Positions 1 through 64,000 of a stretch of DNA of 64,000 nucleotides are shown piece after piece. Within the stretch, counting starts at the first letter, position 1. Every line of letters begins with the position of its first letter. Location of the stretch: positions 62,001-126,000 of the forward strand of contig CACVAP010000039.1 of the NCBI GenBank assembly GCA_902727895.1. The letters are read 5' to 3'. The stretch is from an uncultured Sulfurovum sp. (GTDB taxonomy: Bacteria > Campylobacterota > Campylobacteria > Campylobacterales > Sulfurovaceae). The translations under genes and the position numbers were made by a program. The notes under the pieces are model-generated. The model did not search any database and had not been told where the DNA came from. It worked only from the letters and a program-made list of their open reading frames with translations.

Positions 1-347
1 ACAAAGGTAATAGACTCTATAAAGTAGAAAATACAACCGTAAGTAATGACTACCTAATGTTCTTTAAAAACACTGAACCAAACAACCATACCTATAAGAT
101 GGAAGTAGTTGGACAGTATGCTGGTAAAATCGAAATTAAAAGATTTAAACAAGCAAGCGTAAAATCTGGACAAGGTACAAAAGAAGTATTGATTCTTTCT
201 ACAACTAAAAACCTAAGTAAAGATGCAAGTAAAGATTCTGTGTTAAAAGTGCAACTTAATGCCTACTCAACAACTGAACCTGAACGTGTAAAATTACTCA
301 AAGAACTCTCGTTTATCTATCCTAGTGAAGCGAAGCTAAAACAATAA
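1..347 (+). CDS. C-terminal part of an unidentified protein (5' truncated by window edge)
   Basis: The reading frame is open from base 3 to the stop at 347, and the first ATG (57) lies inside it, so the gene begins before the window. The roughly 114 visible residues are rich in Lys and Thr, with alternating hydrophobic residues that suggest beta strands (for example MEVVGQYAGKIEIKRF). I recognise no family motif and cannot assign a function. It is followed 37 bases later by an NlpC/P60 gene on the same strand. Confidence 0.6.
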   Translation, partial: KGNRLYKVENTTVSNDYLMFFKNTEPNNHTYKMEVVGQYAGKIEIKRFKQASVKSGQGTKEVLILSTTKNLSKDASKDSVLKVQLNAYSTTEPERVKLLKELSFIYPSEAKLKQ

Positions 348-372
348 TCTTTGTAATTTCTTAAATTTAAGA

Positions 373-378
373 TATAAT
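373..378 (+). promoter_or_regulatory. -10 hexamer TATAAT immediately before the NlpC/P60 gene
   Basis: A perfect TATAAT lies only six bases before the ATG at 385 and no Shine-Dalgarno sequence is visible. If it is used, transcription would begin at or next to the start codon and give a leaderless mRNA. It may also be a chance match in AT-rich DNA, with the gene read through from upstream. Confidence 0.4.
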
Positions 379-384
379 ATTAGT

Positions 385-1038
385 ATGAAAAATCTAATAT
401 TATATCTTATCATCTGTACCTCTTTTTCTCTTGCAACTTCCAATAACAATATTTTTATCATTAAAGACAAAGATGGAAAAGTACTTAAAGGTAAACGTAT
501 CACCCACAACAAAAACTACGACAAACTCCTTGCTGAACAAGCAGCACTCTTAAAAGAACTCGCACGTAACAAACTTTTAGCTGAACAAAACAGTATCCTC
601 AATGACTTAGACAAACTCGAAAGTAAACGTAGTAACCTAGCCAAATCTGCTATAGACTATAACAAAGAAAATATTTTAACCAATGCTAAAAAGCACTTAG
701 GTGGTAAGTATGTTTGGGGTGGAACTCACCCTAAAGGTTTTGACTGTTCAGGATACATGCAATACATCTATAAAAAAGAGGGTGTAAGTATTCCACGTAC
801 AGCCAATGCACAGTCAAAAGTAGGAAAAGAAGTAAGCCGTTTCAGTCTTAAAAAAGGTGACCTACTTTTCTTTTTAACTGATAAATCAAGAAATATGCCT
901 GTAACTCATGTAGGTATGTACATTGGCGATGGAAACTTTATTCATGCTGCTTCCAAAAAGAAGGGTATTATTATTACCTCACTTGATGACAGTAGATACA
1001 GTTTATTATTTGTAAAGGCAACGAGAGTTATTAAATAA
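385..1038 (+). CDS. NlpC/P60-family (C40) cell-wall hydrolase
   Basis: Likely a secreted D,L-endopeptidase that cuts peptidoglycan stem peptides. Residues 1-18 look like a signal peptide. Residues 45-90 are a Lys/Glu/Leu-rich coiled-coil-like linker. Residues 96-217 form the NlpC/P60 domain, with the nucleophile Cys121 in FDCSGY, His175 in THVGMYIGDG and a third polar position at His187 (FIHAAS). The length and single-domain layout match small Campylobacterota NlpC proteins. The substrate is inferred from the family only. Confidence 0.9.
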   Translation: MKNLILYLIICTSFSLATSNNNIFIIKDKDGKVLKGKRITHNKNYDKLLAEQAALLKELARNKLLAEQNSILNDLDKLESKRSNLAKSAIDYNKENILTNAKKHLGGKYVWGGTHPKGFDCSGYMQYIYKKEGVSIPRTANAQSKVGKEVSRFSLKKGDLLFFLTDKSRNMPVTHVGMYIGDGNFIHAASKKKGIIITSLDDSRYSLLFVKATRVIK

Positions 1039-1054
1039 TATCAAATAAAAACGA

Positions 1055-1060
1055 TATAAT
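1055..1060 (+). promoter_or_regulatory. -10 hexamer upstream of the DsrE-like gene
   Basis: TATAAT is followed by an AAAGGA ribosome-binding site (1074-1079) and the ATG at 1085. No -35 is evident, as is usual for Campylobacterota promoters. Confidence 0.45.
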
Positions 1061-1084
1061 TCTGCTCAAATTTAAAGGACAAAT

Positions 1085-1558
1085 ATGAAACTAAAAAACA
1101 TTGTAGTACTTAGCTTACTTCTCTCTGTATTAAGCTTTGCACAGGAAAGTAATACTTCTAAAGAAGTAGACGTAAAAAAACAAACAGTTGTATTTGACTG
1201 TTCAAGTGGAGATACAAAGTTTATAGCTTCAAGACTGTGGTTAATTGACATTACCCTTCAAGAGTACATAGATAAAAAGATTCCTTATGATGCAGTACTT
1301 ACCATTCACTCAGGATGTACCAGCATTGTTTCAACAAAAGTACCTAAAGAAGATAAAGCTATGGCGAAAGTAGCAAAGATGCTTAACAAAATATCAAAGC
1401 ATGAAAACTTATCCATTGAAGCATGTCAAATTGCTGTTGATAGATTTAAGATTAAGCATGATGACTTATATCCATTTATGAAACTTGTGCCTAACTCAAT
1501 TACAAGAGTAATTGCCCTTCAGAATGATGGTTATGCTTTCATACCATTTTCTAAATAG
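1085..1558 (+). CDS. Exported DsrE/F-like small protein
   Basis: A 157-residue protein with a clear signal peptide (about residues 1-19). The mature part begins with a strand ending in VFDCSSGD, continues with a helix and an AVLTIHSGC strand, and ends with an EACQIAVDRF helix and a final strand. This order resembles the DsrE/DsrF fold of sulfur-relay and periplasmic sulfur proteins, and Cys39, Cys78 and the later Cys could be redox or sulfur-carrying. The fold call is pattern recognition without an exact motif, so the function is open. Confidence 0.5.
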   Translation: MKLKNIVVLSLLLSVLSFAQESNTSKEVDVKKQTVVFDCSSGDTKFIASRLWLIDITLQEYIDKKIPYDAVLTIHSGCTSIVSTKVPKEDKAMAKVAKMLNKISKHENLSIEACQIAVDRFKIKHDDLYPFMKLVPNSITRVIALQNDGYAFIPFSK

Positions 1559-1570
1559 ACCTTAGAAAAA

Positions 1571-1596
1571 AGTCTAGTAAGTTAAATTACTAGACT
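1571..1596 (-). terminator. Intrinsic terminator shared by convergent genes
   Basis: A perfect 10-bp stem (agtctagtaa / ttactagact) closes a 6-base loop between the convergent ends of the DsrE-like gene and ddl. Read on the minus strand the stem is followed by a run of six T, so it fits a rho-independent terminator for ddl. The plus-strand side has no T run. Confidence 0.75.
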
Positions 1597-1603
1597 AACT
1601 CCC

Positions 1604-2647
1604 TTATACTTTTCCACCCTTAGCAGACTGAATAGAATTAATGTATGAATAATCTATCTTGATTCTATGCTCTTTAGGTAACGTGTTAATTAAACGCTCT
1701 ACCATTCCTTCAAAGTCTTCAAACAGATAATTTCCCATAGATCCAGGAATAGGATTAATCTCATTTAACAATACTTCGCCATCGACTACGAAGAAATCAC
1801 ATCTGATGATAGAACCTTCAAAGATACTTGCATAAACTTTTTTGAACGCTTCTTGAATGTCTGTTTTAAGCTCAGCCGAAATATCAGCATCCCCTACTTT
1901 TCCATCACGTGAGAAGTCAAGGTATTTTTTTTCAAAGTCTAAAAACTCTTCTTTATTTGGCTCTTCAACAATAGAAAGTTCAAATTCAGAAGTTTTACAC
2001 CCAGCTTGGTTGTACTCTAACACACCCTCAATAAACGGCTCAATTAATACTTGGTTGTCAAACTCAAAAGCAACATCTAAAGCATAGTCCAACTCATCAG
2101 CAGATTTTACAATGCTCACCCCAATACTAGAACCTAGTCTCACAGGTTTAATAATTACGGGGTACTCTAACGTTACATCACGACTATCCGAAGAACTTAA
2201 CACCGAGTAAGGAACAACTTTTACCCCTAGACTCTCAGCATAAAGTTTAGTGTAAAGTTTGTTGTACGAAAGTACCGAAGCATCTACTCTAGGGGAAATA
2301 TAAGCAATGTCATTAAACTCTAATAAAGAAGCAATCTTCCCATCTTCTCCATCACGTCCATGAATAAGGTTTAAAACCGTACCTAAGTTTTGTTCTTTAA
2401 GACCCATAAGTCCTACAGTACAAAAAGCACCTTTTTTCAAAATAAGTTTCTTAGCTTTTTTATAACTACCATTAGAAAAATAGTTTGACTTCATATTTTC
2501 AGCGTCTATTAAATAAAGCTCTCTATTTGCATCCACAAAAATAAAAGAGAGTGTTGAGTTTTTTAAAACTTTTTTAAGTGTAATCGCCGAAACGATAGAT
2601 ATTTCATGTTCATAACTAGAGCCACCAAAGAGTACTGCTATATTCAT
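1604..2647 (-). CDS. ddl: D-alanine--D-alanine ligase
   Basis: Cytoplasmic ATP-grasp enzyme that joins two D-Ala for peptidoglycan precursors. Visible motifs in order: N-terminal VLFGGSSYEHEIS, the HGRDGEDGKIASLLE loop, the ATP-binding stretch PVIIKPVRLGSSIGVS, and C-terminal NEINPIPGSMGNYLF with the Mg-binding Glu/Asn. At 347 residues it is the long form usual in Campylobacterota. The ATG follows AAGGAA. It lies 48 bases downstream of ruvA on the same strand, so the two are probably co-transcribed. The product feeds MurF, encoded at 36997. Confidence 0.95.
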   Translation of the reverse strand: MNIAVLFGGSSYEHEISIVSAITLKKVLKNSTLSFIFVDANRELYLIDAENMKSNYFSNGSYKKAKKLILKKGAFCTVGLMGLKEQNLGTVLNLIHGRDGEDGKIASLLEFNDIAYISPRVDASVLSYNKLYTKLYAESLGVKVVPYSVLSSSDSRDVTLEYPVIIKPVRLGSSIGVSIVKSADELDYALDVAFEFDNQVLIEPFIEGVLEYNQAGCKTSEFELSIVEEPNKEEFLDFEKKYLDFSRDGKVGDADISAELKTDIQEAFKKVYASIFEGSIIRCDFFVVDGEVLLNEINPIPGSMGNYLFEDFEGMVERLINTLPKEHRIKIDYSYINSIQSAKGGKV

Positions 2648-2695
2648 ATTAATTATTTCCTTGTAAATGATGGAAGTATTTTATCTTTATTTCTC

Positions 2696-3256
2696 TTATA
2701 GTCTTTGTAGTTTCTTAAGCCCTTGTTTCACCAATGAAGCTGTATCTCCACTTGCTCCAGCCAATGCCTTTTTAATCTGATCTTTTTTAAATCCTAAACT
2801 CTCTAAAGCAAGTATTGCATCTGACATTCCATTGTCCAGTGCAGAAGCGTCTGCGTTACCATCTACTATGAAATCTGCCAACTCAACAAGTATACGACTG
2901 GCAGCCTTAGGACCAATTCCAGGAACACGTTTTAGTAATCCTACATCTTTATCTGCCACCACACGAGAAAATGTCTCAGGTATAAAAGTAGAACACGTAG
3001 CCATAGCAACTTTTGGACCTACGCCATTTATCTTAATGAGTGTGTCAAACATTTTCTTTTCATTGGCTTCCATAAAACCAAAAAGTAAATTTACATCTTC
3101 ACGAATAACCTGCGTTACCAAAAGCTTAACCCTACTCTCTTTGATACTATTTGAAGTATTCACAGAAATATTGACTTCATGTATGAGTCCATTTACATTT
3201 AAATGCACAAATGTTGGGTCTTTCTTTTCAACAGTACCTTCTATACCTACAATCAT
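2696..3256 (-). CDS. ruvA: Holliday junction branch-migration protein RuvA
   Basis: RuvA tetramers bind four-way junctions and load the RuvB motor. The sequence has an N-terminal OB-fold ([13 protein letters not shown], about 1-62), two helix-hairpin-helix motifs (INGVGPKVA and VPGIGPKAA, about 77-120) and the small C-terminal RuvB-contacting domain (about 140-186). The length of 186 is normal. The start is supported by AGGAAG eight bases upstream. The promoter carries the CAATTTGACAT element described separately; the same element precedes other DNA-processing genes here. Confidence 0.95.
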
Positions 3257-3284
3257 TTTTGCTTCCTAGTCTTTTAATTACTGA

Positions 3285-3329
3285 AGTATAGCAACTATTG
3301 TTTAGAAGTTTTACAAACATGTCAAATTG
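3285..3329 (-). promoter_or_regulatory. CAATTTGACAT box + N29 + -10 (TATACT) before ruvA
   Basis: Read on the minus strand, CAATTTGACAT occupies 3329-3319 and TATACT 3290-3285. Its TTGACA core (3325-3320) is separated from the -10 by exactly 29 bases, too far for a sigma-70 -35. Three other promoters here have the same box and spacing. The extended match with the DUF1016 promoter is ACAATTTGACATGTTT. Confidence 0.7.
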
Positions 3330-3357
3330 TTATGTTTTTAAGTCTTAGCTGTCTTGA

Positions 3358-3999
3358 CTACAGTGTCACCACAATACTCTCTTTCTCTTTTCCATACCAA
3401 TTCTCAATAGAGGCATTCACGTAGGTTACACCCTCTACATCCATCACACCATAACTCTCATGAATATGTCCACAACAATGCAGTTGTAAATGTTCCAACT
3501 CAGAAATCCTATGCCCTAATGCTTTAGAACCAACATACTCACCTTTAGAGGTTTTATCTAAAATATTTCTTACAGGCGTATGGGTTAAAAGTACTTGTGT
3601 ATTATCGGGTATATTCTTATATCTTTTCGCAAGTTCTTCCTCACTTTCCATAAAAGACCAACTATAAAAAGTAACACTGTAAGGTGAGCCATAAAAATTA
3701 ATGTCATCAATAAGCACACTGTCATCATGTAAATAGATAACCCCATAACTTCTAAAAACAAAGTTTCTAAACTCCTCTTTTAGCTCTTCCATTTCAGCCA
3801 TCTCTCCAAGCCATCGGTCATGATTCCCAGCTATCAAAATCTTATGCTCATGTTCTTGCTCTGACAACCATTCTAAAAAGCTTATTATCTCTTCACGACT
3901 CCCATGAGAAAAATCCCCACAATGAACGAGAACATCAGCCCCTTTTAGGGTTAAGAATTCGTGTTTTCCATGGGTGTCGCTTATGATTTCTAGTTTCAT
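3358..3999 (-). CDS. Calcineurin-like metallophosphoesterase
   Basis: All five metal-binding blocks of the superfamily are present in order: SDTHG (about 7-11), HCGDFSHG (about 27-34), AGNHDRW (about 57-63), LTHTP (about 138-142) and CGHIHESYG (about 176-184). At 213 residues and with no signal peptide, it is a compact cytoplasmic phosphodiesterase or phosphatase of the MPPED-like type. The physiological substrate cannot be told from sequence. The ATG is preceded by GAGGAG. It has no obvious operon partner. Confidence 0.88.
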   Translation of the reverse strand: MKLEIISDTHGKHEFLTLKGADVLVHCGDFSHGSREEIISFLEWLSEQEHEHKILIAGNHDRWLGEMAEMEELKEEFRNFVFRSYGVIYLHDDSVLIDDINFYGSPYSVTFYSWSFMESEEELAKRYKNIPDNTQVLLTHTPVRNILDKTSKGEYVGSKALGHRISELEHLQLHCCGHIHESYGVMDVEGVTYVNASIENWYGKEKESIVVTL

Positions 4000-4011
4000 G
4001 TTAAAGCTCCT

Positions 4012-4134
4012 CTACTTTTTCTGTCGAGCATTCTCAATAGCTTTATGCAATTTAAGCTCCAATATATCTTTAGGAGGTAATTTTAGCCAATACTCTGAAA
4101 ATTGTTTATCTGTATTACAGCTTGTTCTTTTGAG
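4012..4134 (-). pseudogene. C-terminal fragment of a second DUF1016-like gene
   Basis: Between the DUF1016 gene and the metallophosphoesterase an open frame without a start codon ends at 4012. It reads ...FSEYWLKLPPKDILELKL, then HKAIENARQKK and stop, which I recall as the kind of C-terminus seen in some DUF1016/YhcG-type proteins. An in-frame stop lies just upstream, so only about 40 codons survive. It is probably the relic of a gene largely replaced or deleted when the neighbouring nuclease gene arrived. The family link is from memory. Confidence 0.35.
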
Positions 4135-4160
4135 GTATCAATAATAGAGTTGTCATATCT

Positions 4161-5240
4161 TTAGTTGGTTCTATATTTGGTATCTTCGTCCTCTCTTTGT
4201 AAAATCTTCTTAACAAGCTCTAACTCTTCTTCTATCGTCTCAATCGTAGGTAACTGTGCTTTTAAATCATCAGGAATAGCTCTACTTAGCTCATATTCTG
4301 CTATGCCTATAGGTTGTGTTGTTCCTCTTAGAGCATACTCTGCAACTATTTTAGATTTTGACTTGCATAGCAGTAGCCCAATAGTAGGGTTTTCATCTTC
4401 TGTTTTAATCAAATCATCAACAGCAGATAGATAAAGGTTCATTTTCCCTGCAAATTCAGCTTTAAAATCAACAGCTTTTAGCTCCACAACAACATAACAT
4501 TTCAGGTGAATATGATAAAAAAGCAAATCAATATAAAAATCTTGACCATCTACTTCCAAGGGAACTTGTCTTCCCACAAATGAAAAACCATTCCCAAGTT
4601 CAAGTAAAAAAGAGGTGATATTTGTAACCAACTGCTCCTCTATATCTTTTTCAAGAGCCTTCTCTTGTAGTGTTAGAAAATCAAATTTATAAGGGTCTTT
4701 AAGCGTCTCAACTGCCAATTCAGAGCTTGGTTTTACTAATGTTTTTTCAAAGTTAGTGATGGCTTTCCCTTGTCTCTCATACAACTCTAACTCTATTTGA
4801 TGATTTAATACAGTTCTTGACCAATTATTGATGAGTGTTTTATTGAGATAAAATAGAGCCTCTTTTGTATCTTTTGACTTGCTCATAATTACAATATTTT
4901 GACCCCAAGGAATTTGTCCAACAAGTTGTTGGACTTTTTCAAATTCGACTTCACCAACAGAGTAAAACTCAAACCATTTTTTCATATAAAAGAGATTGGT
5001 TCTTGAAAATCCTTTTTGATTGGGAAAAAGTTTTTTTAAATCTTTTGAGAGTACCTCAACAATACCTGAACCCCACTTCATCACTTCTACTTTTTCGGAA
5101 ATAGATTTACCTATCTCCCAATACATAACTAACATCTCTCTATTAACTGATAGAGAAGCTTTTATTTGTGATGAACTAATTAACTTTTTTAGTTCTACTA
5201 CCCAGTTTATATATTCTTCATTTACTTTTGGTCTGTTCAT
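4161..5240 (-). CDS. DUF1016/YhcG-type PD-(D/E)XK nuclease domain protein
   Basis: A 359-residue protein with the two-part DUF1016 layout: an N-terminal helical, HTH-like region (MNRPKVNEEYINWVVELKKL, EIGKSISE, GWG-like motifs) and a C-terminal nuclease domain. The PD-(D/E)XK core is visible as DGQDFYIDLLFYH followed by CYVVVELKAVDF (about 232-258). Relatives occur beside restriction-modification and other defence genes and are thought to process DNA. The next genes upstream are Gabija, which fits a defence island. GAGGGA precedes the ATG, and the promoter has the CAATTTGACAT box. Confidence 0.85.
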   Translation of the reverse strand: MNRPKVNEEYINWVVELKKLISSSQIKASLSVNREMLVMYWEIGKSISEKVEVMKWGSGIVEVLSKDLKKLFPNQKGFSRTNLFYMKKWFEFYSVGEVEFEKVQQLVGQIPWGQNIVIMSKSKDTKEALFYLNKTLINNWSRTVLNHQIELELYERQGKAITNFEKTLVKPSSELAVETLKDPYKFDFLTLQEKALEKDIEEQLVTNITSFLLELGNGFSFVGRQVPLEVDGQDFYIDLLFYHIHLKCYVVVELKAVDFKAEFAGKMNLYLSAVDDLIKTEDENPTIGLLLCKSKSKIVAEYALRGTTQPIGIAEYELSRAIPDDLKAQLPTIETIEEELELVKKILQREDEDTKYRTN

Positions 5241-5260
5241 CTTTTCCCTCTCTTTTTACA

Positions 5261-5305
5261 ATTTTAACATTTATTATTTTTATTTGTTTTAAACATGTCA
5301 AATTG
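5261..5305 (-). promoter_or_regulatory. CAATTTGACAT box + N29 + -10 (TAAAAT) before the DUF1016 nuclease
   Basis: On the minus strand CAATTTGACAT (5305-5295) is followed, 29 bases after its TTGACA core, by TAAAAT (5266-5261), with the ATG 20 bases further on. The box extends to TGACAATTTGACATGTTT. The geometry is identical to the ruvA and Pif1-like promoters. Confidence 0.7.
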
Positions 5306-5311
5306 TCATAT

Positions 5312-7189
5312 TTATAAAGTAATTACCCTAAAACCATTATCTTCTAAAGATTTAACATCTTTTACCAAATCCTTTATTTGTTCTTTATGCATAGCTAAAC
5401 ATAAAAAGTGTGTTGGTCTAGACATCGCTACATAGATTAATCTCTTTTTATCTTTATTAGCACCAGCAAATTTTCTACCTTGAAAAAGTTTAATAAGATG
5501 AATTAAGTCATATGAAGATTTAAAAGTTTCTAAAACAAGTGTAGCCGTATGCGTTTCCCCTTTAACTTTATGTATTGTTGAAATAGCAATATCAAAGTTT
5601 ATATCATCACTTTCATGTGTACAGATATTTTGTTTAGATTTACTTTCTAATTGAATTTGATAAGTTTTAATTACTTCACTTAACACTTCATCATCAAGAG
5701 TTTCTTCTTTGAAATCAAGAAAAATTGATAACAACTCTTTAATATCATTTTCTACACATTCTAATGAAGCCAATTTTTCTGTAATATAAAATAGTTTTAG
5801 TTTAAAGTTATTATACTCTTCTTCATTATTTTCCTGTAAAGAAAAAAGTATTGTATTTTTTGTAAAAACCTTAGCATTATTTAAAATATTTTTCTCTTTC
5901 AAATAGTCTGTTAAAATATCTAGTAAAATATTCTTATAATTTTTAGGTCGAATATTCTCAATACTCATAGCTCTAAACTTTTCAACTAAAGTATCATTCG
6001 CTTGAATAATATTATTTTGTTGATATTGAGGAAAGTAATCTAAAATAGTATCTCCATTTTTACTTTCTTTACCTATAGCACCAATAGCCTTAAAAGAATG
6101 TTTTTCATCTAAATGTAATTCATTTTCAATAATTAAATCTCCAAATTTTGGAAGAACCCCTTCAGCATTATCAAATAGTATAATTGTAGGTTGAATATCA
6201 ATTGTATCATTACCATTTAACTCTTGTCGATCAATTGCAACTTTAATAACCTGTTCTGAAATAAGAGCAGATAGCCTCTTTGTATTTTTTATTTTAATAC
6301 TATTTTCATCTACTTCCCATCCCTTATCTTTTGCTCCTGAAAAATTAAAAATTGCTTGATTATTATCTCCAATCTTTTGAACAATAGTATTTTCACTAAA
6401 AAGCTTATTTATTATTTCAAATTGTCTATCATCCGTATCTTGTGCTTCATCTACAAATACATACTTAAATCTTTTTTGAAATATTTCAATTATTTGTGGA
6501 TACTTATTAAGATACATTATTGATAAAAAATAAGTATCCTTAAACGTCAATACCCCTTTTTGTAAAATTTCTTTTTTTAAAGTTTTTAACTGTATATAAG
6601 TATTTGAAGGTGGATTATGTCTATAAATAAAAGCTGTTCCATCAAAGTTTTGTAAAAATTCATTTTCATCAATATAAAAACTTTTTAAAAAGTTCTTAAC
6701 TTTATTTATTTTTTCAATCTCAGAAGTTGTTCCTTTTTTAAATTTTTCTTTTAATCCATATTTCGTATTATTTTCAAGTTTATTAAAAAATAAGTCAACA
6801 AAGATATCATCATCTATTCTCTCAGGTTTCTTGCCAAATAATTTTACATACATAGGAATAGCAAGATATTTATTTACAAAAGATTGAAAAGTACCAACAT
6901 GATTTGGATAGCCCAATACCTTTGAAGCATTTATTCCAAGTTTATTTTTAATTTCATCAACTGCTACATTAGTATGTGTCAATACTAAAATAGCACTATT
7001 ATCATCAAAAGGCATATAATTTGACAATATATCAAGTTTAGCTACCAAAGAAGTAGTTTTACCTGCTCCTGGACAAGCTTGTATATCTTTTGACTCTAAA
7101 CATTTAATAAATTCTCTACTCTCTGCATCAAATGTCAATCCAAATTTCTGTTCGACTTTTTCTATATCTACATCTGTAATTTCTATCAT
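5312..7189 (-). CDS. gajB: Gabija helicase GajB (UvrD/Rep-like)
   Basis: Superfamily 1 helicase subunit of Gabija, thought to sense DNA ends or termini and act with the GajA nuclease during phage attack. It has a Walker A (ACPGAGKTTSL, about 38-48), DEAQDT (about 250), a GDNNQAIFNFSGA motif III, the STIHKVKGE motif and the C-terminal IYVAMSRP arginine-finger motif. The start is taken as the ATG at 7189. A TTG at 7195 that overlaps the gajA stop would add two residues. The tight coupling to gajA and the 625-residue size support Gabija over a housekeeping UvrD. Confidence 0.88.
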   Translation of the reverse strand: MIEITDVDIEKVEQKFGLTFDAESREFIKCLESKDIQACPGAGKTTSLVAKLDILSNYMPFDDNSAILVLTHTNVAVDEIKNKLGINASKVLGYPNHVGTFQSFVNKYLAIPMYVKLFGKKPERIDDDIFVDLFFNKLENNTKYGLKEKFKKGTTSEIEKINKVKNFLKSFYIDENEFLQNFDGTAFIYRHNPPSNTYIQLKTLKKEILQKGVLTFKDTYFLSIMYLNKYPQIIEIFQKRFKYVFVDEAQDTDDRQFEIINKLFSENTIVQKIGDNNQAIFNFSGAKDKGWEVDENSIKIKNTKRLSALISEQVIKVAIDRQELNGNDTIDIQPTIILFDNAEGVLPKFGDLIIENELHLDEKHSFKAIGAIGKESKNGDTILDYFPQYQQNNIIQANDTLVEKFRAMSIENIRPKNYKNILLDILTDYLKEKNILNNAKVFTKNTILFSLQENNEEEYNNFKLKLFYITEKLASLECVENDIKELLSIFLDFKEETLDDEVLSEVIKTYQIQLESKSKQNICTHESDDINFDIAISTIHKVKGETHTATLVLETFKSSYDLIHLIKLFQGRKFAGANKDKKRLIYVAMSRPTHFLCLAMHKEQIKDLVKDVKSLEDNGFRVITL

Positions 7190-7191
7190 AC

Positions 7192-9036
7192 TCAATTACC
7201 AGTTGCATAATTTATAGCATCAATTAAATATTTTAATTTATCATCACTTTCTATATTGTAAAAAATTAAGTCCGTTTCATCCAATAGTTGTGAAAATATT
7301 TGTGCTACAACTGCCTTAGATAGTTTGTTGCTACTTTTGTCTAATCTATTATTATAAATTTCAAATGCAATTACTTCAATACTTTTACCATCTGCTAACC
7401 AAGTATAATATTCATTATTTGCATCTATAATATATTGCCTTTTTTCATCATCTGTATAAACATAATCACGACCTTTACTTTTCCAAGCAATATATACAGC
7501 TTGACTGAATAGCCTAGATAAGCAACTTAAAGCAATAGTATATTCTAAAGTCCAATATGGAGCTATGAAAGATTTAATAGGTAAAGGATATTTTATTTCT
7601 TTTTCTTGAATTGTTTCTACTCTTTGAGCCTCTAACTCATCACTTACTATTTCAACTGCTACTCCATCCACTTTTTTAGTAGGCTTACATTCAATTGGTT
7701 TAACATCAACATCTGTTATTACTGAAACTGGCATAGTTATTTGAGGTTCGATTTTTCTTAAAAAAACATTTGCATATCTTAAAAATGCAACGCCTCCTAC
7801 ACTAACCACAGATACTCCATATTTTGATAAACTTCTACCCATTATTTTAGCAAGAGTAGGTATTAAAATATTTTCAGCATCTCCTTCAACAAGTATCACT
7901 CCATTTGCAAAAAATAAATTTGATTTAGTTGAATCTAAAAATCTCTCCAAAAAGTAATAGTCGCCTTTAGCTAGTTTTGTACATTCTTCCCTCATTGGAT
8001 AAGCATTAGAGTTATTACAAATAATTAAATTATCTAATTTTACTTTGGAAGCTAAACTAGGACTATGAGTAGTTAATATAAGTTGCTTATTTGGCTCTTC
8101 TTGCAGTTTTTCTACAACTTGCATTTGAGCTTGTGGATGTAAATGTGCTTCTAACTCTTCAATCAAAGCTAAATTTAGTCCATGATAATTCTCTCTATTT
8201 AAATGTATTAATTCAGTTGCCATAAAAAGACGGTTAAGTGTTCCTAAACCTAAATTTGTTTCATCCTTTATAGAAAGAGTTATCTTTTCAAGAATATCTT
8301 TTAATTTTCCATCATAAACACTAAAGTTACTCTCTTTTGTAACATCATAAAAACTATGTATATAATCATCTATTTTTTCTTTTAATTTTTTTCCTTTATC
8401 ATCAGAGGGAGTACCTTCAAAATAATTTTCTATACTTTCATTAAATTCAGAAAAAATTGTAATTAAATCATGTGAAGTTTCTTTTCCTTTAAATGCTTCA
8501 TCTCCCATTAATATTTGAGATATTCTTGAACTTTTTTTTGCAATCATCTCACTACTTACATCTCTTAATGGTTTTAAATATGTAATATTTAATTTTTCTC
8601 TTGCATCAGCAAGTAATGAAGTCCCATCTATATCCATACCAGCTTTTACATCAGAAGGAAATATTCTTCTATCATCCCTTGATACATCATACATAACTTT
8701 TAGAAATATATTTCCTTCATCATCATACCCTATCCACTCAAGAAAATTTGAAGCTTCATGAGCATTAAAATCTTTAAATATCATCTCTATTCTAAACTTT
8801 TTAGTTTCAGAAAAAAAATCTTCTCTAGTTGGTCGAATAAATTCATAACTATGTGTTTTCAATACCAATTTAATAGCATCAATTATTGCTGTTTTCCCAG
8901 AATCATTTGAACCAATAAGAACATTTAATCCCTTATTAAAAGTTAAATCCAAGTCAGGTGTTTCTATCTTGTCAAGATATTCTATATTTGTGCCATACTT
9001 TCTAAAGTTCCATAGTTTTATATTTTCTAAATACAT
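7192..9036 (-). CDS. gajA: Gabija endonuclease GajA (OLD-family ATPase/TOPRIM)
   Basis: Class 2 OLD nuclease that nicks or cleaves DNA in Gabija anti-phage defence, with activity controlled by its nucleotide-binding domain. The ATPase part shows Walker A GSNDSGKT (42-49), a signature-like GLGTLNRLFMATEL (263-276), Walker B LIEELEAHLHP (291-301) and H-loop TTHS (322-325). The TOPRIM part has VEGDAE (Glu384) and TDVDVKP (Asp442, Asp444), the metal-binding acidic residues. The C-terminal 170 residues are less characteristic. AAAGGAAAAG precedes the ATG. It is coupled to gajB downstream and overlaps a small gene upstream by 10 bases. Confidence 0.92.
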   Translation of the reverse strand: MYLENIKLWNFRKYGTNIEYLDKIETPDLDLTFNKGLNVLIGSNDSGKTAIIDAIKLVLKTHSYEFIRPTREDFFSETKKFRIEMIFKDFNAHEASNFLEWIGYDDEGNIFLKVMYDVSRDDRRIFPSDVKAGMDIDGTSLLADAREKLNITYLKPLRDVSSEMIAKKSSRISQILMGDEAFKGKETSHDLITIFSEFNESIENYFEGTPSDDKGKKLKEKIDDYIHSFYDVTKESNFSVYDGKLKDILEKITLSIKDETNLGLGTLNRLFMATELIHLNRENYHGLNLALIEELEAHLHPQAQMQVVEKLQEEPNKQLILTTHSPSLASKVKLDNLIICNNSNAYPMREECTKLAKGDYYFLERFLDSTKSNLFFANGVILVEGDAENILIPTLAKIMGRSLSKYGVSVVSVGGVAFLRYANVFLRKIEPQITMPVSVITDVDVKPIECKPTKKVDGVAVEIVSDELEAQRVETIQEKEIKYPLPIKSFIAPYWTLEYTIALSCLSRLFSQAVYIAWKSKGRDYVYTDDEKRQYIIDANNEYYTWLADGKSIEVIAFEIYNNRLDKSSNKLSKAVVAQIFSQLLDETDLIFYNIESDDKLKYLIDAINYATGN

Positions 9037-9320
9037 TCTTTTCCTTTATTTGATTGAATTTTATATTGGTGAGGTTCAGGAGTAAGACGGTTAGTGTTGT
9101 CAGAGTAAAGAATATCACTCAAAGGATTTTTAATGCAGTTTATAAAAACATTCTCTTTTAGCTCATCAAGCGAAGAGAGTTTTAGCCCTTCCTCTTCAAA
9201 CACTAGGTCATTTATAGAGACGGTTTTGTAGTCACCGTTTAGGAGTATTGCACAGTACCCATCTCTTTCATTTATAATAATAGTATTTTGATTAGTTGGT
9301 TTGTAAGTAGCTTTTTTCAA
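9027..9320 (-). CDS. Small protein encoded directly upstream of gajA
   Basis: A 97-residue hypothetical protein whose 3' end overlaps gajA by 10 bases, so it is probably translated from the same mRNA. The start is a TTG at 9320; a TATAAT -10 lies 30 bases upstream. It has a beta-rich N-terminal half (CAILLNGDYKTVSINDLVFEEEG) and a polar tail, with no membrane segment or catalytic motif that I recognise. It could be an accessory, regulatory or immunity-like partner of Gabija, or the leftover of a larger gene. Neither can be decided here. Confidence 0.55.
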   Translation of the reverse strand: MKKATYKPTNQNTIIINERDGYCAILLNGDYKTVSINDLVFEEEGLKLSSLDELKENVFINCIKNPLSDILYSDNTNRLTPEPHQYKIQSNKGKECI

Positions 9321-9893
9321 GTGAGTTCCCTATTTTCAGCTCATAAACAATTATAACTTAATAAATAAAACAAGCAGTTGTTTTAAACAATGACATAATT
9401 GGAAAACAAGCACGTAAAATTATAAATATAGAAAATAGTACTCTAGAGACTTATAAAACTTCTCAAACAAGCCTTTTTAAAGTAAAAAACAACAATATAA
9501 AACTATATACCTTTAATTAAAAATAACAATAATTTTATTATATTAATTTATATTATATTTACTTATATTTTAAACAAACTTTCTAAAATACTATAAATTA
9601 TGTGAAGAAATTATGAAAAAATCTAGCTATCATATTCATAGCGATATTCGTTATCGTTATAAGGGCTATACAAAGGACCTGAGGAAGAATTTTAGAAAGT
9701 TTCAAAGAAGTTTACATACTTCTGCAACACAAATAGCAAAATGTTTTTTCAAGTTAAAGGAGGAAATCTCATTTTGTTATTTACTACCCCCCCTATTTTA
9801 ACTTCAAATCTCTACAATCCATTGAACTCTATTTCTAATATCTCACACATTTATTATCAATAAAATGATAAACTCAAAACTTGGGGGAATCAA
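9321..9893. other. AT-rich intergenic region between Gabija and the PAP2 gene
   Basis: About 570 bases with extreme A+T content around 9480-9600 and no convincing gene. A 62-codon frame at 9613-9801 on the plus strand (MKKSSYHIHSDIRYRYKGY...) has no clear ribosome-binding site or family motif. Its codon use is unlike the neighbours (AGG, CTG, AAG). It may be a gene fragment or noise at the edge of the defence island. Confidence 0.4.
9350..9399 (-). promoter_or_regulatory. Putative Gabija promoter with TTGTTTTAAACAA palindrome
   Basis: A -10 (TATAAT, minus strand 9355-9350) lies 30 bases before the TTG of the first gene. Upstream is a 13-base palindrome at 9378-9390. Next to it is AATGACATAATTG, a degenerate relative of the CAATTTGACAT box: the DUF1016 promoter has almost the same run GTTTAAAACAA beside its box. 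The spacing to the -10 is about five bases longer than in the four good copies. Confidence 0.4.
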
Positions 9894-10412
9894 TTGAAAA
9901 TAAAAATATTATTAACTTTATCGGTACTACTAACACAAACTACATTTGCAATAGATAGCGAAAAAATAGGAGACATCCTTCTTCTTGCTATACCCTCAAC
10001 TGTTTATGGAACAACCCTTTACCTTGATGATGATGAAGGACAAAATCAATTTCATAAATCATTTGCCACCAATGCAGCCATAACTTATGGATTAAAATAC
10101 AGCGTTAACAGAACAAGACCAAATGGTGAAAAACATTCTTTTCCTTCAGGACATACCTCAGCAACATTTCAATCAGCTGCATTTGTTCATAAACGATATG
10201 GATTAGATTATTCAATCCCTGCTTATTTAGGAGCCATATTTGTAGGCTATAGTAGAATAAAAGCAGATGAACACCATAACTCTAATGTACTTGCAGGAGC
10301 AGTCATAGGAACATTAAGTAGTTTTTATTTTACAACGAACTACAAACAATTGGAAATAAAACCAATCGCCATGAATTCAGGATATGGTATTGGAATTAGT
10401 AGTCGCTGGTAA
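9894..10412 (+). CDS. PAP2-family membrane-associated phosphatase
   Basis: A phosphatidic-acid-phosphatase type 2 protein, likely a lipid or isoprenoid-lipid phosphatase of the periplasmic face. The three catalytic blocks are visible: KYSVNRTRP (about 75-83), FPSGHTSA (about 89-96) and GYSRIKADEHH (about 122-132). A signal or first membrane segment is at residues 1-18. The start is TTG, supported by GGGGGA seven bases upstream. At 172 residues it is a short, single-domain member. The exact lipid substrate is unknown. Confidence 0.85.
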   Translation: MKIKILLTLSVLLTQTTFAIDSEKIGDILLLAIPSTVYGTTLYLDDDEGQNQFHKSFATNAAITYGLKYSVNRTRPNGEKHSFPSGHTSATFQSAAFVHKRYGLDYSIPAYLGAIFVGYSRIKADEHHNSNVLAGAVIGTLSSFYFTTNYKQLEIKPIAMNSGYGIGISSRW

Positions 10413-10499
10413 AATAATGGCATAATATAGCCCACTTGATATTTATCAAGTAACAATTCCCCCTTATTATCTATAATAAAATAAAAAAGGATTACCTGT

Positions 10500-10928
10500 A
10501 TGGCATTAGTTTATATAGAACAACTTGAAGACTTAGACGTTGAAGAGATGCAACAAACACACGAAGACGAAGTGAAACTATTGAATGAGATAGATAAACT
10601 TGCTACACAACATCAAATGGGTCAGCCTACCTTAGAAGAATTAGAAGTAAAACTGAATCAATATCTTGTTCATGTAAAAGAACACTTTTCTAATGAAGAA
10701 AAACTTATGAGAAAATATGACTTTCCTTCTTACGAAATGCATAAAATGGCACATGATATCTTTTTAGCCGATTTAGGTTATGCTGTAAATCAATGGAAGC
10801 GAACTGATAACCTAGAGAAAATCACCAACTTCATCCGTAAGTCACCAGAATGGATAGTCCTACACATCAACAGTGTAGATGCACCAACATCAGCTTTTAT
10901 AGCAAAACAAATGGAACTTGAAGCATAA
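10500..10928 (+). CDS. Bacteriohemerythrin-like protein
   Basis: A 142-residue four-helix oxygen-binding, di-iron protein. Iron-ligand candidates fall in the family order: His in QQTHEDEV (about 21), His-Glu in HVKEHFSNEEKLM (about 57-66), HKMAHDIFL (about 80-84) and the C-terminal WIVLHINSVD (about 120-125). It is single-domain and cytoplasmic, probably storing or sensing O2 in a microaerophile. It is a monocistronic unit followed by a hairpin. Confidence 0.88.
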   Translation: MALVYIEQLEDLDVEEMQQTHEDEVKLLNEIDKLATQHQMGQPTLEELEVKLNQYLVHVKEHFSNEEKLMRKYDFPSYEMHKMAHDIFLADLGYAVNQWKRTDNLEKITNFIRKSPEWIVLHINSVDAPTSAFIAKQMELEA

Positions 10929-10934
10929 TATAAA

Positions 10935-10962
10935 TTTTGTATCAGCACAAGTTGATACAAAA
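10935..10962 (+). terminator. Hairpin after the hemerythrin gene
   Basis: A perfect 10-bp inverted repeat (TTTTGTATCA / TGATACAAAA) with an 8-base loop lies 7 bases after the stop codon. There is no U-run, but the A/T-rich stem and position fit a terminator. Confidence 0.55.
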
Positions 10963-11046
10963 CAATAAATCACATTTAGACTAACCCTCCCTACTAACTT
11001 CTTTAGCTAAAATTACAATATCACTTCATATTTACGGAGAACCATC

Positions 11047-12465
11047 ATCAAATTAAAATCTATTTTCTCAAACAGCTTCGGTATTCTCTTTTCACGTGTA
11101 ACAGGTCTTGGACGTGATGTTGCTATGGCATCGGCACTTGGTGCTTCCATTTGGACAGACATCTTTTTTGTAGCTTTTAAACTTCCCAATCTTTTTAGAC
11201 GCATCTTTGCAGAAGGTGCTTTTACCCAAGCCTTTATGCCTTCGTTCATTGCTTCAAAACAAAAAGGGGTCTTTGCCACAGCCATTTTCTTACGTTTCAT
11301 GCTCATACTTATTGGTTTTTCTCTGCTGGTCACCCTTTTTCCTGAAGTTCTAACCAAGATTATTACCCCAGATTGGTCAGCAGAACAGATAGCCCAAACA
11401 GCCCCTTTAACTGCCATTAACTTTTGGTATTTGGACTTAGTATTTATAGTGACATTTTTAGCAACACTACTACAATACAAAGAGCATTTTGCAACCTCTG
11501 CCATGTCTACAGCACTACTAAACATCTCTATGATAGCTGCTTTACTTTTTTACATGAAAGAAGAACCTGAAACCATTATCTTTGCACTTTCTTTTGCTGT
11601 ACTTATTGGTGGTACGCTTCAAGTTATTGCCCATCTCATCGCCATTAAACAGTTTAACTTACAACGCATACTCATAGGTGGTTGGAAATACCGAAATAAA
11701 GAGAGTAAACAGAAAGATTTAAAGAAAGAAAAGAAAGATTTTAACAACCTATTTTTCCCATCTGTATGGGGTAACTCTATGCCTCAAATCTCTTCGTTTA
11801 TAGATACTATATTAGCTTCTTTTCTTATCTCAGGTTCTATCTCTTACCTGTTCTATGCCAATCGTATTTTTCAATTGCCTTTAGCCATTATTGCCATTGC
11901 AGCTTCCATTGCCCTTTTCCCTGCCATTTCAAAAGCCATTAAACATGACAACGAAGCATTGGCACATCAACACCTAAACCGTGTCTTTTGGATTCTTCTC
12001 TCTTTACTTGGTTTAGCCACACTTATGGGAATTATATTAGCAGAACCGATTGTATGGTTACTTTTTGAACGTGGAGCCTACACAGCTCAAATGACAGCCG
12101 ACACTGCTGCTGTTTTAACCATGTACATGTTGGGACTTATTCCTTATGGTTTGGCAAAACTTTTTTCCCTCTTTCTTTACGCAAAAAAAGAACATAGAAA
12201 AGCTGCCAAGATTGCCACCATTACGCTACTCATAAATGTTACTGTATCTTTTACCCTTATGAAACTAATGGGTGCGCCTGGTTTAGCACTTGCTGGAAGT
12301 ATTGGAGGACTTGTATTTTTCATACTTACGCTTAGAGGTGTTGGGTTTCATGTCTTAACAGATATTTTAAATATGAAAAAACTTATCTATGTTTTCATTG
12401 GGCTTTCTGTCTCTGCTGTTGTTTTAGTTTTTCTTAATGGTCTCATCATTGAATGGATACGTTAA
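11047..12465 (+). CDS. murJ: Lipid II flippase MurJ (non-standard start codon)
   Basis: Polytopic MATE-like membrane protein that flips lipid II. Characteristic text includes FGILFSRVTGLGRD, TDIFFVAFKLPNLFRRI and FAEGAFTQAFMPSF, followed by about 13-14 hydrophobic segments. The first in-frame ATG (11125) would remove the first transmembrane helix, and the conserved sequence clearly continues upstream to KLKSIFSNSFG. No ATG, GTG or TTG occurs there. The only good ribosome-binding site, GGAG at 11036-11039, sits seven bases before ATC at 11047 (four before another ATC). So translation seems to begin at ATC, or a start codon has been mutated or misread. Confidence 0.88.
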   Translation: MKLKSIFSNSFGILFSRVTGLGRDVAMASALGASIWTDIFFVAFKLPNLFRRIFAEGAFTQAFMPSFIASKQKGVFATAIFLRFMLILIGFSLLVTLFPEVLTKIITPDWSAEQIAQTAPLTAINFWYLDLVFIVTFLATLLQYKEHFATSAMSTALLNISMIAALLFYMKEEPETIIFALSFAVLIGGTLQVIAHLIAIKQFNLQRILIGGWKYRNKESKQKDLKKEKKDFNNLFFPSVWGNSMPQISSFIDTILASFLISGSISYLFYANRIFQLPLAIIAIAASIALFPAISKAIKHDNEALAHQHLNRVFWILLSLLGLATLMGIILAEPIVWLLFERGAYTAQMTADTAAVLTMYMLGLIPYGLAKLFSLFLYAKKEHRKAAKIATITLLINVTVSFTLMKLMGAPGLALAGSIGGLVFFILTLRGVGFHVLTDILNMKKLIYVFIGLSVSAVVLVFLNGLIIEWIR

Positions 12466-12533
12466 AAATAATTTAAATTACACTTATTCTCCACTTATTT
12501 TTAATATCCTTTAACAAATTATAAGGATTAACA

Positions 12534-12893
12534 ATGAAAAAAGTATTACTTCTTGTGTTAGTTATTGGACTATTTACGGGTTGTCGTCATCATCCCTTAC
12601 TTCCCCTTGGTCATGGTGGAGGAGGATACCATGATAACCGTCAATACAATAATAGCTACAGAAACACACACCGTGATTACAACCAAAGAGACCGAAGACA
12701 AGTAGATAGATCTAGAAATCATAAGCGTGACACTAGAAGTAATAACAATCGAGACCGTAGAGACAGTAATAACTATAGAGGTCGTAGCTCTGATACGCGA
12801 ATGAATGTTACAAGACATAATAATGACAGAAGTTCTAGTCGAAATAATAGAAGAGACAGTAGAACGGATACTAGAAGTTCAGGAAGAAGATAG
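12534..12893 (+). CDS. Small Arg/Asn-rich lipoprotein
   Basis: A lipobox FTGC follows a short signal peptide (residues 1-17), so the mature protein begins at a lipidated Cys. The rest is low-complexity: a Gly/His patch (LGHGGGGYH), then Asn, Arg, Asp and Ser repeats (NNRDRRDS, RSSSRNNRRD). The strong positive charge suggests binding to anionic surface polymers or nucleic acid, but this is inference. AAGGA precedes the ATG, and a terminator overlaps the stop. Confidence 0.7.
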   Translation: MKKVLLLVLVIGLFTGCRHHPLLPLGHGGGGYHDNRQYNNSYRNTHRDYNQRDRRQVDRSRNHKRDTRSNNNRDRRDSNNYRGRSSDTRMNVTRHNNDRSSSRNNRRDSRTDTRSSGRR

Positions 12894-12911
12894 ATACTAA
12901 ATCAGTATCTA
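12891..12911 (+). terminator. Rho-independent terminator after the Arg-rich lipoprotein
   Basis: The 8-bp stem TAGATACT / AGTATCTA begins at the stop codon, has a 5-base loop, and is followed by a T-rich stretch (tccatattttattt). Confidence 0.65.
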
Positions 12912-12928
12912 TCCATATTTTATTTACT

Positions 12929-15900
12929 TTATTTAGCTTCTTTGCTTTTTCTATACCCCCACCCATACAAAATAGGCAAAATAATCAAAGTCAAAAGTGT
13001 AGAACTTGCCAATCCATTAATAACCACTATCGCCAATGGTCGTTGTATCTCTGAGCCTGGTCCTGTTGCAAAGAGTAGTGGTATAAGCCCAAAAGACGCA
13101 ATGAGTGCTGTCATGAGTACGGGTCTTAACCTTTTTACAGCTCCTTCAACTATGACTTCTTTAACAGCCATTCCTTTTTGTACTAGATGGTTAAAGTAGT
13201 TCATCATAACCACTCCGTTTAACATGGCAATTCCCAGTAAAGCAATAAACCCAACCGAAGCAGGAACCGACATGTATTCTCCAGAAAAGTATAGTCCTGC
13301 GAAACCTCCTATAAGCGCCAATGGGACATTCATAAAAACCATGGTTGCTTGTAGTAGTGAACCAAAGGAAACAAAGAGAAGCATAAAGACTAAAAAGAGT
13401 GCTATTGGTACAATAATCAGCAATCTATCTGATGCACGTTGTTGATTTTCAAACTCTCCTCCATAGCTTAGGTAGTAGCCTGCTGGCAAGGTTAATTCTT
13501 TGGCTACTTTGGCTTTGACTTCTTCTACAAAACCAACCAAGTCTCTGCCCTCTACATTACTCTGTACTACTGTTTTTCGGTAACCATTTTCATGTTCTAT
13601 CTGTACAGGTCCTGAACTTTGTTTAAAGTTGATGAGTTTACTTAATGCAACGCTCTCCCCACTGGCTAATGGATAATAAAGTTCTTGTATCTTTTCTAAT
13701 GAATTTCTGTAACGCTCATGACCTTTAACCACCAAGTCTATCCGTCGCATTCCCTCTTGGATAATCCCAACTTTTGAGCCTGTGACCATGGTATTTAAAA
13801 ACTCATTGACCTCATCTTGTTGTACTCCATAGTAACCCATGTTTTTTTGATTAAAAGAAAGTTCAAAATACGCAACACCATCATTAGATTTTTTGAAAAC
13901 ATCAGAACTTCCTTGCGTAGACTCTAAAATAACTTTTATCTCTTCGGCTATCTTCTCTAGTTCCTTGGCATCACTTCCAAAAACATCAATGGCTAAGTCA
14001 CCTCTAACCCCTGTTATCATCTCTGATACTCTCATTTCTATGGGTTGAGTGAAAACACCTTCCATGCCTCCCATCTCTTCGATAACCGTACGAATCTGCT
14101 CTACAATGTCAGCTCTCGATGCCGATTGCCATTGCTCTTCAGGTTTCATAATCAAAAAGGTATCAGTATCGTTAAGGCTCATTGGATCAAGCCCTATTTC
14201 ATCACTTCCTGTTCGGGCAATTATTTTTTCTATATCAGGTACAGCCTTCATCAGTTTTTGTTGAATTTTTAAATTAAAAGCCACACTCTCTTCAAGTGAA
14301 ATAGAAGGGGGTGTTTCTATCATGACAATGGTTGTTCCCTCATCCATCGTAGGCATAAACGTTTTACCTGTCTCCATCGCCAAATAAAGTGAGCCTGCAA
14401 AAAGTATCACCACTAAGAACATAACCGACTTTGAAAAACGAATACAAAACTTTAACAACGGTCTATAAAGTTTAATAAGCACACGAACCAACCATGATTC
14501 TTTGTCTTCTCTTTTACTTAAAATAAACGAACTAAGTACAGGTATAAGTGTTAACGCTAAAATCAATGAAGAAAAAAGTGCAAAAACAATACTCAATGCC
14601 ACAGGAGCAAAAAGTTTTCCTTCTAAACCTTGAAGCGTAAAGAGAGGCATAAAAACAATAATAATAATCAAAACCCCCGTAATAATCGACGGTGCCATCT
14701 CAATAGACGCTTCACGAATAATATCTAGTTTACTCTCATCTTCTCTCTCTTTATTTCCCAACTCAGCTGTAATGTGTTCAACCATAACCACAGCAGAATC
14801 GACCAGCATCCCTATGGCAATGGCAAGTCCTCCAAGGCTCATAAGGTTGGCAGACAATCCAAAGTACTCCATAGCAATGAATGTCATAAGCAAGGCAAAA
14901 GGTAAAATCAACGCCACAGAAAAAGCAGATGCTAAGTTTCCAAGCATCAGTAAAAGAATCACAAATATTAAAATGACTGCTTCAAACAAAGCATTTTTTA
15001 CTGTACCCGTTGCTAAGTTTACTAAGTCTGTACGGTCATAAAAAATGTCTATGCTCGTACCTTTGGGTAAAGTTGGTGCAATCACAGCCAATTCACTTTT
15101 TACTTGCTCAAGTACTTTAGTAATATTTGCACCCTTCATCCCAAGAATCAGACCTTGAACAGCTTCAGCTTCTCCATTTTTAGTAACAAACCCTATTCGG
15201 CTTATGTGTCCTATCTGAACATTTGCCACATCTGAAATGCTAATAACTCGATTCTCTCTTTTTCCTATGGGTAAAGCAGCAATGTCATCCAAAGAGTTAA
15301 GCTTTCCAATACTTCGTACTAAAATAGCTTCCACCCCTTGTGTAACACGCCCTGCTCCAGCATTTTGATTGTTGGCTTCTAAGGTTTTGAAAATATCATC
15401 TAATTCAATACCCAAAGATCTCATGGCTGAAAGATTTGGAACAACTTCATAAGTCTTAACTTTACCACCCAAGGCATTCACCTCAGCTACTCCTGAAATG
15501 GCACGCATCTTAGGAGAAATAATCCAATCTAAGAGACTTCTTTTTTCAGTCAAACTAAGGGTATCAGACTCAATGGTAAACATCAAAATCTCACTTAAGG
15601 GCGTAGAGATCGGAGCCAATCCACCCTCAATATTTGCAGGTAATTCCTCTTTAATCTCTATAAAACGTTCACTTACCTGCTGTCTCGCCCAATAAATATC
15701 TGTACCTTCTTCAAAGTCAATACTTACATCACAAATACCATACTTAGAAACCGAACGCATCATGGTCTCACCAGGAATTCCCACCATCCCCATTTCTATG
15801 GGCATCGTAATACGGGATTCCATTTCAGAAGGTGTCATTCCCTTAGATTTTAAAATCAATTTAACTTGAGTAGGAGAAATGTCTGGAAAAGCATCAATGG

Positions 15901-16006
15901 GTAATTCTTTATAAGACTTTACCCCTAATCCCAAAATCACCAATGCCAACAATATTACAAATATACGTTGAGATAAGGCAAAGCGTATTAAACTATTCAT
16001 CTTCAC
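12929..16006 (-). CDS. Heavy-metal RND efflux pump, CusA/CzcA family
   Basis: Inner-membrane proton-driven pump of 1025 residues, the usual size. It has the N-terminal helix (LSQRIFVILLALVIL-like), two large periplasmic loops and twelve membrane spans. TM4 carries GMLVDSAVVMVEH with the proton-relay Asp. Loop text such as ELPIDAFPDISPTQVK and TPLSEILMFT is typical of the HME group. Methionines in the second loop could handle Cu/Ag, but the metal cannot be fixed. It is the last gene of a TolC-adaptor-pump operon and overlaps the adaptor gene by 14 bases. Confidence 0.92.
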   Translation of the reverse strand: MKMNSLIRFALSQRIFVILLALVILGLGVKSYKELPIDAFPDISPTQVKLILKSKGMTPSEMESRITMPIEMGMVGIPGETMMRSVSKYGICDVSIDFEEGTDIYWARQQVSERFIEIKEELPANIEGGLAPISTPLSEILMFTIESDTLSLTEKRSLLDWIISPKMRAISGVAEVNALGGKVKTYEVVPNLSAMRSLGIELDDIFKTLEANNQNAGAGRVTQGVEAILVRSIGKLNSLDDIAALPIGKRENRVISISDVANVQIGHISRIGFVTKNGEAEAVQGLILGMKGANITKVLEQVKSELAVIAPTLPKGTSIDIFYDRTDLVNLATGTVKNALFEAVILIFVILLLMLGNLASAFSVALILPFALLMTFIAMEYFGLSANLMSLGGLAIAIGMLVDSAVVMVEHITAELGNKEREDESKLDIIREASIEMAPSIITGVLIIIIVFMPLFTLQGLEGKLFAPVALSIVFALFSSLILALTLIPVLSSFILSKREDKESWLVRVLIKLYRPLLKFCIRFSKSVMFLVVILFAGSLYLAMETGKTFMPTMDEGTTIVMIETPPSISLEESVAFNLKIQQKLMKAVPDIEKIIARTGSDEIGLDPMSLNDTDTFLIMKPEEQWQSASRADIVEQIRTVIEEMGGMEGVFTQPIEMRVSEMITGVRGDLAIDVFGSDAKELEKIAEEIKVILESTQGSSDVFKKSNDGVAYFELSFNQKNMGYYGVQQDEVNEFLNTMVTGSKVGIIQEGMRRIDLVVKGHERYRNSLEKIQELYYPLASGESVALSKLINFKQSSGPVQIEHENGYRKTVVQSNVEGRDLVGFVEEVKAKVAKELTLPAGYYLSYGGEFENQQRASDRLLIIVPIALFLVFMLLFVSFGSLLQATMVFMNVPLALIGGFAGLYFSGEYMSVPASVGFIALLGIAMLNGVVMMNYFNHLVQKGMAVKEVIVEGAVKRLRPVLMTALIASFGLIPLLFATGPGSEIQRPLAIVVINGLASSTLLTLIILPILYGWGYRKSKEAK

Positions 16007-17066
16007 CCTCCATCAAAGTTTTTAAAACCAACAATGAAGAGACAGCTATGGGTGCATTAAGTGCTGGTATATCTTTTACATAATAATTTGAATTCTCTTC
16101 ACCTACAATCTCTACCGTTAAGGGTTCATAGCCTTTGTCATTCTTTAAGAAGACAACATTTTTACCCTCAATGTTTATAAGTGATTTCTTAGCTACTTTT
16201 ATTGTTTTTTCTGTTCCTATAATGGTCGCTGGATTTCTCATTCCAGAGAGAAACTTAGCAGAGTTAGGTAAAGAAAAACGTACTTTTTGTGTTTGGTTTT
16301 CAGGGTTAATGGTAGGCGCATGAAGTAAGACAGCACTTTCAAAAGATTCTCCATTAAAAGCTATTTTAACTTTTTGACCATTTTTTAAGAGCATTGCTTT
16401 CTGAACCAATATATCCATCTCTAACCACAAAGCTCCCTCTTTAAGTATACTAAACAAAGTATCAGAAGGCATAGTACTTGTTCCAGCCTGCATATTGAGT
16501 GCCAAGAGCTTTCCATTAACTTTAGAGTACACAGGAATGGTTTGTGATATTTTTAAATTATTAGCCAAACTATTTATCATTCTATCAGATGCTCCATAGC
16601 CTTTTAACAAAGCCTTAGAAGCACGTACTCTACTCTTATCTGCTTTATAAATGGCATTCGCTGTGATACACTCTTTTTTAGCAATAATCCCTTCGTTACA
16701 AAGACGATTTTTACGATTAACAACTTGCTTATGCTCTCTCAGTGATAAACTTTCTTCAATAAACTGTTGTTGTATCTCAATCCAGTCTTTTCCTGTAACT
16801 TCAGCTAAAAGTTGACCTTTTTTTACACTGTCATAGGAAGCAACATGGAGTTTTTTGACTTGTGCTTCAAAAGCTAAAGTAATGATATTTAAGTGTTGAG
16901 GAGGCGTTACAACTTCTGCCATAAACTCCCCTAACGGTAGAGTTTTTGAAGCCTTAGGAATTTCTGTTTTTATTTGCCAATCTTGTTCTTGCTCAGCTGT
17001 AAGTACCAAGGTATTTGCTTCAAGTAGTAATAGACTCAAAGAGAGTCCTAATAGTAATTTTTTCAT
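15993..17066 (-). CDS. RND periplasmic adaptor (membrane fusion protein), CusB-like
   Basis: A signal peptide (residues 1-18) is followed by beta-barrel, lipoyl and alpha-hairpin regions: AQVKKLHVASYDSVKKGQLLAEVTG is the lipoyl half-motif, and a Lys/Glu/Leu hairpin follows at about 105-170. At 357 residues it is normal for the family. It bridges the inner-membrane pump encoded next and the outer-membrane channel encoded before it. Two cysteines in the hairpin (RLCNEGIIAKKECI) are unusual for adaptors and could form a disulphide or bind metal. Confidence 0.88.
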   Translation of the reverse strand: MKKLLLGLSLSLLLLEANTLVLTAEQEQDWQIKTEIPKASKTLPLGEFMAEVVTPPQHLNIITLAFEAQVKKLHVASYDSVKKGQLLAEVTGKDWIEIQQQFIEESLSLREHKQVVNRKNRLCNEGIIAKKECITANAIYKADKSRVRASKALLKGYGASDRMINSLANNLKISQTIPVYSKVNGKLLALNMQAGTSTMPSDTLFSILKEGALWLEMDILVQKAMLLKNGQKVKIAFNGESFESAVLLHAPTINPENQTQKVRFSLPNSAKFLSGMRNPATIIGTEKTIKVAKKSLINIEGKNVVFLKNDKGYEPLTVEIVGEENSNYYVKDIPALNAPIAVSSLLVLKTLMEGEDE

Positions 17067-18253
17067 TATTTTATTTCCTTTATTTCACTTAGGCTGTAAA
17101 GCTGAAAAAGCGTCACGTAGTAGCCTTTTTGTTTTTCCAATAGTTCTTGTTGTAAAGTATAGAGTTTTTGCTGACTCGATAAATATTCTATCACCGAACT
17201 CTCTCCGTAGTTATAACTCTTTTTAATAAGTGGCAATAAATTATTGGTATAGTGGTTGATGTTCTGTTTTTGTGCTTCAATATTCTGAAAGTTCTGACTT
17301 AAACGTGATGCCAATTCACGTACTTGGTACTGTTTATTGGCTATCTGCTGTTCATTTTGCAAACTAATGGCAGAACTTTGATGCATAAGCGAAGCCCTTT
17401 CATATTCAGACTTATTACTGGAAAAGTTTAAAGGAATGGAGACACCTATTTTATAAATATCTGTTTCCAACTCTTTAGCATAACCCATGGAAACTTCCAC
17501 ACTCTCAAGCTTTTTCGTATAGCGATCCAAGCCTGCTTGGGTACTTTGTATGCGTTTGTCATGTGCTTCTTGCGAAAGTTGAAAAGCATTGTTTTCTAAA
17601 TGAAGCTCTTGAACTATAGGGTAAGTGTCTTGACAGGACAAAGGCTCAGCACTGTTAAGTGATGTCAAAGAGAGCAAGAGAGTCTTAGCACTTTGCTGTT
17701 TTCTTTGAAGATTTTCAAGCTCCATTTCCAGTCGGTTCAGTTCAAACTTTAACTGTAACAACTCGGTTTTAGCTATTTCATCATGTTTAAATGCTTTCTC
17801 TTTTTTAGCATAAAGTATTGTAAATTGATTGTAGGCTTCTTGGTAAGAACTAACAAACACAACATCTAAACAATACTGATGATATAAGTTCTTAAGTCGG
17901 TTATCAAAACTAATGAGATGCTTCTCTTGCTCTAATAAATGGGCTTCATTATTCAGTCTATTTTGTTTTTGTTCTAGGTTTTGGATGTCCCCTAATTTAA
18001 ACTCTTTTGAGACTGAAATCTCATGTTCATAACCTGAAATACCAATACTGTTTGCTCTTGCAAGTGATTGGTTAAAAGTTAAAGGGTCTGTTTCTGTGTC
18101 TGCTAAGTTTTTAGACTCTAAGGCTAAACCTTCTTGGGTTATGGCTTTTGTTATAAGTTCTTTTTGTTCTGAGTTTTCTAATATGTCATTTAGTGTTAAC
18201 GCTTGGGAATGGAGCATTCCTAGGCATATACAACTTAAAAGTAATATTTTCAT
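17066..18253 (-). CDS. TolC-family outer-membrane efflux protein
   Basis: First gene of the efflux operon. A 395-residue outer-membrane factor with a signal peptide (MKILLLSCICLGMLHSQA) and long helical hairpins in two repeats, each rich in Gln/Leu/Lys (ELLQLKFELNRLEMELENL). It should trimerise as the exit duct. Its stop and the next start overlap by one base, so translation is coupled. A short Cys-rich exported protein is encoded 68 bases upstream in the same direction. Confidence 0.85.
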   Translation of the reverse strand: MKILLLSCICLGMLHSQALTLNDILENSEQKELITKAITQEGLALESKNLADTETDPLTFNQSLARANSIGISGYEHEISVSKEFKLGDIQNLEQKQNRLNNEAHLLEQEKHLISFDNRLKNLYHQYCLDVVFVSSYQEAYNQFTILYAKKEKAFKHDEIAKTELLQLKFELNRLEMELENLQRKQQSAKTLLLSLTSLNSAEPLSCQDTYPIVQELHLENNAFQLSQEAHDKRIQSTQAGLDRYTKKLESVEVSMGYAKELETDIYKIGVSIPLNFSSNKSEYERASLMHQSSAISLQNEQQIANKQYQVRELASRLSQNFQNIEAQKQNINHYTNNLLPLIKKSYNYGESSVIEYLSSQQKLYTLQQELLEKQKGYYVTLFQLYSLSEIKEIK

Positions 18254-18321
18254 TATCTATTCCTTTAATTATAAAAAGTTAATTTGTTAAAAATATGATG
18301 TAAAAAGGTAAGGTGAAAAGA

Positions 18322-18630
18322 TTAAACTATTGGAGGTCGAAAATTACTTTTAGAGATAGAAAGGGGAAGTGTTAACGTTGTAAAGTTTAATTTTGTGTAA
18401 AAAGTATGAGGTGAGTTCATGTCCAGTAAGTCATAGATTATTGCCGAGAAATGAAAAGTTTCATGTAAGTCTATTAGATCATTACAACATTCACAATCTT
18501 CAATCAACTCATGTACTTCCAGTGTTACAGAACAGTCGTTATCAAAATGTTTTGCAAGAACCAAGTCATGGCTAATGGTAAAAAATAAGGAAAAAAACAC
18601 AAGAACAAAAACAACTTTTGACTTAAGCAT
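18322..18630 (-). CDS. Small exported Cys-rich protein ahead of the metal-efflux operon
   Basis: A 102-residue protein with a membrane-spanning signal sequence (residues 1-27), a cluster DCECCNDLIDLH that could bind metal, and the C-terminus SNFRPPIV. Small proteins ending in R-x-P-P-like tails are common next to copper/silver RND operons, so a metal-sensing or shuttling role is plausible. I cannot name the family. It is probably the first cistron of the TolC-adaptor-pump operon. Confidence 0.6.
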   Translation of the reverse strand: MLKSKVVFVLVFFSLFFTISHDLVLAKHFDNDCSVTLEVHELIEDCECCNDLIDLHETFHFSAIIYDLLDMNSPHTFYTKLNFTTLTLPLSISKSNFRPPIV

Positions 18631-18740
18631 AATAACCCTTTAAATTTTTCATATCTTATCATAATAATGTTAACCATAAATGAATCTTTAATTGTGATTA
18701 TCAAAGTTTTTAGCTAAAATATATCTAAAAAAAGAGAATT

Positions 18741-19091
18741 ATGATTTCAGGAACATACCTCCAAGTTTTAGCTGGATTAGCTTTATTTGCCTTATTAGAA
18801 CTCATCTACTTTGTACTTAAGTATAAAAAAACCATCAAACAACAAGAACTTACTATTAATGAGCAAAAAGAGAAACTCGAATGGTTACGTAAAACACTTG
18901 CAGAGAATGAACTTCAATCCATACAAACTGCACATGAGGTAGAAAAGAAAATGCTACTTTTAAACAACAGCATTGAAAGTTTAAATGAGAAAGCAAAAAG
19001 TGGTACAAAAAACCAAGTAGTTTCTAAAATTGAAGCACTACAAAGTACAAGAGAAAGATTATTGAAACGTGCAAATATTGGCTTAGATTAA
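18741..19091 (+). CDS. Membrane-anchored coiled-coil protein
   Basis: A 116-residue protein with one N-terminal transmembrane helix (about residues 7-25). A continuous charged helix follows, rich in Lys/Glu/Leu with heptad spacing (KTIKQQELTINEQKEKLEW). No enzymatic motif is present. The ATG has GAGAA upstream. Function unknown. Confidence 0.6.
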   Translation: MISGTYLQVLAGLALFALLELIYFVLKYKKTIKQQELTINEQKEKLEWLRKTLAENELQSIQTAHEVEKKMLLLNNSIESLNEKAKSGTKNQVVSKIEALQSTRERLLKRANIGLD

Positions 19092-19109
19092 AGAATCAAC
19101 AATTAGCTT

Positions 19110-19608
19110 ATGAAAAATCAATCTCACCTTGTTATAAAAATAATAATTGTTGCTATAAGTTACTTTATTTTAGGAAAAATAAGTTTCGCCATTACTCCTG
19201 ATAACTCTATTGTTAGTATTAGATTTGCTTTCAGTTGTTCATAGCCTCTCTATCGCATCCCTAAATTCAATAGAAGCTATTTTTGCCATCGTTTTATGGA
19301 GATTTTTTAAACTTGACAATAAACTCTCTACTCTCAAAGATGTAATAGACATCTTGCAAAAACTAGAGATTGTAGAAGAAAAAGATAAAGTTTTTATTCA
19401 TATAGAAGATAATGCTGGAGGCATTGAGCCTGAAATTATTTATACTATCTTTGAACCTTACTTTTCAACCAAAGAAGATAAAAACGGTACGGGATTAGGA
19501 TTATACATGTCTAAAATGATTATTGAGCAACACATGAATGGAAAACTTTATGCATCAAATACTGAACATGGGGTATGTTTTACTGTAGAATTGAAGATAG
19601 ACAATTAA
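19110..19608 (+). pseudogene. Decayed MASE1-type sensor histidine kinase
   Basis: The ATG at 19110 begins a 44-codon frame (KNQSHLVIKIIIVAISYFIL) that matches the first helix of MASE1 sensors and then hits a stop. Another frame from TTG at 19210 continues with internal MASE1 text ([20 protein letters not shown]). It then jumps directly to a HATPase end: [20 protein letters not shown] and [16 protein letters not shown]. The middle MASE1 helices, the PAS/DHp region and the phospho-accepting His are missing. At least two deletions and a frameshift are needed, so this is a remnant of a kinase normally of several hundred residues. Confidence 0.75.
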
Positions 19609-19690
19609 ATTCACACGCTCTTAAAACTTATCTCCAAACTAAAGCTCCTATCAATGCAATGTATTTATTAAGGAGGAATAAGATTCTCTG

Positions 19691-19719
19691 TTGACATAAA
19701 AATCCTATTATGATATACT
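19691..19719 (+). promoter_or_regulatory. Consensus sigma-70 promoter of mazEF
   Basis: TTGACA (19691-19696), a 17-base spacer and TATACT (19714-19719). Downstream, GGATATA occurs twice (19722 and 19738), a possible antitoxin operator for autoregulation. A full -35 is unusual beside the -10-only promoters of the surrounding genes and may reflect acquisition from another lineage. Confidence 0.65.
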
Positions 19720-19746
19720 TTGGATATACACCTAAAAGGATATATC

Positions 19747-19992
19747 ATGACAGCAACCATCTCAACTTGGGGTAATTCACAAGGCTTACGCTTTCCAAAA
19801 GACATTATGAAAGAGTTACAGTTGTCTATCGGCGACAAAGTTAAAATCTTCATTGAAAATCAAAAAATTGTTTTAGAACCCATAAAAAAAGAACGCAAAA
19901 AATATAACATTAACGACTTGGTTCAGCAATTGCCTCATGACTATAAAGCAGTAGAAGAGTTTAGCCATAAAATGGGAAAAGAAGAGTGGTAA
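19747..19992 (+). CDS. mazE: MazE-family antitoxin (AbrB-like DNA-binding)
   Basis: An 81-residue antitoxin starting at ATG 19747 behind AAAAGGA; an upstream ATG at 19720 lies inside the promoter and is not used. The AbrB swapped-hairpin domain is ISTWGNSQGLRFPKDIMKE..., followed by GDKVKIFIENQKIVLEP. The acidic C-terminal tail (about 55-81) would wrap the toxin. Its stop overlaps the mazF GTG. Confidence 0.88.
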   Translation: MTATISTWGNSQGLRFPKDIMKELQLSIGDKVKIFIENQKIVLEPIKKERKKYNINDLVQQLPHDYKAVEEFSHKMGKEEW

Positions 19993-20324
19993 AGTATATT
20001 CCTGAACAAGGAGATATTGTCGCTCTAAATTTTGACCCTCAAAGTGGACATGAACAAAAAGGTAGAAGACCAGCCATTATCATGAGTAACAAAGTTTTCA
20101 ACCAACATTTAGGCTTGGCGTTTGCCTGTCCCATTACCAATACAAAAAGAGATTTCCCCTTTCATGTAAAAGTGAAAAGTGAAAATCTCACGGGCTACAT
20201 CATGGCTGAACAGATGAAATCCATTGATTATAACTCTAGAAGTATTAAGTTTATAGAGAAAGCCGATGAAGAGACTATGAATCAAATACTAGGAATTATT
20301 GATAGTATCTTAGCTGACTCGTAG
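19986..20324 (+). CDS. mazF: MazF/PemK-family mRNA interferase toxin
   Basis: Sequence-specific endoribonuclease toxin of 112 residues. It starts with GTG and overlaps the mazE stop. Family marks are GDIVALNFDPQSGHEQKGRRPAII (conserved Arg and Pro), FACPITNTKRDFPFHV and GYIMAEQMKSIDY. The reading frame is intact, so the toxin is probably active. A hairpin follows the stop directly. Confidence 0.92.
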   Translation: MVKYIPEQGDIVALNFDPQSGHEQKGRRPAIIMSNKVFNQHLGLAFACPITNTKRDFPFHVKVKSENLTGYIMAEQMKSIDYNSRSIKFIEKADEETMNQILGIIDSILADS

Positions 20325-20346
20325 GGTGTTTTCCCCTGAAAACACC
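20325..20346 (+). terminator. Hairpin after mazF
   Basis: The 9-bp stem GGTGTTTTC / GAAAACACC with a CCCT loop starts at the base after the mazF stop. No U-tract follows, so it may act in mRNA stability or termination. Confidence 0.55.
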
Positions 20347-20436
20347 GTCAAGTAAAACCTTGGTCTTCCCTAACACTTTTTCTTCTTTGTTTCACAATGA
20401 AAGAAAATATCCATAGGGTATAGTAAAAAAGAATTA

Positions 20437-20658
20437 CTAAAAAGTAAAAATAGATTTAAGATAATATGGTATTGCCATAATAGCTATGGCAACTAAAATA
20501 TAGGAAACAATTGTTCCAATTAGCAAAATATTTGTAGCCTTTATGATTTTTCTTCCATGTTTATTTGCAGGATAAATTTCTCCACAATGGGGACAAACTA
20601 CAGCTTTATTTGAAACTTCTTTGTTACAAACTCTACAAGGGATAATATTTTCATTCAT
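20437..20658 (-). CDS. Small zinc-ribbon membrane protein
   Basis: A 73-residue protein with a zinc ribbon of two CxxC knuckles (PCRVCNKEV and VCPHCGEIYP, residues 8-26), a basic linker, and one transmembrane helix (about 45-68). The zinc-ribbon-plus-helix type is widespread and uncharacterised. A start at 20658 is supported by an A/G-rich leader. Confidence 0.7.
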   Translation of the reverse strand: MNENIIPCRVCNKEVSNKAVVCPHCGEIYPANKHGRKIIKATNILLIGTIVSYILVAIAIMAIPYYLKSIFTF

Positions 20659-20746
20659 TTATTTATTCTTTTTTTTAAAATTAAATTATAAAATTTATTA
20701 TATGTTTATATTCTTAAAATTCACACACAGTTAACCCCAACCCACT

Positions 20747-20830
20747 ATCCTACAATAAAACAATCTCGTAGGATAAAAAATGCCAACCAAAGAGCCTATC
20801 AATAAAAAATTATCTATTATAGAAAAATAA
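20747..20830 (+). other. Hairpin followed by a 16-codon open frame
   Basis: The inverted repeat ATCCTAC / GTAGGAT (20747-20753 and 20768-20774) is followed by AGGA and an ATG at 20780 that encodes MPTKEPINKKLSIIEK and a stop at 20830. The hairpin overlaps the possible ribosome-binding site. It could be a leader peptide, a tiny protein or the start of a lost gene. The next gene begins 70 bases later. Confidence 0.25.
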
Positions 20831-20899
20831 ACGCTTTAACAACCCACCTTATAGCTACTCTCATCTATAATAAGAAAAATATTAACAAAAAGTACTCAA

Positions 20900-21349
20900 A
20901 TGACTCTATTTATAGATGGTGATGCATTTCCTAATCTACTTAAACCGATTATCCTAAAAGCTATAGAACGCCTAAAATTAAAAACCTATGTGATTGCTAA
21001 CAAACGAATCACCATTGGTAATTCTAAACATGTTGAATACCTTGTAGTTGATGCTGGAGCAGATGAGGCTGACCATAAAATAGTGGAGATGGTTGAGATT
21101 GGTGACTTGGTTATTACAGCAGACATACCTTTGGCTGACCGAATCATAAGTCAAAATGCCCATGCTATTGACCACAGAGGTGAACTTTATAGCGTTGAAA
21201 ATGTCAAACAATATTTAACGATGAGAAATTTTATGCAAGAGATGCGAGATGCTGGGGAGATGACAGGTGGACCAAAAGCCTTTGGGCAAAAAGATGCCCA
21301 AAACTTTGCTAATCAATTAAATGCCTTTTTACAAAAGACATTAAAATAA
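20900..21349 (+). CDS. UPF0178 (YaiI/YqxD, DUF188) family protein
   Basis: A 149-residue NYN/PIN-like fold protein. The conserved start FIDGDAFPNLLKPII carries the acidic pair, and VVDAGADEADHKIVE, GDLVITADIPLAD and HRGELY follow. The C-terminal GGPKAFGQKDAQNFANQL is diagnostic for the family. The acidic residues suggest a metal-dependent nuclease, but no member has a settled function to my knowledge. Monocistronic. Confidence 0.9.
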   Translation: MTLFIDGDAFPNLLKPIILKAIERLKLKTYVIANKRITIGNSKHVEYLVVDAGADEADHKIVEMVEIGDLVITADIPLADRIISQNAHAIDHRGELYSVENVKQYLTMRNFMQEMRDAGEMTGGPKAFGQKDAQNFANQLNAFLQKTLK

Positions 21350-21352
21350 ATA

Positions 21353-21571
21353 TTATGCTTGTTTAGACTCTAAAATCATTTTAAGCATTTCATCTTTTAA
21401 TAAAAGCTTTTCTTTTTTCATTTTTTCAATCTCAACATCACTCATACCTACTCTACCATGTTCTGCGTCTTTCACATCTTGGTCAAGTTTATTGTGTTTT
21501 TCAAAAACTTTTGAAAAGTGTGCGTTACTCTGTTTTAATTCTGTAATCTCTGCTCTGTATTCTGCTAACAT
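21353..21571 (-). CDS. DUF465/YdcH-family small helical protein
   Basis: A 72-residue, all-helical, highly charged protein. The family pattern is seen in FSKVFEKHNKLDQDVKDAE near the middle and KMKKEKLLLKDEMLKMI near the end. Members are small cytoplasmic hairpins of unknown role. It is convergent with the UPF0178 gene, three bases away. Confidence 0.8.
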   Translation of the reverse strand: MLAEYRAEITELKQSNAHFSKVFEKHNKLDQDVKDAEHGRVGMSDVEIEKMKKEKLLLKDEMLKMILESKQA

Positions 21572-21706
21572 TTAAGTCCTTTAAGTTGTTATACCGTAAT
21601 TATAAGACAATCAATAACATTTTTTATTGACTTGGGTTAAGAATTTATAACTCTATCAAAGCTTTTTGATATAATCTCACCATTAAATAAAAAGGTCAAA
21701 TTTCCT

Positions 21707-23116
21707 ATGCATATCTACGACAGCGTTAAAAAAACAAAACTACCATTTGAACCCATCACTCCTAGAAAAGCTTCCATCTATGTTTGTGGACCAACCGTTT
21801 ATGATGATGCACACTTAGGACATGCCCGTTCAAGCCTAAGTTTTGACCTTTTAACACGTACCTTAAAAGCCCTAGGCTATGACGTAACCATGGCTAAAAA
21901 CTTTACAGACATAGATGACAAAATCATCAAAAAAGTACGTGAAACAGGTGACAGTTTAGAAAAAATAACGACACACTACATTGATGTTTATAAAAAAGAA
22001 ATGCGTGCTTTAGGCGTAAGCGATGCAGACATTGAACCAAAAGCTACCGAATCATTAAAAGCTATGGAATCAATGATTAACGGACTCATTGAAAAAGACA
22101 TTGCTTATGTAGTAGACTCTGGGGATGTTTACTTTGATACCTCTAAAGATGCACACTACGGAGATATTTCTCACCAAGTAGTCAATGACGAATACAATCA
22201 AAGCCGTGTAGAACATAACGCTGAAAAAAGAAATCCAAAAGACTTTGCACTCTGGAAAGCTTGTGCTGAAGACGAAGACATTTGTTTTGAAACCTCATTC
22301 TCAAAAGGTCGTCCAGGTTGGCACTTAGAATGTTCAGCCATGATTGAAAAACACTTTGCACATACTCATAGTAACGACGAATATAGCATTGACATTCATG
22401 GAGGAGGAGCAGACTTACTTTTCCCTCACCATGAAAATGAAGCAGCCCAAAGCCGTTGTTCCACAGGTCATGAACTCTCAAAATACTGGATGCATAATGG
22501 TTTTGTAAATATTGACGGTGAAAAGATGTCAAAGTCTTTAGGAAACTCTTTCTTTATTAAAGATGCCCTCAAAATTTACGATGGAGAGATTTTAAGAAAT
22601 TATCTTATCTCTATTCACTATAGAAATGATTTTAATTTTAATGAGGAAGATTTACTAAACTCTAAAAAGCGTTTAGACAAACTTTACAGACTTAAAAAGC
22701 GTGTAACCCCAACCAAAGCTTCTAAGCCTAATATTGCCTTTCAAAAAGCCATTATGGCTGCGATGTCTGACGACTTAAATATTTCTGTGGCATTAGCAAA
22801 CATTGAAGAGATGATAAGTGAAGCCAACGATAAATTTGACGAAAACCCAAAAGACAAAGGGCTTAAAAAAGAGACTTTAGCTAACATAGAACTTATAGAC
22901 GAACTTCTAGGTTTTGGAGGGAAAGAGCCTTTTTCTTATTTCCAAATAGGAATTAATGAAGAAACTAAAGAAAAAATTGAAGCTCTTATTCTTGCTAGAG
23001 ATGAAGCTAAAAAAGAAAAAGAATACGAAAAGTCAGATGCTATTCGTGATGAAATTTCTGCCATGGGAATTTCTATTATGGACACAGCCAATGGTACACT
23101 TTGGGAAAAACTCTAA
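21707..23116 (+). CDS. cysS: Cysteinyl-tRNA synthetase
   Basis: Class I synthetase of 469 residues that charges tRNA-Cys. It shows the HIGH-type signature AHLGHARSS with CGPTVYD before it (zinc-binding Cys29), the ECSAMIEKHF and DIHGGGADLLFPHHENE zinc and active-site region, and KMSKSLGN (about 274-281). Its C-terminal anticodon-binding domain is normal. The start ATG at 21707 follows AAAAGGTC. Confidence 0.96.
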   Translation: MHIYDSVKKTKLPFEPITPRKASIYVCGPTVYDDAHLGHARSSLSFDLLTRTLKALGYDVTMAKNFTDIDDKIIKKVRETGDSLEKITTHYIDVYKKEMRALGVSDADIEPKATESLKAMESMINGLIEKDIAYVVDSGDVYFDTSKDAHYGDISHQVVNDEYNQSRVEHNAEKRNPKDFALWKACAEDEDICFETSFSKGRPGWHLECSAMIEKHFAHTHSNDEYSIDIHGGGADLLFPHHENEAAQSRCSTGHELSKYWMHNGFVNIDGEKMSKSLGNSFFIKDALKIYDGEILRNYLISIHYRNDFNFNEEDLLNSKKRLDKLYRLKKRVTPTKASKPNIAFQKAIMAAMSDDLNISVALANIEEMISEANDKFDENPKDKGLKKETLANIELIDELLGFGGKEPFSYFQIGINEETKEKIEALILARDEAKKEKEYEKSDAIRDEISAMGISIMDTANGTLWEKL

Positions 23117-23126
23117 ATTTAAATCT

Positions 23127-23849
23127 TTAAAGTTTATCTCTATTATCAGTACCTACCCCAACATAGCCATTAGCGTGTAGGTCTGAATTTTCTTTATAGC
23201 CTCTATAAAGTTTAGAGGCAATTCTATCTAAAAGAAAGTCACTCATACCATTTAAGAATGCATACGATTGATTGTCTTTTTCATGATGATTATCATGATG
23301 TTTCATCGACAATAATAAATTCATTTTTTGTAAAAACAACACTACTTTAGAATTTGAGTTATGACATAAAAAATGAGACACCTCAGCTACCGATGATAAG
23401 ATACCTACAAGTATCAAAGTAAGTAAAATATATTCACTCACAGAAAACAGACTTAAAATCACCGTCAAGATCAAAAAAGGAACTAACCAAAACTTAGGAC
23501 CAGACTCATTAAAGTAAATCCTAACAATAGAAAAGTTCTTATATTCTGGCGTTCGATGATGTAGATGAAAACTAGCAATAAAGGGACCAACCATAGAGTC
23601 ATATCTGTCATTGTTGTCCATGTACATATGCACATACCCATTTACAAAGTCTGTAATAAAATAAGAAATAAACAATATAAGAAAAAATATATACCACTCA
23701 ATGGAAAAAGTAAAAAGCAAAATAAACAGATACATCTGCATGCCCACATTTAAAATAGATACCAATTTATAAATTTTTTGATAGTTTTTGTTGTCATGGT
23801 ATTGGGTCATCGCCTTATTAAAAGCTCGCTGTTTTGTATTTAAATTCAT
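23127..23849 (-). CDS. CarF/TMEM189-like membrane lipid desaturase
   Basis: A 240-residue polytopic protein with four or more membrane spans and a full set of histidine clusters: DFVNGYVHMYMD (about 68-79), SFHLHHRTPEY (about 94-104), EVSHFLCHN (about 158-166) and MKHHDNHHEKDNQSY (about 185-199). This pattern fits the family of CarF and the plasmanylethanolamine desaturase TMEM189/PEDS1, di-iron enzymes that make vinyl-ether lipids. General fatty-acid hydroxylase folds are an alternative. Convergent with cysS. Confidence 0.65.
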   Translation of the reverse strand: MNLNTKQRAFNKAMTQYHDNKNYQKIYKLVSILNVGMQMYLFILLFTFSIEWYIFFLILFISYFITDFVNGYVHMYMDNNDRYDSMVGPFIASFHLHHRTPEYKNFSIVRIYFNESGPKFWLVPFLILTVILSLFSVSEYILLTLILVGILSSVAEVSHFLCHNSNSKVVLFLQKMNLLLSMKHHDNHHEKDNQSYAFLNGMSDFLLDRIASKLYRGYKENSDLHANGYVGVGTDNRDKL

Positions 23850-23951
23850 AGTCCCTGACTATATAACATCTCCAATTAATAGTGACTTATACTCGAAAAA
23901 AGTGAAATTTGATATAATACAAGAAATAAAATATTATATTAAAAGAAAAAA

Positions 23952-25661
23952 ATGAAAAACCTATTTAAACAATACCTACCCTATCTCATAAATTATAAGC
24001 GTCAATTTATCTTTGCTATTTTAGGAATGATAGCTGTAGCCATTGGAACCATGGGAACAGCACAAATGATTAAACCCTTACTCGATGACATTTTTGTAGC
24101 CAAAGATAAGAACATGCTTATCCTTATGCCTTTCATAATTATTGCTGTATTTTCACTAAAAGGAATTGGTCAATACATCCAAACTTACTACATGTCATTC
24201 ATAGGGCTTGATGTCGTTAGAAAGCTACGTGACAACCTAGTAACTCACCTTACCTACCAAGACATTAGTTTCTTTCAAAAAATGCACACAGGTGAAATCT
24301 TGTCACGTGTCACCAATGACATTGGACGAATTCAAACGGTTGTAACCAAAATTATTCCAGACTTTATTCGAGAGACTTTAACCATAGTTGCGCTAACAGG
24401 TTATGTTATTTATGAAAGTCCTAAACTGGCTTTTTATTTTCTAATTATTATGCCCATAGCACTCTACCCCTTAAGTCTTTTGGCGAAAAAAATGAAACGC
24501 TACTCTAAACTTTCACAAGAAAGTACTTCAGACATGACTTCACGTTTAGGTGAAATCTTTTCAAACATAGAGGTAATCAAATCTAATTCAAGCCAAAAAC
24601 TAGAAAGTAAAAAGTTTGCCACTGAAAACCAAAATGTTTTTAAATACCTGCTTAAACAAGTGAAAGTTGCTGCGCTTACTTCTCCTCTTATGGAAATACT
24701 AGGTTCAATTGCTATTGGTGTTGTTATCTATATAGGTGGTACTGAGGTGATTGAAGGTCGTATGACAGTGGGTGCATTCTTTGCTTTTTCAGCAGCACTT
24801 TTTATGCTTTATACCCCAATTAAACGTATTTCTAAACTTTATAACCAAGCACAAGATGCTGTCGTTGCCAATGAGCGTATGTTTCAACTTCTCAATACTA
24901 AACCCAAAATTGTCTCAGGTAAAACTGAACTAAAAGAGCAAATTAAACATCTATCTGTTATGAATACCTCTTTAAAATATGACGATAAAATAGCTTTAAA
25001 TAACATATCTGTAGGCGTTGACCGTGGTGAGAGCATTGCGCTTGTAGGTGACTCTGGTGCTGGTAAATCTTCTTTAGTAAATCTTTTAGTTCGTTTCTAC
25101 GACCCAAGTGAAGGGGAAATAGTGATTAATGAAAAGTACAATACCAAAGACCTTACCTTAGAGTCTCTACACAAAAAAGTAGCCTATGTAACCCAACGTA
25201 TTTATATATTTAATGACACCATTGCACAAAACATTGCTTACGGTCAAGAATTTTCAGAAGAGAAAGTAAAAGAAGCATTAAAAAAAGCACATGCTTTGGA
25301 CTTCATAGAAGAACTAGATGATGGTATAAACACCATGCTAACCGAAAACGGAAATAACCTATCAGGTGGGCAAAGACAGAGAATAGCACTTGCCCGTGCC
25401 ATTTATAAAGAACCTGATGTTCTCATACTCGATGAAGCTACTTCAGCCCTAGACAACAAAAGTGAAGCCCTCATTCAAAAAGCACTAGAAGCTCTTAAAC
25501 ATGAGATGATAACCATTACAGTAGCCCACCGTTTAAGTACCATAGAAAATTCAGATGCTATTTTGGTGTTTAAAGATGGAGAAATTGTTTGTAGAGGTCA
25601 ACATGAAGACCTTATAAATGACTGTGAAGAGTATCAGAAGCTAGCGAAGGTTTTGGTATAA
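23952..25661 (+). CDS. msbA: MsbA-like ABC lipid exporter
   Basis: A 569-residue half-transporter with six N-terminal membrane helices and a C-terminal ATPase. Visible motifs: Walker A GDSGAGKSSL (about 362-371), Q-loop YVTQRIYIF, signature LSGGQRQRIALARA, Walker B VLILDEATSALD, and H-loop VAHRLSTI. The fused architecture and absence of a partner gene support lipid A-core export, but close multidrug relatives cannot be excluded. Confidence 0.85.
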   Translation: MKNLFKQYLPYLINYKRQFIFAILGMIAVAIGTMGTAQMIKPLLDDIFVAKDKNMLILMPFIIIAVFSLKGIGQYIQTYYMSFIGLDVVRKLRDNLVTHLTYQDISFFQKMHTGEILSRVTNDIGRIQTVVTKIIPDFIRETLTIVALTGYVIYESPKLAFYFLIIMPIALYPLSLLAKKMKRYSKLSQESTSDMTSRLGEIFSNIEVIKSNSSQKLESKKFATENQNVFKYLLKQVKVAALTSPLMEILGSIAIGVVIYIGGTEVIEGRMTVGAFFAFSAALFMLYTPIKRISKLYNQAQDAVVANERMFQLLNTKPKIVSGKTELKEQIKHLSVMNTSLKYDDKIALNNISVGVDRGESIALVGDSGAGKSSLVNLLVRFYDPSEGEIVINEKYNTKDLTLESLHKKVAYVTQRIYIFNDTIAQNIAYGQEFSEEKVKEALKKAHALDFIEELDDGINTMLTENGNNLSGGQRQRIALARAIYKEPDVLILDEATSALDNKSEALIQKALEALKHEMITITVAHRLSTIENSDAILVFKDGEIVCRGQHEDLINDCEEYQKLAKVLV

Positions 25662-25663
25662 AC

Positions 25664-25996
25664 CTACGCTAAAATAGTTCGTTTATTACATCTTTCAAGT
25701 TCTACCTTAAGCCGTAGAACTTCTTTCTTTAAAGCTGCATTTTCATCTTTTAAAGTCATTTTTTTTACAGGATCTTCAATAACTCTTTTCTTTTCTTCTT
25801 CCATGTCAACATACTCAACTTCTTTTCCATTTTCTTCAATCAATATACTTTTTATCTCTTGATTACGAACCATTTTCATGACTTTAAAATAGCTAAGTTT
25901 GTGCATTTGAGCATAGGCTCTCAGGGTAACATTTTCGATTATTAATCCTTTACTTAACTGGTAATTTTTCTGCTTTCCAAGCATTAATTCCACCAC
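25664..25996 (-). CDS. Small HTH/coiled-coil protein at the end of the xseA operon
   Basis: A 110-residue protein. Residues 24-50 (LRAYAQMHKLSYFKVMKMVR) look like an excisionase/MerR-type helix-turn-helix. Residues 80-104 form a Lys/Glu/Leu coiled coil (ENAALKKEVLRLKVELE). The frame overlaps the rhodanese gene by 47 bases, unusually long, so the true start may be further in, although no better start codon is visible. It could be the regulator of this operon; that is inference. Confidence 0.6.
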   Translation of the reverse strand: MVELMLGKQKNYQLSKGLIIENVTLRAYAQMHKLSYFKVMKMVRNQEIKSILIEENGKEVEYVDMEEEKKRVIEDPVKKMTLKDENAALKKEVLRLKVELERCNKRTILA

Positions 25997-26357
25997 TCAA
26001 ATTAAGGGGTGTAAAACCATTTTTTTCTAACATTCTTGAAGCAGATACCGAACGGCTTCCACTACGACAATAAACCAATACTTTTTTAGATTTGTTTAGG
26101 CTACTCAGATTCTGACTTAACTCATTTAACGGTATATGTTTTGCTTTTGCAATTTTTCCATCATCTCTAACCTCTTCAGCTGTACGAACATCCAAAACAG
26201 TTACATTTTTATCTTTTTTAATCATATGCTGTGCTGCTTTTACAGAGACTGACTCAAAGTTAGCCATTATTATTCCTTTGGAATAAAGAATATAAAACAC
26301 TAACACCAACACCACTACTAACCACAATATATTATCCATACTTATCTTCACTTTCAT
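25950..26357 (-). CDS. Membrane-anchored rhodanese-like protein
   Basis: Residues 8-28 form a transmembrane anchor; the rest is one rhodanese domain with VLDVRTAEEV (about 54-63) and the active-site loop YCRSGSRS (Cys about 97), then GGINAW. The intact Cys suggests sulfur transfer or persulfide handling. The start overlaps the xseA stop by four bases, so translation is coupled. Confidence 0.85.
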   Translation of the reverse strand: MKVKISMDNILWLVVVLVLVFYILYSKGIIMANFESVSVKAAQHMIKKDKNVTVLDVRTAEEVRDDGKIAKAKHIPLNELSQNLSSLNKSKKVLVYCRSGSRSVSASRMLEKNGFTPLNLSGGINAWKAEKLPVK

Positions 26358-27610
26358 ATCTCGTTTCTATCAAAGCAAAGTACTTCTAACTTTGTCTTTG
26401 TATCTGTAATCACAAATTTATCATCTTTTTTAATAGATGCTAAATCAACACGTTTCCCATTCATAACTACTTCACCCCAGCCCTCTTTTTGTTTCGCTTT
26501 AGGATTGTAAAGTTTCATCTTCTCTTCAAGCGTTTTAAGCTCAGTAGTTTTCAAGTGCAAAGCATACGCTAATTTATCTTTTAAGTCACCCTCTAAAGGC
26601 TTTACTCTGTTTTCATACTGCGACATCTGATACTGCATGACACGTTTAAACTCATCTTCTAAGTTCTCAAACTCTTTTTCCATCATTGCAATTTTTCGAG
26701 AAACTGAATGACGTTGAAATTCTTGGGAAAATGCTTTTAACTTCTGCTCTTTATTTCCTAATAACTGTTGCATGACACGGGCATAACGTTCTTCCATTTC
26801 AGACAAGGTATAAAGTATCTCATTTTGGTCAGGAAGTATCATTTCCATTGCTGCTGAAGGTGTGGGCGCACGTAAATCTGCTACAAAGTCAGAAATCTGT
26901 ACATCTATCTCATGTCCAACAGCTGAAACCACAAACGTATTAAGATTAAATATGGCATCAGCAACAACTTCTTCGTTAAATGCCCATAAATCTTCTTTAC
27001 TTCCTCCACCACGACCAACAACTATGGCATCACATTCTAAAGTATCTGCATAGGCTAAAGCCTCAGCTATTTGTGCTGCTGATTTGTCACCTTGAACCAA
27101 GGTATCTATGACTACTATTTCAAGTAATGCCCAACGTTTCTCTATGATTTTTAGCATGTCTTGTAAAGCTGCACTCTTAGAAGCTGTCACCAAGGCTACT
27201 TTTTTCAGATACTTAGGTTGCTCTTTTTTTCTAGCACTATCAAAATAGCCTTTTTTCTCTAACTTCTCTTTGAGTTGCTCATAAGCCAAAGCCAAAGCAC
27301 CTTGTCCAAAAGGTTCAATGGAAACAGTAAGCAGCTGATACTCTCCACGAGGCGTATAAACAGAAATTGACCCATTCACCACCACATGCTGTCCACGCTC
27401 TAGACGAAACTTCATTTTGTTAGCGTTAGAGCGAAACATCACACACTTAATACTAGACTCTTTGTCTTTTATGGAAAAGTAAACATGCCCCGAGTTGTGA
27501 TAGGTAACAGAAGAAACTTCCCCTTCTACTAAAACATGCATAAATGTTGTTTCCAGTAAAGACTTGACTTTGGTATTAAGTGAGCTTACTGTCATGGTTC
27601 CTTGAGACAT
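26354..27610 (-). CDS. xseA: Exodeoxyribonuclease VII large subunit
   Basis: A 418-residue catalytic subunit that degrades single-stranded DNA. It has an N-terminal OB-fold (LVEGEVSSVTYHNSGHVYFSIKD), a catalytic core with GRGGGSKEDLWAFN and SAVGHEIDVQISDFVADLRA plus PTPSAA, a long coiled coil (about 270-370) and a C-terminal beta region. It is part of the six-gene operon driven from the Pif1-like helicase promoter. The small subunit xseB is not seen nearby. Confidence 0.93.
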   Translation of the reverse strand: MSQGTMTVSSLNTKVKSLLETTFMHVLVEGEVSSVTYHNSGHVYFSIKDKESSIKCVMFRSNANKMKFRLERGQHVVVNGSISVYTPRGEYQLLTVSIEPFGQGALALAYEQLKEKLEKKGYFDSARKKEQPKYLKKVALVTASKSAALQDMLKIIEKRWALLEIVVIDTLVQGDKSAAQIAEALAYADTLECDAIVVGRGGGSKEDLWAFNEEVVADAIFNLNTFVVSAVGHEIDVQISDFVADLRAPTPSAAMEMILPDQNEILYTLSEMEERYARVMQQLLGNKEQKLKAFSQEFQRHSVSRKIAMMEKEFENLEDEFKRVMQYQMSQYENRVKPLEGDLKDKLAYALHLKTTELKTLEEKMKLYNPKAKQKEGWGEVVMNGKRVDLASIKKDDKFVITDTKTKLEVLCFDRNEI

Positions 27611-28003
27611 CTATTTGTTATCCCCTAAAATATGAGAATCCAACACAAAAGTAACAAAGCTTCCTTCAAAAACAAGTTTGTCTTTTACAAAAGCTTCTAC
27701 TGCTACTTCTCTCTTCTTTCCTTTTTCAGCCACTACCTTTGCTTTGAGTAAAACAACATCAGAAACCCTAAGAGGTGCTAAAAACTTTGAAGTAGAGGAA
27801 CCAAGTACAACATGAGGATCATTAACAGCTGACATGGCAGCAAAATCAGCAGCACCAAATACAAATCCACCATGCACTAAACCTTGTGTATCAGCGCGCA
27901 TTTGATTGGTCGTGTGTAATAATACCTCTGCATAACCTTCTGCCAATTTGACAACTTTACCACAAAGTGATGTACTAATATTTAAATGTGTGTTTAATTC
28001 CAT
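27611..28003 (-). CDS. Hotdog-fold thioesterase
   Basis: A 130-residue single hotdog domain with the PaaI-like motif QGLVHGGFVFGAADFAAM (helix with conserved His and Gly, about 43-60), then strands FLAPLRVSDVVLLKAKV. It probably hydrolyses acyl-CoA. It abuts xseA with no gap and follows the BatD gene by 15 bases. The substrate is unknown. Confidence 0.75.
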   Translation of the reverse strand: MELNTHLNISTSLCGKVVKLAEGYAEVLLHTTNQMRADTQGLVHGGFVFGAADFAAMSAVNDPHVVLGSSTSKFLAPLRVSDVVLLKAKVVAEKGKKREVAVEAFVKDKLVFEGSFVTFVLDSHILGDNK

Positions 28004-28018
28004 ATCTTCCCCAATTTA

Positions 28019-29143
28019 TTAAATCATCTCTTTTATTTTAGACAAAGAGGTTTTTTCATTATTATACACAACCCCTTCTAAAGCTTTAATAGCTTTAGAA
28101 AAATTCATATTATTCTCAAGAAGTAAAATGTCTAATAGTCCCTTATGTGTCTTAGTAGATTTTATCTTTGCACTCAATATAGCTTCTTTACTTTGCATAA
28201 CATGCTTTTGTTTTTTAAAAAAGTCTCTAGGCATTAACAACCCAGCCACAAAAACGACCACATAAGAAAAAGCCCAAGACCAAAAACTCCAGTCAATCCC
28301 TTTTGCTCTAGCAGGGTAATCTTCATTATCCAATAACGAGGAAACATCTACCTTTTCAACTTCTACTATATACGAAGGCATAGACAAATCATAAATTTTT
28401 TGAGTTTGTGGATTAAATGCTTTTAAAAGTATGGAGGGTAAAGTAAAACTGTTTTCAGATGACACAGCATAGTCCCACTTCAGTGAAGAACTTGAACCAA
28501 CTTTTGTATGAAAGGTTTTAAACTTTGGACTTTGAGTAAATAACCTATAAGAGTTACTCTTTTCTAAAAGGTTAAAAGAGGATAAAAAGCCTTTACCCTT
28601 GAGTTCTACCTTTAAATTAATAGGCTCAAAAGCTTCTGTTTTTATTTTGTCTAAAGTATGTTCAAAGGTAAAGTTACCAACTATATCTATACCCATTGGA
28701 AGTGCCTTAACTTCTAAAATTAAGGGTTTTAAAGCTACAGCTATATCTTCTTTTTCTAAGCCCTTAACATTGTCTCTGTCACCAGATATCGAGTATGCTA
28801 CTTTGTCATCATCTGTAATTGACTTTCTCATCTCAAACTCTAATAGAACTTTACCTGACTTCTTTGGATAAACAAGATAAGTATATTCATGGCGTAAATC
28901 ATGGTACTTTTCATGTTCTTTAAAACCTACTTGATGAAATTTATACTCAATAGAATCTTTCAAAGAAAACTTAAAAAGCATAACCTTTGACTGATCTACC
29001 TGTGTTAGATTTACCTCTAAAAATATTGCCTCTTTTTCATAAGGCTTTTCATTTGAGACATGAAAACTGTAGGCGATATCATTGGCATAGAGAACGTTGA
29101 CAATAAAAAAGAATGTAAGAAAAAAAGACTTTATAATTGACAT
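28019..29143 (-). CDS. BatD-like exported membrane protein
   Basis: A 374-residue protein with a signal peptide (residues 1-20), about 260 residues of beta-rich Ig-like repeats (SFHVSNEKPYEKEAIFLEV, VELKGKGFLSSFNL), one transmembrane helix near residue 295 and a cytoplasmic tail. This layout matches BatD of the oxygen-tolerance cluster. No BatA/BatB or MoxR genes are adjacent, so the assignment rests on architecture. Confidence 0.6.
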   Translation of the reverse strand: MSIIKSFFLTFFFIVNVLYANDIAYSFHVSNEKPYEKEAIFLEVNLTQVDQSKVMLFKFSLKDSIEYKFHQVGFKEHEKYHDLRHEYTYLVYPKKSGKVLLEFEMRKSITDDDKVAYSISGDRDNVKGLEKEDIAVALKPLILEVKALPMGIDIVGNFTFEHTLDKIKTEAFEPINLKVELKGKGFLSSFNLLEKSNSYRLFTQSPKFKTFHTKVGSSSSLKWDYAVSSENSFTLPSILLKAFNPQTQKIYDLSMPSYIVEVEKVDVSSLLDNEDYPARAKGIDWSFWSWAFSYVVVFVAGLLMPRDFFKKQKHVMQSKEAILSAKIKSTKTHKGLLDILLLENNMNFSKAIKALEGVVYNNEKTSLSKIKEMI

Positions 29144-29149
29144 AAAGTA

Positions 29150-30865
29150 TTATAACCTAAAGAGCATTGTCGCCCTGATGTCATCATAAGAAATCTCTCC
29201 ATTTAATGCTTCATAAATGGCTTTCATTCGTAGGTTTCCATCTTCTGCGAAATTTTCCATATTTTGTTCTTCTTCTAAGACCAAAACAACTTTTTCAATG
29301 GCTTCAGTAGGTAAACCTTTAGGCTTGTATTTACTTAAGTCTATACTATTATCTTCTTTTTTCAAAGTAGAGAAATGATTCATAATAGTAGCAGCCGTAA
29401 CTCCTCTGGTTTTAGCAATCTCTTTAATGCTCTCACAACTCTCCATAAGGGCTTTTGTCTTTAGATGCGTAGGAATATCAGAAGAAACAGAAGATTTACC
29501 TGCACGCAGTAGCTTTTTTTCATCTTCAATCTCTAAAAAGTTTATGCATCCACCTAAACCTTTTATGTAATTGGCATGTGCTTTTTCAAGATCTTCTTCA
29601 CTATACGCAGTTATCTCAGCACTCGCTTTTAACGAAGCTTTTTTAATGGGTTCATCAATACGTAAAATGAGAGGGTCAACTTTTAGAGCCATCTCATTTA
29701 AGCCTAAAAGTTGCAAGCCCTCTATGTTTTTAATACGGGATAACGCAACATAACCCTGCCCTACTTCAAAGGTTTGAGAAAGATCAATTTGTGCTGCATC
29801 AAGCGTCATACCTTGTGACTTATGAATGGTAATCGCCCATGCCAAACGCAGAGGAACTTGTGAGACCGTAGCTACATTTTCACCTTTGTCATTTTCAAGT
29901 TGCCAGTCATCAGCCACCACACGAATCTTCCGACCCGTTGTTGTCTGAACGATGGGAATATCACCATCAAAACCCATAACCACACCCGTCGTTCCATTAA
30001 CATAAAACTTCTCAGGGTTATTCTTTATAAAAATAACCATTGCCCCTTTTTTAAGGGTCAACTCTTCCAAGACTAACGCTGTTTTAAAAATCTTCTCTAT
30101 GTTTTTAACTGAACCTTTTGAAGTGTATTTAAATGTTTGGGGCTTGCCCTTTAGCTTACTTAACTCTTCAAGGTTTATTCTATCTACATCCACATTATGC
30201 GTAAAAAGTTTGGTTACCGTCACCTTCTCAGCCAATTCTGTATGAAAACAATTTTCTAGTATTTTCTGTGAACTCTCTGATACATTATCTGAACGAATTT
30301 CATCGAGTACTTGAATTAATTGGTCATCGTCTTGTCTAAACTTCTCAGAAAGATAACAACTCTTTAACTCCAAAGTTTTCCACACAGGAGCTTGCCAAGA
30401 AAAACGTTTTTCTTTAAACTCTTTACTAACAGGAGGTAACTGAAAAAAGTCTCCCGAAATAACAACTTGCACACCACCAAAGGGTTCTGGACTGTTTTTA
30501 AAAGCTCTTAATATTTTGTCCATAGAAGCAAAGATTTCAGGTGAGACCATAGAAACCTCATCAATAATCAGTACTTTTAATTTTGAAAAACGACTTTTTA
30601 AATAACTCTTCTCTAACAAAAATGCCACATATCCATTGTCTACTACCGTGTCACGAATACCCAAAGCAAAAAAAGAGTGAATGGTCTGCCCTTTTAAATG
30701 AGAAGCTGCAATACCTGTTGGTGCCACAATGGTCGGATGAATCCGTCGCTCTTTTAAATACTGAATATACTGCCGTAAAAGATAGGTTTTACCCGTACCA
30801 GCTGAACCAGTAATAAAAACATTTTTCCCAGATTTTAGAATGTTGAGTGCTGTAGTTTGTTTCAT
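29150..30865 (-). CDS. Pif1/RecD2-like DNA helicase with C-terminal HTH
   Basis: A superfamily 1B helicase, 571 residues: Walker A ITGSAGTGKTYLL (about 18-30), APTGIAA, IIDEVSMVSPEIF (motif II), SGDFFQLPPV (motif III) and the UvrD-like C-terminal QGMTLDAAQIDL and GYVALSRI. Residues 480-530 add an HTH (IKEIAKTRGVTAATIMNHF). It should unwind 5'-3' at forks, R-loops or G4. It heads an operon that includes xseA, and its promoter carries the CAATTTGACAT box, so co-regulation with other DNA-repair genes is plausible. Confidence 0.9.
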   Translation of the reverse strand: MKQTTALNILKSGKNVFITGSAGTGKTYLLRQYIQYLKERRIHPTIVAPTGIAASHLKGQTIHSFFALGIRDTVVDNGYVAFLLEKSYLKSRFSKLKVLIIDEVSMVSPEIFASMDKILRAFKNSPEPFGGVQVVISGDFFQLPPVSKEFKEKRFSWQAPVWKTLELKSCYLSEKFRQDDDQLIQVLDEIRSDNVSESSQKILENCFHTELAEKVTVTKLFTHNVDVDRINLEELSKLKGKPQTFKYTSKGSVKNIEKIFKTALVLEELTLKKGAMVIFIKNNPEKFYVNGTTGVVMGFDGDIPIVQTTTGRKIRVVADDWQLENDKGENVATVSQVPLRLAWAITIHKSQGMTLDAAQIDLSQTFEVGQGYVALSRIKNIEGLQLLGLNEMALKVDPLILRIDEPIKKASLKASAEITAYSEEDLEKAHANYIKGLGGCINFLEIEDEKKLLRAGKSSVSSDIPTHLKTKALMESCESIKEIAKTRGVTAATIMNHFSTLKKEDNSIDLSKYKPKGLPTEAIEKVVLVLEEEQNMENFAEDGNLRMKAIYEALNGEISYDDIRATMLFRL

Positions 30866-30871
30866 GGAAGT

Positions 30872-30916
30872 ATTTTAACATGAATTATTTTTTTTCATTT
30901 AATATATGTCAAATTG
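30872..30916 (-). promoter_or_regulatory. CAATTTGACAT box + N29 + -10 (TAAAAT) before the Pif1-like helicase
   Basis: On the minus strand CAATTTGACAT (30916-30906) precedes TAAAAT (30877-30872), with 29 bases between TTGACA and the -10. The ATG is six bases after the -10, so the mRNA would have almost no leader. The box touches the stop of the upstream DOMON-like gene. Confidence 0.7.
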
Positions 30917-31426
30917 TCATTTAATTTGCAAGAAAGTAGCCCTATTATGAAAATCAGGAACATCTTTTTCATGTTTAACAGACCAAAAGGTTCGCTCATT
31001 ATCTTTAGTTAAAAATATACTGGCGACATTATAAATATCAAACTTTTCCAAATTTTCTATTTCTAGTTCAAAGTCTATTTGAACTTCATCTTCATTTTGC
31101 TGAACTTCTATTTTAGGTTCATTCAAAAGTTTAAGCTCTTGAACTTCAGCACGATAGTTTTTTAAATAATAAAAATTCCAAACTAAAGAGGAGGAAAAGT
31201 TAATCTCATAGTATTCTTCTTTTTGACTGTCAGCTAAAAAGAGTTCGAAGCAGGTAGCTTTCCATAGTTCATTAGCACGTTGAAGTTTTGATTTTGGTGG
31301 GAAGATATAGGCATTTAATTCACCCTTAACAACAAAGCGTATTTGTACTTTGTTGTTAGTCAAATGAAGAGTAGAATTTATGCTAAGGTTTTGAATAGCA
31401 GTATTTAAAATGAGTCTATTTTTCAT
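30917..31426 (-). CDS. DOMON-like domain protein
   Basis: A 169-residue, beta-rich protein without signal peptide. The pattern ELWKATCFELFLAD, YYEINFSSSLVWNFYYLKNYR, then FDIYNVASIFLTKDNERTFWSVKH and PDFHN fits the DOMON-like (carbohydrate/heme-binding fold) family often linked to metabolism genes. It lies seven bases after the cupin gene. Function unknown. Confidence 0.65.
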   Translation of the reverse strand: MKNRLILNTAIQNLSINSTLHLTNNKVQIRFVVKGELNAYIFPPKSKLQRANELWKATCFELFLADSQKEEYYEINFSSSLVWNFYYLKNYRAEVQELKLLNEPKIEVQQNEDEVQIDFELEIENLEKFDIYNVASIFLTKDNERTFWSVKHEKDVPDFHNRATFLQIK

Positions 31427-31433
31427 TCAAGCA

Positions 31434-31775
31434 TTATAGCTTCAAAACGCCATTTACTCTTGCAACGGTATCACCTTTATGTAGAGAAAGTCTTACTACT
31501 GACTTTTCAGTAGCTTTAAGTTCATGCAACACATTTCCCTCTAAAGAGATAACATCACCTTTGGCTAAAGTAACCGTTTTTTCATTCACTGTAAACTCAA
31601 TAGATCCAATAACCGTCATAACAGTAATAGGATATTGTGTTTTATGCTCTTTCATCATTTGCCCTTCTTTAAAAGCAATGCGTATTTCTTTTCCAAAATT
31701 ACTTTCTATTAAGGGAGTAATAACTACTTTACTGTCTGAAAATTCTAGGTTGTTTAGAAATGATGCTATTTGCAT
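31434..31775 (-). CDS. Small cupin-domain protein
   Basis: A 113-residue single cupin with the two-motif pattern: KEHKTQYPITVMTVIGSIEF, then AKGDVISLEGNVLHELKA with the metal-ligand His in motif 2. The first motif has fewer of the usual His. It could be an enzyme or a stress-responsive binding protein. First gene of a two-gene unit with the DOMON-like gene. Confidence 0.75.
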   Translation of the reverse strand: MQIASFLNNLEFSDSKVVITPLIESNFGKEIRIAFKEGQMMKEHKTQYPITVMTVIGSIEFTVNEKTVTLAKGDVISLEGNVLHELKATEKSVVRLSLHKGDTVARVNGVLKL

Positions 31776-31828
31776 GGAAAGTCCTTGTGGATTATTTACA
31801 AGATTATAACTGAAGAAGAAAAATCACC

Positions 31829-31865
31829 AATTGACATATGTCATGCTGAGAGTGTTTCCACTCTC
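31829..31865 (-). terminator. Hairpin between rlmB and the cupin gene
   Basis: A perfect 7-bp stem GAGAGTG / CACTCTC with a 4-base loop at 31848-31865 follows the rlmB stop (minus strand). Immediately beyond it is CATGACATATGTC, a TGACA-N-TGTCA palindrome 30 bases from a TATAAT of the cupin promoter. It is reminiscent of, but not the same as, the CAATTTGACAT box. Confidence 0.45.
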
Positions 31866-31885
31866 AACAAAACCTCAAATAAATT

Positions 31886-32655
31886 TTATAAGAAGGCTAG
31901 AAGAGAAGCTGTTACAGCCACATTTAAAGACTCAACACCACGATTCATAGGAATAGATATAGATGCAGTACTTACAGCCTCTACCTCTGCTGTAATACCT
32001 TCACTCTCATTTCCAAGAACAAAAATAGTTTGATCAGTATATTCTGTATCTCTATAATCACTCTCTGCGTGAGAAGACAAAGTATAAACTTTTGCATTTT
32101 TACTTTTAAAGTTTTCTAAACTCTTCACCAAACTTTTAGTTTTAATAATAGGTAATTTAAAAATAGTTCCTGCTGAAGCTTTGATTACCAAAGGAGAAAT
32201 TTGTGCTGCATTTTTTGTAGGAAGTAAAACAGCATCTATATTTCCAGCTGCTGCTGAACGGATAATCATTCCTAAATTTTGAGGATTAAGAACACCATCA
32301 AGTGCTAAAATTCTAAATGTAGAATTTTCGGCTAAAAATTCTTCTTCACTCAAAGCCTGCTCTAGAACAATGTCTAAAGCCACACCTTGATCTTGTTTCG
32401 CATTTTTAGAAATACGAGAAAGCATTTTTTTATCATGATAAGCTATCTCTATGTCTCTTTTTTCTGCAATTTTCACCATTTGGATTAACTGTTCTGCTGA
32501 TCTATTTGAATCAGCAAAATGAAGTTTATGAATGCTTACAGTATCGTCTTCTAATGCTTCTAATACTGCATTACGTCCATAAATGGTAATTATTTTATCA
32601 AAAAATGATTTCTTTGATAAGTACTCTGCTGAGTCTTCTTTAGTATTGTATCCCA

Positions 32656-32656
<1 letters not shown>
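31886..32656 (-). CDS. rlmB: SpoU-family 23S rRNA 2'-O-methyltransferase, RlmB-like
   Basis: A 256-residue enzyme with an N-terminal RNA-recognition domain (IYGRNAVLEALEDD, about 25-100) and a SPOUT knot. Its three motifs are clear: LDGVLNPQNLGMIIRSA, IFVLGNESEGI and SIPMNRGVESLNVAVTAS. RlmB methylates G2251 of 23S rRNA. The start is a GTG that overlaps the fabI stop by one base, so translation is coupled to fabI. Confidence 0.85.
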
Positions 32657-33555
<899 letters not shown>

Positions 33556-33573
33556 CTAAAAAGTAGGAATGAT

Positions 33574-34068
33574 ATGAAAAAAATATTAATTATTAATACA
33601 GGTGGTACATTTAATAAAATTTATAACCCTCTAACTGGAAATTTAGACATAGACCCAACAGGAGGGGCAATAAAATCTATTGCTAAAGCTTGGCTTACAA
33701 AACTTAAAATTAAAAATATTATTGGAAAAGATAGTTTAGAGATGACAGATGAGGATAGAGAGACTATTGTTAGAAATATTAAAAAAGCAAAAGAAAATAA
33801 AATTATTATTGTGCATGGTACAGACACCATAGACAAAACAGCAGTCTATCTTTCTAATGCTAAATTGAATAAACAAATCATTTTAACAGGAGCCATGGTT
33901 CCATATGAGATAAGCCCTATAGAGTCTACAGCTAACTTATGTTCTTCCTATGGTTATATAAGTTGTTTAAAAAAGAAGGGAGTGTTCATTTCAATGAATG
34001 GAATAATTAAAGATTACAAAAGAGTAATTAAAAACAAAGAAAAAGGATATTTTGAAAAATCAAAATAG
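33574..34068 (+). CDS. Single-domain asparaginase-like protein
   Basis: A 164-residue protein that matches only the N-terminal half of type I/II asparaginases: INTGGTFNKIYN with the catalytic Thr, VHGTDTIDKTAVYL with the second Thr and Asp, and LTGAMVPYEISPIES. A full asparaginase has about 330 residues; here the frame ends normally with no trace of a second domain downstream. Stand-alone domains of this type are known in proteobacteria, so it need not be a truncation. Confidence 0.75.
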   Translation: MKKILIINTGGTFNKIYNPLTGNLDIDPTGGAIKSIAKAWLTKLKIKNIIGKDSLEMTDEDRETIVRNIKKAKENKIIIVHGTDTIDKTAVYLSNAKLNKQIILTGAMVPYEISPIESTANLCSSYGYISCLKKKGVFISMNGIIKDYKRVIKNKEKGYFEKSK

Positions 34069-34448
34069 ACACTCTCTGTAATCTTTTAAGGGGAGTACAA
34101 CGACATATTTAAAAAATATTCTTAATACGTGACAACTCTAGACAGTTTTAGAAAATGCCCTCAAGAGGACATGATACTAATTCAGGAAATAGGGGAGAGG
34201 CTAGAGCGTCACCTATATGTCGTTGAGATACAATTATAATAGGTTTTAACTTAAAGTAACATAATAGAATCATAAAAAAACATATATAAACAAATATATC
34301 TCTGTTACAGTCTAATTATTTAACTTTTACTAATAATATCTCTACTTTATGCTACTTTGAGTTCTTAATATCTCACTAGAAGAACATACCATCATTTTAA
34401 CCTCTCATTAGCTATAATCCAAACCATTACAACACTAAAGAGACTAAC
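34069..34448. ncRNA. Intergenic region with a candidate structured RNA (about 34088-34240, plus strand)
   Basis: No gene fits the 380 bases between the asparaginase-like gene and trpB. Three nested helices are visible: CAACGACATAT (34098-34108) with ATATGTCGTTG (34215-34225), GTGAC (34129-34133) with GTCAC (34208-34212), and CTCTAG (34136-34141) with CTAGAG (34201-34206). They enclose a large asymmetric internal loop and an apical region of about 60 bases. A rod with one big bulge is reminiscent of 6S RNA, but I could not match its conserved bases. The trpB -10 TATAAT is at 34413-34418. Confidence 0.4.
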
Positions 34449-35705
34449 ATGCCAAATAATCAATCTTTATATGAAAAGCTATATATCCCCCAACTAAGTC
34501 CTCATGATCCAGATGAGAATGGTCATTTTGGAAAAGAAGATGACAAACATAGATATGGTGGACGCTATGTTCCTGAGACCCTTATGCCTGCCCTTGAAAA
34601 ATTACGCCTTGACTATGAAGCTGTAAGATTTGATGAAGACTTTTGGTTAGAAGTAGACCATTACTACAAAAACTATGTAGGTCGTCCCTCTTCTCTATAC
34701 TTTGCTGAAAATATTTCAAAAGAATTAAATGCCAAAATTTACCTAAAACGTGAAGACCTTAACCATACAGGTGCACATAAAATTAATCATTGTATTGCAC
34801 AAGCTGTATTGGCTAAGCGTTTAGGTAAAAAGAAAGTTATTGCAGAAACAGGTGCTGGTCAACATGGTGTTGCCACGGCTACTGTTGCTGCACTCTTTGG
34901 TTTAGAGTGCGAAGTTTTCATGGGTGCTAAAGATGTTAAACGTCAAGAACTGAATGTTTTTAGAATGAAACTACTTGGTGCAAAAGTACATGCTGTTGAG
35001 TCGGGAAGTCAATCTTTAAAAGATGCTATGAATGATGCCATTCGTCATTGGGTAACCAATGCACGAGATACTTACTACATTATAGGAACCGTAGCTGGAC
35101 CTCACCCCTACCCTATGATGATACGTGATATTCAATCAATCATCGGTTGGGAAGCAAAACAACAACTTGAAGTTGTTGAAGGTTGTTTACCTGACAAAGT
35201 TATTGCTTGTATTGGTGGAGGTTCAAATGCCTTAGGTATTTTCAACCACTTCTTACAAGATGAAAGTGTAGAATGTATCGGAATAGAAGCTGGGGGAATG
35301 GGTCTTGACTCAAAACACGGTTGTTCCCTAGAAAAAGGAAGCCCTGGTGTTTTACACGGACAGTTAAGCTACCTACTCCAAAATGAAGATGGGCAGATTC
35401 AAGAAGCACATTCTATTTCTGCTGGCTTGGACTATCCTGGAATTGGACCTGAACATGCTTTCTTTAAAGATAATAACATCGTAACTTATAACCATATTAC
35501 TGATGATGAAGCAATGGATGCCTTTGTATGGCTTTCACAAGCCGAAGGAATTATCCCTGCTTTTGAGTCTTCTCATGCAATTGCTTACTTAAAGAAAATG
35601 AAAAAGGAAGATCTTGAAGGTCAAACCATTCTCATCAATCTTTCTGGTCGTGGTGACAAAGACATGATTCAAGCACAAGATATCTTAGCAAGCCAATTTA
35701 AGTAA
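34449..35705 (+). CDS. trpB: Tryptophan synthase beta chain
   Basis: PLP enzyme of 418 residues that condenses indole and serine. Motifs: [16 protein letters not shown] near the start, the PLP lysine in [38 protein letters not shown] (phosphate loop) and SGRGDKD near the end. It stands alone, not next to trpA, and in this phylum trp genes are often scattered. The ATG follows AAAGAG. Confidence 0.94.
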
Positions 35706-35738
35706 AATTCAAAAAAATATATGAAAAGGAGAGATAAG

Positions 35739-35906
35739 ATGAAACAATTTAGTTTAATTGCCGTTGTAGTTATATTTATGAGTGGTTGTACACAAATTAT
35801 TACAGCACCCATAAAAGTTGTAGGAGCTGTTGCTGGTGCTGCCATTGATGTTGGCGCTGCAGGTGTTAGAGCAGTTGCTGGTTCAGACGATGACGACGAT
35901 AAATAG
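35739..35906 (+). CDS. Small Ala/Val-rich lipoprotein
   Basis: A 55-residue lipoprotein with a lipobox MSGC at residues 15-18 and a mature part of repeated AVAGAAIDVGAAGVRAVAGS, ending in a DDDDDK tail. The start at 35739 follows AAGGAG; an ATG at 35721 lies before that site and is not preferred. Small NF038104-type lipoproteins look like this. Function unknown. Confidence 0.7.
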   Translation: MKQFSLIAVVVIFMSGCTQIITAPIKVVGAVAGAAIDVGAAGVRAVAGSDDDDDK

Positions 35907-35929
35907 TCACTTTATCTTTTCATTATCAA

Positions 35930-35952
35930 AGACTAGTCATAAAGGCTAGTCT
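35930..35952. terminator. Hairpin between the lipoprotein and tolR-like genes
   Basis: The inverted repeat AGACTAG / CTAGTCT with a 9-base loop lies between two convergent genes. No U-run is present on either side. Confidence 0.5.
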
Positions 35953-36339
35953 CTACTGCGTTAACAAAGAAACTTTCTTAAACTCACTCTGCTTAACTAC
36001 TTTTAACAAATACATCACATGTTCATACGCTATCTCTTTGTCAGCATTTATAAATACAACTTGGTCTTTTTTTATATCACCTGTCTTTAACCTAAATGCA
36101 TCAGGAAATGATTCTAAACTAAACTTATCATTTTTATAGTGTACTGTTAAATCTTTAGTAATCCTAACAGTCAACGCTTTAGAGTCTGAAACAGCAGCCT
36201 TTTGAGAACCATCTGGAAGATCTATTTTTTCTTCGTAGTGCATAACAGGAATGGTAATCATAAAAATAGCCATAAGAACCAACATCACATCAATAAGTGG
36301 TGTAATGTTTAAATCTGGAGCTTCATCCCAATCATACAT
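35953..36339 (-). CDS. ExbD/TolR-family biopolymer transport protein
   Basis: A 128-residue protein with one N-terminal membrane helix and the family motif DLNITPLIDVMLVLMAIFM, which carries the proton-path Asp. A periplasmic domain follows. It forms an inner-membrane energy-transducing complex with the ExbB/TolQ-like protein encoded two bases upstream. Whether it powers TonB or Tol-Pal cannot be told; no tonB or tolB is in the window. Confidence 0.88.
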   Translation of the reverse strand: MYDWDEAPDLNITPLIDVMLVLMAIFMITIPVMHYEEKIDLPDGSQKAAVSDSKALTVRITKDLTVHYKNDKFSLESFPDAFRLKTGDIKKDQVVFINADKEIAYEHVMYLLKVVKQSEFKKVSLLTQ

Positions 36340-36341
36340 AA

Positions 36342-36920
36342 CTACGCCTTTTGAGATAGAATTAAGTCAGATTGACTCTCTAATAATACAGATAGTTCAT
36401 AAGCTTTTCTTTTCAAAATCAAATGAAAAGTATAGGCAACAGTTGCCACAGCAATACCAGCAGCAGTTGCAACTAATGCTTCTGAAATAGCAGGAGCAAC
36501 AATGGCTATGGAAGTTCCACTTTGTGTACCAAGTCCAGAAAAAGTTTCTAAGATAGCAACAACCGTTCCAAAAAGTCCAATAAAAGGTGAAGTAGAAGCA
36601 ATGATAGATAAGGCAGTTAAACCACTGGTTGCTGATTTAATAGCTGAGTTCTTAGCCACTGAAAATATGGCTTGATTGGGGATAAGTACTTTTTCTAAAA
36701 AGGGGTGTAATAAAGAAGTTGTTTCAACGGTTTTGGAACGTCCCACATAAAGTTTTTTAAGAGAAAACTCTTCTCTCCAGATTTTGTTTTTCAAAGAAAA
36801 GTATCTATAAATAAAAATCCAAAGTACAATAAACAAATAAATAGAAAGTAAGCCCAATACAAAAATAGTAATGGCAGAACTTTTTCCAAGATATGCAAAT
36901 AAGCTGTCAAATAATCCCAT
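36342..36920 (-). CDS. ExbB/TolQ-family proton channel protein
   Basis: A 192-residue MotA/TolQ/ExbB protein with three membrane helices (about 15-38, 107-135, 150-175). Conserved text: LSIIASTSPFIGLFGTVVAILETFSGLG and AISEALVATAAGIAVATVAYTF. First gene of a two-gene unit with the ExbD/TolR-like gene. Confidence 0.9.
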   Translation of the reverse strand: MGLFDSLFAYLGKSSAITIFVLGLLSIYLFIVLWIFIYRYFSLKNKIWREEFSLKKLYVGRSKTVETTSLLHPFLEKVLIPNQAIFSVAKNSAIKSATSGLTALSIIASTSPFIGLFGTVVAILETFSGLGTQSGTSIAIVAPAISEALVATAAGIAVATVAYTFHLILKRKAYELSVLLESQSDLILSQKA

Positions 36921-36996
36921 ATTTTCCCTTTTATATTAATTAGAAAGATATTATCATATTTGACCTCATTTAATTATTAAATTTTACGAACTTCCC

Positions 36997-38421
36997 CTAT
37001 ATAAAGCTTGGCGCATCATTGGCAAACAAAATTAAATCTCCAGCACTTGTATGTTCTATTAACATCGCTTGCATTTTATCTTTGCTCTCTAATTTTACTA
37101 ATTTATCTACATCAACATGTTCTTTAAAAATAGCATAGTTTAAATCACCTGTTACAACAACTAAGTCAAACACTTCATTGGCTTTTTTCGCAATTTCCAC
37201 ATTAAACTCATCATCCACTTCCACTAAACCTGGAGTAATGACTACTTTCCTACCTTCATAAGTTGAAGCCAGAGTAAACCCTTCCATCATACCATCAATG
37301 TTTCCGTTAAATGAATCATCTATAATAGCTTTTCCACCTGCATCCATACGTTGTAATCTATGGGCTGTTGGTTCTAAAGTGTTGAGTTGTTTTTTAATCA
37401 TCTCTTCTTCAACATCTAAGGCTTTTGCCACTTTAATAGCAGCTGCTAAGTTCATGGCATTAAAGGAACCTAAAATATTTGCATGATACTCGTCATCATC
37501 CATTTTAAAGTCTAACCCATCAAGCGTAGCCCTTATGTCATGAATCTCTTTTCCAAAAGAATGTATGTGTTTAATAGGATTTAACATTGCTGAGTCATGA
37601 ACCCATGCTTCTTTTAAACGGTCTGAAGAGAGGATTTCCATTTTAGTATTTCTAATATTCTCCAAGTTTTTAAAGTACTCAATATGTGCTGGTCCAATCT
37701 TCCCTACTATTGCTAAATGAGGATTCACAAATTCAGTAATCTCTCTAATATCACCTTTACCTCTCGCACCCATTTCAACCACATAAACTTCTGTGTCTGA
37801 GGGTAAGTCATCATTAATATCTTTTAAAACTCCACCAAAAGTGTTCACAGAACGTGGTGTTGCATAAACTTTGTATTTTTTAGAGAGTAAATGTGCTATA
37901 TAGTTTTTAATACTTGTCTTTCCATATGAAGCTGTTATCCCTACCACTATCATGTTAGGCATACTCTCTAATCTTTTTTCTGCTTTATTCTGAAAACCTA
38001 AAAAAAGCATTTTCTCCATCATTGCAGATGTTCCATAGGCTAATATAAGAGGAATAATAACAATCAATATTTCAAAATTTAAAACAAATTTCATCATTAC
38101 TAAGAAAAGTGTAAAAAATACTAAAGCAGCAAAAAAACGTTTTACACGACCCGTGAAAACTAAAGGTTTATCTTGCTCTTTTCTCCACATGTATAACATA
38201 CCAATGTAAACTAAAGTCACCACAATACTAAAGTCAGTTTCACGACTTACAGCAAAATAAAGAAATAATGGAATTAAAAAGTAAACCAAGTGCCACCACG
38301 TTTTTGTATGGTGAAAAAGTACCCTAGTTAGTTTGTAAGAGTACCATTGCATATTGGTCATAAAGTAGTAGCCGATAGCTAATACGAAAAGAATGTTTGA
38401 AAGTATATTAAGCAGTTCCAT
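36997..38421 (-). CDS. murF: UDP-MurNAc-tripeptide--D-Ala-D-Ala ligase MurF
   Basis: Mur ligase that adds the D-Ala-D-Ala made by Ddl. Residues 1-150 contain four or five hydrophobic segments, an extension typical of Campylobacterota MurF. Then come the ATP loop ITASYGKTSIKNYIA (about 167-181), VYVVEMGARGKGDI, PAHIEYF, and IDDSFNGNIDGM. Length 474 fits. It is monocistronic. Confidence 0.9.
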   Translation of the reverse strand: MELLNILSNILFVLAIGYYFMTNMQWYSYKLTRVLFHHTKTWWHLVYFLIPLFLYFAVSRETDFSIVVTLVYIGMLYMWRKEQDKPLVFTGRVKRFFAALVFFTLFLVMMKFVLNFEILIVIIPLILAYGTSAMMEKMLFLGFQNKAEKRLESMPNMIVVGITASYGKTSIKNYIAHLLSKKYKVYATPRSVNTFGGVLKDINDDLPSDTEVYVVEMGARGKGDIREITEFVNPHLAIVGKIGPAHIEYFKNLENIRNTKMEILSSDRLKEAWVHDSAMLNPIKHIHSFGKEIHDIRATLDGLDFKMDDDEYHANILGSFNAMNLAAAIKVAKALDVEEEMIKKQLNTLEPTAHRLQRMDAGGKAIIDDSFNGNIDGMMEGFTLASTYEGRKVVITPGLVEVDDEFNVEIAKKANEVFDLVVVTGDLNYAIFKEHVDVDKLVKLESKDKMQAMLIEHTSAGDLILFANDAPSFI

Positions 38422-38475
38422 CTTTGTTTTTTCCTAGTGTCTATTTTAAAGAGATATCTTAGCATAGTTGCACTT

Positions 38476-38544
38476 GTAGGTTCGATTTCACCGAACATTT
38501 AGTTCAAAATAATTATCTTTTTTGTTCGATGAAATCGAAGCTAC
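38476..38544 (-). repeat. Long hairpin between murF and a membrane-protein gene
   Basis: TTCGATTTCACCGAAC (38481-38496) pairs with GTTCGATGAAATCGAA (38524-38539) with one mismatch on the plus strand that becomes G-U on the minus strand. The outer bases GTAG/CTAC extend it to about 21 pairs around a 27-base loop. It lies 22 bases beyond the stop of the 38561 gene and could be its terminator or a small MITE-like element. No second copy is seen in the window. Confidence 0.5.
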
Positions 38545-38560
38545 TAAACTTTAATTAATT

Positions 38561-38980
38561 TCATCCAACATACATAAACTGAGAAAGAAAAATAATCGTT
38601 ATCACAAAAGTAAAAGGTAGTTGATGTCCCTTAAAGACTAAAGGTTGAATTTTTAAATAAACTTGTAAAAAACCACGTATACCAAGCCAAATTCCTAAAA
38701 AGGCTTTTAAACTAAGTAGTATTTGAAAAGTACTTAATCCATCTTCAGCAATAACGCCAAAAACTTGTGAGATTAAATAGAGTCCTGTCAGTACAGCAAC
38801 TATGAGACTGGGAGGAACTACTTTACGAACAAACTTCATAAAAGATTCTCTTACCTTTTTATGTTCGTCCTCTTCAAAACTTTGCTCTATTTTCTTTAAA
38901 AATAAATTGTCTGTGATTAAAAAACCACCGTAAATGAACGCCGAAAATAAATGTATGGTTTTAATAAGTATAAAAAACAC
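38561..38980 (-). CDS. Four-helix inner-membrane protein
   Basis: A 139-residue protein with four hydrophobic segments (about 5-24, 52-74, 84-104, 116-136). The first carries KTIHLFSAFIYGG; such His-containing first helices occur in CopD/DUF2269-like proteins and may bind haem or metal. Beyond that there is no assignment. No neighbours in operon distance. Confidence 0.6.
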   Translation of the reverse strand: MFFILIKTIHLFSAFIYGGFLITDNLFLKKIEQSFEEDEHKKVRESFMKFVRKVVPPSLIVAVLTGLYLISQVFGVIAEDGLSTFQILLSLKAFLGIWLGIRGFLQVYLKIQPLVFKGHQLPFTFVITIIFLSQFMYVG

Positions 38981-39057
38981 AACAATCCCCTAAATATAAA
39001 ATTAGATGAAAGTATAGTAGAAAAGAGAAGATTCTATTTTGATTGTTGTCATGAAGG

Positions 39058-39083
39058 ATGACTAAGCTTTAAAACTTAGTCAT
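39058..39083 (-). terminator. Hairpin downstream of gltD
   Basis: The 9-bp stem ATGACTAAG / CTTAGTCAT closes an 8-base A/T loop, 12 bases past the gltD stop. No U-tract follows. Confidence 0.55.
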
Positions 39084-39095
39084 ATTTTATAGAGA

Positions 39096-40487
39096 TTAAT
39101 TTAAAACTTTTAGTGCAATTGCTTTTGCAGCTTCACGACCATCAAGAGCAGCTGTTACAACAAGATCAGCACCTCTATGACAATCACCACCAGCATAAAC
39201 ACCAGCTTTTGATGTTTCATAGTTTTCATCAACTTTAATCGCATCCCATTTATCAAGTTCTATACCTTGTTCTGCTAGGAATGGATATTTAACTGGGCTA
39301 AAACCAAGTGCAAAAATAATAACATCAGCTTCAACTAAGAAGTCAGTACCTTCAACATCTTGAACTCTTTGTCTTCCATCAACATCAGCTTCACCAAGTT
39401 CAGTTTTAATCATGTTAATACCAACAACATTTCCATCAGCATCAAGTTCTACAGATTTTGGAGAGGCATAAAATTCAAAATCAACCCCTTCTTCTCTGGC
39501 ATTGATGTACTCTTTTTGACTTCCTGGCATGTTGTGTGCATCTCTTCGGTAAAGACATTCTACTGAACGTGCTTTTTCTCTAAGTGACGTACGTACACAA
39601 TCCATAGCTGTATCACCACCACCAACAACAACAACTTTTTTGTCTTTTACCGTAATAGATTTATCATATTCTTCACCAAAAATTTTCTTTTGAATATTGG
39701 TTAAGAACTCCATAGCAAGATAAGCTTCTTTTGCATCAGCACCATCTATTGTTGAGGCTCTACCTTGTGTAGCTCCTACTCCAATAAAGACTGCATCAAA
39801 CTCTTCTTCTAATTCACTAAAAGTTACATCTTTTCCAACTTCACAATCTTGATGGAAAATAGCTCCAGCTTCTTTGAGTAAATCTACTCTTTTTTCTACA
39901 ACAGCTTTATCCAATTTAAAACCAGGGATTCCATAAGTAAGAAGTCCACCAGCTTTAGCTTGTTTGTCAAAGATTTCTACATTAATACCATCACGAAGTA
40001 AAAAAGTAGCAGCAGAAAGACCAGCAGGTCCAGCACCAACAATGGCTACTTTTTTGTCAGTCATAACATCTGCAAATCTAGGTTTCATACCTTGTTTGAA
40101 ACCCTCTTCGGTAATAAATGTTTCAATTGAACCAATAGTAATAGCACCATGTCCATCATTTAAAGTACAATCACCTTCACAAAGTCTGTCATGAGGACAG
40201 ATTTTTCCCAATACTTCAGGGAATGGAGATGGCTGATTTGACAAAGCAAAAGCCAATTCCAAATCTTTCCCTGCTGTAGACTTTAACCACTGAGGAATAA
40301 GGTTATGCAAGGGACATTTACTATGACAGTATGGATCACCACACTGAATACAACGCTCCGACTGCTCAGCAGCCTTGTTTACAGGGAACACTTCGTAGAT
40401 TTCTTTAAAATCTTTAACTCTCTCGCCACCTGAACGTTTTTTAGCGTCGATTCGTTCTAAATCAAAAAACTTTAACATTTTATTCAC
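39096..40487 (-). CDS. gltD: Glutamate synthase small (NADPH) subunit
   Basis: A 463-residue flavoprotein that passes electrons from NADPH to the large subunit. The N-terminal ERCIQCGDPYCHSKCPLHN holds a [4Fe-4S] ligand set with a second (CPHDRLCEGDC). FAD binds at VAIVGAGPAGLSAATFLL and NADPH at VVVVGGGDTAMDCVRTSL. Its start overlaps the gltB stop by eight bases, so the pair is translated together. Confidence 0.95.
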   Translation of the reverse strand: MNKMLKFFDLERIDAKKRSGGERVKDFKEIYEVFPVNKAAEQSERCIQCGDPYCHSKCPLHNLIPQWLKSTAGKDLELAFALSNQPSPFPEVLGKICPHDRLCEGDCTLNDGHGAITIGSIETFITEEGFKQGMKPRFADVMTDKKVAIVGAGPAGLSAATFLLRDGINVEIFDKQAKAGGLLTYGIPGFKLDKAVVEKRVDLLKEAGAIFHQDCEVGKDVTFSELEEEFDAVFIGVGATQGRASTIDGADAKEAYLAMEFLTNIQKKIFGEEYDKSITVKDKKVVVVGGGDTAMDCVRTSLREKARSVECLYRRDAHNMPGSQKEYINAREEGVDFEFYASPKSVELDADGNVVGINMIKTELGEADVDGRQRVQDVEGTDFLVEADVIIFALGFSPVKYPFLAEQGIELDKWDAIKVDENYETSKAGVYAGGDCHRGADLVVTAALDGREAAKAIALKVLN

Positions 40488-43400
40488 CTTCCTCTATTTT
40501 TAACGGTCTGCTCATCATATCTTTTGGTCTAACAATCCAGAAATTTCGAATCTCTACTCTAAAGTTATCTAAAATATCTTTAGCTTTAGCACTGTTAGTA
40601 TCTCTATAATAATCTTTAAGCAGTTTTTTCAGATAATATCTCTCTGTATCTGTATCATCTGTATCTATTCTTCTAGCTTCTACTAACTCTGGGTTAACTT
40701 TTTCACTAAATTCATGTTCAGCATCGTAAACAAATGAAACTCCACCTGTCATACCAGCACCAAAGTTCATACCTGTTTTACCAAGAATAATAACAACACC
40801 ACCCGTCATGTACTCACAAGGGTGATCTCCTGTTCCTTCTACAATGGCAATACAACCAGAGTTACGAACAGCAAAACGTTCACCAACTTGACCAGTTACA
40901 TAAAGTTTACCACCAGTAGCACCATATAGACAGGTGTTACCAGCTAAAGAGTATTGCTCACCAGATAGGTCATTCGTAATAACAATACGTCCACCACTCA
41001 TTCCTTTACCTACGTAGTCATTACCTGCACCGTTAACGTAAATACTTACACCACTACTTAAAAATGCTCCAAGTGATTGACCAGCTGTTCCTTTTAAGTT
41101 CAATCGAATTGAACCCTCTGGTAAACCTTTATCGCCATAGTACTGTGCAATTTCACCTGAAATTCTAGTACCAAAACTTCTGTTCAAGTTAGAAATTTCT
41201 TTATTTAATACAATGCTGTCATTAGGGTTCTTAATCGTAGGCATTACCTCTTTAAGAATTTCTTTTTCAAACTCATTTTTATCATAAGGGTCATTAAACT
41301 CAACTTGATTAGTATTTTCACCTTCAAGGTTTACCAACAAGCTTTCAAAGTCAAATTTCTTAGCAAACTCATCATCTATTACTTTAAGAAGATGTGTCTG
41401 ACCAATAATCTCTTCCATAGAGTTGTAACCAAGTGATGCTAAAATCTCACGTACATCATCAGCAAGCAGTGTAAAGTAGTTAATCAGTCTCTCAACTGTA
41501 CCTTCGTAATGTTCTCTTAACTTATCTTCTTGTGTTGCAATACCAACAGAACATCTATTAAGATGACAAATTCTTAAGATTTTACAACCAAGAATGGTTA
41601 ATGCACCTGTACCAAAGGCATAAGACTCAGCACCTAAGATAGCTGCTTTAACCACATCTAGACCAGTCTTTAAACCACCATCAGTCTCAACTTTAACTTG
41701 TCCTCTAAGTCCATTGGCTTTAAGTGCATTATGTGCTTCTATAAGTCCCAGTTCCCATGGGTTACCTGCAAATTTAATAGAACCTAATTGTGCTGCACCT
41801 GTACCACCATCAGCACCTGAAATAATAACTTTATCAGCATAAGCTTTCGCCACACCAGCTGCAATGGTACCAACACCAATGGTTGAAACCAATTTAACAG
41901 CTACTTGTGCTTTTGGGTTTGCTTGTTTCAAATCATAGATTAGCTGTGCTAAATCTTCAATAGAATAAATATCATGATGTGGTGGAGGTGAAATCAAAGT
42001 TACACCAGGCGTTGTGTGTCTAAGACGTCCAATAAGTTTAGTAACTTTATGTCCTGGAAGCTGTCCACCCTCACCTGGTTTTGCACCTTGTGCCACTTTA
42101 ATCTGTAACTCTTTAGCCGAACGTAAATACGCAGGTGTTACCCCAAATCGTCCAGAAGCAATCTGTTTAATATTAGAGTTTTTAATGGTTCCAAAACGTG
42201 CTGCATCTTCTCCACCCTCACCTGAGTTACTCATACCACCAATGGTATTCATTGCCTCAGCCATACACTCATGTGCTTCAGGAGAAATTGATCCAAGAGA
42301 CATAGCAGCTGTTGCGAAACGCTTGAATATTTCATCATTAGACTCTACTTCATCTAAAGCAATAGGGTCTTTGTCTGAATTAAACTCAAAGTAATCACGA
42401 ATATACTTTTTATTTCTTTTATTAATAATGTTCTTTAATGCTTGAAAATCTTTTGTCTTACCAGATTTAGATGCTTTGTGAATTGCATGAACCGTTTTAG
42501 GAGCATAATCATGATATTCTTCGCCATCTAAATACTTGTAGAAACCACCAATATTTAGTGGATAAAGTGAATTATGTTTAGTGTACGCCTTTGTATGATA
42601 AGTCGTCAAACGCTCTTCTATATCTGCATAAGTAAGACCTCTAATTAGTCCTCTTGCACCATGGAAACATTCATCAACAATGTCACCACTAAGACCAAGA
42701 ACATCAAAAAGAGCAGAGTTTCTATAACTCGCCATCGTTGCAATTCCCATTTTTGACATAATTTTCATAAGACCACCATTGATAGCAGATCGTATTCTTT
42801 TAATGTCCAATGTTAAGTTAGCATCAGGATCTTGTTTTCTAATTAATGTAGCAACGGTTGAATAAAGTAGGTATGGATAAATGGCAGTTGCTCCAAAACC
42901 TAACATCAACGCTGCCATGTGCGCATCGTACACTTCACCTGTTACAACAACGATACTAACTAAGTGGTGTAATCTTTTCTGTAAAAGAACTTTATTTAAT
43001 CGTCCAACAAGCATTGCCATTGGAAGTGTTTTATTTTCACTGTCTACAGCTCTGTCATCAAGAAAAATAGTACGTACACCATTATTTTTAACATCTGAAC
43101 TAATAGTTTCAACCAATGCTTCAAGTGATGCTTTTAAATCTGTTTTAAACGTACTATCATAAGTTTTCGCTTTATATGATGCATCGTATCTTGGGCTACT
43201 TTCTGTACCATACTGTTCTAAAATCTCCATCTTCTCTTTTGATAAAATAGGAGAAATAGATTTTAAACGTTTTGTATGATGTGCACCATCATCTAAGATA
43301 TTAATAATCTCACCAAATCCAGTATTCAAACTCATTACAACTTTTTCACGAATAGGATCGATTGGTGGGTTCGTCACCTGTGCAAATTTCTGTTTAAAGA

Positions 43401-44901
43401 AGTCAGAGAAGTTTCTTTGCTTCGTTGAAAATGCTGCCAACGGTGTATCATCACCCATTGAACCAGTAGCCTCTTTTCCATCTTTTAACATTGGTTCTAT
43501 AACTTGGTCAATAACTTCATGCGTAATGTTAAAGTAACGCTGTTTCGCTTCAAGCTCATCTTTTTCAAGCTCATAAATAGTAGCAACATTTGAATCAACT
43601 TGTTCTTGAAGATAAACCATGTTGTCACTTAACCACTCGTTATAAGATTCTCTACTTTTTAAATACTCATTAATGTCTTCATTTTTAAGTACTTTTCCAG
43701 ATTTTAAATCAAGCCCCATCATTTCACCAGACTGAAGACGACCTCTCTCTAACATATTTGATGATTCAATATCAAGCACACCATACTCAGAAGTAATTAA
43801 AAGACGTCTGTCTTTAGTAACGATGTATTTCGCTGGTCTAAGTCCATTTCTATCAATCACACAACCAATGAAACGACCATCTGTCATACTTACTGCTGCT
43901 GGACCATCCCATGGTTCAAAACAGGTAGATCGGTACTCATAAAAAGCACGAAGTTCAGGATCCATATGTGGTGCATTTTGCCAAGGTGCTGGAACTAAAG
44001 AACGAGCTGTCTTAAAGAAGTCTACGCCATTTACTTGTAAAAATTCAAAGAAGTTATCCAGTGAAGCTGAATCACTCATGCCATCTTGTAAAAGAATTCT
44101 TAAAATTCTGTCAAGCTCTTGCTTGTTAAAAACTTTTGAGGTAATTGCTCCTGCTTTTGCCATCACATTAAATCTATTTGCTTCTACCGAGTTAATCTCA
44201 CCATTGTGTGCAATGTTTCTAAATGGTTGAGCCAATTTCCACTGAGGAAGGGTATTGGTTGAAAAACGTTGGTGGAAAAGACAAAACGAAATTTTAAAAT
44301 CTTTTTCTTGTAAATCTTTATAAAACTCTTTAATGTGTGTTGGCATAACCAACCCTTTGTAAGAGATTGTCGTACTAGAAAATGATGGAATATAAAAATC
44401 TGGTTTATCTTTTAATTTAAACTCTGTCTCTTTACGTGTTAAGTAAATAAGTGCTTCAAATCTTGAAAAAGACATAATAGAGTCAGGTGCTACAAAAACT
44501 TGTGTGATAGTTGGGAGTGCATTTAATGCATACTCACCTAATGCATTCGTATCTACAGGTACATCCCGTTTCATAATGATTGATAAATCATTTCTGTTAC
44601 AGTACTTTTCAAATACATCAATCTCTGATGATTTTGTTGAGAAAATCATTGCGACTGCATACTGCTTTGGTAAAATAACTCCCTGTTTCTTTGCTTCTTT
44701 TACCATAAATGATTTCGGCATAGAGAGAAGAAGTCCCGAACCATCTCCACTTTTACCATCTGCTGCAACAGCCCCACGGTGCATCATTCTTGAGAGTGAT
44801 GTAATAGCATCCTCTAAGTTTTTATGTGTCGGTTTGTTGTCAATTGATGCTAACAATCCGAAACCACAGTTATCTTTAAACGACGTAAAGAGATCTTGCA
44901 T
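40480..44901 (-). CDS. gltB: Glutamate synthase large subunit
   Basis: A 1473-residue GOGAT alpha subunit that makes two glutamates from glutamine and 2-oxoglutarate. The N-terminal amidotransferase begins at Cys12 (DNCGFGLLASI), implying removal of an 11-residue propeptide. The FMN and [3Fe-4S] synthase domain spans about 800-1180 (PGEGGQLPGHKV, GADGGTGAAQLGSIKFAG, CKILRICHLNRC), and the GXGXG beta-helix lies at about 1240-1420 (YGATGGKLYVTGQVGERF). First gene of gltBD. recO is divergent upstream. Confidence 0.96.
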   Translation of the reverse strand: MQDLFTSFKDNCGFGLLASIDNKPTHKNLEDAITSLSRMMHRGAVAADGKSGDGSGLLLSMPKSFMVKEAKKQGVILPKQYAVAMIFSTKSSEIDVFEKYCNRNDLSIIMKRDVPVDTNALGEYALNALPTITQVFVAPDSIMSFSRFEALIYLTRKETEFKLKDKPDFYIPSFSSTTISYKGLVMPTHIKEFYKDLQEKDFKISFCLFHQRFSTNTLPQWKLAQPFRNIAHNGEINSVEANRFNVMAKAGAITSKVFNKQELDRILRILLQDGMSDSASLDNFFEFLQVNGVDFFKTARSLVPAPWQNAPHMDPELRAFYEYRSTCFEPWDGPAAVSMTDGRFIGCVIDRNGLRPAKYIVTKDRRLLITSEYGVLDIESSNMLERGRLQSGEMMGLDLKSGKVLKNEDINEYLKSRESYNEWLSDNMVYLQEQVDSNVATIYELEKDELEAKQRYFNITHEVIDQVIEPMLKDGKEATGSMGDDTPLAAFSTKQRNFSDFFKQKFAQVTNPPIDPIREKVVMSLNTGFGEIINILDDGAHHTKRLKSISPILSKEKMEILEQYGTESSPRYDASYKAKTYDSTFKTDLKASLEALVETISSDVKNNGVRTIFLDDRAVDSENKTLPMAMLVGRLNKVLLQKRLHHLVSIVVVTGEVYDAHMAALMLGFGATAIYPYLLYSTVATLIRKQDPDANLTLDIKRIRSAINGGLMKIMSKMGIATMASYRNSALFDVLGLSGDIVDECFHGARGLIRGLTYADIEERLTTYHTKAYTKHNSLYPLNIGGFYKYLDGEEYHDYAPKTVHAIHKASKSGKTKDFQALKNIINKRNKKYIRDYFEFNSDKDPIALDEVESNDEIFKRFATAAMSLGSISPEAHECMAEAMNTIGGMSNSGEGGEDAARFGTIKNSNIKQIASGRFGVTPAYLRSAKELQIKVAQGAKPGEGGQLPGHKVTKLIGRLRHTTPGVTLISPPPHHDIYSIEDLAQLIYDLKQANPKAQVAVKLVSTIGVGTIAAGVAKAYADKVIISGADGGTGAAQLGSIKFAGNPWELGLIEAHNALKANGLRGQVKVETDGGLKTGLDVVKAAILGAESYAFGTGALTILGCKILRICHLNRCSVGIATQEDKLREHYEGTVERLINYFTLLADDVREILASLGYNSMEEIIGQTHLLKVIDDEFAKKFDFESLLVNLEGENTNQVEFNDPYDKNEFEKEILKEVMPTIKNPNDSIVLNKEISNLNRSFGTRISGEIAQYYGDKGLPEGSIRLNLKGTAGQSLGAFLSSGVSIYVNGAGNDYVGKGMSGGRIVITNDLSGEQYSLAGNTCLYGATGGKLYVTGQVGERFAVRNSGCIAIVEGTGDHPCEYMTGGVVIILGKTGMNFGAGMTGGVSFVYDAEHEFSEKVNPELVEARRIDTDDTDTERYYLKKLLKDYYRDTNSAKAKDILDNFRVEIRNFWIVRPKDMMSRPLKIEEGE

Positions 44902-45130
44902 AAGCTACCTTTTTTTTATATCTTCAGGTTGTGATTTAAAATAAAATATACAACCCAAAATTGGCTCGATTTTACCTAAAATTAGATTAGTATTTACTTG
45001 TATTAATGATAATTATAAGCATGGGAAAAGTAGATGTAAACTTAATTCCCGAAAGTATAATTTTACATCATTATTATAAGTTATTTTTTAATAAAAATTA
45101 TGTACTGTTATACAAAAAATAGGTCAAGTT

Positions 45131-45748
45131 ATGCATGGTTTTATTATTAACATCAAAAAAGCTAAAAATGAAGATGTTATTGTTACTGTAATCAATCAAA
45201 ATTCACTAACCGACTATTGGCGTTTCTTTGGAGCAAGGCATTCTATTTTACAAATAGGCAACCTAGTAGATTTTGAAATAAGTGAGTCAAAAAATAATTT
45301 CATGCCAAATATGCGTTCTCTCTCACACATAAGTTTTCCTTGGATTTTTTCAAACAATCATTTACTCATTTGGCAAAATTTTATTAAACTCTTTGAACCC
45401 CATTTAAAAGATACCATTGAGCTTGACAGCTTCTATTTTAATCTACTGCTAGAAGTAGCACAAAAATGGAATAAACAAAATCCAAAAAGATTGGCTGTAG
45501 AAGCCTATGTTAGCTTACTTAAACATGAGGGACGTCTTTATGATAATGGTTTTTGCTATGTATGTGAAGAAGTTCTAGACAAAGAAGTTGGGCTCATGAG
45601 AGCTTATCTACCAGCCCATCCAAGCTGTATTTATGCGCCTGCACTTAATAAAGATGATGTATTTAAACTCTATAATACACAAAGTACCATTCACCTTGAT
45701 GATGACATTGTTGATAAACTCTATTTTATATTATTAAAAGGGATATGA
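45131..45748 (+). CDS. recO: Recombination mediator RecO (Campylobacterota type)
   Basis: A 205-residue RecO with an N-terminal OB-fold (MHGFIINIKKAKNEDVIVTV), the helical core and a C-terminal CYVCEE...HPSC cysteine set that may be a reduced zinc site. The short form is typical of this phylum. RecO loads RecA onto gaps. Start ATG follows AGGTCAAG. Confidence 0.85.
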   Translation: MHGFIINIKKAKNEDVIVTVINQNSLTDYWRFFGARHSILQIGNLVDFEISESKNNFMPNMRSLSHISFPWIFSNNHLLIWQNFIKLFEPHLKDTIELDSFYFNLLLEVAQKWNKQNPKRLAVEAYVSLLKHEGRLYDNGFCYVCEEVLDKEVGLMRAYLPAHPSCIYAPALNKDDVFKLYNTQSTIHLDDDIVDKLYFILLKGI

Positions 45749-45858
45749 ATTTTTAAAAACATTAAAAAATATTTTTAAATAGAAAAAAAGCAAATTTTCT
45801 ATATACTCTTATAATCAAATTATATTTGAATTTTAAAAGAATCAAAGGAAAATTTATT

Positions 45859-47241
45859 ATGAAAATAAAATATTCACCACTATTATTAGGTTTATTATTA
45901 CCAATTACTTTTGTAAATGCTGAAGTATCACTAACACCACCAAATGCAAAAGCTGGAGAGTGTTATGCTAAAGTTGTTGTGCCTGCTAAATACAAAACAG
46001 TTGAAGAACGTGTTCTAGTACAAGAAGCATCAAATAAAATTACTATTACACCTGCAAAATATGAATGGATTAATGAAAAGGTAGAAGTTACTCCTTCAAG
46101 TATAAAACTACGTACTATTCCAGCTACTTTCAAAAAAGTTACGGAAGTTGTTGAAGTTAAACCTGCTTCAAAAACATGGAGAGTAAGTTTAAAAAAACAT
46201 GCAGCACCAGTAAGCAAAGAAATTTTAGTTGCAGCTAAATTAAAAGGTGTTGACTTAGAAAACACTGCACCAAGAACATGTTATAAAGAATACTATGTTC
46301 CAGGAACATACAAAACAGTTTCAGAAGAAATTGTTCTTCAAAAAGAAAATAATAAAACTAAGATTATTCCTGCTACTTATGAAATGGTAGAAAAAACAAT
46401 TGAAGTAACGCCTGCTTCTCAAAAAAGCATTACAGTTCCTGCTACTTATGAATATACAGAAGAAAAAGTTTTAATTGAAAAAGAAAAAACAGTATGGAAA
46501 AAAGGTGTTAACCCTGCACAAAAATTAGATGGCGCAACAGGTGAGATTATGTGTTTGGTTAAAGTACCTGCAAAATATAAGACTATTAGAAAGAAAGTTG
46601 TTAAAACTCCAGCAACAACAAAAGTAATGGATGTACCTGCTGTATCTAAAACTATTAAAGTTAAAAAACTTGTGGCTGCTGCAAAAACAGAAACAATTAC
46701 TATTCCAGAAGTTAAAAGTAGTATTCAAAAAAGTGTACTTGATACTAAAGCAACATTTTCATGGGTACAAGTTGGAAACAGCGTAGATAAAGGTTTACAG
46801 CATACAGGACACAGAATTTGTTTGGTTGAATCACCTGCTAAGACTCAAACAATTACAAGAACTGTACTTGACACTCCAACTTCTACAAAAGAGATTACAA
46901 TTGAACCAACTTATAAAACAATCAAAGTTAAAAAGTTAGTACAAAAAGCACAAGAAGTTAAAACACCAATTGAAGCTATTTATAAAACAGTTCAAAGAAA
47001 AGAAAAAGCATCTTCATCTCACCAAAGTTGGGAAAGAATTCTTTGTCAAACAAATATGAATCAAAATGTAGTACTTAAGATTCAAAATGCATTAGAAGCA
47101 AAAAATTATAACCCTGGTAAAATAGATGGTGTTTTAGGACAAGACACAAGAGTAGCACTAGACAAATACCAAAGAGACAACTCATTGGCAACTGGTGGAA
47201 TTACTTACGAAACATTAAAATCTTTAAACGTAGAACTTTAA
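45859..47241 (+). CDS. Exported repeat protein with C-terminal peptidoglycan-binding domain
   Basis: A 460-residue protein that starts at ATG 45859 behind AAAGGA; an ATG at 45826 is upstream of that site. After a signal peptide (residues 1-21) come four long repeats of roughly 90-110 residues, each opening with a Cys: GECYAKVVVPAKYKTV, RTCYKEYYVPGTYKTV, MCLVKVPAKYKTI and ICLVESPAKTQTI. Each repeat has further PATYEYTEEKV-like strands. Residues 405-460 form a PG_binding_1 domain (LKIQNALEAKNYNPGKIDGV). The repeats suggest a fibrous envelope protein tied to the cell wall. Confidence 0.75.
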   Translation: MKIKYSPLLLGLLLPITFVNAEVSLTPPNAKAGECYAKVVVPAKYKTVEERVLVQEASNKITITPAKYEWINEKVEVTPSSIKLRTIPATFKKVTEVVEVKPASKTWRVSLKKHAAPVSKEILVAAKLKGVDLENTAPRTCYKEYYVPGTYKTVSEEIVLQKENNKTKIIPATYEMVEKTIEVTPASQKSITVPATYEYTEEKVLIEKEKTVWKKGVNPAQKLDGATGEIMCLVKVPAKYKTIRKKVVKTPATTKVMDVPAVSKTIKVKKLVAAAKTETITIPEVKSSIQKSVLDTKATFSWVQVGNSVDKGLQHTGHRICLVESPAKTQTITRTVLDTPTSTKEITIEPTYKTIKVKKLVQKAQEVKTPIEAIYKTVQRKEKASSSHQSWERILCQTNMNQNVVLKIQNALEAKNYNPGKIDGVLGQDTRVALDKYQRDNSLATGGITYETLKSLNVEL

Positions 47242-47250
47242 TATCACCTT

Positions 47251-47281
47251 CATTAACTAGATAAACTTTATCTAGTTAATG
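47251..47281. terminator. Bidirectional terminator between convergent genes
   Basis: A perfect 15-bp inverted repeat, CATTAACTAGATAAA / TTTATCTAGTTAATG, surrounds a single C (real loop about 5-7 bases). It covers the stop codon of the downstream minus-strand gene. It is one of the strongest hairpins in the window. Confidence 0.7.
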
Positions 47282-47854
47282 ATCCATAGAAGTAATGATT
47301 CCATCATAATCATTATGTTTTATGTTCCACTTAGTTATAGGTACTGTTAGTTCAAACATTCCACCTATAGGTAACTCCTCAACTTCTTTTCCCATTATTT
47401 GTTTAACAGTAGAAGAAAAAACTTCATGAGAGATACCATAAACAAATTTCAACTCTTTCATATCATTATCATCAATAAATAAATTCACTACTTGTGAGTT
47501 TTTCAATGTTATTCTCATAGCAGAAACGCCTTTTATAGAAAAAACCTTATCAACTTTAGTCGCTTCAAAAAGTATTTTTATTACATCATTCGTATTTTGA
47601 TTGAACTCATAAAGTGCCTCAACACTAGCCACTTCAAAGTAAGTTCCATCACTCAATTTACTCTGCATAATGTTAACATTTGAAAAGCTTATCGGAATGG
47701 TTTTTACGCGTGTCGCCTCAAAGGAAAAAGTTTTATTTTTAACTTTTAGAGTAACGCCCTTTGAGTCTAAGTTTAGGGAACTGGCTTTATAGTAGTAAGC
47801 CAGAAGAAGAATTGCTATGATGATTAGTAATGCTATTATTATATTTCGTGTCAT
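47276..47854 (-). CDS. Membrane-anchored protein of unknown function
   Basis: A 192-residue protein with one N-terminal helix (residues 4-22) and a beta-rich remainder (GVTLKVKNKTFSFEATRVKT, MFELTVPITKWNIKH). No catalytic motif is seen. It follows the LicD gene by 20 bases and could be the last cistron of that operon. Confidence 0.6.
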   Translation of the reverse strand: MTRNIIIALLIIIAILLLAYYYKASSLNLDSKGVTLKVKNKTFSFEATRVKTIPISFSNVNIMQSKLSDGTYFEVASVEALYEFNQNTNDVIKILFEATKVDKVFSIKGVSAMRITLKNSQVVNLFIDDNDMKELKFVYGISHEVFSSTVKQIMGKEVEELPIGGMFELTVPITKWNIKHNDYDGIITSMDH

Positions 47855-47874
47855 AAAAACAGTATAACATATGT

Positions 47875-48648
47875 TTATTTAGTGAACTCTATTTTCCAAG
47901 CATGTATGGTACGTTTATCTTCTGGAGGTAATTCCATATAATTAAAAGAATAAATCGCATTTAAATAGTGCTGTGGATTGTTAGGAACTGGAAACGCTAA
48001 GCCTTCAAATTCCATTTTTTCTAAAGGAAAAAGCTCTTTATGGTCAAACCAAGCAGCCACATCAGGCATCTTTCCCGAGTAGATAACTTTTGATCCATCC
48101 TCTTCCCAACCTTGATGCTTTGTCTCTAATGATTCGATTAACTGTTCTCTTTTCTCTGGATTATCTACCCCATTAGGCGTGTGTAAAGAGATTGAAGAAC
48201 AGTCACGAATTTCAGAAAAACTATTGTCATAAAAAGCATAATTTTCTTGAGAATTCTCTAATGTTAACATCGGAAAAATATCAACAAATACACCTTGATG
48301 ATAGTCTATATCTCGACCCTTCTCATGAAACTCTACAATACTTGCTTTGTTCGAGCGAAGCTTTATGTAGTCAAACTTGAAGCCTTTATCTCGCTCTTTA
48401 GTTTGAAAAAATATATTATCAGACAATTCAGACTCAGCAATCTCAATAAATTTATTATAATCCTCAACAGGCATAGACAAGTCTATGTCGTCATCCCAAG
48501 GTATAAAACCTTGGTGTCGAACAGCCCCCAAAAGTGTTCCTGAATCTAACCAATATTGTAACTTATGTTTAGAACAAATAGCATCAAATTCTACTAACAT
48601 CTCAAGCATAATATCTTGTGCTTTTCGTAAATCTTTTGGGTCTATCAT
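47875..48648 (-). CDS. LicD-family phosphotransferase
   Basis: A 257-residue protein with the LicD core YWLDSGTLLGAVRHQGF and IPWDDDIDLSMPVEDY, the nucleotidyltransferase-like D..D metal site (about 31-62). Relatives transfer phosphocholine or another CDP-activated group onto surface glycans. It abuts the aminotransferase gene, and together with the cytidylyltransferase fusion suggests a CDP-activated small molecule is made and attached here. The actual group is unknown. Confidence 0.85.
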   Translation of the reverse strand: MIDPKDLRKAQDIMLEMLVEFDAICSKHKLQYWLDSGTLLGAVRHQGFIPWDDDIDLSMPVEDYNKFIEIAESELSDNIFFQTKERDKGFKFDYIKLRSNKASIVEFHEKGRDIDYHQGVFVDIFPMLTLENSQENYAFYDNSFSEIRDCSSISLHTPNGVDNPEKREQLIESLETKHQGWEEDGSKVIYSGKMPDVAAWFDHKELFPLEKMEFEGLAFPVPNNPQHYLNAIYSFNYMELPPEDKRTIHAWKIEFTK

Positions 48649-49728
48649 TTACACTCTATCTATTTTATAATAGGCATACATTGCATCTATAAGTACATCT
48701 GTATATTCTTTTGTCATCTCACCCATATGTGATACTCTAAAAACAATGTCACGTTGCTCACCTCCATTTGGACAAACCATTACCTTATATCCATCTTCTA
48801 AGTCATTCACAATATCCATAGCAGACTTACCATCTGTAGGAGTTAAAGTCGTCATAGCATTAGGCATATAAGGTGTATATGTCTTAAGTGGTAAACCTTT
48901 TATTGCTTCTCTAAAGTACCTAGCAATTTCTTTAGCCGATGCAATACTCTGTTCTACCCCACCTCTTCGCTTTATCTGTGCTAATCTTGCTTCTAGTTGT
49001 AACATAATGGTTACAGCAGGCGTATAAGGAGTTTGTCCTCTCTCACCATTACTCAAATAACTTTTATAGTTAAAGTATAGGCTCTGAATGTCTTGTACTT
49101 GTTCCATTGCTTTTGGTGCTAAAATAACCATGGTCAATCCAGGGGGTAATGCCAAACCTTTTTGAGAACTCGCAATAACAACATCAATCCCACTCTCTTG
49201 CATGTCTAAAGGATCTGTTACTAACATAGAAATAGCATCAACAATGTAAAGCATATTGTTTTTCTTAGCATAAGCACCCATTGCATTTAAATCATACAAA
49301 TGCCCTACCGATGTCTCATGAGCATTTACAATAAGTGTACTGTAGTCTTCTTTTGGTGCTAAGACTTCAATGTCAGCTAAATTGGTATTGCTCACTTTAA
49401 AGTCTGTATGAGAAATGTCATGTACAGCACAAATGTCTACAAATCTACCTCCAAAACCACCACCATTAACCACCAATGCATTGTCATCTTTGCTTAAAAG
49501 GTTCATCACTACTGATTCCATACCAGCTGTTCCCGATGCTGTTAGAAAAACAACTCTTGAACCTTCGGGTGCATTCACCATTTCAAGTAATCCTTTTTCA
49601 CAAGCAAAAGTTACGTCTGAAAACTCAGCGTTTCTAAAATATGGTGTTTGTTTTGCACCTATCTCCATTATCTCTTCAGACATCTTTACAGGTCCTGGGG
49701 TAAATATGTAACAATCTTCAAATATCAT
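48649..49728 (-). CDS. Class V aminotransferase (2-aminoethylphosphonate/serine-pyruvate type)
   Basis: A 359-residue PLP enzyme: FTPGPVKMSEEIME at the start, ASGTAGMESVVMNLLS, HETSVGHLYDL, VDAISMLVTDPLDM, and the PLP lysine in IASSQKGLALPPGL. The closest groups are 2-aminoethylphosphonate--pyruvate and alanine--glyoxylate/serine--pyruvate transaminases. It is flanked without gaps by the cytidylyltransferase fusion and licD, so its product is probably the aminated building block activated or attached by them. PEP mutase, needed for phosphonates, is not in the window. Confidence 0.8.
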   Translation of the reverse strand: MIFEDCYIFTPGPVKMSEEIMEIGAKQTPYFRNAEFSDVTFACEKGLLEMVNAPEGSRVVFLTASGTAGMESVVMNLLSKDDNALVVNGGGFGGRFVDICAVHDISHTDFKVSNTNLADIEVLAPKEDYSTLIVNAHETSVGHLYDLNAMGAYAKKNNMLYIVDAISMLVTDPLDMQESGIDVVIASSQKGLALPPGLTMVILAPKAMEQVQDIQSLYFNYKSYLSNGERGQTPYTPAVTIMLQLEARLAQIKRRGGVEQSIASAKEIARYFREAIKGLPLKTYTPYMPNAMTTLTPTDGKSAMDIVNDLEDGYKVMVCPNGGEQRDIVFRVSHMGEMTKEYTDVLIDAMYAYYKIDRV

Positions 49729-51111
49729 CTATGCTTCCTTCTCTTTCTGTTTCTGTTTTTTATTTTCATTTATTTTTCGTTCATTATATTCTAAAAGTAC
49801 TCTATTAATCCCTACCATGTCTGAAGGTGTTAACATTTTAGACTTGCGTTTTCCACGTTGAATTAAAGAGGCAAACTCAGCAATCATATAGCGTAGTCCA
49901 TCTCCATCAAACTCATAGTTAAAGGTTTGAGATTTATGCTTATCTTCAAAACGTACATAGAACTTTTTAGTTAACCACCAAGGAGCAGGAATATGAATGT
50001 ATCCTTTAGTTCCAGAAATTACGGCCGTCCCTTCAGACTTAATACCCGTCGCCACCCGTGAAACACCAACAGCCCCACCTTTGTGTTTACTCACTATTAG
50101 ATTTGAAACATCATAGCCTTCAGAACCTTGGTCAAAGAACGTAATGTCTTTACTTTTTCCTAAAATCTTGTTCACCAATAAAGAGGGATAAGAAGACAAG
50201 ATATTTGTTGCTCCTTGTTCCATGAAACTATCAGGATAGTCTTGCTCTTTAAAAAGAGAGGTTCGCGTTGCCCTGACCTCTTTAACTTCACCAATTATTC
50301 CATCTTCTAACTCTGCTAGCAGTTGATTAAATGCTGGTAAAAATGCTGTTTTAAGTGCAGAGAGTAAAAGAACTTTTTCTTCTTTTGCCAAAGAGAGTAA
50401 CTCTTTTAACTCATTCTTATGTAAAGCCAAAGGATTTTCACAAAGTACATGTTTACCAGCTAAAATTGCCTTTTTTATAAGATTATAATGTGCTTCTAAT
50501 TCTGTGTCAATATAGACAGCTACAATACCTGTATCTAAAAAGTCATCATAATTATCATGCCCATATTTAATAACATTAGACTTTTTAGTGTACTTTTTAA
50601 CAGCTAAAAAATCTGGTGAGTAAATTCGATTTATTTTCACATTAGAAACAAAAGCTGCCTCATCAATAAAGGCTTGTGTATCCCGTCCAAGCCCCACAAT
50701 TCCAAGTTGAATGGTGTCAAAATTTTCTTTTCTAAGTTTCGTACTAGAAATACCCTCTGTTCTTGCTAGGTACTCTACATGGGTATATTCATTTAAATAG
50801 TCAAATGCGCCAACCCAGTCATCACCAATGGCAAAAATATCAACATCATACTCCACCATGTCTTCTGCTTTTTGATTTTTATGTGTCTCCACAATAACTT
50901 TGTCTACAAAGTCTAAAGCCTCAATGGACTTTACCCGTTTCTTCGTACTCTCTACAACATTCAGTTTTCCACGTGAACGATCATAGTTCTCGTCGGTAAC
51001 CCCGACTATAAGATAATCACCCAATGCTTTTGCACGTTCTAGTAATCTCATGTGTCCCACGTGTAACATATCATATGTTCCGTAGGTAATAATTGTTTTC
51101 TTAGTTTTCAA
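49729..51111 (-). CDS. Cytidylyltransferase-Gfo/Idh/MocA oxidoreductase fusion
   Basis: A 460-residue two-domain protein. Residues 1-130 are a TagD/PCT-like nucleotidyltransferase (TYGTYDMLHVGHMRLLERA with the HxGH site, then EGISSTKLR). Residues 138-440 are a Gfo/Idh/MocA-type dehydrogenase (LGIVGLGRDTQAFIDEAAF, AGKHVLCENPLALHKNEL). The start is TTG, six bases after GGAG. One polypeptide could oxidise or reduce a small polyol or sugar and CDP-activate it. It leads the aminotransferase-licD operon with no gap to the next gene. Confidence 0.85.
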   Translation of the reverse strand: MKTKKTIITYGTYDMLHVGHMRLLERAKALGDYLIVGVTDENYDRSRGKLNVVESTKKRVKSIEALDFVDKVIVETHKNQKAEDMVEYDVDIFAIGDDWVGAFDYLNEYTHVEYLARTEGISSTKLRKENFDTIQLGIVGLGRDTQAFIDEAAFVSNVKINRIYSPDFLAVKKYTKKSNVIKYGHDNYDDFLDTGIVAVYIDTELEAHYNLIKKAILAGKHVLCENPLALHKNELKELLSLAKEEKVLLLSALKTAFLPAFNQLLAELEDGIIGEVKEVRATRTSLFKEQDYPDSFMEQGATNILSSYPSLLVNKILGKSKDITFFDQGSEGYDVSNLIVSKHKGGAVGVSRVATGIKSEGTAVISGTKGYIHIPAPWWLTKKFYVRFEDKHKSQTFNYEFDGDGLRYMIAEFASLIQRGKRKSKMLTPSDMVGINRVLLEYNERKINENKKQKQKEKEA

Positions 51112-51212
51112 AAAAACTCCTTACTCCCTTACCATAACATATTACGTATTATTATGCAAATGGGTCCTAATAAGAAGTGGCTATTTTAATTATAAGTTGG
51201 AAAATGAAACGC

Positions 51213-52280
51213 TTAGTCTAATTCTCTTCTTTTTTTAAAATATGGACTAAATAAATAATAAAGCATGAAAATCCAAAGCACTACCGTCGAAATCATGGCA
51301 AATACTCCAGCATGTTCACCCATATGAACCAATGTCTTAGGGTCAATCTCTACGGCAGAAAACAAATAGTCTAATCCCAAACCAAATAATATGCTCCCCA
51401 CAATAATACTACCTAAGTAAATGTAAAGTGAACGCATACCTAACATCTTCTTCACTACCCCAATGGTAACCGTATTTGTCGCTGGACCAGCAGACAAAAA
51501 TACAAATGCAGCCCCAGCAGAAACACCCGAAAGCATCAAGCCAGCTGCAATCGGTAATGATGCAGTTGCACACACATACATTGGCACAGCAATAATAATC
51601 ACAATAAGATAAGACAACCAAGCATACTCAACCAATATCTCACTCAAGTTTGAAGGAATAGCCACTGTAATCAAGGCTCCAAGAAGTAAACCCCAAAAGA
51701 GTGGTTTTGCAATGTCTTTAAGCAAAGTTCCAAAAGCATAAGTTAATACACGAACTGCAAAATTGTCTTTCTTAGAACTGTCTGTAGCACAACAAGCTGT
51801 CTCACCTGAACAGCAACTTATCTCTTCTAAAGGTGCTGTTACAGAAAATGCAGGTTTTTTAACTTCTTCTTTGTCAAAAATATTGGTTAAAATTCCTGCT
51901 ACCATGGCAATTATCATAGAAGTAATGGCTCTATAGATTGTAAAAATCCATCCAAATATACCGTAAGTAGCCATAATGGAGTCAACACCCGTAATAGGTG
52001 TGGAGATAAGAAAAGAAAGGGTTGCACCTTTGGATGCACCAGATTTTTTAATGCTAGTCGCTAAGGGAATAACCCCACAAGAACAAACAGGTAAAGGAAT
52101 ACCAAATACTGTCGATTTAATAACCGACCAAATGTTTTCTTTACCTAAATGTTTAGTTACTAAAGTTTCGGGGATGAGTTCATGCATGACTCCTGCAAAG
52201 AGAAGCCCAAATAAAATGAAGATAGCCATCTCATTACTGAGGTCAATGAGGGCATCTATAAAAAGTAAAATATATTCCAT
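51213..52280 (-). CDS. SO_0444-family Cu/Zn efflux permease
   Basis: A 355-residue permease of the DUF318 group with eight or so membrane helices. Diagnostic text: GIPLPVCSCGVIPLATSIKKSGASKGATLSFLISTPITGVDSI, with the Cys pair in the membrane, and a soluble Cys cluster CCSGETACC (about 149-157). A later helix holds CATASLPIAAGLM. It exports metal ions, probably Cu or Zn, though arsenite permease-like roles are also known for DUF318 relatives. Confidence 0.85.
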   Translation of the reverse strand: MEYILLFIDALIDLSNEMAIFILFGLLFAGVMHELIPETLVTKHLGKENIWSVIKSTVFGIPLPVCSCGVIPLATSIKKSGASKGATLSFLISTPITGVDSIMATYGIFGWIFTIYRAITSMIIAMVAGILTNIFDKEEVKKPAFSVTAPLEEISCCSGETACCATDSSKKDNFAVRVLTYAFGTLLKDIAKPLFWGLLLGALITVAIPSNLSEILVEYAWLSYLIVIIIAVPMYVCATASLPIAAGLMLSGVSAGAAFVFLSAGPATNTVTIGVVKKMLGMRSLYIYLGSIIVGSILFGLGLDYLFSAVEIDPKTLVHMGEHAGVFAMISTVVLWIFMLYYLFSPYFKKRRELD

Positions 52281-52341
52281 ATGCTATTCCTAATATTTTG
52301 TATTACTAGGTATAGCATATTAAAATTTACTTAAGAGTAGA

Positions 52342-52755
52342 TTATTGAACACTCTTATAAATGGTAACTACAGCAGCATATTGTTTTTCAGTCAAAATAC
52401 GCTTTAACTCTTGTCTACATTTTGTTTTCATCATAATAATTTTTTTACGTAAAGCCAAAACTTCATCTGCTTGTTTTTCTATATCAGCATCTGTAGTTAA
52501 AGCATTTTCATGAAGTGCTTTCTCTTTCATCATTACTTCTTTAATCATACCCTTCATTACAGGTTTAGCTGTTTTCATCCAACCTTTAACTTCTTTCATC
52601 TGTGTATCATTAACATCTAATAGTACAGCATTTCCAACAACAATACGCATAAGATTAGGCATAGGGTTTGCATGTTTAAGAGCTTGTTTGTTTCCTGCTT
52701 CTAGAGCAGAAAATGTAAGAAGTAGCATCGTGATTAAAATAAGAATTTTTTTCAT
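52342..52755 (-). CDS. Exported Spy/CpxP-like protein
   Basis: A 137-residue protein with a signal peptide (residues 1-20), then a helical Met/Lys-rich body that ends in KRILTEKQYAAVV, an LTxxQ-like motif. Proteins of this layout are periplasmic chaperones or metal-stress proteins. It sits beside the metal permease. No operon link is clear (61 bases between). Confidence 0.6.
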   Translation of the reverse strand: MKKILILITMLLLTFSALEAGNKQALKHANPMPNLMRIVVGNAVLLDVNDTQMKEVKGWMKTAKPVMKGMIKEVMMKEKALHENALTTDADIEKQADEVLALRKKIIMMKTKCRQELKRILTEKQYAAVVTIYKSVQ

Positions 52756-52872
52756 TATTTTTCCTTTTAAATTAATTTGTGCTAAGGGTAGTAGAAGAGT
52801 GTTAATTATGTGTTAAGAGAAGAAAGAAATAGAGTTTTATGTGTTAAAACTCTATCTCAAAGAAGTAAAGAT

Positions 52873-53379
52873 TTATAAATCTATTTTAATACCAAAAGTA
52901 TAATTTTGTGTATCCATTTTATCTTTGTCTATGTTGTTAATATCTAGTTCATTACCATAATCTGTGTAACCTAAGTAAAGTCCAATATTGTCATTATAGT
53001 GATAATTTAGCTCTAACCCATAAGTAAACTCTGTTGAAGAATCTGAAACTTTTTCAAATGTTTCTTTCACTGTAAAGTCACCATCTACTTTTGTGAATCC
53101 AGCTTTTGGAGTAACAGAAAATGAAGATGTCAAAGGCAAAGTATAAGTTGCAAACAATCCATAACGGCTAATGTCTTCTTTTGAAAACTCTGAATTTTCA
53201 TCTAAATTTTTAGTATATTCTAGTCTTAATCCAATATCACTAAGAACATTTACACCTATAAAGCCTGTTCCATACTTACCATCATCATCACCTTGAGAGT
53301 ACCCTAAACCAACTTGTGCAAAACTACCTGCCATGGCTAAACTACCTACTGCAATTAAACTTAATATTATTTTTTTCAT
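52873..53379 (-). CDS. Outer-membrane beta-barrel protein
   Basis: A 168-residue protein with a signal peptide (residues 1-20) and eight alternating amphipathic strands (FAQVGLGYSQGDDD, LGLRLEYTKNLDE..., NYTFGIKIDL). The C-terminal residue pattern ending in hydrophobic Leu is consistent with a BAM signal. It is an OmpX/porin-fold small barrel of unknown ligand. Confidence 0.7.
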   Translation of the reverse strand: MKKIILSLIAVGSLAMAGSFAQVGLGYSQGDDDGKYGTGFIGVNVLSDIGLRLEYTKNLDENSEFSKEDISRYGLFATYTLPLTSSFSVTPKAGFTKVDGDFTVKETFEKVSDSSTEFTYGLELNYHYNDNIGLYLGYTDYGNELDINNIDKDKMDTQNYTFGIKIDL

Positions 53380-53500
53380 TAAAGTTCCTTATAATTAGAT
53401 TTAGAATTATAGACAAAGTTAAGTAAAGAATCTATTATTCTCATATCTCACCGTCTTTTAAAAGTTTTCCAATAGTATAATACGAAAAAAAGGTTGCATC

Positions 53501-53962
53501 ATGGGTGGTTTCTCATCAAATTATGAAGGTGGTTACTTAGATTTCGATGATGATCCAAAATGGATGAGTGAAAACAACGCAAAAAAAAATAAATATGCTC
53601 GGCTCAGACAAAGAAAGTCTTACTACGAGACAGGTAGTTCAAACTATCGGTATATTAATGTTTTATTGACATCATCTAATTTACTCACAGACTCAGAACA
53701 AAACAAAAGAAATGAACTCTGTGAAATTGATGATGAAGATGTCAAACTAGAACTTACTCATAATCAAGAGAACAAAGAAGATGCTAAAGTTTTAGATGTT
53801 TATTATGAATCTACATTCATTGGTTCTGTACAAAAAGTCTTTACTGATGAGCAGATAGATAACAGCCAAATCATTAACGACTTTTGTTTTGACAATGAGC
53901 AACTTAAAGTTGTAGAAGTTTTTTGGGATGGTGAGAGTTTTTTTCTTAAGCAGAAAGTTTAG
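53501..53962 (+). CDS. HIRAN-like protein near the restriction-modification genes
   Basis: A 153-residue protein. Residues 84-117 (LELTHNQENKEDAKVLDVYY then FIGSVQKVFT) resemble the HIRAN pattern of proteins that bind 3' DNA ends, where a strand is followed by N-x-D-A-x-x-V and IGxVP. The N-terminal third is polar and probably disordered (GGFSSNYEGGYLDF). The domain call is from motif similarity. It could be defence-linked given its neighbours. Confidence 0.45.
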   Translation: MGGFSSNYEGGYLDFDDDPKWMSENNAKKNKYARLRQRKSYYETGSSNYRYINVLLTSSNLLTDSEQNKRNELCEIDDEDVKLELTHNQENKEDAKVLDVYYESTFIGSVQKVFTDEQIDNSQIINDFCFDNEQLKVVEVFWDGESFFLKQKV

Positions 53963-53986
53963 GGTCAAGCCACATTCAAATTAATT

Positions 53987-54184
53987 CTATAATCCAAAAG
54001 GGTTGGTTCTTTCTCTAATAAGTAATGTTTTACGTATATTTTTTATGGCATTAACTGAAAGTGAAACAGGAACAACATCAATTCCCATTTTGTCTAACTC
54101 TTTTTTAGTAAAAGAGACTTTTAACTCTGCTTCTAACATATCAGTTACTGTTGAGCTTATGGCTTCATTTATATTACTTCTCAT
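53987..54184 (-). CDS. Small HTH-antitoxin-like fragment
   Basis: A 65-residue protein, AAGGA at -9. Residues 25-55 (FTKKELDKMGIDVVPVSLSV and NAIKNIRKTL) resemble the pre-HTH region of HigA/MqsA-type antitoxins, where VSQ... would normally follow. Here the frame ends soon after in RERTNPFGL. It may be a truncated antitoxin without its toxin. No partner gene is seen. Confidence 0.35.
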   Translation of the reverse strand: MRSNINEAISSTVTDMLEAELKVSFTKKELDKMGIDVVPVSLSVNAIKNIRKTLLIRERTNPFGL

Positions 54185-54295
54185 TTTCTTATCCTTTTTT
54201 AGTAATAAGAGCTAATTATGTTACATAATCACTACATATTTACAAGATACATTTTAGTTAACTAAAAAAATCTCTTCCAAAACATAAAAATATAT

Positions 54296-54340
54296 CAATT
54301 TGACATATTTTTTCAAAAGTTAAAAAACTCTATCTATAAT
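54296..54340 (+). promoter_or_regulatory. CAATTTGACAT box + N29 + -10 (TATAAT) before the methyltransferase
   Basis: CAATTTGACAT at 54296-54306 and TATAAT at 54335-54340, with 29 bases between TTGACA and the -10. The ATG of the methyltransferase is 29 bases later. It is the only copy of the element on the plus strand. Confidence 0.7.
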
Positions 54341-54368
54341 TATACTACTAAAATAAAAAGGTATAATT

Positions 54369-55373
54369 ATGGCAATACTAAATCCAAACTTTAGGCAATT
54401 AGACATGACCTTACAATTTAATAATATAGATGAAACTAATACTAACTCCACATATAGATTTATTGATTTATTTGCAGGAGTTGGAGGTATTCGTCTTGGA
54501 TTTGAAAATATTTTTAATGAAAAAAGTTCATTTGTTTTTGCATCTGAAATTGATAAATTTGCTCAACAAACATACTCTAGTAATTATGGTCATCTTCCAT
54601 CAGGAGATATAACTAAAATAGAACCTGAAGAGATACCAAGTTTTGATATTTTACTAGCAGGGTTTCCATGTCAACCTTTTTCCAATGCTGGATTAAAAAA
54701 AGGGTTTGAAGATACTCGTGGAACATTATTTTTTGACATCGCACAAATAGCCAAACATCATAGACCTCAAGTACTTTTTTTAGAAAATGTCAAAGGTTTT
54801 AAAAATCATGATAAAGGCAATACATTTAGAGTAGTAAAAGAGACGTTAGAAGAGCTAGGCTATAGAGTTTTTTCAGAAGTTTTAAATGCAAAACACTTTG
54901 GTGTACCTCAAAATAGAGAAAGAATTTATATTATTGCTTTTTTAGACCATAGTATAGAATTTAAATTTCCTGAACCTTTAGAACATGATATTAAATTAGG
55001 AGATATTTTAGAAGAAACTGTAGATAGTAAATACACAATTTCTGATAAGTTATGGGAAGGTCATCAACGACGTAAGAAAGAACATAAAAAAAAGGGAAAT
55101 GGATTTGGATATTGTATCTTTAATGAAGCATCTGAATACACAAGTACTATTAGTGCAAGATATTATAAAGATGGTTCTGAAATTTTGATAGAACAAAAAG
55201 ATAAAAACCCAAGAAAACTCTCTCCAAGAGAGGCAGGACGACTTCAAGGGTTTCCTGATGATTTTAAAATCGTGGTGAGTGATACACAAGCTTATAAACA
55301 ATTTGGTAACTCTGTTGCTGTTCCTGTAATCACCAAATTAGCTGAAGAGATATATAAACATTTAGAAAGTTAA
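54369..55373 (+). CDS. Type II DNA (cytosine-5) methyltransferase
   Basis: A 334-residue m5C methylase with all key motifs: I FIDLFAGVGGIRLGF, IV LAGFPCQPFSNAG with the catalytic Cys, VI LFLENVKGF, VIII FGVPQNRERIYII, and IX/X SPREAGRLQGFP and QFGNSVAVPVI. It protects the host from the convergent endonuclease, whose 3' end overlaps it by four bases. The target sequence cannot be read, but CCNGG/CCWGG-type sites fit the nuclease family. The promoter carries the CAATTTGACAT box. Confidence 0.95.
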   Translation: MAILNPNFRQLDMTLQFNNIDETNTNSTYRFIDLFAGVGGIRLGFENIFNEKSSFVFASEIDKFAQQTYSSNYGHLPSGDITKIEPEEIPSFDILLAGFPCQPFSNAGLKKGFEDTRGTLFFDIAQIAKHHRPQVLFLENVKGFKNHDKGNTFRVVKETLEELGYRVFSEVLNAKHFGVPQNRERIYIIAFLDHSIEFKFPEPLEHDIKLGDILEETVDSKYTISDKLWEGHQRRKKEHKKKGNGFGYCIFNEASEYTSTISARYYKDGSEILIEQKDKNPRKLSPREAGRLQGFPDDFKIVVSDTQAYKQFGNSVAVPVITKLAEEIYKHLES

Positions 55374-56173
55374 TAACTATCAGTAATTAAGCTATGCCAA
55401 AATCCGGTACTTGCTCTCCATTGGGAATATGGTCTTTTATTCCCTTGATACATCCCACTATCAAAAAATACTATTCTTTTTCTAAATAAATCTATCCATG
55501 ATTCATAATTCATTGGATTACCAAAATGGATTGTCTCATATTCATCATTTGCATTTTTTAAACAAGTAAACCAACCTTTTTGATTAAATTTTCGTTCAAG
55601 TTTTAATTTAAGGCTGTCCTTATACCATTTTGCAAGAATAATATTTTCTTTTTTTAAATATTCTGGAATAATTTCATCTTTATTAATTCGTTTATCTTCT
55701 AAAAAACTATAAATAATAACAATATTCTCATCGTTATCCATTGTTAAAAGTTGACCATATTTACTAGTTTGATTATAATAAGTAGGACAAGGAATACCTG
55801 ACCAAGATAACCTTCCATCTTTTAATTCATTCGGTTTACCAAATATTTCAAAAAAATCATCTCTTGTTAAATCATAATCTATATTTGTATTATTTCTTAC
55901 AGGTGTTTTTCCTCTACCATGAATAAAAATATACTCATTAGCTTGCCAATCCCCAAATGTTATTTTTCCAGATGAAGTTTGGTTTTTCATTTCATATCCA
56001 AATAAATCAGGTTCATTATCACCATTATGTTTAATATTCATTTGAGTTTCTAACCAGTGTCCATCTTTACCATCATGCTTTTGATTACTACTTGTAGTAT
56101 CTGATCTTCTTCCTTTAACATTATCATAAAATAGCTTAATAATTTTTTCTTTATCTTGAGGCATCAGATACAT
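55370..56173 (-). CDS. Type II restriction endonuclease (MvaI/LlaMI-like)
   Basis: A 267-residue endonuclease. HDGKDGHWLETQMNIKHNG and EPDLFGYEMKNQTSSGKITF resemble the LlaMI/ScrFI/MvaI-BcnI group, and PD-LFGYEMK is the PD-(D/E)XK centre. The group cuts CC(N/W)GG-type sites, which would match the partner methyltransferase. An alternative ATG at 56164 has better ribosome-binding-site spacing. It is translated after, and overlaps by 23 bases, the controller gene. Confidence 0.8.
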   Translation of the reverse strand: MYLMPQDKEKIIKLFYDNVKGRRSDTTSSNQKHDGKDGHWLETQMNIKHNGDNEPDLFGYEMKNQTSSGKITFGDWQANEYIFIHGRGKTPVRNNTNIDYDLTRDDFFEIFGKPNELKDGRLSWSGIPCPTYYNQTSKYGQLLTMDNDENIVIIYSFLEDKRINKDEIIPEYLKKENIILAKWYKDSLKLKLERKFNQKGWFTCLKNANDEYETIHFGNPMNYESWIDLFRKRIVFFDSGMYQGNKRPYSQWRASTGFWHSLITDSY

Positions 56174-56393
56174 CCTCTTTTAAGAACTCAGCTAAGTCTA
56201 TTTCTAAACCAATACAAAGGTTTTTCAAACTTAAGTAAGAAGGGTTTCTTTTTCCTCTTTCGAGTAAACTAATATATGTTCTATCAAAATCACATTTTTC
56301 AGCTAATTTTTCCTGAGAAATATTTAATCTAGTTCTCTGTATTTTAATTTTTTTTGCAAGTTGGGTTAATAAGTCTTCTTCATTTTTTTCCAT
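56151..56393 (-). CDS. Controller (C) protein of the restriction system, XRE HTH
   Basis: An 80-residue HTH_3 protein: IQRTRLNISQEKLAEKCDFD, RTYISLLERGKRNPSYLSL, then a dimerising last helix. This is the layout of C proteins, which first repress and then activate their own operon to delay the endonuclease until methylation is complete. The overlap with the endonuclease gene and the upstream operators support this. Confidence 0.88.
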   Translation of the reverse strand: MEKNEEDLLTQLAKKIKIQRTRLNISQEKLAEKCDFDRTYISLLERGKRNPSYLSLKNLCIGLEIDLAEFLKEDVSDASR

Positions 56394-56400
56394 AGAATAA

Positions 56401-56442
56401 GTCTACTCTATTGTAGACAAAAGCTCAACGGACAATAGTCAC
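56401..56442 (-). promoter_or_regulatory. C-protein operators and promoter
   Basis: Read on the minus strand, GTGACTATTGTCC (56442-56430) matches the C-box pattern of C-protein operators. It is followed by GTCTAC-N6-GTAGAC (56418-56401), a perfect inverted repeat that contains TACAAT (56416-56411), a candidate -10. The ATG is eight bases after the repeat, so the mRNA would be nearly leaderless, as reported for several C genes. Confidence 0.65.
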
Positions 56443-56465
56443 ATAAGAGTTAATATTCAAGTATA

Positions 56466-57440
56466 TTACTCCTCCCCATTAATCACAATATCCGAATCAA
56501 TCAAGAACAACGAATTATTCACCACAACATCACCCTCTTTAAGTCCAGAGACTATCTGAAAAAGCGTACTAGAGATTCTTTTAGCTTCTATGCGTTGACT
56601 TTTGTACTCACCCTCATACTCTCCTGGAACAAAAACTAAATGTTTATGCCCTTTCGTTACTACAGCTGTTGTTGGTAGCACTAAGTTTGTTGTTTGTGTC
56701 TGTATACTTTTTATGGTGGCGTATGAGTTCGGTTGAATCTTTCCATTTTTGTTCTCAAGGGTAATTCTAAAATCAATGGTTTTATTTACTCTGTCTAGTA
56801 CGGGGTAAATAAAGTCTACCGTAGCACTGTAAACATTTTTGTCTCCCCCTAATGTTACCTGCACTTTTGAACCTTTATGTATGTATGCTCGGTCAGCTTC
56901 GTAAGCTTTTGCCACCACCCAAACAGATGAAAGGTCAGCTAACTTGTAAACTTCCATTCCTTGTTTGACAGCAGAACCTTCTGTAATGCTTTTCTCAATG
57001 ACTATGCCAGAATAAGGTGAATAAAAAGGAAGGTACTTTGAAGCTTTATTAGACTTTTTAATCATGTGAATATTGCGTCTCGACACATCATAGAGTTCTA
57101 ACTTTGTCTCTATGTTCTTAGCCAAAGAACGGCTTACTTTTTTAGCTGAGAGTAGTTCTATCTGTGCTTTATACACCTCTGGAGAGTAAATCTCAAAAAG
57201 TTTTTCACCTTTACGAACCTCATCATAAATATTCGCAGCCCTTAAGCCTCGGATGAATCCATCTTGTGTTAGAGAAACAGTGTACATCTTATCATCTGCT
57301 ATCTGCACATAACCATTGTAAGTTCTACTTTTTTCTATGCTTTGTGTTGTCACTTTTACTGTTTTAACATTAAAAAGCTGTTCAACAGTCACAGCATTAA
57401 CGCCTGTAACTAAAGCAAAAATAATCAATAAGTTTTTCAT
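56466..57440 (-). CDS. RND periplasmic adaptor, CusB-like (second efflux locus)
   Basis: A 324-residue membrane-fusion protein with a signal peptide (residues 1-16), lipoyl half-motifs (RGLRAANIYDEVRKGEKLFE and SPYSGIVIEKSITEGSAVK), an alpha hairpin (about 90-125) and a beta-barrel end (SGLKEGDVVVNNSLFLIDSD). The TolC-like gene precedes it with a one-base overlap. The expected RND pump gene does not follow; instead the restriction-modification module begins 72 bases on. Confidence 0.85.
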   Translation of the reverse strand: MKNLLIIFALVTGVNAVTVEQLFNVKTVKVTTQSIEKSRTYNGYVQIADDKMYTVSLTQDGFIRGLRAANIYDEVRKGEKLFEIYSPEVYKAQIELLSAKKVSRSLAKNIETKLELYDVSRRNIHMIKKSNKASKYLPFYSPYSGIVIEKSITEGSAVKQGMEVYKLADLSSVWVVAKAYEADRAYIHKGSKVQVTLGGDKNVYSATVDFIYPVLDRVNKTIDFRITLENKNGKIQPNSYATIKSIQTQTTNLVLPTTAVVTKGHKHLVFVPGEYEGEYKSQRIEAKRISSTLFQIVSGLKEGDVVVNNSLFLIDSDIVINGEE

Positions 57441-58639
57441 TATCTCTCTCCTAAAAGTTGTCTAATTTGGTTTTCAATTTCCAAAATGGCAAAACGTTTT
57501 TTATTCATGGCTAAAGCATTTTCAGTTTTTTTAGAAAAAAGTTCATAGTAACGTACCAACGAACCTCCAATGCTTAGTTCAGACTTAGCATTGGCAATGA
57601 GTTTTAAAATCTTTTTACGACTCTCTTCTAAAATACCTAGCTCTTGGTGCAAAGCTTGTAGCTCATGTAAAGATATTTTTAGCCCTTGCTCTAGTTGTAC
57701 TTTCGTTTTGTTATAGGTCAAATTCTGAATGTTCACACGTTTCATGGCTTGCACTTTTTGTTTCTCTTGTTTACCATGGGTATACAAAGGATAAGCTACC
57801 GAAAAAGAAACATAATCATTTCGGTCAAAACGTTGGTAATATCCACCCGTAACCGTAATGTCTGCTTGTTCTTTTTGTCGTGCAAGCTCTACACCTTTTG
57901 AAGCCACATCTTTTAAAACAATTGCCATACCAAGTTCAGGACTTTGCTCTGCTATTTGCACTAAAAGCATCTCTATAGATTGTTCATGTAAATTTTGGCT
58001 TGTCACTTCATCTGAAAAAGTATCCAGTTTTAAATTACCTATTAATTCTATTTGTTCTATAGCAATGCTACGACGTTGTAAAGCATTTTGACGTTGCAGT
58101 TCATAAGACTTTTGAAGAAGTTGGGTTTTAATGTACTTATCCACAGAGTTACGTTCAACAGCAGAAAGATTAATAAGTAAATCCATTGGGGTATTTAAAA
58201 AACCAATATAATCATCTAATATTGTTAAAGTTCTTTTAGAATTAGCAGCTGCTATAAATGCTTTTCTAATACCAAAAGCAATGTTCACTTTTAAAGCTTC
58301 TTTCTTTTCTTCTATAAGTTTTAGTTTCTCTTCTTCTATTTGAGAAGCTACTTCAAGCTTATTTGACAAAGGAATGGTTTGAGAAAGTGCTACAAATTGA
58401 TTTTGCATGGCTTCAACATTTCGGCTAAAAGGTTTGTCACTTTGTAGGTCATTTATTCCAGCTTTCAAAATGGGGTCATCCCATAGCGTTTCTATCTCTT
58501 TTTGCTCAGAGACAATGAGTGATTCTTCTTCTAAAATTTGAAGTTGATAATTGTTCTGTATGCTGTAGTCTATGACTTCTTGAAAAGTTTGGGCTTGAAG
58601 TGTTAGAGATAAGGCTAAGAGTGTATAGATTTTTTTCAT
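57440..58639 (-). CDS. TolC-family outer-membrane efflux protein (second locus)
   Basis: A 399-residue outer-membrane factor starting at ATG 58639, with GGAG ten bases upstream. An extension to 58693 would add 18 residues before the signal peptide. Signal peptide 1-17 (KKIYTLLALSLTLQA), then two helical-hairpin repeats rich in Glu/Leu/Gln. Coupled to the adaptor gene. No close sequence identity to the first locus is obvious, so this is a separate efflux system. Confidence 0.82.
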   Translation of the reverse strand: MKKIYTLLALSLTLQAQTFQEVIDYSIQNNYQLQILEEESLIVSEQKEIETLWDDPILKAGINDLQSDKPFSRNVEAMQNQFVALSQTIPLSNKLEVASQIEEEKLKLIEEKKEALKVNIAFGIRKAFIAAANSKRTLTILDDYIGFLNTPMDLLINLSAVERNSVDKYIKTQLLQKSYELQRQNALQRRSIAIEQIELIGNLKLDTFSDEVTSQNLHEQSIEMLLVQIAEQSPELGMAIVLKDVASKGVELARQKEQADITVTGGYYQRFDRNDYVSFSVAYPLYTHGKQEKQKVQAMKRVNIQNLTYNKTKVQLEQGLKISLHELQALHQELGILEESRKKILKLIANAKSELSIGGSLVRYYELFSKKTENALAMNKKRFAILEIENQIRQLLGER

Positions 58640-58709
58640 GGTTATCTCCGATATTATGTAAATGTAATTAAACGGTGCGTTTAAGAAACGCACCTCATAC
58701 TTAAGAGTT

Positions 58710-59108
58710 CTAAAGAATTACAGAAGAAGAATGTTTATATTTTTTACCATCTTTCTCAATAAAAATCTTAACTTGCCATGTTCCACCCATTGAGTAGTTA
58801 ATGTTTCCACTATACTTATCTCCAGCAGCATCTAAAACTTTAATGAAATCCATATAAGGCATTCCTGGCATCTCTGGCATAAACACTTTCATCTCTACTT
58901 TTGCACCTGTCACTGCTTTTCCATTTTCTGTAATAGTAACATTCATAGTGTTATCACCAACAACCAATGGTTTAGCCGAAGAATAAGTCACATCCAAAGA
59001 ACCTGCTTTACCAGACTTTGTAAAACCCTCTGATACTCCTGAGTCTCCACATGCTACAAAAAAGAGTCCTAGTGTTAAAAGTGATACCAATTTAAATAAT
59101 TTTTTCAT
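58710..59108 (-). CDS. YtkA/FixH-like lipoprotein
   Basis: A 132-residue lipoprotein (lipobox VAC at residues 18-20) with an Ig-like beta domain: DVTYSSAKPLVVGDNTMNVT, KVEMKVFMPEMPGMPYMDF, and GTWQVKIFIEKDGK. Met-rich MPEMPGMPYM suggests copper handling, as in relatives from copper operons. It precedes the second tolC gene in the same direction. Confidence 0.75.
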   Translation of the reverse strand: MKKLFKLVSLLTLGLFFVACGDSGVSEGFTKSGKAGSLDVTYSSAKPLVVGDNTMNVTITENGKAVTGAKVEMKVFMPEMPGMPYMDFIKVLDAAGDKYSGNINYSMGGTWQVKIFIEKDGKKYKHSSSVIL

Positions 59109-59181
59109 TTGTTTAATCCTTATGTTTGATAAGGAAGTATAAGTTTTTTTGTGTGTAAGGTGTGTGGAGAGGATTGTTAAA

Positions 59182-60333
59182 TTAAAAACGTAATTGAAAA
59201 ACTGTTCCAGTGCCTACTTTTGATTCAAACTCAATCTCTATGTCATAAGCTGTACAAACTTTATGCACAATGTTCAAACCCAAACCAAATCCCCCTACTT
59301 GATCACTCGCTCGGTAAAACCGTTCATAAATAGATGCTTGGTTTTTCTTTGGAATACCTATCCCCGTATCTTTGATGGTTAAAACATTATCCAGAACACT
59401 AATTTGAATCAAACCATTCATCCTATTATATTTAATCGCATTGTTCACCAAGTTATGAACCAAACGTATAAAACTTTCTTGATCAATTTTAAAGTAAATT
59501 TCATTGCTTTCTTCAAATTCTATTTTTATCTTTTTCTTCTCTGCTAAAAGTGTAAGATAGAGAAGCTCTTTTTTTAGAACCTTATTTAAACAGAGTTCAT
59601 CTACTACTTTCTCTTTTTGACCACCAAGCATTAAGTAGGTCAAGTCTTTATGAATTTCTGAAACCCTTGTAGCAGAAAGCCGAATGCGTTCTAAATTCTT
59701 TTGACTTTCTAATTTTGGCGCATTAAGAGAAAGCATTAACGCTGTAATTGGGGTATTAAGTTCATGTGTACTGTCCTTAATAAAGTTGTCAAGTTGAATT
59801 CTTTTCATCTGTAAAGGTTTAATAAAGAGCTTGGCTAAGAAGTATCCAACAACACTTAAAAAGATATAAACAAACAACAGATAAAGCAATATCTCATACT
59901 TTAATGCACGTATGTAGTGAGCCACACCTTCTTTCTCGATGACAATACTGTTAACACCCAAATGCCCAAAGGTACTATGATCAACCAATATTAGATTCTC
60001 TTGATCTTGATAAAGCTTTTTGGAAAAATCTATATCTATATTAATTGAAGTTACTAACGCTTTATTGTTTTCATCATAAAAGCCTATCTTACCTTGGTAC
60101 TTTGCTACAACATCTTCCAAAGAAAACACTTGTTCACTCATATGTGCATGAATAATTCTCGATGACAAAACAGAAGCATTCACTTGCATCATATTTCGTG
60201 TTTTCTCATAAAAAACCTTGGACTCATTTTCATAAAAGAGGTAAGCAATAATCGCAAATAGCACAAAAGAAGAACTCAAATAAAGTAGTAAAAACTGAAT
60301 AAGAACACGTTTTTCTTCTTTAATTAAATACAT
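59182..60333 (-). CDS. Sensor histidine kinase
   Basis: A kinase of about 383 residues, starting at ATG 60333. Longer starts (to 60369) read back through the response-regulator end. Two membrane helices (about 14-33, 145-168) flank a periplasmic sensor of 110 residues. DHp has the phospho-acceptor His in KDSTHELNTPITAL, and the HATPase shows NLVNNAIKYN, IKDTGIGIPKKN and GFGLGLNIVHKV. It overlaps its response-regulator gene by 14 bases and probably controls the adjacent metal/efflux operon. Confidence 0.9.
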   Translation of the reverse strand: MYLIKEEKRVLIQFLLLYLSSSFVLFAIIAYLFYENESKVFYEKTRNMMQVNASVLSSRIIHAHMSEQVFSLEDVVAKYQGKIGFYDENNKALVTSINIDIDFSKKLYQDQENLILVDHSTFGHLGVNSIVIEKEGVAHYIRALKYEILLYLLFVYIFLSVVGYFLAKLFIKPLQMKRIQLDNFIKDSTHELNTPITALMLSLNAPKLESQKNLERIRLSATRVSEIHKDLTYLMLGGQKEKVVDELCLNKVLKKELLYLTLLAEKKKIKIEFEESNEIYFKIDQESFIRLVHNLVNNAIKYNRMNGLIQISVLDNVLTIKDTGIGIPKKNQASIYERFYRASDQVGGFGLGLNIVHKVCTAYDIEIEFESKVGTGTVFQLRF

Positions 60334-60976
60334 AACCCACCCCTCGAATGGTAGAAATAACACCTTCACCCAAATGTTTTCGTAAAGTTTTTATGTAAGT
60401 ACGTAGTGTTGCTGAACTTGGCGCTGTGTCATAAGACCAAACATTTACCATAAGTGTGTCTGAAGAGAGAACTTCCCCTCGATGTTTTAAAAAATAAGCT
60501 AAGAACTCTCCCTCTTTTTTAGAAAGCTTTATTTCTTTGTTGTCTACTTGTAGTATGTGGCGTGCTAAGTCATAGCTAATACGAGGAGAGATTATAAAGA
60601 CATCAGAAGCATCTATCTTAAACTGGCGTTTAATGTTGTCTATGCGTGCTTTAAGTTCTATCATCTCAAAAGGTTTTTTAAGATAATCATTCGCACCCAA
60701 TTCAAAGCCTTCTGAAACATCTTCAGAACTGTTCATAGAAGTAATAAAAATAGCAGGAGTACTATTACCCAAGGCGCGTAAACTCTTTAAAAGTTCAAAG
60801 CCATTAAGTAAAGGAACATTTACATCTAAGAGTAAAAGGTCAAACTTCTCTTCAAAAAGTAAATCTTCTGCTTCTACCCCATCATAAACCGTTGTAACGT
60901 TGTAATGATATGCTTCAAGATGTTCAACGATGACCTCAGAGAGCATAAGGTCATCTTCTAGAAGCAAAATTTTCAT
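60320..60976 (-). CDS. OmpR-family response regulator
   Basis: A 218-residue regulator: REC domain (about 1-115) with DD near the start, phospho-acceptor Asp in DLLLLDVNVPLLNG, Thr/Lys in FITSM and KKPF. A winged-helix DNA-binding domain spans about 125-218 (LSKKEGEFLAYFLKHRGEVL, TIRGVGYVF). It works with the kinase encoded downstream. Target genes are probably the TolC/adaptor/FixH-like genes nearby (inference). Confidence 0.92.
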   Translation of the reverse strand: MKILLLEDDLMLSEVIVEHLEAYHYNVTTVYDGVEAEDLLFEEKFDLLLLDVNVPLLNGFELLKSLRALGNSTPAIFITSMNSSEDVSEGFELGANDYLKKPFEMIELKARIDNIKRQFKIDASDVFIISPRISYDLARHILQVDNKEIKLSKKEGEFLAYFLKHRGEVLSSDTLMVNVWSYDTAPSSATLRTYIKTLRKHLGEGVISTIRGVGYVFN

Positions 60977-60982
60977 AAGTGT

Positions 60983-61696
60983 TTACACTTCTTCTTGATT
61001 GATGTGTTCTTCTGCACCCTCACTAAGTTTCATAAGCAATACAAGGTTTCTTACAGAGTAAAACTTATCTGAACGACTCCAAAGTAATTTTGAAACAGCA
61101 TCTTGAAGTTCAGGAAATTCTTCATTGTTAATAAGCCCTTCTATTATTTGTTCACCGTTACTTCCATTGGTATAAACTGTTCTAATGGCATAAATATCTT
61201 TAGTCATAGGATAAGCATCTATTGAACTTTTAATAGCATCATACATTGTATCAATCTCAGGAATAACATTGTCAAAATCTTCAAATCCTCTATAACCATA
61301 GTTAGAAATTATAGCTTCGTAACGTTCACCATTAAGATCCCAAATATCTGTTCCCACACCATTTTCAACTTTTTTAGCTTTTCCCCAAAATGCCATAATA
61401 AAAGTATGTAAAACATTGGTTTCAAATTGCTCAAAAGCATTCGCAATCGCATCTTCAGCTGTTGTAGCTTGTGCCACAAATGACTCTACAAAAGAATCAT
61501 TTGGAAACAACATGGTAATGTCTACTTGAATCACCACTGACTCACCAAAATTTTCCATTTCAAATGCTTGTGCAACAACACCAGGGAAAAGACCTTCTAC
61601 AAAAAAATACTCTTCAGTTTGTCCAACTTCCATATCATGTGATTCTAACAATGCTACCAAAAATTCATTAACATCTATATCTAATAATTTACTCAT
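60983..61696 (-). CDS. Cytoplasmic protein of unknown function
   Basis: A 237-residue acidic protein with no signal peptide. Alternating strands and helices (FFVEGLFPGVVAQAFEMENF, TFIMAFWGKAKKVENGVG) show no motif that I know. It lies six bases upstream of the response regulator and is probably co-transcribed with the two-component system. Confidence 0.6.
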   Translation of the reverse strand: MSKLLDIDVNEFLVALLESHDMEVGQTEEYFFVEGLFPGVVAQAFEMENFGESVVIQVDITMLFPNDSFVESFVAQATTAEDAIANAFEQFETNVLHTFIMAFWGKAKKVENGVGTDIWDLNGERYEAIISNYGYRGFEDFDNVIPEIDTMYDAIKSSIDAYPMTKDIYAIRTVYTNGSNGEQIIEGLINNEEFPELQDAVSKLLWSRSDKFYSVRNLVLLMKLSEGAEEHINQEEV

Positions 61697-61749
61697 TCTT
61701 TTACCTTATTTTTTTTTAGAATAGATGATAGTTAAATGTGCCTTAGTAG

Positions 61750-62067
61750 CTACTTCATGCCAGCAAACGCAGTGAATTTTCGTACTTTTAGGTCGGGAAA
61801 AGAGGTTACAATTTGAACTTTAAAATCGGGAAAGCTATCAACTATTTTCCATTTTCCACATGTACTAGGAAAAGAAGAAACAAACTCCACATCTATGTCT
61901 GGAAAAGAATCCACATACTCTATTTTCAAATCAGGAAATGAATCTACAAACTGTACTTTACCATAGAGGGTTATGCCATTTTTTGTACAAGGGGTTGAGG
62001 AATTTGCAGATAATGTTCCTCCAGTAAACAAGATAAGTATACTAAGACTTTTTAATGATTTCTTCAT
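61750..62067 (-). CDS. Exported DSFPD-repeat protein
   Basis: A 105-residue protein with a signal peptide (residues 1-20), then five repeats of about 11-13 residues, each with a (V)xSFP core: VDSFPDLKIEY, VDSFPDIDVEF, VSSFPSTCGKWKI, VDSFPDFKVQI and VTSFPDLKVRK. Alternation suggests stacked short beta strands. Two Cys (about 27 and 71) could form a disulphide. I recognise such repeats only from small hypothetical exported proteins. Confidence 0.65.
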   Translation of the reverse strand: MKKSLKSLSILILFTGGTLSANSSTPCTKNGITLYGKVQFVDSFPDLKIEYVDSFPDIDVEFVSSFPSTCGKWKIVDSFPDFKVQIVTSFPDLKVRKFTAFAGMK

Positions 62068-62259
62068 TTTATTTTTCCTTTCTTATACATCATAGCATAT
62101 AAATTATACGAGATTAAGCACTAAATATACCTACTCTACGTAACCCAAACGCACATATTTTGGGAAAAGAAGCCAATTTATAAAGAATGTTCATTTTTTC
62201 TTCACTTTTTCCTTTCTCAAAAGTATACTTCTTCCCCTAAATACACCTCAGGAATTATC

Positions 62260-63351
62260 ATGCGAAAAATATTGGCTTTTATGTTGCTATTTTCACTTTA
62301 CGGGCAAAGTGAAACATTAAAAATTGGAATCAAACCTTCAGAACCATGGGTTATGTACGACCAAAACCTCAGTGAAGAGAATCGTAAACCCATAGGATTC
62401 AGTATTGACCTATGGAATAAAATTGCTTCAGAACTAAATGTAAAAACAGAATGGGTCTACTTTGATTCAGTAACTGACCTAGTTAAGGCTACAAAAGCAG
62501 AAGAAGTAGATGCCTCTATCTCAGCTGTTACCATTACCTCAGCAAGAGAATCAGACATAGACTTTTCAAACTCTATGTATGAACTCGGTTTACAAGTTAT
62601 GGTAGATGCTGAAAAATCATCAGCAAGTGTTTTAGAGCTTATGGGAAAAGAAATCTCTAAAATGATGACTACCCAAACGGTTTTAATGTTCTTACTCTTC
62701 CTTTTTATCACCATGAATCTACGTTGGTTTGTTGACAAAAGAGATGAAAGTTCTGATCTTTTTTCTAAAAACTATACAACAGGTATTGTAGACTCTTTCT
62801 GGTGGGGAATCACCATGCTCATCACATGGGAAACACCTCCAAGTAAAGGACTGGCTAGAACCATTGACCTTATGTGGCACATTGTGGGAATCTTAGCTGT
62901 AAGTATTTTAACAGCCATCGTTACTTCTGCACTAACAGCACAAGCCATAGGTGGTTCAATTCGTTCAGAAAAAGATTTAGCAGGTAAATTTGTAGCTGCT
63001 GTAGCTACCGATGCACCTCGTCAGTATGTTGAAAAAATAGGGGCAAACGTTGTTCCTGTGAAGACACTAGAAGAAGGAATGGAACTTCTACGTAATGGAA
63101 GTGTAGAAGCGCTGGTTCACGATGGACCAAGACTTGTCTACCTTGCAAACCAATACAACAAAATAGCGAAGAAAAAAGTACTCACCGTTGCACCATTTAC
63201 TTTTAACCCTCAAAACTACGGAATTGTATTTCCAACAAGAAGTTCACTTAAAGAACGTGCCGATAGAGAATTGTTAAAACTACGTGAAGCAAATGGATTG
63301 GAAAACAGTTTCCATGAAGAGTTAAAGCAAAAATGGTTGAAGAATAATTAA
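62260..63351 (+). CDS. Prokaryotic ionotropic glutamate receptor-like ligand-gated channel
   Basis: A 363-residue protein with the order S1 - TM1 - pore - TM2 - S2. S1 (about 20-118) is a periplasmic-binding-protein-like lobe (KIGIKPSEPWVMYD, GFSIDLWNKIASEL). TM1 is about 138-157, and the pore helix is DSFWWGITMLITWETPPSKG (179-197). TM2 is about 203-230, and S2 about 238-345 has ATDAPRQYVEKIGANVV. GluR0-type relatives have TVGYG in the pore; here TWETPPS takes its place, so ion selectivity is probably not that of a K+ channel. The ligand is unknown; amino acids are likely. Confidence 0.85.
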   Translation: MRKILAFMLLFSLYGQSETLKIGIKPSEPWVMYDQNLSEENRKPIGFSIDLWNKIASELNVKTEWVYFDSVTDLVKATKAEEVDASISAVTITSARESDIDFSNSMYELGLQVMVDAEKSSASVLELMGKEISKMMTTQTVLMFLLFLFITMNLRWFVDKRDESSDLFSKNYTTGIVDSFWWGITMLITWETPPSKGLARTIDLMWHIVGILAVSILTAIVTSALTAQAIGGSIRSEKDLAGKFVAAVATDAPRQYVEKIGANVVPVKTLEEGMELLRNGSVEALVHDGPRLVYLANQYNKIAKKKVLTVAPFTFNPQNYGIVFPTRSSLKERADRELLKLREANGLENSFHEELKQKWLKNN

Positions 63352-63367
63352 ATTATTCTTCAACTAA

Positions 63368-63393
63368 GATTCAATAGCCTTAGCTATTGAATC
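63368..63393. terminator. Hairpin between the channel gene and sbcC
   Basis: A perfect 11-bp stem GATTCAATAGC / GCTATTGAATC with a CTTA loop covers the sbcC stop and lies 16 bases past the channel stop. It serves two convergent genes. Confidence 0.65.
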
Positions 63394-64000
63394 AATGTAA
63401 TCCTACTCACTCCACCCTCACCTTTAATAATCTGTACTTGATTTGGAATACTCGTTTTTAAAGCATTTAAATGAGAAACAATTCCTATCATCCTACCCTT
63501 TCCTTCTAGTCCTTTTAGTGCTGTTATAACTTCAGCTAAACTCTCTTCATCTAAGGTTTCAAACCCTTCATCTAAAAACAGTGTATTTAAAGCTAAACCA
63601 TTTGAAAGTAGTTCTGAAAGCCCAAGTGCCAAGGCAAGACTTAGCATAAAACTCTCACCAGAAGAGAGTGTTTGAACAGCACGTTTACCATTTTCTTGAT
63701 AAAGGTCTACAACTGCCAGATCAAGTATATTTTCTTCCTTATTACTAAAAAGATAACGTCTGTTTAAACTTTTCAAATGTTCATTACTAAGTTTTATCAA
63801 CATATTTAACAAATAAGACTGCACAAACATTCTATAGCTTTCACCATCAGCTGAGCCTATGAGTTCATTGAGTTTAGACCATTTTCTGGAAACCTCAATT
63901 TGCTCGTCAAGACTTCCTTCTTCATTTTCAAAGTTTTCTCTTTTTTGTTTATCCTCACTTAACACTTGCTCCATCTCAAGAAGCTCAGCGTTCAATTCAC
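63384..64000 (-). CDS. sbcC: Exonuclease SbcC, C-terminal part (cut by window edge)
   Basis: The frame remains open to the end of the window, so the Met at 63995 is internal. The 200-odd visible residues hold the coiled-coil end and the C-terminal ATPase lobe: signature TLSSGESFMLSLALALGLSE, Walker B LNTLFLDEGFETLD and MIGIVSHLNALK. SbcCD cuts hairpins and DNA ends. sbcD should lie upstream, outside the window. Confidence 0.9.
   Translation of the reverse strand, partial: ELNAELLEMEQVLSEDKQKRENFENEEGSLDEQIEVSRKWSKLNELIGSADGESYRMFVQSYLLNMLIKLSNEHLKSLNRRYLFSNKEENILDLAVVDLYQENGKRAVQTLSSGESFMLSLALALGLSELLSNGLALNTLFLDEGFETLDEESLAEVITALKGLEGKGRMIGIVSHLNALKTSIPNQVQIIKGEGGVSRITLIQ

Follow-up and report, generated by a model that had tools for sequence, protein, structure and literature searches.

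A Sulfurovum-like Campylobacterota (genome G000, 2.96 Mb) encodes a glutamate-receptor-like protein in which the TVGYG filter of GluR0 is replaced by the stretch TWETPPSKG. On sequence grounds, this protein is probably an amino-acid-gated cation channel that is not selective for K+, a prokaryotic iGluR homologue of the non-potassium kind. The gene lies in a stretch of 64,000 nucleotides from an uncultured Sulfurovum sp., hereafter the window, and its product is called the window protein.

Layout of the protein and its ligand-binding core

The open reading frame (62260-63351, forward strand) is intact, with an ATG start and no internal stops, and encodes 363 amino acids (Table 1). The strongest Pfam match was SBP_bac_3, one split domain across residues 21-341 (E 3.9e-18), and the Pfam model of the glutamate-receptor S1 half (Lig_chan-Glu_bd) was matched at 2.6e-10. 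Between the two SBP halves, Lig_chan (PF00060) matched residues 146-243 with 26.7 bits, under its curated cut-off of 30.8 bits when the window protein was taken alone. Hydropathy revealed only two long hydrophobic stretches (about 131-160 and 197-234), and an AlphaFold2 monomer model, built with 13 homologues and of modest confidence (mean pLDDT 66.5), contained helices at 138-161, 172-189 (the pore helix) and 198-232. A second prediction, of the membrane part by itself and with no alignment, reproduced these helices at low confidence (pLDDT 57.5). Thus, the split SBP_bac_3 domain, the two hydrophobic spans and the AlphaFold2 helices all bear out the S1-TM-P-TM-S2 order that had been proposed for this gene. 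A probable signal peptide (residues 1-17) places S1 and S2 in the periplasm. Neither an M4 helix nor an amino-terminal domain was found, the 363 residues holding only two transmembrane segments after the signal peptide. When the AlphaFold2 model was searched with Foldseek, the best matches were full-length iGluR chains comprising the ligand-binding and transmembrane domains (GluD2, E 1.2e-13; GluA2, E 1.3e-13), aligned over the whole of the model, with soluble binding proteins ranking behind them.

Table 1. Position of the iGluR-like gene and its elements in the window.
Feature	Position	Strand	Evidence
Complete gene, iGluR-like channel (S1-M1-P-M3-S2), 363 aa	62260..63351	+	ORF, Pfam, AlphaFold2, Foldseek
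Probable signal peptide MRKILAFMLLFSLYGQS, residues 1-17	62260..62310	+	Read from sequence; AlphaFold2 helix 2-13
S1 half of ligand-binding domain, residues 18-135	62311..62664	+	Pfam SBP_bac_3 and Lig_chan-Glu_bd; PDB 2pyy alignment
R96, aligned with the conserved S1 Arg	62545..62547	+	Invariant in alignment A1; 2pyy and GlnBP alignments
M1 transmembrane helix, residues 136-159	62665..62736	+	Hydropathy; AlphaFold2 helix 138-161
Pore (P/M2) helix, residues 172-188, with invariant WW and T185-M186	62773..62823	+	AlphaFold2 helix 172-189; alignment A1
Filter stretch TWETPPSKG, residues 189-197, replacing TVGYG	62824..62850	+	Alignments, pN/pS
E191, E or D throughout the family, aligned with the iGluR '+4' acidic pore residue	62830..62832	+	Alignments
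M3 transmembrane helix, residues 198-228, SILTAIVTSALT	62851..62943	+	Hydropathy, AlphaFold2, alignments
S2 half of ligand-binding domain, residues 229-363	62944..63348	+	Pfam, 2pyy alignment, AlphaFold2
D288, aligned with the conserved S2 Asp	63121..63123	+	Invariant in alignment A1; 2pyy and GlnBP alignments

The nearest solved relative is 2pyy, the ligand core of a Nostoc punctiforme homologue (5.4e-25). The conserved ligand-binding pair is present: R96 and D288 are invariant and align with their counterparts in 2pyy and GlnBP, where the S1 Arg binds the alpha-carboxylate of an amino-acid ligand and the S2 Asp its alpha-amino group (Ger et al. 2010, PMC2950845). K25 and D251-A-P differ from the GlnBP residues at the same places; because K/R25 and the S2 motif [S/T]DAP are specific to the family, the ligand is not predictable.

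A short, conserved filter in a receptor-type pore

The pore helix is followed directly by T189-W-E-T-P-P-S-K-G197, and TVGYG is absent. Direct reading and the family alignment thus confirm the substitution described in the original prediction. The motif TW[E/D]TP was found in 41/41 distinct family sequences that cover the filter (38 TWETP and 3 TWDTP). The Trp of the loop (W190) is invariant in alignment A1, and the acidic residue (E/D191) is kept in every one of the 41 sequences reaching the loop. Counted from the conserved aromatic pair of the pore helix, this residue comes sooner, by three positions relative to K+ filters (TTVGYGD) and by two relative to AMPA/kainate receptors (QQGCD, QQGSE), the loop being shorter by the same numbers of residues. 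In alignments, E191 falls on the D/E of QQGCD/QQGSE, the '+4' pore position of iGluRs, where animals, plants and GluR0 all keep an Asp or Glu (PMC12226733).

Among 15 Sulfurovum-group orthologues, the filter had the lowest pN/pS of the protein (0.10, with 91% amino-acid identity), M3 came next (0.11, 90% identity), and values elsewhere ranged over 0.22-0.30 (S1 0.24, S2 0.22, M1 0.28); as synonymous sites are near saturation, it is the ranking of these values that can be trusted. Constraint that peaks in the filter and M3 is what a working pore would show, and it argues against decay of the pore. Chance, a local error, a frameshift or a sequencing error was ruled out, as the loop is common to 41 homologues and shows the lowest pN/pS; every orthologue carries TW[E/D]TP, and none the ordinary filter.

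We then asked which pores this region resembles. A search of the PDB with the pore-only segment (115 aa, E<=1) returned 44 matches, all of them eukaryotic iGluRs with GluK2 the best, and no K+ channel among them. A profile of 15 family pores reached GluA2 at 6e-6, and the best 60 matches listed were all glutamate receptors. In Pfam, Lig_chan was the only family matched by the pores of all 15 members (best E 4.9e-8), and Ion_trans_2, the K+-channel model, was matched by none of the 15. As a control, we used L037, a K-type paralogue with TVGYGD from the same bacterial family. Its pore retrieved Kv channels first (2e-10) and then iGluRs (2e-9), and matched Lig_chan, Ion_trans_2 (51.7 bits) and Ion_trans in Pfam. 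With this positive control, the pore-only searches rule out a K+ filter concealed by misalignment. The SYTANLAA(F) gate motif of M3 is not kept, SILTAIVTSALT standing where animal receptors have SYTANLAAFLT. All together, these comparisons make a non-K+ pore well supported, with the reservation that ion selectivity is not predictable from sequence alone and that filter motif and selectivity can diverge, as in AvGluR1 (PMC3483616).

Distribution, phylogeny and other departures from TVGYG

The family with this loop, hereafter WETP, ranges over Sulfurovum-group Campylobacterota and Thiotrichales, both of which are sulfur oxidisers. Within the genus, 23/34 genomes had an orthologue, counting that of the window; in the order Thiotrichales, 18/63 genomes had one, at 50-56% identity. 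Most of the Thiotrichales members are assigned to that order through their kinship with a Thiothrix record (L013). The WETP proteins formed one clade (100/100) in a tree of 50 proteins, and within it the Sulfurovum sequences were nested inside the Thiotrichales ones (86/74). This nesting suggests gene transfer from Thiotrichales to Sulfurovum; gammaproteobacterial monophyly within the clade was nevertheless not rejected by an AU test (p-AU 0.106).

The original prediction had called the protein glutamate-receptor-like with a non-potassium pore, which the PDB and Pfam pore searches uphold, and an INTERMEDIATE, with K+ channels of bacteria on one side and animal receptors on the other. This latter position was not supported. 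Over the whole protein, the K-type paralogue L037 outscored the window protein against animal iGluRs (87.6 bits with GluA1 versus 44 bits with GluA4). Only two animal receptor sequences entered the 50-protein tree; their branch was long, at 3.8 changes per site, and its placement is uncertain. A tree of M1/P/M3 from which the filter columns had been removed weakly paired the animal pores with K-type bacterial proteins (81% SH-aLRT) and grouped most non-K bacterial pores (81%). AU tests rejected no arrangement: WETP with animal receptors (p-AU 0.485), K-type with animal receptors (p-AU 0.064) and WETP with all other non-K prokaryotic sequences as one clade (p-AU 0.061) all stood.

Bacterial homologues depart from TVGYG in varied and widespread ways, with at least five other loop types. 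In the window's own bacterial family, two GluR0-type paralogues, L036 (G061) and L038 (G069), carry the degenerate filters TVGNVEMSP and TFLGDKNISL; as they lie inside an otherwise K-type clade, these are apparently recent losses of TVGYG. Loops of the form TMGGFENEVP and ATQADQMP were seen in gammaproteobacterial homologues. In Thiotrichales-order genomes, L092, L093, L095 and L097 share a conserved non-K loop, TMGGFE-x-x-VP, and form a clade of their own, so that this order carries both that pore type and WETP. Group 2-like pores (see below) each have a different loop and lie apart from the WETP clade: IGQDVTMP in a cyanobacterium (L045), TRGPFNYFEF in Vibrio/Photobacterium (L049/L050) and TSGKSPKRKN in alphaproteobacteria (L046/L047/L051/L052). 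The last four, encoded on plasmids, have a basic rather than acidic loop (SGK..xRKNLFGW) and a pore helix without the WW pair; where annotated, they are called substrate-binding proteins only. Two further K-type iGluR homologues, G849:C94:10886-11868 (L100) and G860:C259 (L102), are read in two frames or contain an internal stop and are possible pseudogenes or assembly errors. From these loops, several independent filter changes seem more likely than one series. Given such variety, a single series from K+ channels to animal receptors is too simple.

Ger et al. 2010 (PMC2950845) divided 22 prokaryotic iGluRs into 12 Group 1 members, with a K+ filter, and 10 Group 2 members (from Nostoc, Vibrio, Photobacterium, Silicibacter and others). 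The latter have 'P regions we do not recognize', with no likeness to any channel whose selectivity is known, and were proposed to be closer to eukaryotic receptors. Their list contains no Sulfurovum or Thiotrichales member. The window protein shares topology and a non-K pore with Group 2 and falls within its definition; a non-K pore is thus not new as a kind. As far as the literature found shows, the novelty is the T-W-[E/D]-T-P subfamily, which has a short and strictly conserved loop and is separate from the other non-K types. No literature on Sulfurovum glutamate receptors was found. To our knowledge, GluR0, a K+ channel, is the only bacterial receptor to have been characterised functionally. 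With GluR0 (Slr1257, Synechocystis) and Group 1 in general, the window protein shares the S1-M1-P-M3-S2 order, the signal peptide, the lack of an amino-terminal domain and M4, and the ligand Arg and Asp; GluR0, however, has TVGYG and matches K+-channel models, whereas the window protein has TWETP and leaves Ion_trans_2 unmatched. AMPA/kainate receptors (GluA1-4, GluK1-3) have in common with it the fold of the ligand-binding and transmembrane domains, pore similarity and the acidic +4 position, but the window protein lacks their amino-terminal domain, M4 and SYTANLAAF, its filter is two residues shorter, and identity is about 20%. GlnH/GlnBP shares the S1/S2 ligand-binding fold and the HD pair of S2, but is soluble and without the transmembrane insertion.

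Proposed function and alternatives

The gene neighbourhood is not conserved. Between the Sulfurovum and Thiotrichales loci, only the channel gene itself was common, and no permease or kinase was conserved near it in this gene-order comparison. Three other shared clusters (C1-C3) were discarded as partners, being open reading frames antisense to the channel gene. Divergent from the channel gene lies a gene for a probable secreted protein of 105 aa (61750-62067, reverse strand), with short tandem V-D/T/S-SFPD-L/I/F-K-like repeats and no Pfam match; relatives also occur on Leptospira weilii and Burkholderia plasmid records. It was rejected as a partner, being present in only 4/60 related genomes. 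A search for a phage origin found no match. With no conserved partner gene, the orphan protein probably works alone.

In the channel reading, four subunits would assemble the pore, into which the P-loop would reach from the cytoplasmic side. The periplasmic clamshell, on shutting around an amino acid or a comparable small ligand, would tug M3 and open the pore, and cations would then pass without K+ selectivity. At the cytoplasmic mouth, the four E/D191 residues would form a ring that could play the role of the '+4' acidic ring known from eukaryotic iGluRs. GluR0 is reported to have its two termini outside and to affect cell volume at high KCl (PMC13099474); by analogy only, a rapid response to ions or nutrients would be the most natural role for the window protein, which would probably act alone, like its cyanobacterial counterpart, in fast ionic or nutrient sensing.

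Several observations count against a conducting channel: none of the characterised iGluRs and K+ channels aligned has so short a loop, the invariant Trp could occlude the pore, SYTANLAAF is not kept, Lig_chan stays under its cut-off for the window protein alone, and the AlphaFold2 monomer is of modest confidence. The main rival is accordingly a sensor or scaffold that keeps the tetrameric iGluR architecture, the short Trp loop shutting the pore and the ligand being signalled by conformation. A loop two to three residues shorter than in conducting relatives, its invariant Trp and the missing K+ filter all fit this proposal. We nonetheless hold it to be less likely, since the filter and M3 are constrained above the ligand-binding domain, all 41 sequences retain an acidic residue at +4, a cytoplasmic partner domain is absent and no conserved neighbour gene points to a signalling partner. 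A membrane-anchored solute-binding protein with a decayed pore, acting as receptor for an ABC or TRAP transporter or for a kinase, would suit the automatic annotation of relatives as 'transporter substrate-binding domain-containing protein' and the rank of SBP_bac_3 as strongest Pfam match. It is improbable, because M1-P-M3 splits S1 and S2 exactly as in iGluRs, the strongest purifying selection falls on the pore, and a permease or kinase is not conserved nearby.

A K+-selective channel with a non-canonical filter appears about as improbable: K-type members of the fold family do occur in the same bacterial family and order, and AvGluR1 provides a precedent for a mismatch of motif and selectivity (PMC3483616), but the residues needed for the main-chain cage of TVGYG are deleted here, and the pore retains no K+-channel similarity, whereas that of L037 is strongly similar. 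Least probable of all is an evolutionary intermediate from bacterial K+ channels to animal receptors. Pore-only similarity to animal iGluRs and the unrejected WETP-animal grouping (p-AU 0.485) speak for it; against it, the K-type L037 is closer to animal iGluRs over the whole protein, the M1/P/M3 tree weakly sets the animal pore with the K-type proteins, and the animal branch, made up of only two sequences, is very long.

Beyond a non-K-selective iGluR homologue, we tentatively suggest that the WETP proteins of these sulfur oxidisers may constitute a class of their own among the ligand-gated channels of bacteria. Their minimal acidic filter, a four-fold T-W-E/D, would pass Na+ and/or Ca2+ and would have arisen independently of the eukaryotic Q/R/N-type filter. 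The putative T-W-E/D filter would recall those of bacterial Nav and Cav channels, which are of the T-x-E/D kind. The question addressed by such proteins is how glutamate receptors abandoned K+ selectivity, and the WETP family, with about 40 natural orthologues, lends itself to finding out which ions the shortest working iGluR filter lets through.
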